Of a stretch of 43,947 nucleotides of DNA, positions 1 to 43,947 are shown piece by piece. Source of the stretch: Armatimonadota bacterium (GTDB lineage: Bacteria > Armatimonadota > UBA5829); the NCBI GenBank assembly GCA_026392045.1, contig JAPLCU010000011.1, forward strand, positions 1 through 43,947, in the 5' to 3' direction. The stretch's first letter is position 1, and each line of letters begins with the position of its first letter. The notes below the pieces were generated by a model that had not been told where the DNA came from, searched no databases, and saw only the letters and a list, made by a program, of their open reading frames with translations. Both the position numbers and the translations under genes were made by a program.

Positions 1-110
1 TCGGCATCAGGATACCGAAGTAACTGGACTTCGGCATCAGGATATCGAAGTAACTGGACTTCGGCATCAGGATATCGAAGTAACTGGACTTCGGCATCAG
101 GATACCGAAG
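1..110. repeat. Family A hairpin array, four copies, 30-bp period
   Basis: Four copies of a 22-bp imperfect palindrome (CTTCGG, ten-base centre, CCGAAG) sit at 1-20 (its first two bases lie outside the window), 29-50, 59-80 and 89-110, separated by the same 8-base spacer. Ends pair over six base pairs and continue, after one mismatch, with ATC/GAT. Copies 2 and 3 read ATCGAAG instead of ACCGAAG, which keeps pairing as a G-U wobble. The array lies just past the 3' end of the minus-strand nucleotidyltransferase gene. The same 30-bp period recurs in cheB. Confidence 0.9.
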
Positions 111-130
111 TAACTGGTTTTGGGAACGGA

Positions 131-892
131 TTAGGCCAAAAGTTTTCTTACGGCTTCCAGGTCGGATGGTTTGTCTATGTCTTCGCCTATTTCGGGATAA
201 GAGCACATAACCGCCAATACCTTGGCGCCGAGCATTCTGGATATCGCCTGCTCTAGTATGCTTACTGTTAGCAGGGATGGGAATCGCCTTGAGAGCAACA
301 CTCTGACGAGCACTCCCATTCCTAACATACGGGCCAGCTTGAAAACTTGTTTCCGGGCGGCGTAGGCTCCGGTGACGCAATCCCAGTTATTTTCTATAAA
401 ATCATGGCTCACTATCATGATATTGCCTGCGGTGAACACGCCGTCTGCGGTTGTCAGGTAGGTTCTGGCAATGCCCGGATAGCGTTCCTCGCAGCGCTCG
501 CGGGTTATCACCGGCAGCGCAAAATCGGCCCCCAACGGCGCCGCGCGCTCAACAAAATCGTCCACGGATTCGGGTGTGAGCAGAGGGATATCCGAGCTCA
601 CTATGAGCACATGAGACTGGGTCTTCAGAGCGTCTTTGCCGAGTTTGATATTGGTGACCATATCAGGGCCAGGCTCGACGATCATGTCCAGACCCTCGGC
701 TTCAACATGACCCACGGCTGCGATTCTGCCCACCGATTTCGAGCCGCGAAGGGCGTTTACCACCCATTGTAGCATGCTCTTACCGCCAAGGTCTACCATC
801 GCGCGGCTGATATTTGGGTCAGACGGATTGAGTTCTTCGCCCGCAGGCGCTCCCGCCAGGATTACTACGTCTATCTTAGAGTCATAAGTCAT
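131..892 (-). CDS. MobA-like NTP transferase domain protein
   Basis: A 253-residue protein with a nucleotidyltransferase fold: it opens with VVILAGAPAGEE, followed by an LGGKSMLQWVVNAL segment typical of NTP_transf_3/MobA-like sugar- or cofactor-nucleotidyl transferases, and a VSSDIPLL motif (around residues 98-105) that supplies the metal-binding Asp of the family. The substrate cannot be told from sequence. It follows ispE by 28 bases on the same strand and is probably cotranscribed. The start ATG (890-892) lies inside a heptamer repeat, so the first residues (MTYD) are repeat-derived; no Shine-Dalgarno sequence is visible and no better in-frame start was found. Function assignment is at domain level only. 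Confidence 0.8.
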   Translation of the reverse strand: MTYDSKIDVVILAGAPAGEELNPSDPNISRAMVDLGGKSMLQWVVNALRGSKSVGRIAAVGHVEAEGLDMIVEPGPDMVTNIKLGKDALKTQSHVLIVSSDIPLLTPESVDDFVERAAPLGADFALPVITRERCEERYPGIARTYLTTADGVFTAGNIMIVSHDFIENNWDCVTGAYAARKQVFKLARMLGMGVLVRVLLSRRFPSLLTVSILEQAISRMLGAKVLAVMCSYPEIGEDIDKPSDLEAVRKLLA

Positions 893-915
893 AAGTTATA
901 AGTTTTAAGTCAACC
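881..915. repeat. Heptamer array, GTYATAA flavour (family F)
   Basis: Five consecutive 7-base units: GTCATAA, GTCATAA, GTTATAA, GTTTTAA, GTCAACC. They cover the start codon of the minus-strand nucleotidyltransferase gene. The same five-unit layout ending in GTCAACC recurs at 31473-31507 upstream of trpE. Confidence 0.85.
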
Positions 916-920
916 TTTGT

Positions 921-1787
921 TTAGGATCGCGGAAGTGTGCGCGTTACGAACAGTTTTGGGAAATCTGAACGCAAGTTTTTCGCTGCCGTCTGACAGTCTT
1001 CTATATCTGCAAATATACCGAATACGGCGGAGCCGGAGCCGGATAGCAGGGTTCCTTGCGCGCCATTATCTTTAAGCATTTGCTTTGCTTTCGCGATTTC
1101 TTCGGATGCGCCGCATGCTATTGGGTCGAAATCATTGTAAAGGCTATTTATAAGCGCTTCACGGTTGCCTGAGTGAATTGCTTTTTCGGCGATGTCACTT
1201 TTGCCTTTGAGCTTGCGGTCTGGAGATTTATCCAGTTCGCTATAGGCCCATGCGGTCGAAACTCCGATAATGGGTTTTACAACTACCAAGTTAAGCTCGG
1301 GCGCGTCCGGCAGAGGCTCGATTTGGTCGCCTCGGCCGCGCATTCGCACCGTGCCGCCGTAGATAAATAGCGGCGCATCTGAGGCCACGCTTGCCGCGAT
1401 TTCTGATAGCTGTTCCAGAGGCAACTGGGTTTCGTAGAGCATATCAAGGCCCAAAATCGCCGCGGCCGCGTTCCCGCTGCCTCCGCCAAGGCCAGCCTGC
1501 ACGGGTATTCTCTTGGTGAGAGCGCATTTTGCTCCGCTTCGGATGCCTGTTGCTATGAAAAAGGCCTCGCATGCCTTGTAAACCAGGTTTGCCGGGCCGG
1601 AAGGGACCCCTGCGGTGTCTGATGTGACTTCGATAACGCCGTTTTCGGCCTTGGAAATGCGAAGCTCGTCCTTTATATCAATAATCTGCGCCACGCTGTC
1701 GAGGTCATGGTAGCCATCTGCGCGCTTGCCGCCGACCTCCAGCGTCAGATTGATTTTAGCATACGAAACCAGTTTTATGTCATGCAT
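921..1787 (-). CDS. ispE: 4-diphosphocytidyl-2-C-methyl-D-erythritol kinase
   Basis: GHMP-family kinase that phosphorylates 4-diphosphocytidyl-2-C-methylerythritol at the 2-hydroxyl with ATP, a cytosolic step of the MEP isoprenoid pathway. The N-terminus reads MHDIKLVSYAKINLTLEV, with the AKINLxL signature and a downstream ADGYHDLDS motif. The glycine-rich ATP loop PVQAGLGGGSGNAAAA and the C-terminal LLSGSGSAVFGIF motif are intact. The frame stays open 20 codons further upstream (to 1847), but those residues do not resemble the family, so the ATG ending at 1787 is chosen; it gives 288 residues, the usual length. It heads a two-gene minus-strand unit with the nucleotidyltransferase. Confidence 0.95.
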   Translation of the reverse strand: MHDIKLVSYAKINLTLEVGGKRADGYHDLDSVAQIIDIKDELRISKAENGVIEVTSDTAGVPSGPANLVYKACEAFFIATGIRSGAKCALTKRIPVQAGLGGGSGNAAAAILGLDMLYETQLPLEQLSEIAASVASDAPLFIYGGTVRMRGRGDQIEPLPDAPELNLVVVKPIIGVSTAWAYSELDKSPDRKLKGKSDIAEKAIHSGNREALINSLYNDFDPIACGASEEIAKAKQMLKDNGAQGTLLSGSGSAVFGIFADIEDCQTAAKNLRSDFPKLFVTRTLPRS

Positions 1788-1894
1788 TCTATAAAGTCCG
1801 CAGGTGAAAGGAAGCACAAAGGCCACCAAATATAACCTGGCGCCCAATAGTAGTCTAGCGCACGTTTATGTTTATGTCAATGCGGAAGGGTTTT

Positions 1895-1922
1895 GGGTGT
1901 TAGGTGTTGGGTGTTGGGAAGG
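1895..1922. repeat. Heptamer array, GGTGTTG flavour (family F)
   Basis: Units GGGTGTT, AGGTGTT, GGGTGTT then GGGAAGG. The trailing GGGAAGGGA also follows the arrays at 3383 and 3594. The complementary flavour lies in trpF at 35731-35758. Confidence 0.75.
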
Positions 1923-1949
1923 GATGGGCTTAGCTGAAACGCTTGAGAC

Positions 1950-2059
1950 GTGTTATGGGGGCCGGAGACCCCCTGAGATCAGTTTCCGCAGCGCCTGCGC
2001 CCTGGAACAGATTTCCAGGGCGATCAAGTGTTATGGGGGGCCGGAGACCCCCTGAGATC
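1950..2059. repeat. Paired G-rich hairpin repeats flanking a family B hairpin
   Basis: Two near-identical 31/32-base direct repeats (1950-1980 and 2028-2059) begin GTGTTATGGGGG and end CCCCCTGAGATC; each can form a GGGG/CCCC hairpin. Between them at 1998-2022 is a perfect 10-bp stem (CGCCCTGGAA/TTCCAGGGCG) with loop CAGAT followed by ATCA, the clearest family B copy. With the heptamers at 1895 the whole ispE-trmFO gap is repeat material. Confidence 0.8.
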
Positions 2060-2081
2060 GCTGCCCTAATTCTGGTATAAT
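2053..2081 (+). promoter_or_regulatory. Extended -10 promoter for trmFO, probably leaderless
   Basis: TGGTATAAT at 2073-2081 is a perfect extended -10 element. The -35 region (TGAGAT at 2053-2058) is poor, as often with extended -10 promoters. The trmFO ATG starts only 8 bases after the -10, where transcription should begin, and no Shine-Dalgarno sequence fits in between, so the mRNA may be leaderless. Confidence 0.6.
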
Positions 2082-2088
2082 TTTATCT

Positions 2089-3441
2089 ATGAAAGACATA
2101 GTGATCGTTGTTGGCGGCGGGCTTGCTGGGTGCGAGGCTGCTTTTCAGATAGCTAAGCGCGGTGTTCGGGTGCGTCTTTTTGAGATGCGGCCGAAGGTGA
2201 TGACCCCCGCGCATACCTCGGGAAATCTGGCGGAGCTTGTGTGCTCCAGCTCGCTCAAATCGAGTTCGCCTATGACCGCGCATGGGCTGCTTAAGGAAGA
2301 AATGCGCTTGATGGGGTCGGTTCTTTTGCCTTGCGCAGATAAGGCTGCGGTGCCCGGCGGGGATGCTTTGTGCGTGGACAGGGAGCTTTTCAGTGAACTG
2401 GTGAGCGCTGAGATTGAGGGAAACCCGTTAATAGAGGTGGTGCGCGATGAGATTGCGTCGATTCCTGAGAATCGGCCATGCGTGATCGCTACGGGGCCGC
2501 TTACCTCGCCCGCGCTTGCCGAGAGCATAAAGGAGCTTACGGGCGCGAAGCATTTACACTTTTTTGATGCCATTGCGCCATCGGTAGATCCCGAAACTAT
2601 CGATTGGGAAAAAGTCTTTAAGCAGTCTCGCTATGATAAGGGAGAGGCGGCTTATATAAATTGCCCGATGACGCGCGAGGAGTATGAGGCGTTTATTGAT
2701 GCGTTGGTCTCGGCTGAGATCGCGAACTTGCATCTGGAAGAGGAGAAAGACGCGCGATATTTTGAGGGATGCCTGCCGGTGGAAGTAATCGCCGGCCGAG
2801 GGCGGGAAACGCTATCTTTCGGCACAATGAAGCCTGTCGGGCTTACTGATCCGCACACGGGCAAGCGGCCGCATGCGGTGGTCCAGCTCAGGCAGGAAAA
2901 CGCCGAGGGGACGATCTACGGGCTGGTCGGGTTTCAAACTCAGCTTCGGCAATCCGAGCAGGAGCGCGTGTTCAGAATGATTCCAGGCCTGGAACACGCT
3001 GATTTTGTGCGATACGGCGCGGTGCATCGCAATACCTATATCGATTCGCCAAATTTGCTCACTCCCGCGCTTCATACGAAGCTGGATATGGGTCTGTTTT
3101 TCGCGGGGCAGATGGTGGGCGTTGAGGGTTATATGGAGTCGGCGGCGGCGGGAATTGTGGCCGGGATTAACGCTGCCCGCGCGGCGCTGGGTGAGGCCCC
3201 GATAATTCTACCTAAACAGACAATGACCGGCGCGCTGCTGGATTATATCGCCAATTGCCCGATAGATGATTTCCAGCCGATGAACTCGAACTTTGGCATT
3301 CTACCGGAGATTCCAGGAAAGCACAGCAAGAAGCTGCGCAAGGAGATGAAGACGGAGCGGGCGAGGAAGGCGATGGAAGGAAGTGGAGAGTGGAAAGTGG
3401 AAAGCGGAGAGCAGGGAAGGGAAGGGACGCTTGGCCCCTGA
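2089..3441 (+). CDS. trmFO: tRNA (uracil-54-C5)-methyltransferase, folate/FAD-dependent
   Basis: Flavoprotein that makes ribothymidine at position 54 of the tRNA T-loop using methylenetetrahydrofolate. The N-terminal FAD-binding motif IVVGGGLAGCEAAFQIAKRG, the LFEMRP motif, and the SGNLAELVCSSSLKS and CSSSLKSSSPMTAHGLLK stretches are family hallmarks. Further signatures are NCPMTREEYEAFIDAL and AGQMVGVEGYMESAAAG near residues 345-360. At 450 residues it is slightly longer than the usual 435-440, because the last ~20 codons read through a heptamer repeat (3383-3417) and end in a non-conserved EWKVESGEQG-type tail. The start has no visible ribosome site but has a promoter directly upstream. Confidence 0.95.
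   Translation: MKDIVIVVGGGLAGCEAAFQIAKRGVRVRLFEMRPKVMTPAHTSGNLAELVCSSSLKSSSPMTAHGLLKEEMRLMGSVLLPCADKAAVPGGDALCVDRELFSELVSAEIEGNPLIEVVRDEIASIPENRPCVIATGPLTSPALAESIKELTGAKHLHFFDAIAPSVDPETIDWEKVFKQSRYDKGEAAYINCPMTREEYEAFIDALVSAEIANLHLEEEKDARYFEGCLPVEVIAGRGRETLSFGTMKPVGLTDPHTGKRPHAVVQLRQENAEGTIYGLVGFQTQLRQSEQERVFRMIPGLEHADFVRYGAVHRNTYIDSPNLLTPALHTKLDMGLFFAGQMVGVEGYMESAAAGIVAGINAARAALGEAPIILPKQTMTGALLDYIANCPIDDFQPMNSNFGILPEIPGKHSKKLRKEMKTERARKAMEGSGEWKVESGEQGREGTLGP
3383..3417. repeat. Heptamer array, GTGGAAA flavour, inside the trmFO 3' end
   Basis: Five 7-base units: GTGGAGA, GTGGAAA, GTGGAAA, GCGGAGA, GCAGGGA, followed by AGGGA. They encode the non-conserved C-terminal tail of TrmFO. A short relative (GTGGAAA, GCGGAAA) lies at 6832-6845. 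Confidence 0.85.
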
Positions 3442-3554
3442 GAAACCTCCGGTCTGCTTGCTCTTATCTCATAAATCTTTGCGAAGCTGCGCCTATTGTG
3501 TTAAACTTGGTTTGGCAAGGTGAGTGTGGGCTTATCGTCTTGTGGAATTGAGGG

Positions 3555-3762
3555 TTAGCATGCTGCTCATCCTTCGAGAACCTCAGCGGCCAGAGTTCTG
3601 AGTTCTGAGTTTTGAGTTTTGAGTTGGGGAAGGGATGGGTCGGCTTAAATTTGTGAGGTTAGCATGCTGCTCATCCTTCGAGAACCTCAGCGGCCAGAGT
3701 TCTGAGTTCTGAGTTTTGAGTTTTGAGTTGGGGAAGGGATGGGTCGGCTTAAATTTGTGAGG
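3555..3762. repeat. 104-bp perfect tandem duplication
   Basis: Bases 3555-3658 and 3659-3762 are identical by eye. Each copy holds a family E element (CATGCTGCTCATCCTTCGAG...), an AGTTCTG/AGTTTTG heptamer array (3594-3628 and 3698-3732), GGGAAGGGA, and the first eight codons (MGRLKFVR) of the lptC frame. The first copy therefore carries a decoy start at 3635 that loses similarity at the junction. The rest of the 3442-3738 gap shows no gene. Confidence 0.9.
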
Positions 3763-4359
3763 AATAGTAGAACTATAATAATGCCGGTTTTGATCATTGT
3801 GCTTGGCGCGGTTTTTGTTTTGCTGGCGGGTTGTGGTCGGCAGAGCTCTAACACGCCTGCCAGGGCGCCTGTGACTGAGAAGAAGGCTGAACAGTTGAAG
3901 CCGGTTAAGCCCGTCGAAGAATCAGGCCCGAAGTTTGCGGTTCACGGAGAAAAGCCCACCTTGAACTGGGTGGAGAATGGTTCTCTGAGGATGCGGGCGA
4001 CCGCGCAGGAGTTGAAAGGCGATGAAATCAACAAGATCGCCGTGGCGAAAGATTTTTCCGGCGAAATGTATGAAAACGGCAAGATTTCAACTATGATGAC
4101 CGCACCGAAAGTGGTCGCCGATACCCCGAAGCGCATTGTGACTGCCTGCGACGGAGTGATATTGAAATCATTGGATCGCAAGACCGTGGTGAGCGCGAAG
4201 TGGATAAGATGGTTTGCCAGGGAGCAGAAGGTGATAGGCGTCGGCGATGTGAAGATCACCTCTGAAATGGGAAATATGACAGGAGCTGCTTTTGAAGCAG
4301 ATACAGCGCTTAAAACGCTTAAGGTGAAGGATTCCGCGAAAGGATTGGATATCAAATGA
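3739..4359 (+). CDS. lptC: LptC-like lipoprotein of LPS export
   Basis: A 206-residue protein with a short basic N-terminus, a hydrophobic segment (residues ~14-30) and a lipobox LLAGC, so it is probably an envelope-anchored lipoprotein. The remainder is a β-rich region with alternating polar/hydrophobic strands (for example MRATAQELKGD and IRWFAREQKVIGVGDVKI) as in LptC/OstA-type proteins. It overlaps lptA by 4 bases (ATGA) and leads lptA-lptB-lptF/G, which supports the role of linking the inner-membrane transporter to the periplasmic bridge. The start is uncertain: the ATG at 3739 lies in a duplicated repeat right after GGGGAAGGG, and a second ATG at 3781 (MPVLIIV) would also give a signal peptide. 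Confidence 0.75.
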   Translation: MGRLKFVRNSRTIIMPVLIIVLGAVFVLLAGCGRQSSNTPARAPVTEKKAEQLKPVKPVEESGPKFAVHGEKPTLNWVENGSLRMRATAQELKGDEINKIAVAKDFSGEMYENGKISTMMTAPKVVADTPKRIVTACDGVILKSLDRKTVVSAKWIRWFAREQKVIGVGDVKITSEMGNMTGAAFEADTALKTLKVKDSAKGLDIK

Positions 4360-4940
4360 AAGTTAAATTGGCGATTCTGGGCTTTGTATTTCTGGCGGCA
4401 TCGATTGGCGCGGCGCATAGCGCAACGCTTAAGGTGCGTGATATAAATGCCGTCGCAGACACAATTCTAGTTACCGAATCCAAGCTCAAGCTGAGCGGCG
4501 CTGTCCGTATTCAGAACGAAAACAAAGTTGCTAAGACTTCGTTTGATGCCACCGCTAAGAATATGGTTGCGAATTTCTTTCAGAAGGCGGATGGAAAAGC
4601 CAAGGCGATGGGTATGACGTCAATCAAATCCGCTACCATGGATGGCCCCGTGAAGATAATCTACACTGAGCTGGATGATAAGGGAAAAAGCGTCAAAACT
4701 ACAGCGACCGCCGATAATGCAACTTACGATGGCGTGGGGCAAATTGCTACTCTTGTCGGCCATGTGAATATCGTGCGCGAGAGCGCTGAGGATTCCCTCG
4801 TTCTGACTGGGGACACCGGCTATGTCAATCTCAAGCCAAACCTCGGCGAAGATGAGACACGTTTCAAGGTGGAAAGCGCGACCGGAGTGAGCACTATTGA
4901 TGTGACACCCAAGGCACAGCCAAAGAAGGAAAACAAGTGA
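4356..4940 (+). CDS. lptA: LptA/OstA-like periplasmic LPS transport protein
   Basis: A 194-residue secreted protein with a clear signal peptide (MKVKLAILGFVFLAASIG, cleavage probably after AHS). The mature part has the β-jellyroll repeat character of OstA/LptA: ESKLKLSGAVRIQNE, TATADNATYDGVGQIATLVGHVNI, LTGDTGYVNL. It would form part of the bridge carrying LPS across the periplasm. It overlaps lptC by 4 bases and lptB by 4 bases (GTGA), so the three are translationally coupled. The Lys-rich C-terminus (PKAQPKKENK) is not conserved. Assignment rests on fold character plus operon position. Confidence 0.8.
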   Translation: MKVKLAILGFVFLAASIGAAHSATLKVRDINAVADTILVTESKLKLSGAVRIQNENKVAKTSFDATAKNMVANFFQKADGKAKAMGMTSIKSATMDGPVKIIYTELDDKGKSVKTTATADNATYDGVGQIATLVGHVNIVRESAEDSLVLTGDTGYVNLKPNLGEDETRFKVESATGVSTIDVTPKAQPKKENK

Positions 4941-5656
4941 AGTTAGAAGTCCATAATCTGGTCAAGACATATAAAGGCCGCCGCGTGGTTAACGACGTGA
5001 GCATGTCCATGGAAACCGGCGAGACCATCGGGCTCCTGGGCCCTAACGGCGCGGGTAAGACTACGTCGTTTTATATGATGGTCGGTCTCGTGCGTCCAGA
5101 TCAAGGAAATGTCTTTTTGGACGGCAAGGACATTACCAAAAAGCCCATGTATCTTAGAGCGAGGATGGGGCTGGGTTATCTTGCGCAGGAGGCTTCAATT
5201 TTTCGTAAGCTTACCGTGGCTGAGAATATTCTTTTGGTGCTGGAAATGCACGGGGTGAGCAGGAAGAAGCGCCTGGAGCGTACTGACCAGCTTTTGAACG
5301 AGTTCGGCCTGCAGAATGTGCGCAATTCCAAGGGGCAGGTGCTTTCCGGAGGCGAGAGGCGGCGTGTGGAGATCGCGCGTTGTTTGGCAACCGATCCGCA
5401 GTTTATTCTGTTGGATGAGCCGTTTACCGGCGTTGACCCGATTGCAATCGGAGATATTCAAGACATCGTGCGCAGCCTTAAAGACAAAGGAATTGGGATC
5501 GTTATTACCGATCATAACGTGCGAGAGACCCTGGCGATCACCGACCGGGCGTATATAATGTCTGAAGGTGAGATAAAGACAGCCGGTTTGTCTGCCGAGC
5601 TTCCTGATGACCCGATAGCGCGCAAGTTTTACCTTGGTGATCGGTTCGAGATGTGA
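4937..5656 (+). CDS. lptB: LPS export ABC transporter ATPase
   Basis: A 239-residue ABC ATPase of the LptB group, which powers LPS extraction from the inner membrane. Visible motifs are Walker A GPNGAGKTTSFYMMVG (~35-50), the Q-loop in LGYLAQEASIFRKLTV, signature LSGGERRRVEIARCLA, Walker B FILLDEPFTGVDPIA, and the switch His in ITDHNVRETL. The YLAQEASIF and FTGVDPIA wording is characteristic of LptB rather than other importers. It uses a GTG start overlapping the lptA stop, and lptF/G follows after 6 bases. Confidence 0.95.
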   Translation: MKLEVHNLVKTYKGRRVVNDVSMSMETGETIGLLGPNGAGKTTSFYMMVGLVRPDQGNVFLDGKDITKKPMYLRARMGLGYLAQEASIFRKLTVAENILLVLEMHGVSRKKRLERTDQLLNEFGLQNVRNSKGQVLSGGERRRVEIARCLATDPQFILLDEPFTGVDPIAIGDIQDIVRSLKDKGIGIVITDHNVRETLAITDRAYIMSEGEIKTAGLSAELPDDPIARKFYLGDRFEM

Positions 5657-5662
5657 GGCGGC

Positions 5663-6823
5663 ATGAAATTAGTTTATAGATTGATTTTCAATGAGCTCAT
5701 TGGCCCATTTGTGTTTGGGGTGATGGCTTTTACGTCTGTTATGTTTGCCGGTTCGCAGTTGCTCAAAATCACCAGCTGGCTGATGGGCGGCACAATTGGC
5801 TTTGGGACGGCGCTTGAGATGATTTTGCTGGCGCTGCCCTCGATCATTGTGTATACGCTGCCGATGAGCACTCTCCTTGCTGTGCTCTTGGGAATTGGTC
5901 GACTTTCGGGCGATAGCGAAATTGTGGCGCTTTTCGCCGGGGGGATGAGCTTCTACCGACTTGCTGTGCCTGTGCTTATAATGGGAATCGTGATCAGCGC
6001 GGGGTCAATTGCGCTAAATGAGGTCACTGTGCCGTGGGCTTATCAGCGCTATGAAGTGATACAATCGATAGTTTTCAAAGAAGAAGCGCCGACCCAGAGG
6101 GCTTTTTCGTTTGGCGACGATAATATGAATATGCAGGTAATGGTCAACGGCGGCATAGACGTTGATAAAGGCGAGCTCAGGCATGTTACAATAATTCAAT
6201 TCGCCACCAGGGACGGTGTGGTCAATGGGGTTAAAGTGGCGAAAGGGCAGCCTGTAACGATAACCTATGCCGAACGGGCTATGTGGGATGGTCTTACCGA
6301 TAGCAACAAGCGCTTTAAGTGGTTGCTGTATAATAGTTCCACCCAGAACCTGGGGACGGATTCGCCATCGGGGACATCGTTTAGTTCGCTGGATGTGCAG
6401 CCGATTGAGATCAGACGCACACCCAATCAGCTTGCTCTTTACCAGATGACCAATATGCGCAACACCGATCAGCTTAGCTTTAGGCAGCTTACGCAGATGG
6501 TGGAGCAGCTTAAGAGCAACCCGACCGTGAATTGGGAGAAGATTCGAGAGTGCGATGTTAACCGCTGGAATAAGTTTGCGCTGCCGATTTCCAGCCTGGT
6601 TTTTGCTCTGATTGCTGCGCCTTTGGGTATAAGACCCAGCAGAAGTGGTTCCTCGGTAGGATTCGGGCTGAGCATTTTGCTTATTCTGCTCTATTGGATA
6701 GTTTGGCACTTTACTTCGCATTTGGCTATACAGGGGAACCTGCCTGCGCCTGCGGGAGCCTTTATGGCTGATGTGCTGGGGATTATTGTTGCTTTGGCGC
6801 TAATTAAGCGCGTGGCTAAGTAG
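5663..6823 (+). CDS. LptF/LptG family LPS export permease
   Basis: A 386-residue inner-membrane protein of the YjgP/YjgQ (LptF/G) family. N-terminal transmembrane segments include VFGVMAFTSVMFAGSQLL and a GMSFYRLAVPVLIMGIVISAGS stretch. A periplasmic β-rich domain spans roughly residues 120-290, and three C-terminal segments start at FALPISSLVFALIAAPLGI, the best family signature. Only one permease is in this operon, so either it acts as a homodimer or a second copy is elsewhere; LptF and LptG cannot be separated from this sequence alone. GAGG lies five bases before the ATG. Confidence 0.9.
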   Translation: MKLVYRLIFNELIGPFVFGVMAFTSVMFAGSQLLKITSWLMGGTIGFGTALEMILLALPSIIVYTLPMSTLLAVLLGIGRLSGDSEIVALFAGGMSFYRLAVPVLIMGIVISAGSIALNEVTVPWAYQRYEVIQSIVFKEEAPTQRAFSFGDDNMNMQVMVNGGIDVDKGELRHVTIIQFATRDGVVNGVKVAKGQPVTITYAERAMWDGLTDSNKRFKWLLYNSSTQNLGTDSPSGTSFSSLDVQPIEIRRTPNQLALYQMTNMRNTDQLSFRQLTQMVEQLKSNPTVNWEKIRECDVNRWNKFALPISSLVFALIAAPLGIRPSRSGSSVGFGLSILLILLYWIVWHFTSHLAIQGNLPAPAGAFMADVLGIIVALALIKRVAK

Positions 6824-6831
6824 AGCATTTA

Positions 6832-6951
6832 GTGGAAAGCGGAAAGCTCTGATCGCCCTGGAAATCTGTTCCAGGGCGCAGGTATCGCGGAAAGCTCTGA
6901 TCGCCCTGGAAATCTGTTCCAGGGCGCGGGTATCGCGGAAATCTATTCCGC
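6832..6951. repeat. 48-bp tandem duplication with three family B hairpins
   Basis: Two heptamers (GTGGAAA, GCGGAAA) lead into two 48-bp direct repeats (6839-6886 and 6887-6934). Each contains a reverse-orientation family B hairpin preceded by GATCG (6854-6878 and 6902-6926, stem CGCCCTGGAA). A third, shorter hairpin with a different stem (GCGGAA/TTCCGC) follows at 6935-6951. This fills most of the lptF/G to DUF3084 gap. Confidence 0.85.
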
Positions 6952-6976
6952 CTGTAAGGCCTTGGTAGGTGAGTCA

Positions 6977-7026
6977 TCCCGATTTAATCGGGACAAACGT
7001 ACGTCGGGGAACAGATTTCCCCGACG
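6977..7026. repeat. Family C palindrome next to a family B hairpin
   Basis: TCCCGATTTAATCGGGA at 6977-6993 is a perfect palindrome with a one-base centre; the identical 17-mer recurs at 22440. At 7002-7026 a perfect 10-bp stem (CGTCGGGGAA/TTCCCCGACG) with loop CAGAT is followed by ATCT, a family B copy whose stem differs from the 1998 copy by paired changes. Confidence 0.85.
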
Positions 7027-7098
7027 ATCTCTATTGTCTGCGACGATCTCGGTATGCGGTCTCGGTATGCGGCCGAGCAGGGGTCAAAAAGGAACTCG

Positions 7099-8610
7099 AT
7101 GAGATATTCGATATTCTTCGCTATAGTTCTAGTATTAGTGTCGGGCTTCATTGCTTACTTCGGTGATTTATTGGGCCGCAAGATGGGCAAGAAACGTCTG
7201 ATGCTGTTTGGCATGCGCCCGCGCTATACGGCTATTATGATGACAACCATCACCGGTATGGTCATCGCTGGTCTCACCCTTGTTACCTTGATTTCGATCA
7301 ACCCCGAATTTAAGCGCATCTTCAATGAAGGCGCTGAGATTCTTAGCCGCAACAAGATTCTATCCGCTCAAAACGCCCACCTTGAAAAGAGAAATGTGGA
7401 TTTGGTCAGCCGCAGCCAGGAGCTTGAGAATGAAGTCGCCAAGCAGCAGTTGGAGATGAATAAGGCGAAGCAGGCAATGGATTTGGCCGTTAAGGCCAGG
7501 GATGCGGCGCAAAAGAATATCTTGCAGTTGAAGCTGGATATAGCCCAGCGTCTGAATGAACTGGCCAAGCTTAAACTAAAAAACGACGCAGCAGGTAAAG
7601 AAATTAAGCTTGCGACAGGACAGTTGAAGGAAGTTCGAAGAAAACTTGTGGAGGAACAGTCCAAGCTCAGAATTGCTCAGCTTTCGCTGGATACAGCGAG
7701 GGGCAAGTTGGCGGTGGCGTCTGCCAATTTGAATATCACTGAAGACAAGCTTGCTGAGGCTGAGAAGACACTCAAGGAACAGGAAGTTGCGTTAAAGCGT
7801 AAGGACCAGGATATAAAAGATCAGACCGCGTATCTCAATGAAATTATCAAGAAGGCTGATGAGGCACAAAAGCAGTATGATGAGGCCAGGCAGCTGTTTA
7901 TCAAACATACTTATGAGCTGCGTTCCAGTGAGCTGATTCTGCGGCAGGGCGAGGAGTTGGTCCGAGGGACTATATCGGCATCCAGTTCCGCATTTGGCGT
8001 GAAGGCTGACCTTAAGGCGCTGCTCGATGCAGCAAGCGAAAAGGCGGAGTTGCTCGGGGCTAAAAAAGGCAGCAATAAGCGGGCTGTTGCGCTTATCTAT
8101 AAGCAGTTGATCGACAATGACAGGATGATTACCTCTGAAGATGAGTCTAATTGCATAGAAATGGCCACCGAAACTATCTTGGGCAGTTTTTCGGAAGCGA
8201 TGGTGCAGGTGGTTTGCGCCGGCAACACGATCGCCGGTGAGCAGGCGCCGGTCGAGTTTCGGCTTTATCGTAATAGCCAGGTGTTTCGCAGCGGCAGGCT
8301 GATCGCCAGCGCCAGATTGGATGGAGAAATGTCTGAAGGCAGAATTCTCCTGGCTGTGATAGATTTCTTGCGCAAAGATGTTAGCGAAGCTGCTTTGCGG
8401 GCGGGGATTATCCCTGTTGCGAACCCTGACCCACGCGCCAGCATGGGTAAAGACCCTGCCACTCAGGTTGATAGTTTGATGGCCGTAGTGGTGCAGATAA
8501 AGAACGAAAATGCCCGCGTTAAGCTTGAAGCTTATGCCAGCGAGGAAGTATTTGCTGCTGGCCCGCTCAATATGGACAATATGCGCTTTAAGGTAACGAA
8601 GCTGGAGTAA
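7099..8610 (+). CDS. DUF3084 membrane-anchored coiled-coil protein
   Basis: A 503-residue protein with two N-terminal membrane segments (SIFFAIVLVLVSGFIAYFGD and MTTITGMVIAGLTLVTLISI) around a GRKMGKKRLMLFGMRPRYTA loop. This arrangement is typical of DUF3084, known mainly from cyanobacteria and relatives. A long coiled coil follows (~90-290, rich in KLK, LAEAEKTLKEQE, AKQQLEMNKAKQAM), then a globular C-terminal domain. Function is unknown. The start is set at 7099, because AAGGA lies seven bases upstream and the frame's earlier codons (from 7054) are not family-like. It is a single gene between repeat-filled gaps. Confidence 0.8.
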   Translation: MRYSIFFAIVLVLVSGFIAYFGDLLGRKMGKKRLMLFGMRPRYTAIMMTTITGMVIAGLTLVTLISINPEFKRIFNEGAEILSRNKILSAQNAHLEKRNVDLVSRSQELENEVAKQQLEMNKAKQAMDLAVKARDAAQKNILQLKLDIAQRLNELAKLKLKNDAAGKEIKLATGQLKEVRRKLVEEQSKLRIAQLSLDTARGKLAVASANLNITEDKLAEAEKTLKEQEVALKRKDQDIKDQTAYLNEIIKKADEAQKQYDEARQLFIKHTYELRSSELILRQGEELVRGTISASSSAFGVKADLKALLDAASEKAELLGAKKGSNKRAVALIYKQLIDNDRMITSEDESNCIEMATETILGSFSEAMVQVVCAGNTIAGEQAPVEFRLYRNSQVFRSGRLIASARLDGEMSEGRILLAVIDFLRKDVSEAALRAGIIPVANPDPRASMGKDPATQVDSLMAVVVQIKNENARVKLEAYASEEVFAAGPLNMDNMRFKVTKLE

Positions 8611-8684
8611 AGGGATTTGATCGCGAAAGCACAAAAAGTTTAGAAAATGCGAAATGGGGAGGGATTGGGTTTTGCAGGGGTAGC

Positions 8685-9170
8685 ATGCTGCTCATCCTTC
8701 GAGAGCCTCAGGATGGCGACCAAAAACTCAGGATGGCGACCAAAAACTCGTGTTCCTTCCCTTTGGTGAAAATATTGGTTGATGTGGTGTTGGCAATCGA
8801 TCCTGGGCGGATGAAATGCGGGGTGGCCGTTGTTAGGCAATCTCTTGATATCGTCTATCAAAATGTTGTTGATAGCGCAATTATCGGCCAGGTAATAAAT
8901 GAGCTTGCTGGTGTTCACAAACCCGGTGCGATTGTTATAGGGAACGGGACGGGGTCGGGCGCCGTTGTGAGCGTTGCGCGGGAGCTGGCGCTGGCGCCCG
9001 TTGAAGTGATTGACGAAAAGTTTACCACCCTGCTTGCCCGAAAGAGATTCTTCAAAGAAAACCCTCCTAAAGGACTTCGTCGGCTTATTCCAACATCCCT
9101 CCAAAACCCTCCCCGGGCGTTTGATGACTATGTCGCAGTGATTCTAGCGGAGAATTATCTGGCTGGATAG
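8685..9170 (+). CDS. RuvX/YqgF-like RNase H-fold protein
   Basis: The core starts VVLAIDPGRMKCGVAVV, the first acidic strand of the RuvX/YqgF Holliday-junction-resolvase-like fold. It continues with a strand ending IVIGNGTGSG, EVIDEKFTT (second acidic site) and PPRAFDDYVAVILAENYL (third acidic site). Family members act in 16S rRNA 3' maturation, or in RNase-H-like transactions that are not settled. The first ~27 residues (MLLILREPQDGDQ...) are encoded by a family E repeat and are not part of the domain. A GTG at 8766 just before the core is an alternative start but has no ribosome site, whereas the ATG at 8685 has AGGGG upstream. It could be a divergent RuvX paralogue rather than RuvX itself. 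Confidence 0.65.
   Translation: MLLILREPQDGDQKLRMATKNSCSFPLVKILVDVVLAIDPGRMKCGVAVVRQSLDIVYQNVVDSAIIGQVINELAGVHKPGAIVIGNGTGSGAVVSVARELALAPVEVIDEKFTTLLARKRFFKENPPKGLRRLIPTSLQNPPRAFDDYVAVILAENYLAG
8689..8745. repeat. Family E element at the 5' end of the RuvX-like gene
   Basis: The sequence CTGCTCATCCTTCGAGAGCC followed by TCAGGATGGCGACCAAAAA and a second partial CTCAGGATGGCGACC forms a small tandem. In the gene's frame it reads LLILREPQ, the same peptide that forms the aberrant tail of the phosphatase at 17010-19148. Confidence 0.75.
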
Positions 9171-9235
9171 GATTTCTTCTAAGCGACCACGGGAGGGCGA
9201 AGGTCCCCCTGAGCCATTTCCCTTCGCAGCTACAA

Positions 9236-9261
9236 GGCTCGGCGGGAGCCTCGCCCTCCCG
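9236..9261. repeat. Family D GC-rich element
   Basis: GGCTCGGCGGGAGCCTCGCC followed by CTCCCG. Copies lie at 16699, 27080 and, inverted, 38946. A weaker related stretch (GGAGGGCGAAGGTCCCCCTG) lies at 9192-9211. The 9171-9361 gap otherwise holds no gene. Confidence 0.8.
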
Positions 9262-9361
9262 TTATTCACCAAGAGTGAAATCTTGCCAAAAGTGCGGCGA
9301 GTTGGGTCAAAAAGCAGTCGGATGGGTAAAACTCCTCAAAGTCAGATTCGGCGGCACGGTA

Positions 9362-9467
9362 TGAAAGGAGGCGCGGCAACGGAAATCCGTGAGCGTCGCC
9401 GGAGATGGCGCGAAGACAGGTTGCGCTTGCGATGGAGATTATTGCTGTGCAGGTAACATGGATACTG
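9362..9467 (+). promoter_or_regulatory. Conserved 5' leader of SLH porin 1
   Basis: This leader shares three blocks, in the same order and similar spacing, with the leader of the second porin (11769-11882): GAAAGGAGG at 9362-9370, a GTGAGCG/GCC block in the middle, and the 19-base identity GCAGGTAACATGGATACTG ending at about 9467. The surrounding sequence differs. A hairpin (ACGGA/TCCGT) lies between the first two blocks. It resembles no riboswitch class I could name. No convincing promoter was found upstream. Confidence 0.5.
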
Positions 9468-9525
9468 CATATCTTTGGTTTCCGGAGCGAGTAAGTCTTC
9501 CTGTCTATCAATCAGGAGGAAAATC

Positions 9526-11514
9526 ATGAATAGAACAGTTTTTGTTCTGGCGGTCATTATACTTGTGGCTGCCGTGCCTGTGTTTTCGCAGGGACCGTTT
9601 AACGATGTGCCCACCGATCACTGGGCTTATGATGCTGTTAATCAGCTGCAGAAGGATGGCTATATCATCGGCTATCCTGACGGCACATTCAGCGGAAAGC
9701 GGGCGATCACCCGTTATGAGTTCGCTGTGGCTATCGCGAGAGTTATTACGCATCTGCCAGAGGTGCAGATGTCGGACCTGAGCGAGTATGTAAAAAGAGG
9801 CGAGATTGCCGATTTTGTGAAAAGAGGCGAACTTGCCGGCTATGTCAAGACTAGCGACCTTCCAGATATAAGCAAGCTGGCAACCAAAGCAGATGTGGAT
9901 GCAATCAAGAGGCTTACTGACGAGTTTCGCGATGAACTGGCCGCTCTTGGCACAGACATGGAGGCCATGAAGAAAGACATTGCTGCTTTGGATGCCCGCG
10001 TGTGCATGCTTGAGGCTGAGATGAAGCGGGTGAAGCTGGGTGGCGACGTTAACGTATTTGGTATTGCTACTAATTACCGCAGTGGCACCGTTCCTGCCTA
10101 CAACCGCGATGAGCGCCCGATTCCTTTCACATCCACGCTAGGGCGCAATATCAGCGTCCTTAAGGACTTTGACCTGACTGTCGTAGGCAGAGTCACTTCA
10201 ACTACGACTGCCAATGCAACTATCAACTATGGCAACTACCTGAATTTCCTGGCATTTGTTGATGACTATGCTGGCGGGCGTCTTGGACCTGTCGGTGGCA
10301 TAATGCCGACGCAGAGAGCCCCTATTGCTATCGCAGGCGGTACTGCCGTTAGAGGCGATAGCGTGAACACTCTGTCTGACGCGTTCTTCCCGTATTATCT
10401 CTACATAGATGCAGGGCTTGGCAAGGGAGAGATGAGCGTCGGTCGTTTCCCTCTGCAGTTCACCCCGTATACATTGAAGAAGATAGACGTGGACAGCTAT
10501 ACCAGTATCTTGAAGACCGACAGCGGCAACTATCCCGTTGATGGCGCTAAATTGGGCTATAACTGGGGCGGAGTGGATCTGACTTTGTTTGCAGTGAAGC
10601 ACGACACCAACGACTATCTGATCAACGGTCTCACGGGTCAGCCCGCGGGTGGAATCTATGACAAAACAACTGCCTTACCGGGCAGACCATTCAATGTAGT
10701 AAATGGCAATTCTGTGGGTGGAATCGATGGGCTGATCGCTCAGTCCGCCGGCGCTCGCGCGGTTATAGGTATTCCGTGGAATGGAAATCTTGGTCTGACG
10801 TATTACCAGTCCTGGTCTCAGGACGCATTCAACAATCCGTTGGTGGAATATGATCAGGCCAGAATATTTGGCGGTGATCTGAATATTCCTTTCGCCACCA
10901 ATTTCCTGTTCTCGGGTAGTTGGACGGAGAGCCAGACTCTGGCAAAGAGCGCTTCCAGCGTTCCCAATGTCACTGAAGATAATCAGGCGTGGGATGCAAA
11001 GCTCGGTTATGGCCTGGGCAAGCTGGGTATAGGAGCTGGTTACAAGCATATTGGACCCAACTTCGCTGCCGCCGGCGCATGGGATAAGATTGGTCGATGG
11101 ACAAACCCGACCAATGTTCAGGGCCCTTATGCTGCTTTTGTCTACCCGATCAGCGACAAGGTTAACTTGGTGCTCAATGGCGAGTGGCTCAGCATCATCA
11201 ACACGACAGCCAACACACATTTGGTTGCTGATGATAGTATTCTCCACGCTGAGGGAGGCATCAGATGGGGTATTTCCAGAACCAACTCTCTGGCAATGGG
11301 TTATGAGTGGAACCGGTTTAGCCCGGATATCGGTAATAGCGATGCCACTGAAACCTACCTGAACATTGGATGGGCGCATCAGATGGGTGGCGCAGGTCTG
11401 CAGATCGGCTACCAATTCGTTAACTACGAAGGAGGCACGACTCCGACGTTCGCATACGGGCCTGATCCTTATCACGTGGGACAGGGCGTTGTGCAGTTCG
11501 GTGTTTCGTTCTAA
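9526..11514 (+). CDS. SLH-domain outer-membrane porin 1
   Basis: A 662-residue protein: signal peptide (MNRTVFVLAVIILVAAVPVFS), one S-layer homology domain (~22-72, with FNDVPTDHWAYDAVNQL and GYPDGTFSGKRAITRYEFA), a stalk with repeated KRGE-type units and a coiled coil (~85-165), and a long β-barrel ending VVQFGVSF. The terminal Phe is typical of outer-membrane barrels. Such SLH porins tie the outer membrane to the peptidoglycan layer in LPS-bearing Terrabacteria. The ATG at 9526 is chosen because CAGGAGG precedes it; the frame is open to 9475. The next gene is a paralogue, and a strong terminator follows. Confidence 0.88.
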   Translation: MNRTVFVLAVIILVAAVPVFSQGPFNDVPTDHWAYDAVNQLQKDGYIIGYPDGTFSGKRAITRYEFAVAIARVITHLPEVQMSDLSEYVKRGEIADFVKRGELAGYVKTSDLPDISKLATKADVDAIKRLTDEFRDELAALGTDMEAMKKDIAALDARVCMLEAEMKRVKLGGDVNVFGIATNYRSGTVPAYNRDERPIPFTSTLGRNISVLKDFDLTVVGRVTSTTTANATINYGNYLNFLAFVDDYAGGRLGPVGGIMPTQRAPIAIAGGTAVRGDSVNTLSDAFFPYYLYIDAGLGKGEMSVGRFPLQFTPYTLKKIDVDSYTSILKTDSGNYPVDGAKLGYNWGGVDLTLFAVKHDTNDYLINGLTGQPAGGIYDKTTALPGRPFNVVNGNSVGGIDGLIAQSAGARAVIGIPWNGNLGLTYYQSWSQDAFNNPLVEYDQARIFGGDLNIPFATNFLFSGSWTESQTLAKSASSVPNVTEDNQAWDAKLGYGLGKLGIGAGYKHIGPNFAAAGAWDKIGRWTNPTNVQGPYAAFVYPISDKVNLVLNGEWLSIINTTANTHLVADDSILHAEGGIRWGISRTNSLAMGYEWNRFSPDIGNSDATETYLNIGWAHQMGGAGLQIGYQFVNYEGGTTPTFAYGPDPYHVGQGVVQFGVSF

Positions 11515-11529
11515 AATCAAACCAGGTGA

Positions 11530-11561
11530 AGCCCCCGGAGAAGATCCGGGGGCTTTTTTTT
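11530..11561 (+). terminator. Rho-independent terminator after porin 1
   Basis: Perfect 10-bp stem AGCCCCCGGA/TCCGGGGGCT with a five-base loop followed by eight T, 15 bases after the stop codon. The stem is identical to the terminator of porin 2. Confidence 0.95.
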
Positions 11562-11697
11562 GGATTAGGCCTATCCCGCTTCGGCAAAAACCCCTGAAAT
11601 TACCCTCCAAGAAGAAAAATAGCTGATTTTTTGCAAAAAAATATAACAATATCAAGCTCAGCTGGCAATAATATTTAGTAAAGGGCGTCTTACCCTA

Positions 11698-11727
11698 TTG
11701 ACATATATATTATTGTTGTGTTAGGAT
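11698..11727 (+). promoter_or_regulatory. Promoter of SLH porin 2
   Basis: Consensus -35 TTGACA (11698-11703), 18-base spacer, extended -10 TGTTAGGAT (11719-11727). Transcription would start near 11734 and give a leader of about 210 bases that contains the conserved block described for both porins. Confidence 0.7.
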
Positions 11728-11768
11728 TCGTAGCGAAGTAGGCTAACACACTAATGCAGCGCAGGCAA

Positions 11769-11882
11769 GAAAGGAGGTGTTTCCTTGAGAACGCCTGTGA
11801 GCGCTGCCAGTGATAGCATAAGGCAGAAAAGGATTGACTTGAGAGCGACTTAAAAAAGCGAGCAGGTAACATGGATACTGTG
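11769..11882 (+). promoter_or_regulatory. Conserved 5' leader of SLH porin 2
   Basis: This is the partner of the porin 1 leader: GAAAGGAGG at 11769-11777, GTGAGCGCTGCC in the middle, and the 19-base GCAGGTAACATGGATACTG ending at about 11882. AGGAGG is followed after seven bases by TTG and a short open frame ending TAA (about 22 codons), so an upstream ORF is possible. A 7-bp hairpin (AGGTGTT/AACGCCT) lies between the first two blocks. Confidence 0.5.
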
Positions 11883-11946
11883 CGTTTAATGATGAGCTTG
11901 ATATGAAGTCCTCTGCCCGAATGGAAACCATTCAAGGAGGAATACA

Positions 11947-13818
11947 ATGAAAACGATTCTATTAGTACTAGCAGTCCTCGTGTGCGCCACTACGGCGTTC
12001 GCTCAGGGACCTTTTAATGACGTGCCCACAGATCATTGGGCATATGATGCTGTTAATCAGCTTCAGAAAGATGGCATTGTGATCGGTTATCCGGACGGAA
12101 CATTCTCCGGTAAGAGAGCGATCACTCGTTATGAGTTCGCAACCGCTTTGGCCAGAGTTATTACTCTTATACCGGCAGTAGCGGCGGTTGACCTGTCTGG
12201 ATTGGCTAAGACGACCGACATCCCCAGTATTGCTGGGCTCGCTAATGCTAGCGACATCCCTGACATCTCTGGTCTCGCTTCAAAGGCAGACCTCGACCGC
12301 GTATCCAAGCTCGTTGACGAGTTCAAGGATGAATTAGCCGCTCTCGGCGTAGACGTTGATGCCCTAAAAAAGGACATCGCTGCTCTTGACGCTCGCGTCT
12401 GCATTCTTGAGGCGGAAATGGCTCGCGTTAAGATCACCGGCGTTGCGAACATCTTCGCTATGACTGAAGTTCACAGAAGCGGCAGAGTTGATGCTATCGA
12501 CTTGGACAACAGGCCGATCCCGGTTCTTGCTTCTCTTGCAGATAACATTTCCCTGGTTAGGGATATGGACCTGAACGTGGTAGGCCGCGTGAGCGACAAT
12601 ACCACAGCTATTGCAACAATTAACTACGGTTCTTACCTGAACTACCTTGGCAGCGTTGATGCTTATACCGGCGTTGCTCGCCCGACAACTAAGGGTGGTA
12701 ATTCGACCGTCAGGGACTCTCTTTCTGACAACTTCTTCCCCTATTATCTGTATATTGAAACAGCTATAAACAAAGGCGCTGTGACTGTTGGGCGTTTCCC
12801 GCTCCAGTTCACTCCTTATACCCTTAAGAAGATCGATGTTGACAGCTATACCAGCATTCTGAAGACTGACGACGGCAACTATCCTGTTGACGGTATCAAG
12901 ACTGTTTGCGGCGCATTCGGCGCAGACATCACTCTCTTCGCAGTGAAGAATGACCTCAACGATTATCTTGCGAATGGTCTCACCGGTCAGGCGATACCAT
13001 TCTTGCATCAACTTGCTACTGGTCCTGGCGTTGGTGGTTTGGCTCCTGTTACTCAGACTGCCGGCGCTCGCGCTACATTCGCAGTGCCTTACGGCGGCAA
13101 CATGGGTTTGACTTACTACCAGACTTACGCTCAGGGCGGAGTTGACTACGACCAGGCTCGCGTCTTTGGCGCTGACATCTCCATCCTTATAGGCAACAGA
13201 TTCAACTTCGTTGGTAACTGGACTCAGAGTGATACATTGGCTGCTGACAAGGCTCCGGCTGGAGTTGGCGACGTTGATTACCTGAACATTGCTTGGGACG
13301 GCAAGATCGTCACAGGCTTCGGCAAGGTTGGCTTAACTGCTGGTTACAAGAGCATTGGCCGCAACTTCGCAGCCGCTGGTTCTTGGGACAAGATTGGCCG
13401 TTTTACCAATCCGGTTAACGTAAAGGGTCCTTATGCTGATATCAGCTATCCGATCCTTAGCAACCTCAAGCTCAACCTCAACGGCGAATTCCTGACATGG
13501 AAAGATCCCGCTGTTATTGGCGGCTGGGGCGCCAAGAACGACAAAATCGTTCAGGGTGAGGCTGGTCTGAGCTGGGGATTCTCAGCAAAGAACGCTCTAT
13601 CTCTTGGCTACGAAATGGTAGAGTTCCAGCATGACATAGGTGGCGCCTCTGATGCAAAAGAGACCTATCTGACCCTTGGTCTTTCTCACTCTATGAGCCC
13701 GAACGCCGGAGTGAACATCGGCTATCAGCTTATCAACTATGATAACGCTGGCGCTGGTCCTTACGGCGATGACTACCGCGGTGGTCTGGGCGTCGTTCAG
13801 TTTGGTGTGAGCTTCTAA
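11947..13818 (+). CDS. SLH-domain outer-membrane porin 2
   Basis: A 623-residue paralogue of the preceding porin: signal peptide (MKTILLVLAVLVCATTAFA), one SLH domain almost identical to that of porin 1, a stalk (GLAKTTDIPSIAGLANASDI), a coiled coil, and a barrel ending VVQFGVSF. Shared barrel stretches such as VGRFPLQFTPYTLKKIDVDS show a recent common origin. Codon choice is noticeably more uniform (GCT, CTC, GAC, AAG, TTC) than in neighbouring genes, which suggests very high expression. CAAGGAGG precedes the ATG; it has its own promoter and terminator. Confidence 0.9.
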   Translation: MKTILLVLAVLVCATTAFAQGPFNDVPTDHWAYDAVNQLQKDGIVIGYPDGTFSGKRAITRYEFATALARVITLIPAVAAVDLSGLAKTTDIPSIAGLANASDIPDISGLASKADLDRVSKLVDEFKDELAALGVDVDALKKDIAALDARVCILEAEMARVKITGVANIFAMTEVHRSGRVDAIDLDNRPIPVLASLADNISLVRDMDLNVVGRVSDNTTAIATINYGSYLNYLGSVDAYTGVARPTTKGGNSTVRDSLSDNFFPYYLYIETAINKGAVTVGRFPLQFTPYTLKKIDVDSYTSILKTDDGNYPVDGIKTVCGAFGADITLFAVKNDLNDYLANGLTGQAIPFLHQLATGPGVGGLAPVTQTAGARATFAVPYGGNMGLTYYQTYAQGGVDYDQARVFGADISILIGNRFNFVGNWTQSDTLAADKAPAGVGDVDYLNIAWDGKIVTGFGKVGLTAGYKSIGRNFAAAGSWDKIGRFTNPVNVKGPYADISYPILSNLKLNLNGEFLTWKDPAVIGGWGAKNDKIVQGEAGLSWGFSAKNALSLGYEMVEFQHDIGGASDAKETYLTLGLSHSMSPNAGVNIGYQLINYDNAGAGPYGDDYRGGLGVVQFGVSF

Positions 13819-13840
13819 GCTCATCAAACCTGAAACAAAA

Positions 13841-13870
13841 AGCCCCCGGAGCAATCCGGGGGCTTTTTTT
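13841..13870 (+). terminator. Rho-independent terminator after porin 2
   Basis: Stem AGCCCCCGGA/TCCGGGGGCT with loop GCAA followed by seven T. It has the same stem as the porin 1 terminator. Confidence 0.95.
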
Positions 13871-13952
13871 GATTTGGTATGCTATAAGAAGGAACTTGGG
13901 TTTTCGTCTAGAATTAGAAAATAGAAGAAATAAGCAGATGGGGGACATAGTT

Positions 13953-14603
13953 ATGCGAAAAACGATATTGCTGTTATTGGTGATAATTGCGTTGGGAGCG
14001 TCTGGCGGGGTTTTTGCTGCGGCTGGCGAAAAGGGCATTGCTGCTCCGCCCGCCCTGCACATTCCTTATGGCGGGAAGGTGGTTACCGATGTCAATATTA
14101 GCGAAGGGGATGTGCTGGGAGTTATAAAACAGGTTCTACCGGCGATCGCCGATCAGGTTAAGGCTGCCTTATTGGAAACCGGCGGCAATGCAGCGTTAGA
14201 AAACGTGCCGGATCTGACGAAAATTGATCTGAAACCGCTTCTGGATTCAATATCCGGCGTGAAAAACGTGCGGTTGGTGGTTGTAAAATACGGTAAGAAT
14301 GCAACAGCGGCGCAGATTCTTAAGCAGGCGAATGCTGGGGTTGCCAAGATCGGCCGATTCAAAAGGGTTGTTATGCACTCAGAGGATGAGGCGGCTTCGA
14401 TGGCCTTATATTGCCAGGAGGATAACGGCGGATTTGTGGGATTTGCCTATAATTCACGCGAGCGGACGCTGATTGCGGCTCGAGTTGTGGGGCCGGTTGA
14501 TGTTGCTAAACTGATCGAATGGGCATCGAGTGTTGGAATTCAGATTCCTAGTGCGCCTGCTCCAAGCTCAGAACCTGGCCAGGTAGAGCCGCAAATCAGA
14601 TAG
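13953..14603 (+). CDS. Exported protein, DUF4252-like
   Basis: A 216-residue protein with a signal peptide (MRKTILLLLVIIALGASGG...FAAAG) and a soluble domain. The later part (NVRLVVVKYG, FKRVVMHSEDEAASMALYCQ, ARVVGPVDVAKLIEWA) resembles DUF4252, a small secreted family of unknown role; this is a weak, by-eye match. GGGGGA lies eight bases before the ATG at 13953, so the frame's earlier codons (from 13869, inside the preceding terminator zone) are rejected. It stands alone between the porin 2 terminator and glmS. Confidence 0.6.
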   Translation: MRKTILLLLVIIALGASGGVFAAAGEKGIAAPPALHIPYGGKVVTDVNISEGDVLGVIKQVLPAIADQVKAALLETGGNAALENVPDLTKIDLKPLLDSISGVKNVRLVVVKYGKNATAAQILKQANAGVAKIGRFKRVVMHSEDEAASMALYCQEDNGGFVGFAYNSRERTLIAARVVGPVDVAKLIEWASSVGIQIPSAPAPSSEPGQVEPQIR

Positions 14604-14625
14604 ACTATGCTTCGTGGGCTCGTTT

Positions 14626-14694
14626 GATGTTTCGGGATTTCGTGATGCATTATGCGCTCAGGCTTGATGAAACCAAAATCCCGAAACATCGGGA
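14626..14694. repeat. 15-bp inverted repeat plus family C palindrome
   Basis: GATGTTTCGGGATTT (14626-14640) and its exact complement AAATCCCGAAACATC (14676-14690) are separated by 35 bases. The right arm overlaps TCCCGAAACATCGGGA (14679-14694), a family C palindrome. It could act as a terminator for the upstream gene but lacks a T-run. Confidence 0.7.
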
Positions 14695-14709
14695 AAGTTA
14701 GTTTAGCTA

Positions 14710-14739
14710 GTGACTTTGGGAGCTTTACAGCGTTATAAT
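14710..14739 (+). promoter_or_regulatory. Promoter of glmS
   Basis: -10 TATAAT at 14734-14739 and -35 GTGACT at 14710-14715 with an 18-base spacer. The leader would be about 70 bases, too short for a glmS ribozyme. Confidence 0.6.
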
Positions 14740-14816
14740 TATGGGGAGCAAGATGGCGGGGCGCTGGGCCTCGATTCATAGTTGCTTGCTTTTCAGTAAC
14801 ATCGGAGGTAGAAATA

Positions 14817-16646
14817 GTGTGCGGAATTGTTGGATATATCGGCGAGCAGGAGGCTTGCCAGATTCTTGTGGATGGTCTAAAGAAGCTCGAATATCGCGGA
14901 TATGATTCTGCGGGTGTGGCGCTGCTCAATGAAAATGGTATTGATGTGCGTAAGAGCGTCGGTAAGCTCAAGGCGCTTGAGTGCGCGCTGGAGAACTGCG
15001 TCCCTCGGGGGCATTTGGGAATAGGCCATACCCGCTGGGCGACGCATGGCAGGCCGTCTGACGAAAATGCGCATCCTCACTCCGATTGTACCGGCAAGCT
15101 GACTGTGGTTCACAATGGCATCATTGAAAACTATATGGCGCTCAAGGAGCGCCTTGTGAGCGAAGGGCACGAGTTCAAATCCGAGACGGATACGGAGGTT
15201 GCTGCTCACCTGGTGGAAAGCTATTATAATGGCGATTTGGCTGAAGCGGTCCGCAAAGCGGCTAGAGATATGGAAGGATCGTTTGCGCTGGTTATTATTG
15301 CCACGGATGAGCCTGACAAAATCGTGGCGGCGCGTAGGCACAGTCCGCTGGTAATCGGTTTGGGCAAGGGCGAGAATTATCTGGCGTCTGATGTGGCGGC
15401 ATTCCTCAAACACACAAGGAAAGTTTTGTTCGCCGATGATGATACGCTGGCTGTTATCACTCGCGATGGAGTTACTTTGACAGACCTCAACGGCAATGTT
15501 GTTGAGAAGGCCGCGCAGACCATAGAGTGGGACGCGGCAATGGCTGAACGCGGCGGATATGAGCACTTTATGCTAAAGGAAATACACGAGCAGCCGAGGG
15601 CGCTTCGCGAGACCATGCGCGGCAGGCTTGCTCCTGACAAAGATTTTATCGAGCTGCCGGGAATAAATCTTACAGAAGATGAGATAAAGAAGATTGATAG
15701 AATTATTATGATCGCCTGCGGAACTGCGTATCACGCTTCGATGGCGGGCAAATATGCTATCGAGCAGCTGTGTCGAATACCGGTAGAGATAGATGTTGCA
15801 TCAGAGCTTAGATATCGCGACCCGATTGTTGATGATCGGACACTGGGAATTGTTATCAGTCAGTCGGGTGAGACTCTGGACACGGTTGTGGGGCTTCGCG
15901 AGGTCAAGGAAAAGGGCGCGAAGATTGTAGCGATAACCAATGTGGTCGGAAGTATGGCTGCGCGGGAATCGGACGGTGTGCTTTATACCTACGCGGGCCC
16001 TGAGATCGCTGTGGCGAGCACCAAGGCCTATACGACGCAGTTGATGGTGCTTTACCTTATCGCGATGTATTTCGCTCAGGTGCGCGGCACAATCAGCCCG
16101 CAGCGCGCAGCCGAGCTTCGTCAAGCCCTTTGGGATCTGCCGCAGCTAGCCGAGGTGATCTTGAACGACTATCAGAGCGTTATAGCCGCCGCTGACCGCT
16201 ATTATTGCTTCAATGGTTTCCTTTATATGGCGAGAGGAATCAACCTGGCAAGCGCTCTTGAAGGCGCGCTGAAGATCAAGGAGATTTCTTACATGCATGC
16301 CGAGGGCTATGCCGCCGGTGAGATGAAGCACGGGCCTATCGCAATGATCGATCCGACGTTTGTCACGGTAGCTGTAACGGTGCAGTCGAAAACTTATGAC
16401 AAGATGCTTGGAAATATCCGTGAAGTCAAAGCGAGGGCGGGCGAAGTGATAGCCATCGCATACAACGGCGACACGGGCATAAAGGACTATGCGGATAGAG
16501 TAATATATATTCCGCAGACAGAGGAGATATTCTCACCTGCGCTGGTAGCGATCCCGCTGCAATTGATGGCTTACTTTGTGGCCCACAACCGTGGCCCCGC
16601 AATTGATCAGCCGAGAAATCTTGCGAAGACAGTTACTGTTGAATAG
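14817..16646 (+). CDS. glmS: Glutamine--fructose-6-phosphate aminotransferase (isomerizing)
   Basis: Makes glucosamine-6-phosphate from fructose-6-phosphate and glutamine, the entry to peptidoglycan and LPS amino-sugar synthesis. The N-terminal glutaminase begins VCGIVGYIGEQEACQIL, with the catalytic Cys following the initiator; GHTRWATHGRPSDENAHPH binds glutamine. Two SIS domains follow (CGTAYHASMAGKYAIE and ISQSGETLDTVVGLREVKEKG; then the ALEGALKIKEISYMHAEGY stretch) and the C-terminus ends DQPRNLAKTVTVE, the family hallmark. It has 609 residues, full length, with a GTG start preceded by CGGAGG. It has its own promoter and no partner genes. Confidence 0.97.
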   Translation: MCGIVGYIGEQEACQILVDGLKKLEYRGYDSAGVALLNENGIDVRKSVGKLKALECALENCVPRGHLGIGHTRWATHGRPSDENAHPHSDCTGKLTVVHNGIIENYMALKERLVSEGHEFKSETDTEVAAHLVESYYNGDLAEAVRKAARDMEGSFALVIIATDEPDKIVAARRHSPLVIGLGKGENYLASDVAAFLKHTRKVLFADDDTLAVITRDGVTLTDLNGNVVEKAAQTIEWDAAMAERGGYEHFMLKEIHEQPRALRETMRGRLAPDKDFIELPGINLTEDEIKKIDRIIMIACGTAYHASMAGKYAIEQLCRIPVEIDVASELRYRDPIVDDRTLGIVISQSGETLDTVVGLREVKEKGAKIVAITNVVGSMAARESDGVLYTYAGPEIAVASTKAYTTQLMVLYLIAMYFAQVRGTISPQRAAELRQALWDLPQLAEVILNDYQSVIAAADRYYCFNGFLYMARGINLASALEGALKIKEISYMHAEGYAAGEMKHGPIAMIDPTFVTVAVTVQSKTYDKMLGNIREVKARAGEVIAIAYNGDTGIKDYADRVIYIPQTEEIFSPALVAIPLQLMAYFVAHNRGPAIDQPRNLAKTVTVE

Positions 16647-16698
16647 TAGAGCGGAGAGCAGTGAAGGGAGCCCGATGGTTCGATGGGCCGATGGCTTT

Positions 16699-16745
16699 GG
16701 CTCGGCGGGAGCCTCGCCCTCCCGCGATGAGCCCTCCCGCGATGA
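16699..16745. repeat. Family D element with internal tandem
   Basis: A family D copy whose right end (GCCCTCCCGCGATGA) is repeated twice. The rest of the 16647-17009 gap holds no gene I can support; its last ~130 bases are AT-rich and probably carry the phosphatase promoter, which I could not place with confidence. Confidence 0.75.
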
Positions 16746-17009
16746 GCGCTCGTTCGGGCGAATCTCTGATGAAGCCCGCATCGTTTGTTTCGGAGAAACA
16801 CCGAAAATGGGATTGCAAATCCGCCCGAACAAAGATTGCGGACACGACCCTAATATATATTGATATTTGTCGGCTCGATTGTCACCTCAGACAGCCTTAA
16901 TTTTTTGCTCAGCTAATATTTTTTCTGTTTTATGGTTGAGTTTATATTGTAATGGGTATTATCTCATCAGTAATGAAGTTCCCGTCTAATCAAGTAGAGG
17001 AACAGCAGT

Positions 17010-19148
17010 GTGATTTTGCCCATAAGACTACGAAGGGTGAGTCGGGTAAGGGGCGTCAATTCGAAGCCAAAAACCAAGACAAAACCCAATCCGAAACAAG
17101 TGGGAAATCGACACTGGCAGCTTAGAAGTATTAGGGGAAAGCTGTTGGTGGGATTCTTGATTGCGCTGGGGCCTGAAGCCTTGGTGCAATTGGGGGATCA
17201 ACTCGGCTTCCATTCTAAGTTGGGCAGGACTTGGATGCTCATGGGAGACGCTGGTTGGGATCTTGCCTACATTGTGGCGTCTTTTGTTGGGATGCTCATT
17301 CTCTTTGTTGTTGGAAACCGGGTAACGTATCCTTTAAGGCGTATATCTTACGCTGCGAATGCGTTGGCTGCCGGTGATTATCGGAGGCGAATAAGCATAA
17401 CAACGGGAGATGAGCTGGAGAAGCTCGGTAAAGCGTTCAACAAACTCGGAGATAGCTTGCTTCAACATGAAGCCGACATTAAAGGCAAAGCGGAGATGCT
17501 TGCAGGGGCAGTTGAGGCCGCGAGGTTGGTATCTTCTTCTCTTGATGAGAAGACCTGTGGAAAAACTGTGGCCAGGGCTATGTGCGAATATCTGGGCGCA
17601 AGCAGTGCGGTCGTTTTTCGCAAAAATGACCAAAACGGCGGCATTAAGGTGATCGGACGCAGTGGAACGGGGCAAACGGCGGCTTGGAAACGGCTTGCAA
17701 GTCACAGCGCCGACCTTGGCGGATATCTTGTGATAACCGAGCAGATTCAGGATGAGACAGATGGGGAAGCCTGTTTGGTGGGCATTCCTCTGCAGGCGAG
17801 CGATAAGCCGATGGGCGCGATTGTTGCCCGGTTTGATGGCGGCGCTACCCGCAATGACTTGCGAATCGGAACTATTAAATCTGATTTACTGATCGCATTT
17901 GGAATACACGCCGGAGCGGCGATTAATAACTCAGAAGCGTTCTCCCGAACCGAGCATTATTCTGAGGTTTTAGAGGATTGGGTAGACCATCTTTCCAGTG
18001 TTATGCAAGTCACAGACGCGATTTCGCCTTCATTGACCTTAAATGAAACGATGTCCGCTCTCACAAGGTCTACAGCATCGGCAATGAACACCGATGAGTG
18101 TGCCATCTTTATGCCCGATAAAAATGGTTACTTGGTCGTTGAGAGCTGTCGCGATAAGCAAGATAGCGTTCTTTTGAACAAGAGAGTGAGGCCGGGAGAA
18201 TCAGTATCTGGGCTTGCGTTTGCTGAGAAAAGGCCGGTGACATATTTTGATGCAACCATTTGCGGAGATGAGATGGCGAGACAATTTGCTGAATCCAGGG
18301 ATTTGCGAGGAATGTTGAGCGTGCCGATGATAGTGGAAGATCAGGCGATTGGTGCAATTACGGTGTATGATCGTAAGGCGCGGCAGTTCAGACCTGATGA
18401 GATAAGGTTGCTGACCTCTATTGCGCTGCATGCAGCAGTGATCGTGAGAAATGCAAGTCTCTATACTAAAGAGTCATCCATAGCGGAAACCCTGCAAAGG
18501 GGCCTTATGTCCGAGACTCCGGAAAGCTGCAAAGGTCTGCGATTCGCGAGCAGGTATATACCGGCGCTGGATGAGGCAAGGGTTGGTGGAGATTTTTATG
18601 AAGTGACCGAGCTCCCGGACGGGCGCGTTGCGATAGTGATGGGAGATGTGTCCGGAAAGGGTTTGGATGCGGCAATTCACCTGGCGACATGCAAAAACAT
18701 GCATAAGGCGCTAATGTATGCCAACCCGAATGACCCGGCATTGGTGCTTCGAGAGCTCAACAATGCGCTCAACTTCTTTTTTGAGCTGAGCTTTTTTGTA
18801 ACAATATTCTATGGCGTGATCGATACTGAAGCGGGGACTATCACTTATGCCAATGCCGGTCATCCGCCGGGATTGTTGATCAGCGCGAACGGTAAAATGC
18901 ACGATTGTCTTTCGGCTACCGGAATGCCGGCCGGAGCAGGACAGAAATGCAATTATACGGCAAGAACCATTAATCTTTCGCCGTCGGACATGCTGCTCAT
19001 TCTTCGAGAGCCTCAGAATGGCGAAGCGGGGTGCAGAATGGCGAAGCGGGGTGCCTCAGAATGGCGAAGTGGGGTGCAGAATGGCGAAGCGGGGTGCCTC
19101 AGAATGGCGAAGCGGGGTGCCTCAGAATGGCGAAGCGGGGTGCCTTAG
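17010..19148 (+). CDS. HAMP-GAF-GAF-PP2C phosphatase (RsbU/SpoIIE type), C-terminally replaced
   Basis: A 712-residue membrane protein: two hydrophobic segments (~43-60 and 84-102), HAMP (~104-156), two GAF sensor domains (~170-310 and ~345-490) and a SpoIIE-like PP2C domain from ~505. The early PP2C metal motifs are present: RVGGDFYE, MGDVSGKGLDAA and YANAGHPPGLL. The last motif, normally LLLYTDGVTE with a metal-binding Asp, is missing. After SPSDMLLI (~residue 662) the frame enters a family E repeat and ends with ~50 residues of LREPQNGEAG/AKRGASEWRSG repeats. It is therefore probably inactive or strongly altered. In intact relatives this type dephosphorylates anti-anti-sigma factors. The GTG start has AGAGGAA upstream. 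Confidence 0.8.
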   Translation: MILPIRLRRVSRVRGVNSKPKTKTKPNPKQVGNRHWQLRSIRGKLLVGFLIALGPEALVQLGDQLGFHSKLGRTWMLMGDAGWDLAYIVASFVGMLILFVVGNRVTYPLRRISYAANALAAGDYRRRISITTGDELEKLGKAFNKLGDSLLQHEADIKGKAEMLAGAVEAARLVSSSLDEKTCGKTVARAMCEYLGASSAVVFRKNDQNGGIKVIGRSGTGQTAAWKRLASHSADLGGYLVITEQIQDETDGEACLVGIPLQASDKPMGAIVARFDGGATRNDLRIGTIKSDLLIAFGIHAGAAINNSEAFSRTEHYSEVLEDWVDHLSSVMQVTDAISPSLTLNETMSALTRSTASAMNTDECAIFMPDKNGYLVVESCRDKQDSVLLNKRVRPGESVSGLAFAEKRPVTYFDATICGDEMARQFAESRDLRGMLSVPMIVEDQAIGAITVYDRKARQFRPDEIRLLTSIALHAAVIVRNASLYTKESSIAETLQRGLMSETPESCKGLRFASRYIPALDEARVGGDFYEVTELPDGRVAIVMGDVSGKGLDAAIHLATCKNMHKALMYANPNDPALVLRELNNALNFFFELSFFVTIFYGVIDTEAGTITYANAGHPPGLLISANGKMHDCLSATGMPAGAGQKCNYTARTINLSPSDMLLILREPQNGEAGCRMAKRGASEWRSGVQNGEAGCLRMAKRGASEWRSGVP
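18989..19145. repeat. Family E element with expanded tandem tail
   Basis: CATGCTGCTCATTCTTCGAG begins a family E copy. It then expands into five to six units built on CAGAATGGCGAAGCGGGGTG, alternating with and without CCT. It forms the C-terminus of the phosphatase and stops just before the convergent SigH-like gene. Confidence 0.9.
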
Positions 19149-19185
19149 CGTGGGGTCGAAGGGCTGAGAGGGTGATATATGGCGC

Positions 19186-19827
19186 CTACTGAATCACAGC
19201 GCCAGGGCTGGCCATTACCTTGCGCTTGATTCTGCCGAGAGCGTTATCCACCGACTTTGTATTGCAGCCAAGATCATCAGCTATCTCTTTATATGATTTG
19301 CCAAAGTGATACAGCTTCAGAACTCCCCACTCAAAATCTGAAAGCAGAAGCCTTAGCGATGCCTGAAGATTTCTGGCATCTTCCCTGCGGAGCAGCATTT
19401 CTTCGGGATCGAGGTCCATGTCCGAAACGAGTATCTCTTCGAGATTGAAATCAGAATCGGCTTCTTCAACGCAATAATCCAATGAAATTGCGCTGTTGAG
19501 GGGGAACTGCTTCTGGCGGGTTGCGGTCTTAATGGCGGTAATCACGTGACGTTCTATGCATATACGCGCAAAGGAGAGAAAAGATATTTCCTTATCAGGG
19601 GAATAGTCCATAATAGACTGCCAAAGGCCAATCATACCCACCTGCAGCAAGTCTTCTTTTTCCGCGCCCATCAAGAAATACGAACGCGTCTTTGTACGTA
19701 CCAAACTGCGGTATTTGTACAGCATATATTCTGCCGCTCGAATATCGCCATCCTGTGCTATCTCAACGATAGCCTGGTCTGGGAGTCGATCATAGCAGAA
19801 GCCAATTGTAAGCGCTCTGGTTTTCAT
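19186..19827 (-). CDS. SigH-like RNA polymerase sigma factor
   Basis: A 213-residue sigma-70-family protein lacking region 1, closest by eye to the Bacillus SigH group. Region 2 reads AAEYMLYKYRSLVRTKTRSY, FLMGAEKEDLLQVGMIGLWQ and ITAIKTATRQKQFPLNS, near-hallmark SigH wording. Region 4 has LLSDFEWGVLKLYHFGKSYKEIADDLGC and KSVDNALGRIKRKV. An acidic linker (EEADSDFNLEEILVSDMDLDPEE) joins them. The ATG is preceded by GAGGG, and a good promoter lies ~70 bases upstream. It is convergent with the phosphatase, whose intact relatives control sigma factors by partner switching, but no anti-sigma gene is present here. Role in this organism is unknown. Confidence 0.85.
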   Translation of the reverse strand: MKTRALTIGFCYDRLPDQAIVEIAQDGDIRAAEYMLYKYRSLVRTKTRSYFLMGAEKEDLLQVGMIGLWQSIMDYSPDKEISFLSFARICIERHVITAIKTATRQKQFPLNSAISLDYCVEEADSDFNLEEILVSDMDLDPEEMLLRREDARNLQASLRLLLSDFEWGVLKLYHFGKSYKEIADDLGCNTKSVDNALGRIKRKVMASPGAVIQ

Positions 19828-19898
19828 CTTCCCTCACTCATTTTGCCACAGGCCAAAGGCTCAAACAGAACCAATGTTTGCCAGTAATACCTATATGC

Positions 19899-19927
19899 AT
19901 TATACAGCAGAGTTAGCCGTATGGCAA
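19899..19927 (-). promoter_or_regulatory. Promoter of the SigH-like gene
   Basis: Read on the minus strand: -35 TTGCCA (19927-19922), 17-base spacer, -10 TATAAT (19904-19899), with transcription starting about 65 bases before the ATG. Confidence 0.65.
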
Positions 19928-20028
19928 TCGGAATTTTAGGTATTTTTGAATATAACCGGTAAATACACTAGGAGGAGACGCATGACCTTGGCAAGTATAG
20001 CCACTGCAGTTCATAGGAAGTATTATTT

Positions 20029-20805
20029 TTATGCGGCGTTGCGTTGTTTGCAGGCCGATATAGTGGATCGGAAAATGGCCTCGCTGATGACATCCGAGAT
20101 AGAGGTCAGAGGCGCTACTTTATCGATGCAGCCAGACTCAAATGCTGCCCTGGGCATACCATACACGACACAGCTTGACTGGTGCTCGGCAATATTGAAT
20201 CCGCCCGATTTCTTTATATGCCTTACGCCGTCTGTGCCGTCGTGGCCCATTCCAGTAAGAACTACACCTATCAACCGTGAGCCAAACACGGGAACCATCG
20301 ATATCATGGTGATATCCGCAGACGGCCTGACGCCCAAATATAGAGGGTCAGTTGTAAGATGGATATCGCCTTTCTTATCGAAAATCGTGTGGTAACCAGC
20401 TCGGGCAAAGATGAGATCGCCAGGTTTGAGACGATCCCCTTCAGCAGATTCGCGAACGTTAAGGGCCGTCATATTATTGAGGTCTCTAGCCAACGGCCCG
20501 CTGAAACCCTCTGGCAAATGCTGTATTATCACGTAAGCTGCGCCTGAATCAGTCGGCAGATTGGGAACGATTATCCTAAGAGCTCTGGGGCCGCCTGTGG
20601 ATGATGCGATTGCAATCACAGGAAAATTGGTGATCGCTGCCGCATTGCGTTGTATCTTGGGGCGGCTCACCGACCCCGAAATAATCGGTTGCTTCGGTAT
20701 CCTGATGCCGAAGTCTGTTTGCTTCGGTATCCTGATGCCGAAGTCTGTTTGCTTCGGTATCCTGATGCCGAAGCAATGCGCAAAGACGGACATTAGCCGC
20801 TGCAA
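20029..20805 (-). CDS. cheB: CheB methylesterase domain, separate frame
   Basis: Carries the complete catalytic half of CheB, which removes methyl groups from chemoreceptor glutamates. The nucleophile Ser lies in FPVIAIASSTGGPRAL (~residue 69), the His in VIIQHLPEGFSGPLARDLN (~96) and the Asp in VVLTGMGHDGTDGVRHIKKS (~189). The first ~40 residues read three in-frame FGIRIPKQ units of a family A array. The receiver half lies upstream in a different frame and overlaps by 230 bases. The first start is TTG (20805) and an ATG follows at 20793; neither has a clear ribosome site, while a GTG nearer the domain (in SGSVSRPK) has GGGG upstream. It may be made by reinitiation, by frameshifting, or not at all. 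Confidence 0.8.
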   Translation of the reverse strand: MQRLMSVFAHCFGIRIPKQTDFGIRIPKQTDFGIRIPKQPIISGSVSRPKIQRNAAAITNFPVIAIASSTGGPRALRIIVPNLPTDSGAAYVIIQHLPEGFSGPLARDLNNMTALNVRESAEGDRLKPGDLIFARAGYHTIFDKKGDIHLTTDPLYLGVRPSADITMISMVPVFGSRLIGVVLTGMGHDGTDGVRHIKKSGGFNIAEHQSSCVVYGMPRAAFESGCIDKVAPLTSISDVISEAIFRSTISACKQRNAA

Positions 20806-21235
20806 TGACTTTGCTGATTAGCTCATCTCTCTGCGCCGCGCTCATACCAAGGTTGTGGCTGCCGTGAGGTTTCGCCATTATATCGACAGCGCCAATCGAG
20901 AGCGCTTGAATGCTTTCGGATGCGCCGCTGAGCGTTAGTGAGCTAAGCATGACTACGGGCGTGGGATGCTCTGCCATAATTCGTTTCAAGGTCTCAAGGC
21001 CATTTCCCGAAAAATCGGGGGCGATGTCTAGAGTTATCACATCCGGATGCAATTTTTCGATCTGAACCAGCGCTTCGGCGCCGTTCACGGCCATGCCCAC
21101 CACCTCGAGCGCCGGGGAAGCGCCCAGCATGTCCGAGACGATCTTGCAAGCGAAGACCGAATCGTCTACAATCAACACTCTCTTTTTGGCTGTGTCCGGG
21201 AACGGATTTCCCGGACGATCAGGGGAAATTGCCAT
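20576..21235 (-). CDS. cheB: CheB receiver domain, frame-separated from its methylesterase
   Basis: Receiver half of CheB: KKRVLIVDDSVFACKIVSDML with the acidic pair (24-25), phosphoacceptor Asp70 in DVITLDI, and a Lys in DIMAKP (~122). The residues after Asp70, normally an EMPxMDG loop, read APDFSGNG and coincide with a family C palindrome. The N-terminus (SPDRPGNPFPD) is encoded by a family B hairpin. After LCAL the frame runs through three LRHQDTEAN-type units and then ~30 unrelated residues instead of entering the methylesterase. AGAGG precedes the ATG; cheD ends 11 bases upstream. Confidence 0.8.
   Translation of the reverse strand: MAISPDRPGNPFPDTAKKRVLIVDDSVFACKIVSDMLGASPALEVVGMAVNGAEALVQIEKLHPDVITLDIAPDFSGNGLETLKRIMAEHPTPVVMLSSLTLSGASESIQALSIGAVDIMAKPHGSHNLGMSAAQRDELISKVIAAANVRLCALLRHQDTEANRLRHQDTEANRLRHQDTEATDYFGVGEPPQDTTQCGSDHQFSCDCNRIIHRRPQSS
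20692..20773. repeat. Family A array of three copies in the cheB linker
   Basis: Inverted-orientation copies lie at 20692-20713, 20722-20743 and 20752-20773, again with a 30-bp period (22-base hairpin plus 8-base spacer). Because 30 is divisible by three, both overlapping cheB frames stay open through the array. Confidence 0.92.
21005..21020. repeat. Family C palindrome in the CheB receiver loop
   Basis: TCCCGAAAAATCGGGG lies exactly over the codons that follow the phosphoacceptor Asp on the minus strand. Confidence 0.7.
21194..21216. repeat. Family B hairpin in the cheB 5' end
   Basis: Stem GTCCGGGAA/TTCCCGGAC around CGGAT (the usual CAGAT loop with one change), followed by GATC. It encodes the N-terminal residues of the CheB receiver on the minus strand. 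Confidence 0.8.
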
Positions 21236-21246
21236 CTAACGTGCCT

Positions 21247-21741
21247 CTAAGATAGCACTGCGATCACTGCCACAGAGCCGCCCGCCTGGCGAACTAAAAC
21301 CTCGCCGGTCTGCGAATCGAACGTGACTGTCCTACCCGACTTCCCGCCCGTATCCTCGCCGACCAGCTTTAAATTCATATCGGCCAGAAGCTCTTTGACC
21401 GCTTCGATATTGCGTCTGCCGACATCAAGCTGACTATCAGACCCCGGAAAAGAGAATAACTGCGCTCCACCTGCTATGGCGAATCTAAGCCTTGAGGCAT
21501 TCGCCCCTCGCGCAGTCATCTGTTTCACAACATAAGGAATGGCAGTGTCGGCATATTTGCCAGCCTCATCTGTGTCTTTAGTTCTTGCCTGAGGCAAGAC
21601 TATATGAGCCAGGCAAGCTAGTTTGGTACTGGGGTCAAATGCGCACAATCCAATGCATGAGCCTAGTCCAAGAGCTCGGAGTTCGGGCAAATTAGGACCC
21701 GAAAACACTACCTCTCCCATACGAGCGATTCCATCGTCCAA
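21247..21741 (-). CDS. cheD: Chemoreceptor glutamine deamidase CheD
   Basis: A 164-residue CheD that deamidates receptor glutamines and, in the Bacillus/Thermotoga scheme, binds CheC. The catalytic Cys is in LRALGLGSCIGLCAFDP and the His in LACLAHIVLPQA, followed by YADTAIPYVVKQM and a FAIAGGAQLFSF stretch. The C-terminus has the GRRNIEAVKELL helix and the GKSGRTV motif. The start is a TTG at 21741 with AGAGGAGG nine bases upstream; an ATG at 21720 is a less well supported alternative. It lies between cheC and cheB, and the presence of both CheC and CheD fits a working CheC-CheD adaptation loop. Confidence 0.92.
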   Translation of the reverse strand: MDDGIARMGEVVFSGPNLPELRALGLGSCIGLCAFDPSTKLACLAHIVLPQARTKDTDEAGKYADTAIPYVVKQMTARGANASRLRFAIAGGAQLFSFPGSDSQLDVGRRNIEAVKELLADMNLKLVGEDTGGKSGRTVTFDSQTGEVLVRQAGGSVAVIAVLS

Positions 21742-21772
21742 TTGCTGGATCCTCCTCTGGGTAAAAAACCGA

Positions 21773-21794
21773 CTTCGGCATCAGGATACCGAAT
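21773..21794. repeat. Single family A hairpin at the cheC stop
   Basis: One copy whose last base is T instead of G. It fills the 52-base cheC-cheD gap and overlaps the cheC stop codon region. Confidence 0.85.
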
Positions 21795-22396
21795 TAAACA
21801 ATTTCAGGAATGTATAAAAAGAACCCACGCAATGAGCGTTTGGCTCCTGCAAATTTCGTTACAACGCTGATAGTTTCTTCCTCAAAACGACCGGTGTTGA
21901 GAAGCATGCTGTCAATTACAGCAGCCGCCATATCGATCGCCAAGCTCGGGGGCGTTGGAAGAAGAGTGCATCTGTAATAATCAGACAAAGCATTGAGATA
22001 CGACGAGGTAACTATGTTACCGACCTCTTGAAGCACCGATTGCTCCATCTCGTCAACATGCTTTGCCGTGCCAAGTGGGCTGCCCGTGATCATATCCACA
22101 AGCACAAGCGCACACTCAAAAGGAAAGACCAAGAGCGCATGCCCCGGCATATCGCCTTCGACTCCAATATACACTCCAATCACCAGGTCTTCGGGATTCC
22201 CGGCCACCTCTGATAGGCGCGAAGTCGGCGATACACCCGCAGATATAACGTCCATACGGACTGCGCTTGCCGACATCAAGCGAAGCGCCTCGGATGCTTT
22301 TTTGACACCAAACTGCGCAACTGTCATGAAATTGGCGAGCGACGTGTCCCGATTATTTCGGGGATTGTCTGCTTTACTCTCTCTTGGCATAACCAT
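21794..22396 (-). CDS. cheC: CheY-P phosphatase CheC
   Basis: A 200-residue CheC/FliY-family protein. The second catalytic motif is intact (SVLQEVGNIVTSSYLNALSD, with Pro further on in LLPTPP), followed by LAIDMAAAVIDSMLL. The equivalent first motif (residues ~22-50, FMTVAQFGVKKASEAL) lacks the Glu and Asn of the E-x-x-N signature, so only one active site is expected. GAGGT lies before the ATG at 22396. The N-terminal NPRNNRDTS segment is encoded by a family C palindrome (22347-22364). It lies between fliM and cheD. Confidence 0.85.
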   Translation of the reverse strand: MVMPRESKADNPRNNRDTSLANFMTVAQFGVKKASEALRLMSASAVRMDVISAGVSPTSRLSEVAGNPEDLVIGVYIGVEGDMPGHALLVFPFECALVLVDMITGSPLGTAKHVDEMEQSVLQEVGNIVTSSYLNALSDYYRCTLLPTPPSLAIDMAAAVIDSMLLNTGRFEEETISVVTKFAGAKRSLRGFFLYIPEIV

Positions 22397-22428
22397 TATA
22401 ATACCTCAACTACACTTTGTTGTAGACT

Positions 22429-22461
22429 TCGGCATCATCCCGATTTAATCGGGACGAAGCA
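22429..22461. repeat. Nested repeat: family C palindrome inside a family A hairpin
   Basis: Family A arms (CTTCGGCATCA and CGAAG) are interrupted by TCCCGATTTAATCGGGA (22440-22456), the same 17-mer as at 6977-6993. It lies in the fliM-cheC gap. Confidence 0.75.
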
Positions 22462-22473
22462 ACCTGAACTACA

Positions 22474-23448
22474 CTATTGTCGTTCGGTAATGTCTATCAG
22501 ATTCTCGATCTTGATCGCAACTTTATTGCCGGCAACGCCTGGGCTTACGCGAAATGCCGCGACATTTCCCACCCAAAACTCTGCGGTGCTTTGTTCGTTC
22601 ATTGGTAGTTTTATCAAATCACCAACTTCAAGGTCCGCCAGCTCACCAAAGCTCAAAGAAGTTCTGCCTAAAACAGCCTTGCAATCCAGCAATACACCTT
22701 CAAAAGACTTCACCAGCGCAGGGTCAGCGGCATCGTAATTATGAACCGCATTCAGGGTTCTGCCCATCGTCAGAGCCGGTAAAACTGGCTCAATAGCAGA
22801 CGCAGGCAAACAAATACTCATCATGCTTACAGTCTCACCCACGCTCACTTCATATCCGGATATAAGAACTGCCTCCGAGGGCAACAGTATCTGGCGCATA
22901 CTTGATTCGGTGCTCATGCTTACTATGCTCGGCTTTAGAGCGAGACAACAGCCCCAGGCTTCTATATACTGCCTTAGCACAAGCTCCACCATCGACTTCA
23001 CGATGGCCTTATCGATATCCGAAATAGAGCCAACGCTTGATCCAGTGCCTGCTACGCCACCTGCAAGCAAATCAACCCATATCGAGACCAATAACGGGTT
23101 AAACTCAAAGACCGCTGTCGAGGTCAATGGTTTAAGATCCACCTCTACAAACAACGTGTTCTCTGGCACTGATGCGCAGTATTCGCGATATGTGAGCTGA
23201 TCAAGCGCAAGTAGATCAGCGCGAGCTTGCACTCGCAATGCGGCTCCCATAGCTGCGGCGAATAAGACGCCGTGCTTCATATTTATAGAGTTCAAAGCTC
23301 TGAGATGGTCTTTAGAAAACTTATCTGGCCGGGCGAAGTCATATATTTTCACCTGCTTATCGACAGTCTTCGAACCCGATTCCTGACCACCGGTTGCCGC
23401 AAAAGTTTCTAACAGCGCATTTATTTCGTCTTGATTAAGTGCATCCAC
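22474..23448 (-). CDS. fliM: Flagellar motor switch protein FliM
   Basis: A 324-residue FliM, the C-ring protein that binds phospho-CheY. It opens with MDALNQDEINALL, the conserved CheY-P docking motif, followed by KIYDFARPDKFSKDHLRAL and the CheC-like middle domain. The C-terminal SpoA domain includes LGRTSLSFGELADLEVGDLIKL. The length is normal. No FliN, FliY or other flagellar structural gene is in this window, although motor and chemotaxis genes are mixed in one minus-strand unit. The ribosome site is weak. Confidence 0.93.
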   Translation of the reverse strand: MDALNQDEINALLETFAATGGQESGSKTVDKQVKIYDFARPDKFSKDHLRALNSINMKHGVLFAAAMGAALRVQARADLLALDQLTYREYCASVPENTLFVEVDLKPLTSTAVFEFNPLLVSIWVDLLAGGVAGTGSSVGSISDIDKAIVKSMVELVLRQYIEAWGCCLALKPSIVSMSTESSMRQILLPSEAVLISGYEVSVGETVSMMSICLPASAIEPVLPALTMGRTLNAVHNYDAADPALVKSFEGVLLDCKAVLGRTSLSFGELADLEVGDLIKLPMNEQSTAEFWVGNVAAFRVSPGVAGNKVAIKIENLIDITERQ

Positions 23449-23499
23449 GATATTAACCGCTCTTTCTATTGTTTAACTCAGCTTACTATGCCAAACCAG

Positions 23500-23520
23500 A
23501 TGCTGAATCAAGTTCAGCAT
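23500..23520. repeat. Perfect hairpin ATGCTGAA/TTCAGCAT
   Basis: An 8-bp stem with a five-base loop, followed by GACA, in the cheX-fliM gap. This hairpin type recurs in many unrelated bacterial genomes as I remember them; only one copy is seen here. Confidence 0.7.
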
Positions 23521-23528
23521 GACACGCC

Positions 23529-24005
23529 TTAGGCCGCCTTGCGCAAAGCGTTTTCCGCGAGCGCAACATTGATCTCTATCATGCCGTAGTTTGTGCTAAC
23601 CGGCACAACCAATGCGGGAGTTTTAGTCGAAACTTCCACATTGGAACCTTTTATCACTGACGGAGGTGTGATATCCACATTGAATCCCTTTTGCGACAGC
23701 TGCGTGGCAGCATTCCCGGTGATCATATTACCTAATTCAGATATTGCGCTCAATGCCATTTCATCAAGCTCATTACACTGGCAACTCATCATTGCGCCGG
23801 CGATCTTTTCAGCGGTGACCATAGACATACCATACAAGGCCATTCCTTCGATCTCGCCATTTACTCCAGCCATAATTGTGACTTGCTGAGTAGTGAACGT
23901 AGTATTTCTAAGCGCCAAACCCCCACGTTGCGCCTTTGCGCCGGTAAGCGTTTCCAACACACTGAAAACAGCGCTTACAAATGGCTCTATGTGTTCAACC
24001 TTCAT
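23529..24005 (-). CDS. cheX: CheX-type CheY-P phosphatase
   Basis: A 158-residue CheX. The active-site helix reads MALSAISELGNMITGNAATQ with the E-x-x-N pair, and the flanking GEIEGMALYGMSMVTAEKIAGAM and PALVVPVSTNYGMIEINVAL segments match the family. CheX proteins dephosphorylate CheY-P as dimers. The presence of CheX and CheC in one operon with a single CheY suggests two routes of signal termination. GGAG precedes the ATG. Downstream lies fliM; upstream a repeat-filled gap separates it from cheY. Confidence 0.88.
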   Translation of the reverse strand: MKVEHIEPFVSAVFSVLETLTGAKAQRGGLALRNTTFTTQQVTIMAGVNGEIEGMALYGMSMVTAEKIAGAMMSCQCNELDEMALSAISELGNMITGNAATQLSQKGFNVDITPPSVIKGSNVEVSTKTPALVVPVSTNYGMIEINVALAENALRKAA

Positions 24006-24027
24006 ATTTTATGTTCTCCAATTCACG

Positions 24028-24149
24028 CGGTAGGCTTCGGCATCAGGATACCGAAGCAACTAAGTTAATCCCTTCCCCAACCGTTAAATATCCGGTAGGC
24101 TTCGGCATCAGGATACCGAAGCAACTAAATCCCTTCCCCAACCGTTAAC
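24028..24149. repeat. ~65-bp tandem repeat with two family A hairpins
   Basis: Two copies of a block starting CGGTAGG, containing a family A hairpin (24035-24056 and 24100-24121), CAACTAA and CCCTTCCCCAACCGTTAA. The second copy lacks a GTTAA stretch. It occupies the whole cheY-cheX gap. TCCCTTCCCC is the complement of the GGGAAGGGA that follows several heptamer arrays. Confidence 0.88.
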
Positions 24150-24152
24150 CGT

Positions 24153-24521
24153 CTAAGATGCGCCAAGTGCCTTTCCAAGCCCATCTATTACCCTTTCAGG
24201 TTGGAATGGCTTGACAATATAGTCTTTAACTCCGGCCTTTATGGCATCGATCACCATATTCTGCTGACCCAATGCTGTGCACATAAGCACGATTGCTTTA
24301 GGATCAATCTGCAGTATTGCCTTCGCTGCTGTGATACCATCCATGACAGGCATGGTAATATCCATTAACACAGCGTCTGGTTTCAGCTCGGCATATTTCT
24401 GAATGGCAATGTGACCGTTTTCGGCCTCGCCTGCCACTTCGTAGCCACCTTGCTCTAAGATTCGTTTGACGGTGGCTCTCATAAACATTGCATCATCCAC
24501 CACCATAATGCGCTTCGCCAT
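24153..24521 (-). CDS. cheY: Chemotaxis response regulator CheY
   Basis: A 122-residue single receiver domain: acidic pair at 9-10 in MAKRIMVVDDAMFMRATVKR, phosphoacceptor Asp54 in AVLMDITMPVMDG, Thr/Ser position in MCTALGQ, and Lys104 in YIVKPFQPERV. Phosphorylated by CheA, it docks to the FliM N-terminus encoded in the same unit. The start is at 24521 because GAGGAGG lies eight bases upstream; the open frame extends to 24689, antiparallel to nothing conserved and overlapping cheR. cheR ends 13 bases before. Confidence 0.95.
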   Translation of the reverse strand: MAKRIMVVDDAMFMRATVKRILEQGGYEVAGEAENGHIAIQKYAELKPDAVLMDITMPVMDGITAAKAILQIDPKAIVLMCTALGQQNMVIDAIKAGVKDYIVKPFQPERVIDGLGKALGAS

Positions 24522-24534
24522 TAATGCGACCTCC

Positions 24535-25377
24535 TCAATTCTTGACTGGTTTTCTGTAAAAGAATGGGATTTGGTTGTCGAAACCAATTTCGGCGGAATC
24601 CTTGATACGTTCAGTACCGCCAACAAACAGATATCCGCCTGGATTAAGAGAATCGTAGAACCGCCTGTAAAGGGCGGATTTGGTTTCATCAGTAAAGTAG
24701 ATCACTACATTTCTGCACAAGATAAGATCGTATCCACCTTCCCCGAAATAATCGGGACAGGGATATTGGGACTCCAGAAGATTATGCTTCTTAAACTTGA
24801 ACCATCTCTTCAGGCTGCTATTAGCAGCATAGCCCTGCGGTGTCTTGGTGAAATATTTGGCTGCGCGCGCTTCCGTAACGCCGCGCATTTCAGGTTCCGC
24901 AAAGATTCCCGCATTGGCCCTGGCAAGCATTTTTTCATCGATATCGGTAGCCGTTATGCTGTGCCGACCGCCAGGAGCGACTTCATCCAGAATGATCGCC
25001 AATGAATAAGGCTCGGCTCCATGCGAACAGCCTGCAGACCATACAGACAAACCGCTCCATGCTGAGGCTCTCGAAGCACGAGCAAGCAATTCTGGCAGCA
25101 CTCTGTTGCGAAGCGTTTCAAACTGGTCCGGATTGCGAAAAAGCTCTGAGACATTAATGGTGAGCCTGTCTAAGAACTCATCACGCAACTTCTCATCACG
25201 CTGCATAAATGTGAAATACTGCATAAAACTGCCAGCTCCGCATTTGTCCATATTCGCTCGAAGACGGCGCTCCATCTGCGGGCGCTTGTAACACTCCAGA
25301 TCAAGGTCATACGACGACTTAATCTTGCGCTTGAATCCGCTGAAATCCATATCAGCAGCCATGTCCTGCTGGTTCAT
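24535..25377 (-). CDS. cheR: Chemoreceptor methyltransferase CheR
   Basis: A 280-residue CheR that methylates receptor glutamates with SAM. The N-terminal helical domain carries RPQMERRLRANM, and RLTINVSELFRNPDQFETL is the family signature. The SAM-binding loop reads VWSAGCSHGAEPYSLAI, followed by TATDIDEKMLARANAGIF, DLILCRNVVIYF and SLNPGGYLFVGGTE. Two dispersed repeats lie inside the frame: a family E fragment encoding ARASRAS (25058-25082) and a family C palindrome in CPDYFGEGG (24740-24757). Both fall in surface loops by their position between motifs. AGGTG precedes the ATG. Confidence 0.94.
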   Translation of the reverse strand: MNQQDMAADMDFSGFKRKIKSSYDLDLECYKRPQMERRLRANMDKCGAGSFMQYFTFMQRDEKLRDEFLDRLTINVSELFRNPDQFETLRNRVLPELLARASRASAWSGLSVWSAGCSHGAEPYSLAIILDEVAPGGRHSITATDIDEKMLARANAGIFAEPEMRGVTEARAAKYFTKTPQGYAANSSLKRWFKFKKHNLLESQYPCPDYFGEGGYDLILCRNVVIYFTDETKSALYRRFYDSLNPGGYLFVGGTERIKDSAEIGFDNQIPFFYRKPVKN

Positions 25378-25401
25378 CTATTGCACCTAAAGCCTTTAGT
25401 G

Positions 25402-27822
25402 TTAAGCGACCCTTTCAAGTTTGCGTCTGTTAAAGATAGAGCCCAGGGAGCCTACATCAATAATTAAAGCCACAGCGCCGTCGCCGAGAATTGTTGCTCC
25501 GGCAATCCCATCGATATCGCCGAAAAACGCGCCCAATGGTTTGATGACCACTTCCTGCTCGCCGATAAGCCTATCAACTATGAGGCCGATCTTGAGCCCG
25601 CCTGTGCGAACTACAACAAACGTAATCCAGTCATCGCTATCCGATTTATTATTAGTTCGGCCGCAATCTCTGATGCGGACGTCCCCGCATCGCAGCGTAA
25701 TGCCGTTCACTGATTTGATTCCAAAAACGTCGCTAAGCTTGACCAGATGTAAGACCGAACCTCGGAAATTAATCGCCGGGTGACCGTCTATGCTGTGCAT
25801 ATCTTCAGCACGGCAGCGGAAGGTCTCAACAACGGCGCTAAGTGGAATCACATACACTTTGTCGCAGACGCCAATCACCAGTGACTGAATGATCGCCAAC
25901 GTCAGCGGAAGGTTGATCCTGAATCTGGTCCCTTTACCGAGTTCGGTATGAACTTCTACGCTTCCAGATAGACCTTGTATATTGCTGCGGACTACATCCA
26001 TGCCCACCCCGCGTCCTGAAATGTCTGTAACTTTCTCGGCGGTGCTTACACCTGATGCAAAAATCAACTGAAGAGCATCTTCATCACTCATGTGGGAGAG
26101 GGTTTCTTCGCTCACAGTACCTTTCTTAAGCGCCGCAGCTTTCACCTTCTCTATAGATATTCCATGACCATCGTCTCTTACCTCAATGATAATCCTGTTT
26201 TCTTCCTGCATTGCTGCAAGGATCACTCTGGACTTAGCCGACTTTCCGGCTGCCTTGCGTTCTTCGGAAGTTTCAACGCCATGATCCAGCGCATTACGCA
26301 AGAGATGGGTCAATGGGTCAACTATATCCTCAAGAATAGAGCGATCCAGTTCGGTCTCCTGCCCCTCGAGAACTAACTCGACATCTTTACCGGCTTTGCG
26401 GCTGAGGTCGCGTACCATTCGCGGGAAGCGGCTGAAAACCTGCTCCACCGGCAAAAGGCGGACCTTCATGATATGTTCCTGAAGCTCTGTAACAACGCGG
26501 CCGATATGCACGCCAGTTTCATTGAGCCCCTGGCAGAGATCCTCGTTCTCATATTTGAGATTGAGCGCATTTCCAATCTGGTTCATCCTGGTGCGGTCGA
26601 TTACCAACTCAGCGACAAGGTTCATCAGCGTATCCAGGCGATCGACACCCACGCGCACCGTCTGGATGGCCTTGGCTGCAATCGTTGCTTCGGGAACTAC
26701 AGGCGCATCAGAGATTGCGCCCGAACATTGGCTCTTGGCGACCGGTTCCGATTCGTTCAAAAACTTGTGTTCGAGCAGTTCTACCTCGCAAAGCCCAGCA
26801 ATGGCGTCCAGTATATTCTGCTCAGTTGTATCTGCATTCAGCTCGAAAACAACATTGATCTCCTGACCTGCGATCAGGTCATCGATGTTATCTTGAGGCG
26901 GATTAGCGGATATCACCTGGCCGAGATCGATGAGCGCATTATAGAGCATAAACGCCCGAACGCCAGGCATAAAACAATTTTGCGCTATCTTGACCTTAAG
27001 AGCAATGCCATTTTCTGCAATAGGCTTCGGCATCAGGATACCGAAGCAACTAACATCCGATGCTCTGATATCTGTTTGCGGCTCGGCGGGAGCCTCGCCC
27101 TCCCCCGCCAACCTATGATCAAGCACTTGAATTTCGGAAAGGCGGCCTATGGCATCCAACACACTTTGATCGCTGGATTCGGTATTAGGCTCAAAGACAA
27201 TATTGATTTCCTGGCCAGCGATCAGGTCATCTATGTTTTCCTGAGGCGGATCGGCCGATATCACCTGCCCGTAATCACAGAGAGCATTATAAATCATAAA
27301 CGCCCGAACACCCGGCATTAAACAGTCATCAGCAATCTTGAGCTTCAAGGCGATACCATTAGCAGGCGCGGCAATTGTGCTGCTGACCGAAGCGCTCTCG
27401 GCAGCAATCTTGACCGGCTCCGCATTGCTGCCCGCCGCACACATGGCTCTCAGGTTTTCGACCAGAGCTGCCGTGTCTACGTTCATTGTTTCGCTTCGAC
27501 TGAGCTGCCCGAGAAGAGTCCTCAGGTCATCTGTGCCTTCGAGCAATAGGTCTATCGCCTCCGGGGTCGCTGTATGGGTGCCGCTGCGAAGAAGGTCCAG
27601 GAGATTTTCCATCACGTGAGTCAGACCGGCAATCTCGCTCAGTCCCATTGTTCCAGAGGAGCCCTTCAGAGTATGAGCAGCTCTGAACACCTCTTTAAGA
27701 ATCTCAATGTTGCCCGGATCCTTCTCCAATTGCAATAAGCCATCGTCCAGTTTCACAAGCTGTTCTTCAGCTTCCTCCATGAACAATGCGAGAAGATCGG
27801 ACATATCCATTCCAGAACTCAT
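25402..27822 (-). CDS. cheA: Chemotaxis histidine kinase CheA with duplicated P2 domain
   Basis: An 806-residue CheA. P1: phospho-His50 in RAAHTLKGSSGTMG. Two consecutive P2-like domains follow (~157-238 and ~273-354). They share PGVRAFM-YNAL, QVISA-PPQ and NIDDLIAGQEIN, and are joined by a ~34-residue linker encoded by a family D (GEGEAPAEP) and a family A (CFGILMPK) repeat. P3: VRVGVDRLDTLMNLVAELVI. P4: LLRNALDHGVET, EVRDDGHGIS, DISGRGVGMDVV. P5: a CheW-like C-terminus. The ATG at 27822 has AGAGGT upstream and is preferred to 27843. It is first in the operon; no CheW or receptor gene is in the window. Confidence 0.95.
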   Translation of the reverse strand: MSSGMDMSDLLALFMEEAEEQLVKLDDGLLQLEKDPGNIEILKEVFRAAHTLKGSSGTMGLSEIAGLTHVMENLLDLLRSGTHTATPEAIDLLLEGTDDLRTLLGQLSRSETMNVDTAALVENLRAMCAAGSNAEPVKIAAESASVSSTIAAPANGIALKLKIADDCLMPGVRAFMIYNALCDYGQVISADPPQENIDDLIAGQEINIVFEPNTESSDQSVLDAIGRLSEIQVLDHRLAGEGEAPAEPQTDIRASDVSCFGILMPKPIAENGIALKVKIAQNCFMPGVRAFMLYNALIDLGQVISANPPQDNIDDLIAGQEINVVFELNADTTEQNILDAIAGLCEVELLEHKFLNESEPVAKSQCSGAISDAPVVPEATIAAKAIQTVRVGVDRLDTLMNLVAELVIDRTRMNQIGNALNLKYENEDLCQGLNETGVHIGRVVTELQEHIMKVRLLPVEQVFSRFPRMVRDLSRKAGKDVELVLEGQETELDRSILEDIVDPLTHLLRNALDHGVETSEERKAAGKSAKSRVILAAMQEENRIIIEVRDDGHGISIEKVKAAALKKGTVSEETLSHMSDEDALQLIFASGVSTAEKVTDISGRGVGMDVVRSNIQGLSGSVEVHTELGKGTRFRINLPLTLAIIQSLVIGVCDKVYVIPLSAVVETFRCRAEDMHSIDGHPAINFRGSVLHLVKLSDVFGIKSVNGITLRCGDVRIRDCGRTNNKSDSDDWITFVVVRTGGLKIGLIVDRLIGEQEVVIKPLGAFFGDIDGIAGATILGDGAVALIIDVGSLGSIFNRRKLERVA
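27025..27105. repeat. Family A and family D elements inside cheA
   Basis: A family A hairpin at 27025-27046 and a family D element at 27080-27105 sit in the linker between the two P2 domains without disturbing the frame. Confidence 0.88.
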
Positions 27823-28316
27823 AACGGGACCTCTTTTCCCCATCAGATGTGTAAGCGCAATGCTATGTGAGCATCGAACCTACACAGAGCGACATCTATT
27901 ATTGTTGTCATTCGGATCAGTATTCTTTAGCCTGAGAAAGCAAACCAACAAGATAATATTTCATTCTTTTTATGCGAGACCAGCGTCTCGTAACAAATCA
28001 ATGGTGCGCCGCCGGCTCATTTTGGGTTATGTCTTCTCCCAATGAAAATGCAACCATTGCCTAATCATCAGAAGAATGACTGGGGATCATGTCAGGTGTA
28101 TACACTGAATCGAGAAAATTATTATTACCTCCGATATCTAACAAATTGAGTCGGTTTGCCACTAAGTATACGCAGGGCTAATGCCGATTATATCTATAGG
28201 ATCGTCACAACAGCCTCACGAAGCACAGTGACGCGATATGTTCAACCATGCGGGCAGTCGTCAAGCATCTTGAGATGCACATCTTATGTATCAAAAAAAT
28301 AAATAGCGCTATATAC

Positions 28317-28345
28317 TTGACAAGCTTTTGCAAGACTGATATCCT
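28317..28345 (+). promoter_or_regulatory. Promoter upstream of the response regulator
   Basis: -35 TTGACA (28317-28322), 17-base spacer, extended -10 TGATATCCT (28337-28345). The leader would be ~220 bases. The 27823-28575 gap is AT-rich and free of the dispersed repeats; it should also carry the che operon promoter on the minus strand, which I could not place, and I see no gene in it. Confidence 0.6.
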
Positions 28346-28575
28346 TTCATCAGGAATGCTTGTATTCCCGTCTGAATCGGATATCCTATTTGTATCGCTA
28401 CCCTAAGATATAAAAGCATAATTTTTACGTGTTTCCAAATCATTGGGTTGGAGTTTTCGCCCTCAAGATAAATAAGCGATGAACGGAATTGGGGCGCTGG
28501 TGTGGTTTATACGCACCGGTCATGCTAAATACCTTCCGTTTCTTGAATAGCATTGTTGGATGTGAGGTGGCTCTA

Positions 28576-29226
28576 TTGGAAAATGCGCGCAAAATAAACG
28601 TGCTGATCGTGGAAGAACACCCGGTAACGCGATGGGGGCTTCGACACTTCCTGGAAACAAGGAATAATATCACCGTGGTTGGCGAGGCCAGTACGGCTTC
28701 TGAAGCACGCGTTGCGATCAGCAAGCTCAAGCCCGATGTCGTTATATTGGACATCATACTGCCGGATGGCGATGGCATAGAATTAACAAAGGAAATTGCT
28801 CTCGAAAACATCCGCAGAGTAATGGCTTTCAGCGCAGCCGATACTTGGGACCGCGTAGAGAAATTCCTCCAAGCTGGCGGGCTTTGCTTTGTCACGAAAA
28901 GATGCCCGCCGGAAGAATTCATCCAGGCGCTGGATGCTGTCGCGCAAAATCGCAAATGGATATCCCCCAGCCTGCGAAATGCAAAACCACCTTCTGCTGC
29001 TGATCGTATCAAGCACGAGCACTCTCTTTCTCCACGCGAGCGTGAGGTAGTGGCATTGGTTGCGAGGGGACTCACCAGCAGACAAATCGCAGACCAGCTT
29101 TGCGTGAGTCTGAAAACGGTGGAAACCCATCGATATCGCATTTTCAGGGAACTGCAGATCAAAAGCCGCGCGCAGCTTGTAAGTTACGCTATTCAAAATG
29201 GAATGTTAGGTAACTACATCTCCTGA
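28576..29226 (+). CDS. NarL/LuxR-type response regulator
   Basis: A 216-residue two-domain regulator: receiver INVLIVEEHPVTRWGLRHFL with phosphoacceptor Asp in DVVILDIILPDGDG and Lys in CFVTKRCPPEEF, then a GerE helix-turn-helix LSPREREVVALVARGLTSRQ, IADQLCVSLKTVETHRYRIF. It is a DNA-binding transcription factor of unknown target; no partner kinase is adjacent. The start is taken as TTG 28576, six bases after GAGGTGG, which places the receiver directly at the N-terminus. The frame is open to 28489, with an ATG at 28522 as alternative. Confidence 0.85.
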   Translation: MENARKINVLIVEEHPVTRWGLRHFLETRNNITVVGEASTASEARVAISKLKPDVVILDIILPDGDGIELTKEIALENIRRVMAFSAADTWDRVEKFLQAGGLCFVTKRCPPEEFIQALDAVAQNRKWISPSLRNAKPPSAADRIKHEHSLSPREREVVALVARGLTSRQIADQLCVSLKTVETHRYRIFRELQIKSRAQLVSYAIQNGMLGNYIS

Positions 29227-29401
29227 GAAGCGCATGTAATAATCAAGCATCGGCAGCTTCCACATTTTACATCAGAAATAATATAAATTGTCCTGAGCTG
29301 CCCTCAAGAACAACGCTTGCATACCCAATAATATCAACTGGCGCTGCGATTAAGGTGATCCGCCGAAGAATGGACACGTCTGAAAGGTATGGTTGGGTGG
29401 T

Positions 29402-30820
29402 ATGCAAGGTCATGGTTTAGCGCAACAACAATCCCGAATACTTTCGGGACGCACGATTCCAGTTCAGATTCAGGCTAATGCCATTCTTAACATGAGCCTG
29501 CTGGAGCTGCAGCAATTCATAGAGACTGAAGCGATGGAAAACCCGGCGCTTAGCCTGGACGATGGCCGCCGCTGCCCCGTATGCGGATTCCTCAACAGCG
29601 CTTGCGCCTGCCCCGTTTGCGGAGCGTCCATGACCCGCACCGATCTTGTTGAAACAGATAGATCCAGCGAACGCGATTACCTCGAACGAGCATTTGCGTC
29701 GGCTGACGCTGACACCATGTTCGACCCTTTCAGATCAGTTGCCAAAAGAATGGACCTGCGCGATTACCTCAAAAGGCAAGCGCGAATGGCGCTTGGTGGG
29801 AGAAAGCTGAGAATTGCGCAATATCTGATCGAATCCCTCGATGACGACGGATACTTCCGCGAGTCTCTATTTGAAACAGCCGAGGAATTCGCTGCTGCGG
29901 CGCCTGAGATCGAAGATATATTATCCATAGTGCAGAGTTTTGATCCTCCCGGAATCGCCGCGAGAGATCTGCGCGAAAGCCTTATTATCCAGCTTCGACA
30001 TTTGAACGCCATGGACACCACCGCAACCAATGCCGAGCGAATTCTGCTTGAGCACTGGGACAATTTCACGAAGATGAAACTCAAGGCCATCGCAAAAATG
30101 ATGAATGTGACCGTGGCTGTGATCCTTGAAGCTTGCGAGTTTATCAAGGATAATCTCACTCCCCGCCCCGCCGCCGGGTATCATGCGCCTTTCGAAGAAC
30201 TTGCGCCCAGAGATTCGGCTGCAATCGTGCCGGATATAGTTGTGCAAGCGCATGGAGACGATTTCATGGTGAATGTGATAGACTGCCATGGGGCGTTCGC
30301 CAAGATCGACAAGACTTACGAAGAAACATATAATTCGATCAAAAAGGGCGACTCATATCTGAGCGAGGACGATTGCAAGCACATCAGAGAGCATGTCGAG
30401 CGTGTCAAATGTATCCTCGAAGCCATCAGCCTGCGAAAGAAAACGCTCGCGAGAGTTGCGGCTTTTCTGGTGGAATATCAGGAAGAGTTTATTGTTCACG
30501 GGGCATCTCATCTGAAGCCTCTGCGCCAAAAAGATGTTGCGATGGCGCTCGAGGTGCATGAATCCACAATCTGCCGAGCGCTTGCAGACAAATATTGCAA
30601 GATGCCGTCCGGCGAAGTGATCTCATTTGAAGTTTTCTTCGATTCCGCTCTGCCGATTCGCAGCATGATCAGCCAGATAGTTGCAGTTTCAACCGAGCCG
30701 CTTTCAGACAACGAAATCGCCAAGCGCCTGGCAGCAAATGGCATCACAATCGCCCGCCGCACCGTGGCAAAATATCGTGAACAGCTAAGAATGCTGCCCT
30801 ACCAGCTTAGAGCGGCGTAA
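29402..30820 (+). CDS. rpoN: RNA polymerase sigma-54 factor with a Cys-rich insert
   Basis: A 472-residue RpoN. Region I: LNMSLLELQQFIETEAMENPAL. Core-binding region: DLRDYLKRQARMAL...AQYLIESLDDDGYF and QSFDPPGIAARDLRESLIIQL. DNA-binding region: LKPLRQKDVAMALEVHESTI. The C-terminal RpoN box reads IARRTVAKYREQL. Between region I and the core-binding domain lies CPVCGFLNSACACPVCG (residues 58-74), two C-x2-C pairs that look like a zinc ribbon and are not usual in sigma-54. A family C palindrome (29432-29449) encodes SRILSG within region I. The ATG at 29402 is used; TTG 29393 is possible. No enhancer-binding protein is nearby. Confidence 0.93.
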   Translation: MQGHGLAQQQSRILSGRTIPVQIQANAILNMSLLELQQFIETEAMENPALSLDDGRRCPVCGFLNSACACPVCGASMTRTDLVETDRSSERDYLERAFASADADTMFDPFRSVAKRMDLRDYLKRQARMALGGRKLRIAQYLIESLDDDGYFRESLFETAEEFAAAAPEIEDILSIVQSFDPPGIAARDLRESLIIQLRHLNAMDTTATNAERILLEHWDNFTKMKLKAIAKMMNVTVAVILEACEFIKDNLTPRPAAGYHAPFEELAPRDSAAIVPDIVVQAHGDDFMVNVIDCHGAFAKIDKTYEETYNSIKKGDSYLSEDDCKHIREHVERVKCILEAISLRKKTLARVAAFLVEYQEEFIVHGASHLKPLRQKDVAMALEVHESTICRALADKYCKMPSGEVISFEVFFDSALPIRSMISQIVAVSTEPLSDNEIAKRLAANGITIARRTVAKYREQLRMLPYQLRAA

Positions 30821-30823
30821 GGA

Positions 30824-30859
30824 CTGCCGAAATCTCTGAGTTCTTTGTTGCTTCGGCAG
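30824..30859. terminator. Possible hairpin after rpoN
   Basis: CTGCCGAA (30824-30831) pairs with TTCGGCAG (30852-30859), starting four bases after the rpoN stop. There is no T-run, so terminator function is only a guess. Confidence 0.35.
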
Positions 30860-31165
30860 CAGTGAATTCTGCAATTTCTTTGAATTATAGTCAGGCTCGC
30901 TGCCGAAGCCGCCAGGCCGCGTGACCTCCCGAAACCGCTACGCTAAGATTTTGTTGATACTGCGGCGGCGGTGCTCTACAGGCAATTGAGGCATTCCAGC
31001 TTCAGGCAACTTGAGATGGGACAATGCGACCGCGTCTATATGTGTGATCCCTGGCCGGAGGGTCTTGGTATCTCTTGACCGGAGCGTGAGTGCGTACGGT
31101 GGCTTCGGCAGCGACGTTGGGATGACATTGGAAGAAGAATTAGCGTTCACTGCTGCCGAAGCAAC
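30847..31165. repeat. Inverted-repeat-bounded non-coding unit
   Basis: GTTGCTTCGGCAGCAGTGAA (30847-30866) recurs as its exact complement at 31146-31165. Two more GCTTCGGCAGC cores, in opposite orientations, lie inside at 30899-30909 and 31102-31112. The enclosed ~320 bases have no convincing gene (two short frames resemble nothing). It looks like a MITE-like or folded unit between rpoN and the trp promoter. Confidence 0.6.
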
Positions 31166-31215
31166 GAAGTGCGCTCCTGTTACCTGGCATATTTCCCAGA
31201 TTTTCACATTTGGTA

Positions 31216-31244
31216 TTGACAAGCGCCCAAACAGGTTGTAAACT
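31216..31244 (+). promoter_or_regulatory. trp operon promoter
   Basis: Consensus -35 TTGACA (31216-31221), 17-base spacer, -10 TAAACT (31239-31244). The transcript would start near 31251, ~45 bases before the leader peptide. Confidence 0.75.
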
Positions 31245-31295
31245 AGAATTACTATGGTTATCTCATTCTATTCAATCATACAAGGTGGCAGCGAT

Positions 31296-31340
31296 ATGTG
31301 GTATTGGCGACACTCCAATTTAAGTGGAGATGCCGCGTAG
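31296..31340 (+). CDS. trp leader peptide (attenuator)
   Basis: A 14-codon frame encoding MWYWRHSNLSGDAA, preceded by AAGGTGG at a normal distance. Two Trp codons flank a Tyr codon at positions 2 and 4. It lies between the trp promoter and a strong terminator hairpin. Its own RNA can fold as CTCCA/TGGAG with GGC/GCC outside (about 31306-31334), the classic 1:2 hairpin. The segment CCGCG (31333-31337) is complementary to CGCGG (31380-31384) in the terminator's left arm, which would give a 2:3 antiterminator. Together this is a textbook transcription-attenuation layout, read from sequence only. Confidence 0.85.
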   Translation: MWYWRHSNLSGDAA

Positions 31341-31376
31341 CCGTATGTCGTATAGGATAATAGACATGAACTTTCG

Positions 31377-31413
31377 AACCGCGGGCAGCTCCACCGGAGT
31401 ATCCGCGGTTTTT
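31377..31413 (+). terminator. trp attenuator terminator
   Basis: AACCGCGG pairs with CCGCGGTT, with an inner CTCC/GGAG stem, followed by TTTTT. It lies 36 bases after the leader-peptide stop and 178 bases before trpE. Confidence 0.85.
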
Positions 31414-31437
31414 GTGCAATAGATTTCAAGCGTGAAG

Positions 31438-31462
31438 CCGGGGATATCGTCCTCGGTTTTTT
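31438..31462 (+). terminator. Second terminator-like hairpin in the trp leader
   Basis: CCGGGGA pairs with TCCTCGG (one G-U pair) around a five-base loop, followed by six T. It could back up the attenuator. Confidence 0.6.
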
Positions 31463-31472
31463 GCGTAATTGA

Positions 31473-31567
31473 GTTATAAGTAATAAGTCGTAAGTTGTAA
31501 GTCAACCATCTGCTTCAACCCGCAGTTTGCTGATAACTACTTATAACTTAAAACTTATAACCTATGA
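31473..31567. repeat. Inverted pair of TAAGT-type heptamer arrays before trpE
   Basis: Left array 31473-31507: GTTATAA, GTAATAA, GTCGTAA, GTTGTAA, GTCAACC. Right array (~31534-31567) is the same family in reverse complement. Being inverted, they can pair in the mRNA just upstream of trpE; the right array supplies the ATG at 31564. Confidence 0.8.
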
Positions 31568-31590
31568 CCCATAAAAAAGGACAGCAGAAC

Positions 31591-33075
31591 ATGAGCGCTT
31601 ACTACCCAGAGAAAACCGAATTTATGAAGCGGGCCGCAAATGGCAATATGGCGCCGGTCTACAAAGAAATTTTGGCGGACATGGAAACCCCTGTCTCGGC
31701 TTTTAAGAAGATTGGAAGCGGCGAATATTCGTTCCTGCTGGAAAGCGTGGAGGGCGGGGAGCGTATGGCGAGGTATTCGTTCCTCGGCAGCAGCGCGAAT
31801 ATGGTGATCCAGAGCAAAGGATCCGAAATCGAGATCACCAGAGAAGGGAAATTGGAGCATATCACACTCGTTGCCGGTAAGGATGTGCTGGACGTGCTCA
31901 AGGCGGAGTTCGGCAAGCTCAGATACGTGCCGGACCCTGATCTGCCCCGGTTCTGCGGCGGCGCTGTGGGTTTTATTGGCTACGATATGGTGAGGTTCTT
32001 CGAAGACTTGCCGGACATGACCACCGACGACCTCCACATGCCCGATTGCACGCTCATTTTCACCGATACCCTACTTATATTCGACCATGTGCGCCACAGA
32101 ATCCGCGTGGTTTGCAATGCCAGCATAGATGGCGACGCAGCGGCCGCCTATGACCTCGCAATTCAGAAAATCGATTCGGTAATCGAACAACTTAGGCAGC
32201 CAATCGAGCTCAGCTACGAAAAGCGGCAAGTGGGCAAGCCCGAGATCGCTTCCAACTTCACCAAAGAGCAATTTGAAGACGCCGTGCGAACATGCAAAGA
32301 ATATATAGCCTCGGGCGACGCGATTCAGGTGGTGCTCTCGCAAAGGTTCAGCACAAAAGTGACTGCGGAGCCGTTCGATGTCTACCGCGCTCTTCGCAGC
32401 CTGAACCCATCGCCTTATATGTATTATCTGGCGTATGGCGACATCAAACTGATAGGTTCTTCGCCTGAGATACTTGTCACGGAAGAGCGGGGCAATGTGA
32501 CCATCCGGCCTATCGCAGGCACCCGCCCACGCGGCGCTACCCATGAGGAAGACCTTAACCTCGAGCGCGAGCTCCTCAAGGACGAAAAGGAGCGCGCGGA
32601 GCATATAATGCTCGTTGACCTCGGCAGAAATGACATCGGCCGCGTGTGCCGCTATGGTTCAGTGGAAGTTGACCAGCTAATGTCCATCGAGCGTTATTCG
32701 CACGTGATGCACATAGTTTCAAACGTTCGCGGCAGGTTGAGCATGGATAAGGACCAGTTCGATCTGCTGCGCGCATGTTTCCCTGCGGGCACCGTTTCGG
32801 GCGCGCCAAAGGTGAGGGCGATGGAAATAATCGACGAACTTGAGCCTACCCGACGCGGCTCCTACGCGGGTGCGATAGGCTACTTCAGCTACTCGGGTGA
32901 TATGGATACTTGCATAACAATACGCACTATTCTTATACAAAATGATACAGCATACGTACAGGCCGGAGCAGGTATTGTGGCGGACTCTGACCCCGCGAAA
33001 GAGTATCAGGAAACGGTCAACAAGGCGATGGCAATGATAAACGCCCTAAACACCGCTGAAGCAGGACTTGAGTAG
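31591..33075 (+). CDS. trpE: Anthranilate synthase component I
   Basis: A 494-residue chorismate-utilising enzyme making anthranilate with TrpG. The N-terminal regulatory part has VSAFKKIGSGEYSFLLESVE, containing the SFLLES element of the Trp-feedback site. The C-terminal catalytic domain shows GDAIQVVLSQRFS, LNPSPYMYYL, ETLVT-like SSPEILVTEERGNVTIRPIA, GTRPRGAT, AEHIMLVDLGRNDIGRV and FPAGTVSGAPKVRAMEII. The start is ATG 31591, which has AAAAGGA upstream; the ATG at 31564 lies in a heptamer repeat. It is the first structural gene of trpEGDCFBA, controlled by the leader described above. Confidence 0.97.
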   Translation: MSAYYPEKTEFMKRAANGNMAPVYKEILADMETPVSAFKKIGSGEYSFLLESVEGGERMARYSFLGSSANMVIQSKGSEIEITREGKLEHITLVAGKDVLDVLKAEFGKLRYVPDPDLPRFCGGAVGFIGYDMVRFFEDLPDMTTDDLHMPDCTLIFTDTLLIFDHVRHRIRVVCNASIDGDAAAAYDLAIQKIDSVIEQLRQPIELSYEKRQVGKPEIASNFTKEQFEDAVRTCKEYIASGDAIQVVLSQRFSTKVTAEPFDVYRALRSLNPSPYMYYLAYGDIKLIGSSPEILVTEERGNVTIRPIAGTRPRGATHEEDLNLERELLKDEKERAEHIMLVDLGRNDIGRVCRYGSVEVDQLMSIERYSHVMHIVSNVRGRLSMDKDQFDLLRACFPAGTVSGAPKVRAMEIIDELEPTRRGSYAGAIGYFSYSGDMDTCITIRTILIQNDTAYVQAGAGIVADSDPAKEYQETVNKAMAMINALNTAEAGLE

Positions 33076-33108
33076 AGAATTGGAAACAGAAGGAAACGGA
33101 GCAAGATC

Positions 33109-33672
33109 ATGATTTTAATGATAGACAATTACGACAGCTTCACATATAATCTCGTACAATACATCGGCGAGATGGGCAAGACGCTCAAGGTGTATAGAAA
33201 CGACAAAATCACGATACCCGAAATTGAAGCGCTGAACCCGGAGATGATAGTTGTCTCGCCCGGCCCTTGCACACCCACCGAAGCTGGGATCTCGCTTGAG
33301 GTTATCAAACACTTTGCGGGGAAGATCCCGATGCTCGGCGTGTGTTTGGGTCACCAGAGCATTGGGCAAGCTTTCGGAGGCGAGGTTATCCGCGCTCCAA
33401 GGCTGATGCACGGCAAGACTTCGCTCATCCACCACGACGGCGAGGGGGTCTTCAAAGATATGCCAAACCCATTCGAGGCGACAAGATATCACTCGCTGAT
33501 TGTTCGCCGCGAAACGCTTCCGAGCTGCCTGCAGATCACCGCAGAAACCGATGAGCGCGAAATAATGGGCATACGGCACAAAGAATATCCAATTGAAGGG
33601 GTCCAATTCCACCCCGAATCAATACTCACGCAAGATGGCATGAAATTGCTTGGGAATTTCGTTAATGGTTGA
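33109..33672 (+). CDS. trpG: Anthranilate synthase component II (glutamine amidotransferase)
   Basis: A 187-residue class I amidotransferase delivering ammonia to TrpE. It begins [21 protein letters not shown], with oxyanion-site VVSPGPCTP, nucleophile Cys in [16 protein letters not shown], and the His-Glu pair in [14 protein letters not shown]. TrpG normally also serves folate synthesis when pabA is absent. It starts 33 bases after trpE with GGAGCAAG upstream and is followed by a family B hairpin before trpD. Confidence 0.96.
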
Positions 33673-33681
33673 ACAAGATCG

Positions 33682-33702
33682 TCCGGGAAATCTGTTCCCG
33701 GA
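33682..33702. repeat. Family B hairpin between trpG and trpD
   Basis: Stem TCCGGGAA/TTCCCGGA around ATCTG (the complement of CAGAT), with GATCG upstream, so the element is in reverse orientation. Confidence 0.85.
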
Positions 33703-33726
33703 TGCTAACTGACTTGGGAGCGACAA

Positions 33727-34755
33727 ATGATCAAAGAAGCGATAAAAAAAGTTGTTGAATGCGTGAACTTGAGCGAGGCCGAGGCTGTCGCTGCGATGAC
33801 CGAAATTATGGATGGTGAGGCCACGCCTGCGCAGGTGGCATCGTTCATTACGGCTATGCGAATAAAAGGCGAGACGGTCGAGGAGATCACGGGATTCGTG
33901 AAGGTGATGCGTGAGAAGTCCATCAAGGTCCGCCCGAAGGCGCAAAACCTCGTTGACACCTGCGGCACCGGCGGAGACAAGCTGAACACGTTCAACATCT
34001 CCACCACGGCCACATTTGTGATTGTCGGCGCGGGGGCTACGGTCGCCAAACACGGGAATCGGGCGGCTTCCAGCACTTGTGGAAGCGCGGATGTGCTCGA
34101 GGCGCTCGGCGCAAACCTCACTCTCAACGCTGAGCAAATAGCGACATGCATAGATCACGCGGGGCTCGGCTTCATGTTCGCCCCGATGATGCATCCGGCT
34201 ATGAAGCACGCCGTGGGGCCGCGCAAAGAGATCGGCATTCGCACCGTTTTCAACATACTGGGGCCTATGACAAATCCCGCAGGAGCAAAACGGCAGGTGA
34301 TCGGCGTATTCTCACCGGACATCACCGAGACCATGGCAAAAGTTCTCGCCTCGCTTGGCACTGAGCGGGCGATGATCTTCCATGGAATGGCCGGTCTTGA
34401 CGAGCTTTCCACACTCAGCGAAACTCGCGTGAGCGAGCTTAAAGACGGCGAAGTTCGCACCTACACTCTGCTGCCTTCAGACATCGGTCTGGAGACTGCC
34501 AGAGTTGAAGACCTTGCGGCGGGAGATGGCGAAATTGCCGACAATGTCCGCGCGCTGATGGGTGTTCTCGACGGCAAAAAGGGAGCCAAGCGCGACATAG
34601 TTCTGCTCAATGCATCGGCTGCGCTAGTCGTTGCGGGGATTGCCGAAGATCTTCAAGAAGGCATCGCTCTGGCGGCAAAATCCATAGACTCCGGCGCGGC
34701 CATGCATGCGCTCGATAAGTTCAAAACGCTCACACAGGAGCTGGCACAACTTTGA
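33727..34755 (+). CDS. trpD: Anthranilate phosphoribosyltransferase
   Basis: A 342-residue enzyme transferring phosphoribosyl from PRPP to anthranilate. Key motifs are VDTCGTGGDKLNTFNIST (PRPP/Mg binding), VAKHGNRAASSTCGSADVLEALG, and FMFAPMMHPAMKHAVGPRKEIGIRT with NILGPMTNPA. The length is standard. GGGAGCGA precedes the ATG, and the stop overlaps the trpC TTG start (TTGA). Confidence 0.97.
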   Translation: MIKEAIKKVVECVNLSEAEAVAAMTEIMDGEATPAQVASFITAMRIKGETVEEITGFVKVMREKSIKVRPKAQNLVDTCGTGGDKLNTFNISTTATFVIVGAGATVAKHGNRAASSTCGSADVLEALGANLTLNAEQIATCIDHAGLGFMFAPMMHPAMKHAVGPRKEIGIRTVFNILGPMTNPAGAKRQVIGVFSPDITETMAKVLASLGTERAMIFHGMAGLDELSTLSETRVSELKDGEVRTYTLLPSDIGLETARVEDLAAGDGEIADNVRALMGVLDGKKGAKRDIVLLNASAALVVAGIAEDLQEGIALAAKSIDSGAAMHALDKFKTLTQELAQL

Positions 34756-35531
34756 TTCTGGATAAGATACTTGCAGAAAAGAAAATTGAGGTCGATTTCC
34801 GAAAGGGCCAGACGCCGATAGCGGAGCTAAAAGCGCACCTCTCAGATGCATCGGCTCCCCTTGGTTTCGCCCGCAGGCTGCAGCAAAGTGAGCGAGGAAT
34901 CCCTGCGGTCATAGCTGAAATTAAGAAAGCATCGCCCTCAAAAGGCCTGATTCGGTCTAACTTTGACCCGGAATCTATAGCAAAGTCTTACACAAACGCA
35001 GGCGCATCGGCCATATCATGCCTTACTGACGAAAAATTCTTCCAGGGCTCTTTGGACTACCTGCGAATGGTCAAAAACGCCGTGCCGCTGCCAGTCCTGC
35101 GCAAAGATTTCATGATAGACGAGTATCAAGTATTTGAAGCAAGAGCGGCAGGCGCAGACGCAATTTTGCTCATAGTGGCTGTGCTCGAAAAAGACAAAAT
35201 CGCCCATCTTATGCAAGTCTCAAATGATCTCGGAATGGATAGCCTGATTGAAGTGCATGATGAGCGAGAAATGGAAATTGCGCTCGAACTCGACTGCCGG
35301 CTCATAGGCATAAACAACCGCAATCTCCAAACATTCGAAGTCACGCTCGTTGCCACCTCGCGCCTGCTGCCAATGATAACCAGCGGCGCGAAGAGCGTAA
35401 GCGAGAGCGGCATTTTCACCCGCGAAGACATGGTAAACCTCGGCAAAATGGGCGTGGACGCCGTGCTGATCGGTGAAGCCCTGATGCGCGAGGATGACAT
35501 CGAGGCAAAACTGCGGGAGCTGATCGGATGA
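34752..35531 (+). CDS. trpC: Indole-3-glycerol-phosphate synthase
   Basis: A 259-residue TIM barrel. The first active-site strand PAVIAEIKKASPSKGLIR carries the catalytic Lys and Ser; PLPVLRKDFMIDEYQVFEARAAGAD, LIEVHDEREMEIAL, LIGINNRNLQTFEV, SESGIF and DAVLIGEALMR follow in the usual order. Translation starts at a TTG that overlaps the trpD stop, and its end overlaps trpF by 4 bases, so the three are translationally coupled. Confidence 0.96.
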   Translation: MILDKILAEKKIEVDFRKGQTPIAELKAHLSDASAPLGFARRLQQSERGIPAVIAEIKKASPSKGLIRSNFDPESIAKSYTNAGASAISCLTDEKFFQGSLDYLRMVKNAVPLPVLRKDFMIDEYQVFEARAAGADAILLIVAVLEKDKIAHLMQVSNDLGMDSLIEVHDEREMEIALELDCRLIGINNRNLQTFEVTLVATSRLLPMITSGAKSVSESGIFTREDMVNLGKMGVDAVLIGEALMREDDIEAKLRELIG

Positions 35532-36229
35532 CTCAAATCAAGGTCTGCGGGATCACGAATATCGATGACGCCATAGCCTGCGCCGAACTGGGCGCGGACA
35601 TGCTGGGCTTCGTCTTCGCAGACAGCCCCCGGCAGGTCAGCATTGAGCAAGTGATTGAGATAGTTCGGGAGATCAGTTCCATCCAGCCGAACCCTTCGAC
35701 GATACTCAGAGTGCTGGCTGGTATATCCCTCCAACACCCAACATCCAACAACCAACCCCTTGTTCGAGCCGTTGGGGTATTCGTCGAAGATCAGCAGATA
35801 GCAGAAATAATCAAGCGCTGCGGCCTTGATTTCGCTCAGCTTCATGGCAACCAAAGCGACGAAATCGCCCAAATGATCGGCAAAGAGCGAGTAATACGCG
35901 TAGGGCGAATCAAAAATGAGTCCAGCATAGAAGCGCTAAAGCAATATCCGACGGCAACCTATTACCTCTTAGACACCTACAAAAAAGGTCAGCCCGGCGG
36001 CACTGGTGAAACATTCAATTGGGAACTCGCAATCGCCGCGAAATCGCTCGGTAAGCCGATAATCCTATCGGGCGGCCTCAATCCTGATAACATTTTCGAT
36101 GCAATCAGAGCCGTTCGGCCATTTGGAATTGATGTATCAAGCGGGGTAGAGAAATCCTCCGGTAGAAAAGATTTGAAGAAAGTAAAGGAGTTCATTAACC
36201 ATGTGCGAGAAGCTGACAACGCTTCCTGA
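35528..36229 (+). CDS. trpF: Phosphoribosylanthranilate isomerase with a repeat-derived insert
   Basis: A 233-residue TrpF, longer than the usual ~205. The catalytic Cys is in [12 protein letters not shown] and the Asp in [35 protein letters not shown] and [16 protein letters not shown] bind phosphate. Between VREISSIQP and [11 protein letters not shown] the frame holds about 20 extra residues (around 58-77, including [12 protein letters not shown]) encoded largely by a CCAACAC-type heptamer array. This spot lies before the third β-strand of the barrel, in a loop. The start overlaps trpC (ATGA) and the end overlaps trpB by 29 bases. Confidence 0.94.
35731..35758. repeat. Heptamer array inside trpF (family F)
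   Basis: Four units CCAACAC, CCAACAT, CCAACAA, CCAACCC. This is the complement of the GGTGTTG flavour at 1895. Confidence 0.88.
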
Positions 36230-37406
36230 TGCTTCCGGCCACTTCGGGAAGTTCGGCGGCAGATATGTCCCCGAAATCCTGATACCGGCCCTGGACGAGC
36301 TAATAGAAGCTTACGCCAAGTATAAGGATGATAAAGATTTTGTCTCAGAGTTAGACTTTTACTACCGCGAATATGTGGGCCGCCCCACCCTGCTCTACCA
36401 CGCCGAGCACCTCACCGAGGCGCTGGGTGGAGCGAAAATCTACCTGAAACGCGAAGATCTCTGCCACACAGGCGCGCACAAGCTCAATAACGTCATGGGC
36501 CAAATCCTATTGGCGCGCCGAATGGGCAAGCCGCGCATTATCGCCGAAACCGGCGCCGGTCAGCATGGAGTCGCCACCGCCACTGCCTGCGCCCTCTTCG
36601 GCCTGAAATGCTTTGTATATATGGGCGTGGAGGACATGGAACGCCAGGAGCTGAATGTCTTCCGAATGCGTCTTCTGGGCGCGGAAGTTATCCCGGTCAC
36701 CAGCGGCACCCAGACCCTGAAAGATGCAACCAGCGAAGCTATACGCGACTGGGTCACAAATGTCAACGACACTCATTATATAATCGGTTCCGTGGTCGGC
36801 CCGCACCCTTACCCGATGATGGTTCGCGATTTTCAGTCACCAATAGGCCGCGAAACCAGACACCAGATGCTCGAAAAAGAGGGCAAACTGCCGGAATATC
36901 TTATTGCGTGCGTCGGCGGCGGATCAAATGCAATGGGCATGTTCTACCCGTTCATAAAGGACGAATCGGTCAAGATGATCGGAGTTGAAGCCGCCGGTGA
37001 GGGAATAGACACCGACCGCCACTGCGCCACTCTGAGCCTCGGTGAGCCCGGAGTTTTGCACGGCTCCATGAGCTACCTTCTCCAAAACGAAGACGGTCAG
37101 GTGCAGCTCACCCACAGCATATCGGCGGGTCTCGACTACCCTGGCGTCGGCCCCGAGCACAGCCACTTCAAAGACACCGGCCGCGCGACCTATGTAAACA
37201 TCACCGATGCCGAAGCTCTAGACGCTTTCCAGCTCCTTTCCCGCACCGAGGGCATCATTCCCGCGCTGGAATCCGCACATGCAGTTGCATACACAAGCAA
37301 GTTTGCGCCAACTCTGGGTAAGAACGAAACAGTGGTGATTTGCTTATCCGGGCGAGGCGACAAAGACGTCCACACCGTGGCGAAGGCTTTGGGGGTGTCG
37401 CTATGA
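36201..37406 (+). CDS. trpB: Tryptophan synthase β chain
   Basis: A 401-residue PLP enzyme joining indole and serine. The N-terminus has [20 protein letters not shown]. The PLP Lys is in [13 protein letters not shown], the catalytic Glu in [19 protein letters not shown], and the phosphate loop in [29 protein letters not shown] and [11 protein letters not shown] complete the TrpB1 pattern. AAAGGAG precedes the ATG, which lies inside the trpF 3' end; the stop overlaps trpA (ATGA). Confidence 0.98.
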
Positions 37407-38185
37407 ACCGGATAGACAAGTGTTTTGCCGAACTGAAATCGCGCAATCAAAAGGCATTGGTATGTTTTCTGACCTGCGGCGACCCGGATTTCGCCACGAC
37501 CGAGAAACTGGTTGAGAAAATTGTGGAATCGGGCGCGGACATAGTAGAACTGGGTGTGCCGTTCTCGGACCCGCTCGCAGATGGGCCGACAATCCAGGCC
37601 TCCAGCTTCAGGGCGCTGCAGGCGGGCGCTACAGTGCGCGGGGTGTTTGAAACCGTGCGCTCGATCAGGCAGCGCTGCGATGCGCCGATCGTGCTGATGA
37701 CATATTTTAATCCGGTTCAGAAGTATGGTTTGGAGCGTTTCGCAAAAGACGCTGCACATGCCGGCGCGGACGGCGTCATAGTGACCGATTTGCCCGTGGA
37801 AGAGGCTCGTGACTGGAAAATTGCGGCGGATTCGGCTAATATTGCAGCAATATTTTTGCTTGCGCCGACGTCTACGAAGGATAGAATAGCATCGACGGCG
37901 AAGATTGCAAGCGGGTTCATCTATTGCGTTTCGCGAACCGGCGTGACCGGCGCACGCAATGAGCTGCCAATCGATCTGAAATCGTTGGTGGATACAATCA
38001 AGAACGCATCGGACCTGCCAGTGGTGGTAGGCTTTGGGATATCGAAACCCGAACATGTAAAGCAAGTGACGCAATATGCCGATGGCGCGGTAGTAGGGAG
38101 CGCCCTGGTAAGCGTAGTCGCCAACGCTTCGAGCAAAGAAGAAGCAGTGAGCCGTGCTGGCGAATTTGTCAAAAGTCTAAGATAG
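37403..38185 (+). CDS. trpA: Tryptophan synthase α chain
   Basis: A 260-residue TIM barrel that releases indole for TrpB. The catalytic Glu is in [20 protein letters not shown] and the Asp in LTCGDPDF; further motifs are [52 protein letters not shown] and [13 protein letters not shown]. The ATG at 37403 overlaps the trpB stop by four bases; the frame's earlier codons belong to trpB sequence. It is the last trp gene; deoC follows after 27 bases with its own ribosome site and may be read through. Confidence 0.97.
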
Positions 38186-38212
38186 GCATGTTGCCTATTA
38201 GAGGTGATCATT

Positions 38213-38941
38213 ATGTTTTCAAAAGAGCAGTTTGCCAAACTGATGGATTCTACGCTGCTGCGGCCCTCGGCCACAGGCGAGGACATTATGCATCTATGCG
38301 AGGAGGCGGCCAGGTATCATTTTGCGACGGTGATGGTCTTCCCATTCTGGCTCCCGCTTGCAAGGCGGGCGCTTCAGGAGTCTGATGTAAAGCTTGCGAG
38401 CGTAATCGGGTTCCCCTTTGGCATGAACGGCAGATCAGCAAAGGTCTTCGAAGCCCGCACGGCGATCACGAATGGCGCAAAAGAGATCGATATAGTAATC
38501 AACATCGGCGCCCTGAAATCTGGTGAGCGAAACATTCTGGAGGACGAAATCCGCGAACTCGTTGACACCTCCCGAATGACCGGCCTGACACAGGATGCCA
38601 AGCGCACCGTTTTGAAATTCATAATTGAAGCATATTACCTCACTGACGATGAGAAAAAGCTCGTGTGTGAGATCATAAAGCAAGCTGGAGCAGATTTCAT
38701 CAAGACCTCCACCGGCACCGCACCCGGAGGCGCGACCGTTGAAGATATCAGGCTTATCAGAGGAGTTGTCGGCTCTGATCTCGGCGTAAAAGCAGCCGGA
38801 GGCATCCAAACCACCGCGCAGGCAATGGAAATGCTGGACGCCGGAGCCAGCCGCATAGGCACATCGAGCGCCGCTGCGATTGTTGACGGCTACGTGCCCG
38901 AGGATTACCTCGAAAGCGCCGGACGAAGGAGACATTCCTAG
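38213..38941 (+). CDS. deoC: Deoxyribose-phosphate aldolase
   Basis: A 242-residue class I aldolase that splits 2-deoxyribose-5-phosphate to glyceraldehyde-3-phosphate and acetaldehyde. The N-terminus has MDSTLLRPSATGEDI. Conserved stretches are VIGFPFGMNGRSAKVFEA, AKEIDIVINIGAL, LKFIIEAYYLTDDEK, ADFIKTSTGTAPGGATVED (catalytic Lys in FIKTSTG) and LGVKAAGGIQT (second Lys), ending with GASRIGTSSAAAIV. GAGGTG precedes the ATG at 38213. A family D element begins five bases after the stop. Confidence 0.95.
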   Translation: MFSKEQFAKLMDSTLLRPSATGEDIMHLCEEAARYHFATVMVFPFWLPLARRALQESDVKLASVIGFPFGMNGRSAKVFEARTAITNGAKEIDIVINIGALKSGERNILEDEIRELVDTSRMTGLTQDAKRTVLKFIIEAYYLTDDEKKLVCEIIKQAGADFIKTSTGTAPGGATVEDIRLIRGVVGSDLGVKAAGGIQTTAQAMEMLDAGASRIGTSSAAAIVDGYVPEDYLESAGRRRHS

Positions 38942-38945
38942 AAGT

Positions 38946-38970
38946 GGGAGGGCGAGGCTCCCGCCGAGCC
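38946..38970. repeat. Family D element between deoC and recO
   Basis: Inverted family D copy (GGGAGGGCGAGGCTCCCGCC then GAGCC). The recO frame stays open through it (reading GGRGSRRA), but the family start lies after it. Confidence 0.8.
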
Positions 38971-38994
38971 ACTTCTCTCATCTATAAACCGAAC

Positions 38995-39747
38995 ATGAAG
39001 ACTTACACAGCAGGCTCAATCGTCCTGCGCCGCATCGACCTGGGCGAAAAAGACCGCATAATCACTATTCTCACGCGTGAGCAAGGCAAGCTGGGCGCTG
39101 TAGCAAAAGGCGCGAGGCGGCCGGGCAGCAAGCTCGCAGGGGCAAGTGAACCTTTCACTTACGGCAAACTATTCCTTTCTGCTGGCCGAGATTTAGATGT
39201 GCTCAGCCAGGCCGAAATCAAAGAATCATTCCCCAATGTAAAGCAAGATATGCGTGCTGTAGCTTATGGAATGTATATGCTGGAACTGACGAACCAATTC
39301 ACGGAAGAGCGTAACCCTAACCCTGAGCTCTTCGACACCCTCCTCAGCGCAATGTATATTCTGGAAAGCGGCACCGATGCAGAGATAACCGCGCGCTACT
39401 TCGAACTGCAGTTTCTGGACCTCCTCGGATACGATCCGCACTTTGAGACATGTATAAGATGCGGCCGAAAACCTAAACAGGGAAGGCTCGGTTTCAGCCC
39501 ATCGCTAGGCGGCATAGTATGCGATTCATGCGGAATTACTCCCAGCGATGTGATCTGGGCGCCGGATGCTATAATCTCATATATAAACGCACTGCGCCGG
39601 GCTGAACCTCAAAAGCTCAAAGACATGAAGTTCCCCCGCGGCGTCAGGCGTGACTTGGCGAACATTCTCAAATGGCACATAAGATATCGCCTGGAGCACG
39701 ATCTGAAAAGCGCTGATTTCATAGATTTGATTGCGATGTTTGAGTGA
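38995..39747 (+). CDS. recO: Recombination mediator RecO
   Basis: A 250-residue RecO that helps load RecA onto SSB-coated single strands. The N-terminal OB fold opens KTYTAGSIVLRRIDLGEKDR and continues ITILTREQGKLGAVAKGARR. The helical domain includes a four-Cys zinc site, CIRCGRKP and CDSCGITP. The C-terminus has FPRGVRRDLANILKWHIRYRLEHDLKS. The ATG at 38995 is chosen because the preceding in-frame codons (from 38944) come from a family D repeat. No clear Shine-Dalgarno sequence is visible. Confidence 0.93.
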   Translation: MKTYTAGSIVLRRIDLGEKDRIITILTREQGKLGAVAKGARRPGSKLAGASEPFTYGKLFLSAGRDLDVLSQAEIKESFPNVKQDMRAVAYGMYMLELTNQFTEERNPNPELFDTLLSAMYILESGTDAEITARYFELQFLDLLGYDPHFETCIRCGRKPKQGRLGFSPSLGGIVCDSCGITPSDVIWAPDAIISYINALRRAEPQKLKDMKFPRGVRRDLANILKWHIRYRLEHDLKSADFIDLIAMFE

Positions 39748-39752
39748 AGCTG

Positions 39753-39805
39753 TCAGCTTTCAGCCATCAGCATTCAGCTGCTGTCATTCCCGCGTAGGCG
39801 GGAAT
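39753..39805. repeat. TCAGCNT heptamer array plus ATTCCCGC hairpin
   Basis: Four heptamers (TCAGCTT, TCAGCCA, TCAGCAT, TCAGCTG; 39753-39780) run into ATTCCCGCGTAGGCGGGAAT (39786-39805), a perfect 8-bp hairpin of the type known as dRS3 in Neisseria and seen in many other genomes. It fills the recO-hexosaminidase gap. Confidence 0.85.
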
Positions 39806-39834
39806 CCATTCGGACTTCCTCAGGAGGCAAAGAA

Positions 39835-41634
39835 ATGACCGACAAATTAACCCTGGCGCCAATCCCCAAGAACCTCACACATGGGCATGGTTTGTATAAC
39901 TTAAGCGGAAATCTCTATACAAAACTAGACACCAAAGATCCGCAGTCGCTGATTCCTGCAGCCAACCAAACCGGACTAAATTGGGAAATCACCACCAGCC
40001 CTGAAACGCAAAGAGAACAGATTGGGCTAATAATTCGCATGGACGATTCCTCGGATATTCCAGCCGAGGGTTACGCGCTCGAAATCACTCCGAATGGCAT
40101 AGAAATAATCGCCTCCGCACCTGCCGGCGCATTCTACGGCGCTTGCACTCTCGCACAAATTATAATGCAATCAGACAATGCCCTGCCCTGTGTATCCATC
40201 TCGGACTGGCCCGACTACCCGAACAGGGGCATAATGCTGGACATAAGCCGAGACAAAGCGCCCACTATGGAAACACTTTACCTGCTGGCAGACAATCTCG
40301 CCTCGTGGAAAATCAACCAACTCCAGCTCTACACTGAGCACACTTTTGCCTACCCCGCCCACCCCACCGTCTGGAAAAACGCCAGCCCGATGACTGGTGA
40401 GCAGATAATGCAATTGGACGCCTACTGCAAAACGAAGTTCATCAAGCTTGTGCCGAATCAAAACTCTTTCGGGCACATGGAACGCTGGCTTATGCACGAT
40501 GAATACCGCCAGATGGCGGAAATGCCGGATGGCGGCGAGACTGCGTGGGGCTTCAGAGCCATACCCACCGGCCTCTGCCCCATCGATGAAAAGAGCGTAC
40601 CGTTCCTTGCTGGTCTTTACGATGAACTCCTGCCGCATTTCTCAAGTAAGCCCTTTAATGTGGGGCTGGATGAAACCATAGACCTCGGCTACGGCAGATC
40701 AAAAAGTATCTGCGAAGAACTAGGCACGGGGCGTGTTTATCTCGATTTCCTGCTGAAAGTATACACGCTTACTAAAGAACGCGGCCGCAAGATGATGTTC
40801 TGGGGCGATATTATAATGAAACATCCCGAACTGATACCCGAGCTGCCGAAAGACATTATTGCCCTTGAATGGGGCTATGAATATGACCATCCGTTCGCTG
40901 GGCACGGGTCGAAGTTCCGCGAATCAGGCATAGCGTTCTATGTTTGCCCGGGCGCATCTAACTGGAATACATTCGCTGGCCGCACACGAAATGCCATCGG
41001 CAACATCACTTCAGCAGCAAGAAGCGGACTTGAAAACGGAGCTATCGGCCTGCTCAATACAAGCTGGGGCGACAATGGCCACTGGGACCCGCTGCCCGTC
41101 GCTTACACCGGTTTCATGGCGGGCGCAATGGCTTCATGGAATGCGCAAGCAGACGTAACAGACACTCTAGCCGACGCTCTATCACTGCATGCGTTCGGCG
41201 ACCGCACCGGCAAAATTGGAAAAGCGTTTTATGACCTGGGAAACATCTATCTCTGCTTCACCAAACGCACTTTCAACAACACAATCCCCTGGCAAATGCT
41301 CTTTGGAAAGCTCAACAACACGAAATTGATCGAAGGGATCACGCTCAAAGAATTCGAGGAAATGGACTGCAAGTTAGAAGAAATCGCCGAATCGCTAAAA
41401 GGCGATCAAATGACCGCACCCGACGCCGACACAGTCCGCTCCGAGCTCAATTTCATAATCAACATCCTGCGTCTATCCTCCGAGGTCGGCAAAATGCGTC
41501 TTAGCGGCAAGATATCAGCCGATTTGAGCAATAAAATCGACACCATCAAGCAAGAACATCGCAGAATCTGGCTGCTGCGCAACCGCCCCGGCGGTTTGGA
41601 GGATAGTGTGGGGAGAATCGTCACGCTGCAATAA
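39835..41634 (+). CDS. Glycoside hydrolase family 20 (β-N-acetylhexosaminidase-like)
   Basis: A 599-residue enzyme with the GH20b-type N-terminal domain (LAPIPKNLTHGHG, EGYALEITPNGIEIIASAPA, GAFYGACTLAQII) and a TIM barrel starting SISDWPDYPNRGIMLDISRDKAPT. The catalytic Asp-Glu pair is in FNVGLDETIDLGYG. Later barrel motifs are MMFWGDIIMKHPE, IIALEWGYEYDHPF and LLNTSWGDNGHWDPLPVAY. No signal peptide is visible, so it is probably cytoplasmic and may recycle amino sugars taken up by the cell. CAGGAGG precedes the ATG. The exact substrate cannot be told from sequence. Confidence 0.85.
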   Translation: MTDKLTLAPIPKNLTHGHGLYNLSGNLYTKLDTKDPQSLIPAANQTGLNWEITTSPETQREQIGLIIRMDDSSDIPAEGYALEITPNGIEIIASAPAGAFYGACTLAQIIMQSDNALPCVSISDWPDYPNRGIMLDISRDKAPTMETLYLLADNLASWKINQLQLYTEHTFAYPAHPTVWKNASPMTGEQIMQLDAYCKTKFIKLVPNQNSFGHMERWLMHDEYRQMAEMPDGGETAWGFRAIPTGLCPIDEKSVPFLAGLYDELLPHFSSKPFNVGLDETIDLGYGRSKSICEELGTGRVYLDFLLKVYTLTKERGRKMMFWGDIIMKHPELIPELPKDIIALEWGYEYDHPFAGHGSKFRESGIAFYVCPGASNWNTFAGRTRNAIGNITSAARSGLENGAIGLLNTSWGDNGHWDPLPVAYTGFMAGAMASWNAQADVTDTLADALSLHAFGDRTGKIGKAFYDLGNIYLCFTKRTFNNTIPWQMLFGKLNNTKLIEGITLKEFEEMDCKLEEIAESLKGDQMTAPDADTVRSELNFIINILRLSSEVGKMRLSGKISADLSNKIDTIKQEHRRIWLLRNRPGGLEDSVGRIVTLQ

Positions 41635-41645
41635 TCTCTGTGGTG

Positions 41646-41673
41646 GCTTCGGGACGAAGAACTGTCCCGAAGC
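41646..41673. repeat. Perfect 10-bp inverted repeat
   Basis: GCTTCGGGAC (41646-41655) and GTCCCGAAGC (41664-41673) with an eight-base loop, shortly after the hexosaminidase stop. There is no T-run. The arms combine family A and C letters. Confidence 0.75.
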
Positions 41674-41687
41674 ATACAACCAAGTAA

Positions 41688-41716
41688 TTGTCAGCGCTTC
41701 CAATCAGTGGTATAAT
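41688..41716 (+). promoter_or_regulatory. Promoter of the toxin-antitoxin remnant
   Basis: -35 TTGTCA (41688-41693), 17-base spacer, extended perfect -10 TGGTATAAT (41708-41716). This is the strongest-looking promoter in the window; it gives a ~25-base leader with AGGAGG before the antitoxin ATG. Confidence 0.8.
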
Positions 41717-41748
41717 CCGAAGGTAATGCAACACACAGGAGGACAGCA

Positions 41749-41961
41749 ATGCCCATCTCAAAATCAGTTGAAGAAATTGCAGCAGCAATCGAAGAAATGA
41801 ATCCAACGCAAAGAAGTGAGCTTCTACTCAGAATCGCCAAAATAGATGATATACTTGAGGAACTTGAAGACGTCGCCGATCTGATTCATGCTGCTCAAGA
41901 ACCAAGCAGGCCATTCGTGGACTTCCTTAGTGAACTCAAGGCGGAAGGTCATGACGTATAG
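41749..41961 (+). CDS. Antitoxin-like protein (type II)
   Basis: A 70-residue acidic, helical protein (VEEIAAAIEEMNPTQRSELLLRIAKI...DILEELEDVADL) with a loose C-terminus, the size and layout of small antitoxins paired with RelE/ParE toxins. I cannot name a family. Identification rests mainly on the downstream RelE-like fragment, which overlaps its stop codon by 11 bases. A strong promoter and AGGAGG precede it. Confidence 0.6.
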   Translation: MPISKSVEEIAAAIEEMNPTQRSELLLRIAKIDDILEELEDVADLIHAAQEPSRPFVDFLSELKAEGHDV

Positions 41962-42076
41962 GCTTGAAATCAAGGATATGGCTGAAAAGCAAATCAGGAA
42001 AATCTATGCAATCGATGACGAGGCGCTAATAGTCACCATTGCAGCGGTCAAGCCCCGGCAATCTGCTTATGACTAG
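41951..42076 (+). pseudogene. RelE/ParE-like toxin with internal deletion
   Basis: A 41-codon frame joins a RelE-like N-terminus, MTYRLEIKDMAEKQIRKI, directly to a RelE-like C-terminal strand pair, YAIDDEALIVTIAAVKPRQS. Full family members are ~85-95 residues, so ~45 central residues, including the first β-strands and helix contacts, are missing. The deletion keeps the frame. The product is probably non-toxic; it could be a decayed toxin or a retained fragment that still binds the antitoxin. Confidence 0.6.
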
Positions 42077-42217
42077 CCTCATTCCGCTCCCATTGTCATC
42101 CTGCCTTTCGTCCCGATGCATATCAATATTGAGCTCTCGTTTGACAATTGTTATTGCGAAACGCCTCAAAAGATGGCATATTTCATCTTAGTATACCTGT
42201 TTCAGGAAAGTTTCAAC

Positions 42218-42247
42218 TTGCCTGGCAAGCCGGTTTGCGTATACAAT
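42218..42247 (+). promoter_or_regulatory. Promoter of the epimerase gene
   Basis: -35 TTGCCT (42218-42223), 18-base spacer, -10 TACAAT (42242-42247), ~30 bases of leader before the ATG at 42284. Confidence 0.6.
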
Positions 42248-42283
42248 AGAGCATTCACAAATATTCTGGCTGAGGTCTAATCA

Positions 42284-43228
42284 ATGAGCAGATTCCTGGT
42301 CACGGGCGGCGCCGGCTTCATCGGCGGCCATATAACCGAGCTTCTGGTAAGCGAAGGGCATGAGGCGCTGGTGTTCGACAACCTCTCCACCGGCAGCGTA
42401 GACAACCTGTCGGGTGTTAAAGGCAAGGTCAGACTGGTTATAGGCGACATTCGCGACATTTCGGCTTTGCGCGAGGCTATGGATGGGGTGGAGCATGTAT
42501 TACACCATGCGGCTGAAATATCAGTCGCGCGGTCTTTGGAAGAGCCTGAATTTGTGAATGAAGTTAATGTCGGCGGCACAATGAACGTGCTCATCGCAGC
42601 TCGTGAAAAGAACGTCAAACGAGTGGTTTTGGCATCATCCAGCGCGGTCTATGGAGACACCGGCGCGGTTCCCCAGCGTGAAGATTTTGTCCCAGACCCT
42701 ATGTCGCCCTACGGCGCGAGCAAGATCGCCGGGGAATATTATTTGAGATGCTTCTACCATCTGCATGGCATGGAGACCGTGAGCCTGCGGTATTTCAATG
42801 TATTCGGCCCTCGGCAGAATCCGAAATCGCAATATGCAGCCGTAATTCCACGGTTCATCGACCGCATTCTGGCTGGTAAGGAAATTCATATCTACGGCGA
42901 TGGCGAGCAGACCCGCGATTTTGTGTATGTGAAGAATGTTGCCCGAGCGAACCTGCTTGCGTGCACATCGCCCAACGCTCCAGGCCAAGTATTCAACATC
43001 GCCAGCGAAAACACGGTCTCAGTAAATGAACTCGCTCTCATGCTCTCCAAAATGGCTGCCAAAGAAGTGGAAATCGTCCACGATCCGCCAATTCCTGGTG
43101 AAATTCGTTATTCTATGAGCGACATCACCCGCGCGAGGGAGGAACTGGGCTTTGAGCCATCAATCAGCTTCGAGGAAGGCCTGAAGCTCACTTTCGACTA
43201 TTTCACAGCCCAGGCCCAGGCGCTCTGA
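42284..43228 (+). CDS. NAD-dependent NDP-sugar epimerase (SDR family)
   Basis: A 314-residue extended SDR enzyme. The NAD loop is FLVTGGAGFIGGHITELLV, followed by VFDNLSTGSVDNL, HHAAEISVARSLEEP, catalytic Ser-Ser in VVLASSSAVYGD and the Tyr-Lys pair in SPYGASKIAGEYY. RYFNVFGPRQNPKSQYAAVI and YGDGEQTRDFVYVKNV are typical of UDP-GlcNAc/UDP-Glc 4-epimerases of the WbpP/GalE2 type. It probably supplies sugars for LPS or surface polysaccharide. The GAGG in CTGAGGTC upstream serves as ribosome site. The exact sugar cannot be told. Confidence 0.9.
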   Translation: MSRFLVTGGAGFIGGHITELLVSEGHEALVFDNLSTGSVDNLSGVKGKVRLVIGDIRDISALREAMDGVEHVLHHAAEISVARSLEEPEFVNEVNVGGTMNVLIAAREKNVKRVVLASSSAVYGDTGAVPQREDFVPDPMSPYGASKIAGEYYLRCFYHLHGMETVSLRYFNVFGPRQNPKSQYAAVIPRFIDRILAGKEIHIYGDGEQTRDFVYVKNVARANLLACTSPNAPGQVFNIASENTVSVNELALMLSKMAAKEVEIVHDPPIPGEIRYSMSDITRAREELGFEPSISFEEGLKLTFDYFTAQAQAL

Positions 43229-43303
43229 AACATTCAACATCGCCCCCACCCTCTGGGCGCCGCCTTTTATGGGTTGGTGGGCCAGGAGCAGGTCGTGCTT
43301 CGA

Positions 43304-43387
43304 GAGCCTCAGCATGTCGAAGTGGAGCCTCAGCATGTCGAAGTGGAGCCTCAGCATGTCGAAGTGGAGCCTCAGCATGTTGAAGAC
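43304..43387. repeat. Four tandem 21-bp units, family E derived
   Basis: GAGCCTCAGCATGTCGAAGT plus G repeats from 43304, 43325, 43346 and 43367 (the last with two changes). It is preceded by CGTGCTTCGAGAGCC, which also occurs inverted in cheR. The 43229-43652 gap has no supported gene; after 43460 it is AT-rich and may contain the next gene's promoter. Confidence 0.9.
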
Positions 43388-43652
43388 GGTGAATGCGCCG
43401 GTTGGGCAGGCTATGTGCGCGACTGCCGACTGGGCAATTTGATATGCTCCAACTGTCTTACTTAAGACTTCTGCATAACCCCCGGCAAACCTCCCTGAGT
43501 ATCCGGCGAAAGGAGCTTTTGACCTTTTTACTTTATACTTTTGGATTTCTAAGCGCTGGCGTGAAGGTATTCTCGTCTTGAACACTAAGAAGATATTAGA
43601 CAATGGCGGAACAAGCCGCATGCCAATTGCGTAGCTTATATATGGAGGTCGT

Positions 43653-43947
43653 ATGATTAAAACGTGCATCTGGGAACAGATTTCCCAGACGATCTTAACT
43701 CGGTTGAAGCTTACAAGATTTATCTTATTCATAGGGGTGCTATTAGCGCTCGTTTGCCCGATGTCTGCCGCGCAGGTCGTTAAGACCCCTGTGCCGGGGG
43801 TGACGCTTTCGCAGGACATCAGCGCAGACCCTGCGCTGCCCCAGGTGGTGACGGTGATCTCGGTAGAACTCGCAAACCCGACGCTCAACCTCCAGGCTGT
43901 GCTTGGCAAAGATGATATATGCAATTCCGACCCTGACAAAGGCCGTG
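43653..43947 (+). CDS. Exported protein, possibly phosphodiester-glycosidase-like, cut by the window end
   Basis: An open frame runs from ATG 43653 (GGAGGT upstream) off the end, 98 codons long. After a hydrophobic signal segment (LTRFILFIGVLLALVCPMSAA) the mature start VVKTPVPGVTLSQDISADPA continues VVTVISVELANPTLNLQAVL, which resembles the beginning of NAGPA/DUF2233 phosphodiester glycosidase domains. That call is tentative because the catalytic part is outside the window. The residues before the signal segment (CIWEQISQTIL) are encoded by a family B hairpin at 43669-43689. Confidence 0.6.
   Translation, partial: MIKTCIWEQISQTILTRLKLTRFILFIGVLLALVCPMSAAQVVKTPVPGVTLSQDISADPALPQVVTVISVELANPTLNLQAVLGKDDICNSDPDKGR
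43669..43689. repeat. Family B hairpin inside the last gene's 5' end
   Basis: Stem TCTGGGAA/TTCCCAGA with loop CAGAT, followed by CGATC. Its stem differs from the other copies by compensating changes. Confidence 0.88.

Follow-up and report, generated by a model that had tools for sequence, protein, structure and literature searches.

The trp locus and its leader region

The window, i.e. the whole 43,947-nt stretch of DNA analysed here (contig JAPLCU010000011.1 of an Armatimonadota bacterium), carries the operon trpEGDCFBA from position 31591 to ∼38185, each gene having the expected Pfam families. The gene upstream of the putative attenuator is rpoN, encoding sigma-54 (Pfam). The leader region between them folds better than shuffled sequences (z = −2.9) and has the following features:

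31216–31244, + strand: sigma-70-type promoter (−35 TTGACA at 31216–31221, 17-nt spacer, −10 TAAACT at 31239–31244)
31254–31340, + strand: predicted leader peptide ORF of 28 codons, MVISFYSIIQGGSDMWYWRHSNLSGDAA, with AUG 9 nt past the −10 and stop UAG at 31338–31340
31296–31298, + strand: internal in-frame ATG preceded by AAGGTGG (31282–31288), a possible secondary start
31299–31307, + strand: putative regulatory codons Trp-Tyr-Trp (UGG UAU UGG)
31313–31317, + strand: segment 1 (CUCCA), pairing with 31325–31329 in the predicted anti-antiterminator 1:2
31324–31337, + strand: segment 2 (GUGGAGAUGCCGCG), overlapping the last leader codons and pairing with segment 3 in the predicted antiterminator
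31377–31394, + strand: segment 3, left arm of terminator 1 (AACCGCGGGCAGCUCCAC), with covariation in both 2:3 and T1
31396–31413, + strand: segment 4, right arm of terminator 1 plus U-run; UCCGCGGUUU at 31402–31411 can pair with segment 5
31377–31410, + strand: terminator 1 (T1), U-run at 31409–31413 (U5)
31435–31446, + strand: segment 5, left arm of terminator 2 (AAGCCGGGGAUA), alternative partner of segment 4
31450–31462, + strand: segment 6, right arm of terminator 2 plus U-run, in the conserved T1/T2 pairings
31435–31459, + strand: terminator 2 (T2), U-run at 31457–31462 (U6)
31470–31575, no strand assigned: AACTTATAAC-type palindromic dispersed repeat between T2 and trpE, outside the switch
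31591–33075, + strand: trpE (ATG at 31591; Pfam PF00425/PF04715), first gene of the operon

The promoter, leader ORF, T1, T2 and operon reported in the initial annotation were all found in the places given there; the T-run terminator and second T-run hairpin of that annotation are T1 and T2 with their U-runs. The AACTTATAAC-type repeat has 20 matches in the window's own genome, and a further cluster lies at 881–910 of the window. Within the operon, trpF (PRAI) has an apparent extra stretch of ∼30 residues with a repetitive CCAACACCCAACATCCAACAACC core (35670–35765); its Pfam match starts only past this stretch, and no second copy of the corresponding DNA was found in the window's genome.

Conservation of the element within the order

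The same element was found in 14 genomes of the window's order (window included), made up in each case of the promoter, an ORF with W-x-WR, segment 2 (GUGGAG...), T1 and T2. It precedes trpE in the window and in genomes G011, G007, G002, G014, G018, G017 and G016, and a trpS-like gene followed by trpE in G013, G001, G006, G003, G008 and G015 (trpS was assigned from protein reading and position). The window genome's own trpS, located elsewhere in the genome, has no such leader in front. TTGACA and the −10 hexamer (mostly TATACT) were kept in 14/14 sequences, with a spacer of 18 or 17 nt and a TATACT-like −10 in the relatives.

A covariance model detected exactly one strong copy per genome (E-values from 1e-40 to 1e-67 in the 14 genomes). 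The model was built from the same 14 sequences that were searched, so this result speaks for uniqueness per genome and not for independent discovery; the independent signs that the element is real are covariation and codon-level conservation. A second match of the model in G003 (C165) was rejected, as it consists of plain terminators past a response-regulator gene with no attenuator.

Translation start of the leader peptide

The initial annotation described a leader of 14 codons starting at ATG 31296 (in-frame ORF 31296–31340, MWYWRHSNLSGDAA, with UGG at 31299 and 31305). This start has in its favor a Shine-Dalgarno candidate, AAGGTGG, at good spacing in the window; however, a start codon at the equivalent position is present in 0/13 relatives, where the frame opens at an ATG located 9–22 nt past the −10. 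The distance is 9–10 nt in 11 of the 14 sequences of the order, while in three relatives it is 20–22 nt, with an AGGAG- or AAGGA-like stretch. Constraint at the codon level also extends upstream of 31296. In seven relatives, the stretch from codon −11 to codon −4 relative to the first Trp codon (SYLIIHGG in most of them) has pN/pS of 0.08 vs 0.77 for the three codons after this core, and a nonsynonymous fraction as low was seen in 0/500 shuffles. These codons lie before the Met of the initial annotation, so the stretch upstream of it appears to be translated. Judged from the aligned frames, the leader most likely starts at ATG 31254 and has 28 codons, the Met at 31296 being internal and non-conserved; initiation at 31296 we regard as unlikely.

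Given the 9–10 nt distance in 11/14 sequences, the transcript would start at the AUG or within about three nt of it, and the window's leader mRNA, with AUG 9 nt past the −10, is probably leaderless. In the window genome (G000) a strict promoter followed by ATG 7–10 nt past the −10 was found in 19 places (e.g. C112:31216–31256) against one for the reversed pattern; thus, this organism probably makes frequent use of leaderless starts.

A G-rich stretch, GGNGG, located ∼10 nt before the first Trp codon (31282–31288 in the window), recurs in most of the order and, besides encoding Gly-Gly, could have a role as an internal SD-like pause site.

The leader frame proposed in the initial annotation proved to be conserved, with the W-x-W codons in all 14 sequences (UGG NNN UGG CG) as well as the constrained codons upstream. 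The tyrosine input raised there for the Trp-Tyr-Trp order was rejected: the middle residue varies in the order (G, A, V or Y), which leaves such an input unsupported.

Strong constraint on the SYLIIHGG core would also be expected if the conserved leader acted mainly as a peptide, in trans or as a nascent-chain stall signal, with attenuation being secondary; the peptide peTrpL of Sinorhizobium does work in trans (PMC7298713). Still, the N-terminal sequence is lost in G001, G006, G015 and G017 and only partially present in the window, whereas the Trp codons and pairings are retained in all genomes. A mainly peptide-acting leader is, in our estimate, quite improbable.

Alternative RNA structures and the attenuation model

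The anti-antiterminator 1:2 (CUCCA/UGGAG and variants) keeps four to five of its five pairs in all 14 sequences. In the antiterminator 2:3, pairing across the 14 sequences reaches 91%, and both sides have changed in 10 cells (0/500 shuffles); slid versions of the same pairing, used as a control, are 34–49% paired. Compensatory changes are exemplified by GUGGAGUC/GACUCCAC in G006, GUGGAGCGU/ACGCUCCAC in G016 and GUGGGGUC/GAUCCCAC in G015. T1 and T2 taken jointly reach 96% pairing and 12 cells with changes on both sides (again 0/500 shuffles). The shuffle and slide controls remove the relatedness of the sequences only partly; the slid versions together with the types of compensatory change favor structure.

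Since 2:3 and 3:4 (T1) share segment 3, they are mutually exclusive, and both covary, in agreement with the exclusive hairpins of the initial annotation. The latter had also paired the CCGCG directly 5′ of the stop codon UAG with the left arm of the terminator. This pairing is conserved but longer than described, i.e. GUGGAGAUGCC-GCG with CGC-GGGCAGCUCCAC. The initial annotation made its reading depend on conservation of the leader frame and of this pairing in relatives; both are conserved, and the reading stands.

The element has a short ORF with Trp codons, evidently translated, between promoter and trp genes, mutually exclusive hairpins, and intrinsic terminators with U-runs (T1 and T2) before the first gene. 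It is very probably a ribosome-mediated transcription attenuator of the trp operon. Sequence comparison shows the promoter, leader frame, Trp codons, 2:3, T1 and T2 to be conserved; to these we add by inference the leaderless initiation, ribosome positions, pairing 4:5 in the window genome and behaviour in vivo. RNA polymerase would start at or within a few nucleotides of AUG 31254, and a ribosome would translate the leader. With ample Trp-tRNA the ribosome would reach UAG and cover segment 2 (or segment 1 would pair with segment 2), 3:4 and 5:6, i.e. T1 and T2, would form, and transcription would stop. With Trp-tRNA in short supply the ribosome would stall at UGG 31299 or 31305 and cover segment 1; segment 2 would then take segment 3, blocking T1, the freed segment 4 would take segment 5, the left arm of T2, and polymerase would read into trpE.

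Folding under alternative constraints, suggested in the initial annotation, did switch the window RNA between T1/T2 and 2:3/4:5. We masked an assumed ribosome footprint of 13 nt from the A-site codon. With no ribosome, or with a ribosome past the stop codon, T1 and T2 form with probability 1.00. With the ribosome stalled at the second Trp codon and RNA extending to the T2 loop, 2:3 and 4:5 have probabilities of 0.97 and 1.00; for the full RNA the values are 0.82 and 0.86, with 0.13 for T1 and 0.14 for T2. At the stage when T1 is just complete, T1 is still favored at equilibrium (0.94) in the stalled state, and so the early 2:3 pairing must win kinetically. In other attenuators, too, 2:3 has to form first.

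Second terminator and a possible six-segment relay

The initial annotation listed the second T-run hairpin without giving it a role. Conservation of T2 needs an explanation, as an unregulated terminator between the attenuator and the operon would defeat the attenuator. A plausible one is a relay, in which 2:3 frees the right arm of T1 (segment 4), which pairs with the left arm of T2 (segment 5) and disarms T2. In other families we consider a relay likely; for the window it is plausible, with about an even chance that the step 4:5 itself is used. In the window 4:5 has an energy of −13.2 kcal/mol with one internal mismatch, and the relay and T1/T2 states are well balanced in folding. Over the order as a whole, energies for 4:5 fall at about −13 to −20 kcal/mol (G002, −7.5), and 11/13 sequences carry a mismatch.

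In a classical single-stage attenuator T1 alone would be regulated, and T2 would be a leaky back-up or a relic of duplication, passed with some probability regardless of the state of the leader. Several observations on the window's order agree with such an arrangement: covariation of 4:5 within the order is not significant, 4:5 is no stronger than pairings with the T2 arms of other families (−14.9 vs −15.7 kcal/mol), and T1 and T2 are alike, two similar terminators cross-pairing automatically. Speaking against a relay, the stalled folds of several relatives (e.g. G002, G003 and G017) did not show the relay, and in most relatives T2 is preferred at equilibrium once complete. Against the single-stage arrangement, T2 is conserved and covarying, and without regulation it would reduce trp expression under all conditions; G008, from the same family as the window, has lost the U-tract of T1 and yet retains T2. 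Hairpin 1 has no usable U-tract in family f18 (loci L206, L207 and L255) and in part of f23 (L228, L231, L251 and L252), while T2 has one, so T2 must be the regulated terminator there. We hold the single-stage arrangement to be a serious contender with a somewhat less than even chance.

Where hairpin 1 has no U-tract, T2 is the sole terminator, and any action of the leader on it must run via hairpin 1 or a direct but weaker pairing. The direct leader:T2 pairing is weaker than 4:5 in 12 of 14 cases, about equal in G276 and close in G280. These families lend the relay stronger support than the window's order, where 4:5 is mismatched and non-covarying. For seven family groups the within-genome T1R:T2L energies sum to −127.5 kcal/mol vs −98.9 kcal/mol with T2 arms exchanged between groups; the former sum was equalled in a fraction 0.0006 of permutations.

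A control scan of 2.3 Mb, both strands included, yielded no more than 14 tandem-terminator pairs: ten after a Trp cluster, one more after a Phe-rich leader and three others. The T1R:T2L energy relative to that of T2 was 0.58–0.99 for the attenuators and 0.12–0.55 for the three other pairs, a suggestive contrast from a small sample.

The tandem layout was also seen outside Armatimonadota. In two Desulfobacterota-like loci, L075 and L081 (Deltaproteobacteria/Desulfobacteria MAGs), the last 330 nt before trpE contain WWWW and WSWWW leaders, each with two cross-pairing terminators behind it. In locus L013, from another lineage, a Phe/Tyr-rich leader ORF, MLFYFANLIFKTFCWRFYFIFIKSAQHP, precedes a DAHP-synthase-like gene on the minus strand (reverse complement, ∼3710–3930) and is followed by two tandem, cross-pairing terminators; divergent from it, on the plus strand (∼1163–1360), is a Trp leader with tandem terminators.

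We give slightly better than even odds to a six-segment relay being used in Trp attenuators (and one Phe/Tyr-rich attenuator) of Armatimonadota, Desulfobacterota and at least one other lineage, with a hairpin 1 lacking the U-tract serving in some of them as a messenger only.

Range across Armatimonadota

The comparison set comprised 291 genomes of Armatimonadota, the window's own among them; other members are Armatimonadetes MAGs, a Chthonomonadales MAG, a Candidatus Zipacnadia MAG and an uncultured Chthonomonas. Of 99 regions of the phylum scanned over the final 550 nt ahead of trpE, 31 have a short ORF with a Trp cluster and, after it, a strong terminator; the same scan with other residues gave 3 for Cys, 3 for Met, 6 for His and 4 for Tyr. 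With the order and further genomes included, we examined 63 leaders from ∼23 family-level groups. AUG is located 5–11 nt past the −10 in 31 of the 56 phylum leaders with a recognizable promoter. No Trp leader was seen in families f4 and f5 of the same class, nor in many others. Trp leaders and terminators before trp genes in ∼23 family-level groups indicate that attenuation is common in Armatimonadota. The initial annotation had suggested leader-peptide attenuation in this phylum, and it is borne out by the element in 14 genomes and the similar leaders elsewhere.

In G004, G005 and G012, all from the family to which the window belongs, a T-box (E-values from 4e-17 to 5e-14, with scores below the Rfam gathering score) stands before a divergent trpE (∼43% identity); no other T-box matches were found. 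These T-box loci, which replace the leader-peptide attenuator, are:

L122, 1191–1449: T-box before divergent trpE
L123, 169–420: T-box before divergent trpE
L124, 102–353: T-box before divergent trpE

Where trpE was replaced, judging by these loci, the regulator is exchanged together with the gene, a T-box standing in place of the attenuator.

T-boxes this close to the window's lineage raise the question of whether the window's element could itself be a T-box riboswitch or be under protein-mediated (TRAP-like) control. At the gathering threshold, however, no Rfam family was found in the window or in 20 loci of relatives (in the window neither the enterobacterial Trp_leader nor T-box matched), the T-box core motif is absent, and the leader does contain Trp codons in a conserved, translated ORF. 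Control of either kind is extremely improbable here.

Comparison with known attenuators

Like the enterobacterial trp leader (trpL, Rfam Trp_leader), the element has Trp codons in a short ORF, the alternatives 1:2, 2:3 and 3:4 and a U-run terminator before trpE. It differs in having no Rfam match, a longer and probably leaderless leader, a second terminator, W-x-WR instead of WWR and, in some relatives, trpS between leader and trpE.

The leader RNA rnTrpL of Sinorhizobium meliloti begins at the trpL AUG and is leaderless (PMC7298713); it is likewise a Trp attenuator, and the window's leader probably resembles it in starting at the AUG. Its sequence is unrelated, with a WWW run and one terminator described (PMC7298713), and trans functions are known there. 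Actinobacterial attenuators of trp operons and trpS also have a leader with UGG codons, an antiterminator and a terminator; conserved gGCC-rGCy-GGCC triples were reported (PMC1262725). They come from a different phylum and have a single terminator (PMC1262725). The erm(K) attenuator of Bacillus licheniformis has two adjacent terminators, as cited in PMC4335068; by that paper's description, a stalled ribosome controls two successive intrinsic terminators as proposed here, though erm(K) senses macrolides and not an amino acid.

Among open-licence papers, the nearest precedents are the leaderless trpL (PMC7298713), actinobacterial trp/trpS (PMC1262725) and erm(K) (PMC4335068). None was found in this literature that joins Armatimonadetes with a leader peptide and attenuation, and the ranked results of a broader search contained none with Armatimonadota. 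The proposed second stage, a hairpin handing the decision to a second terminator, appears to be an unusual, new feature. If the relay is real, attenuators can hand their decision from hairpin to hairpin; this would account for tandem terminators before expressed genes and could offer RNA engineering a double-lock switch. Testable questions on initiation and peptide function arise from the probable leaderless start and the conserved peptide. Ribosome-stall attenuation is a common mechanism, rather than an exception, in this deep-branching diderm phylum, in which hardly any genetics has been done.
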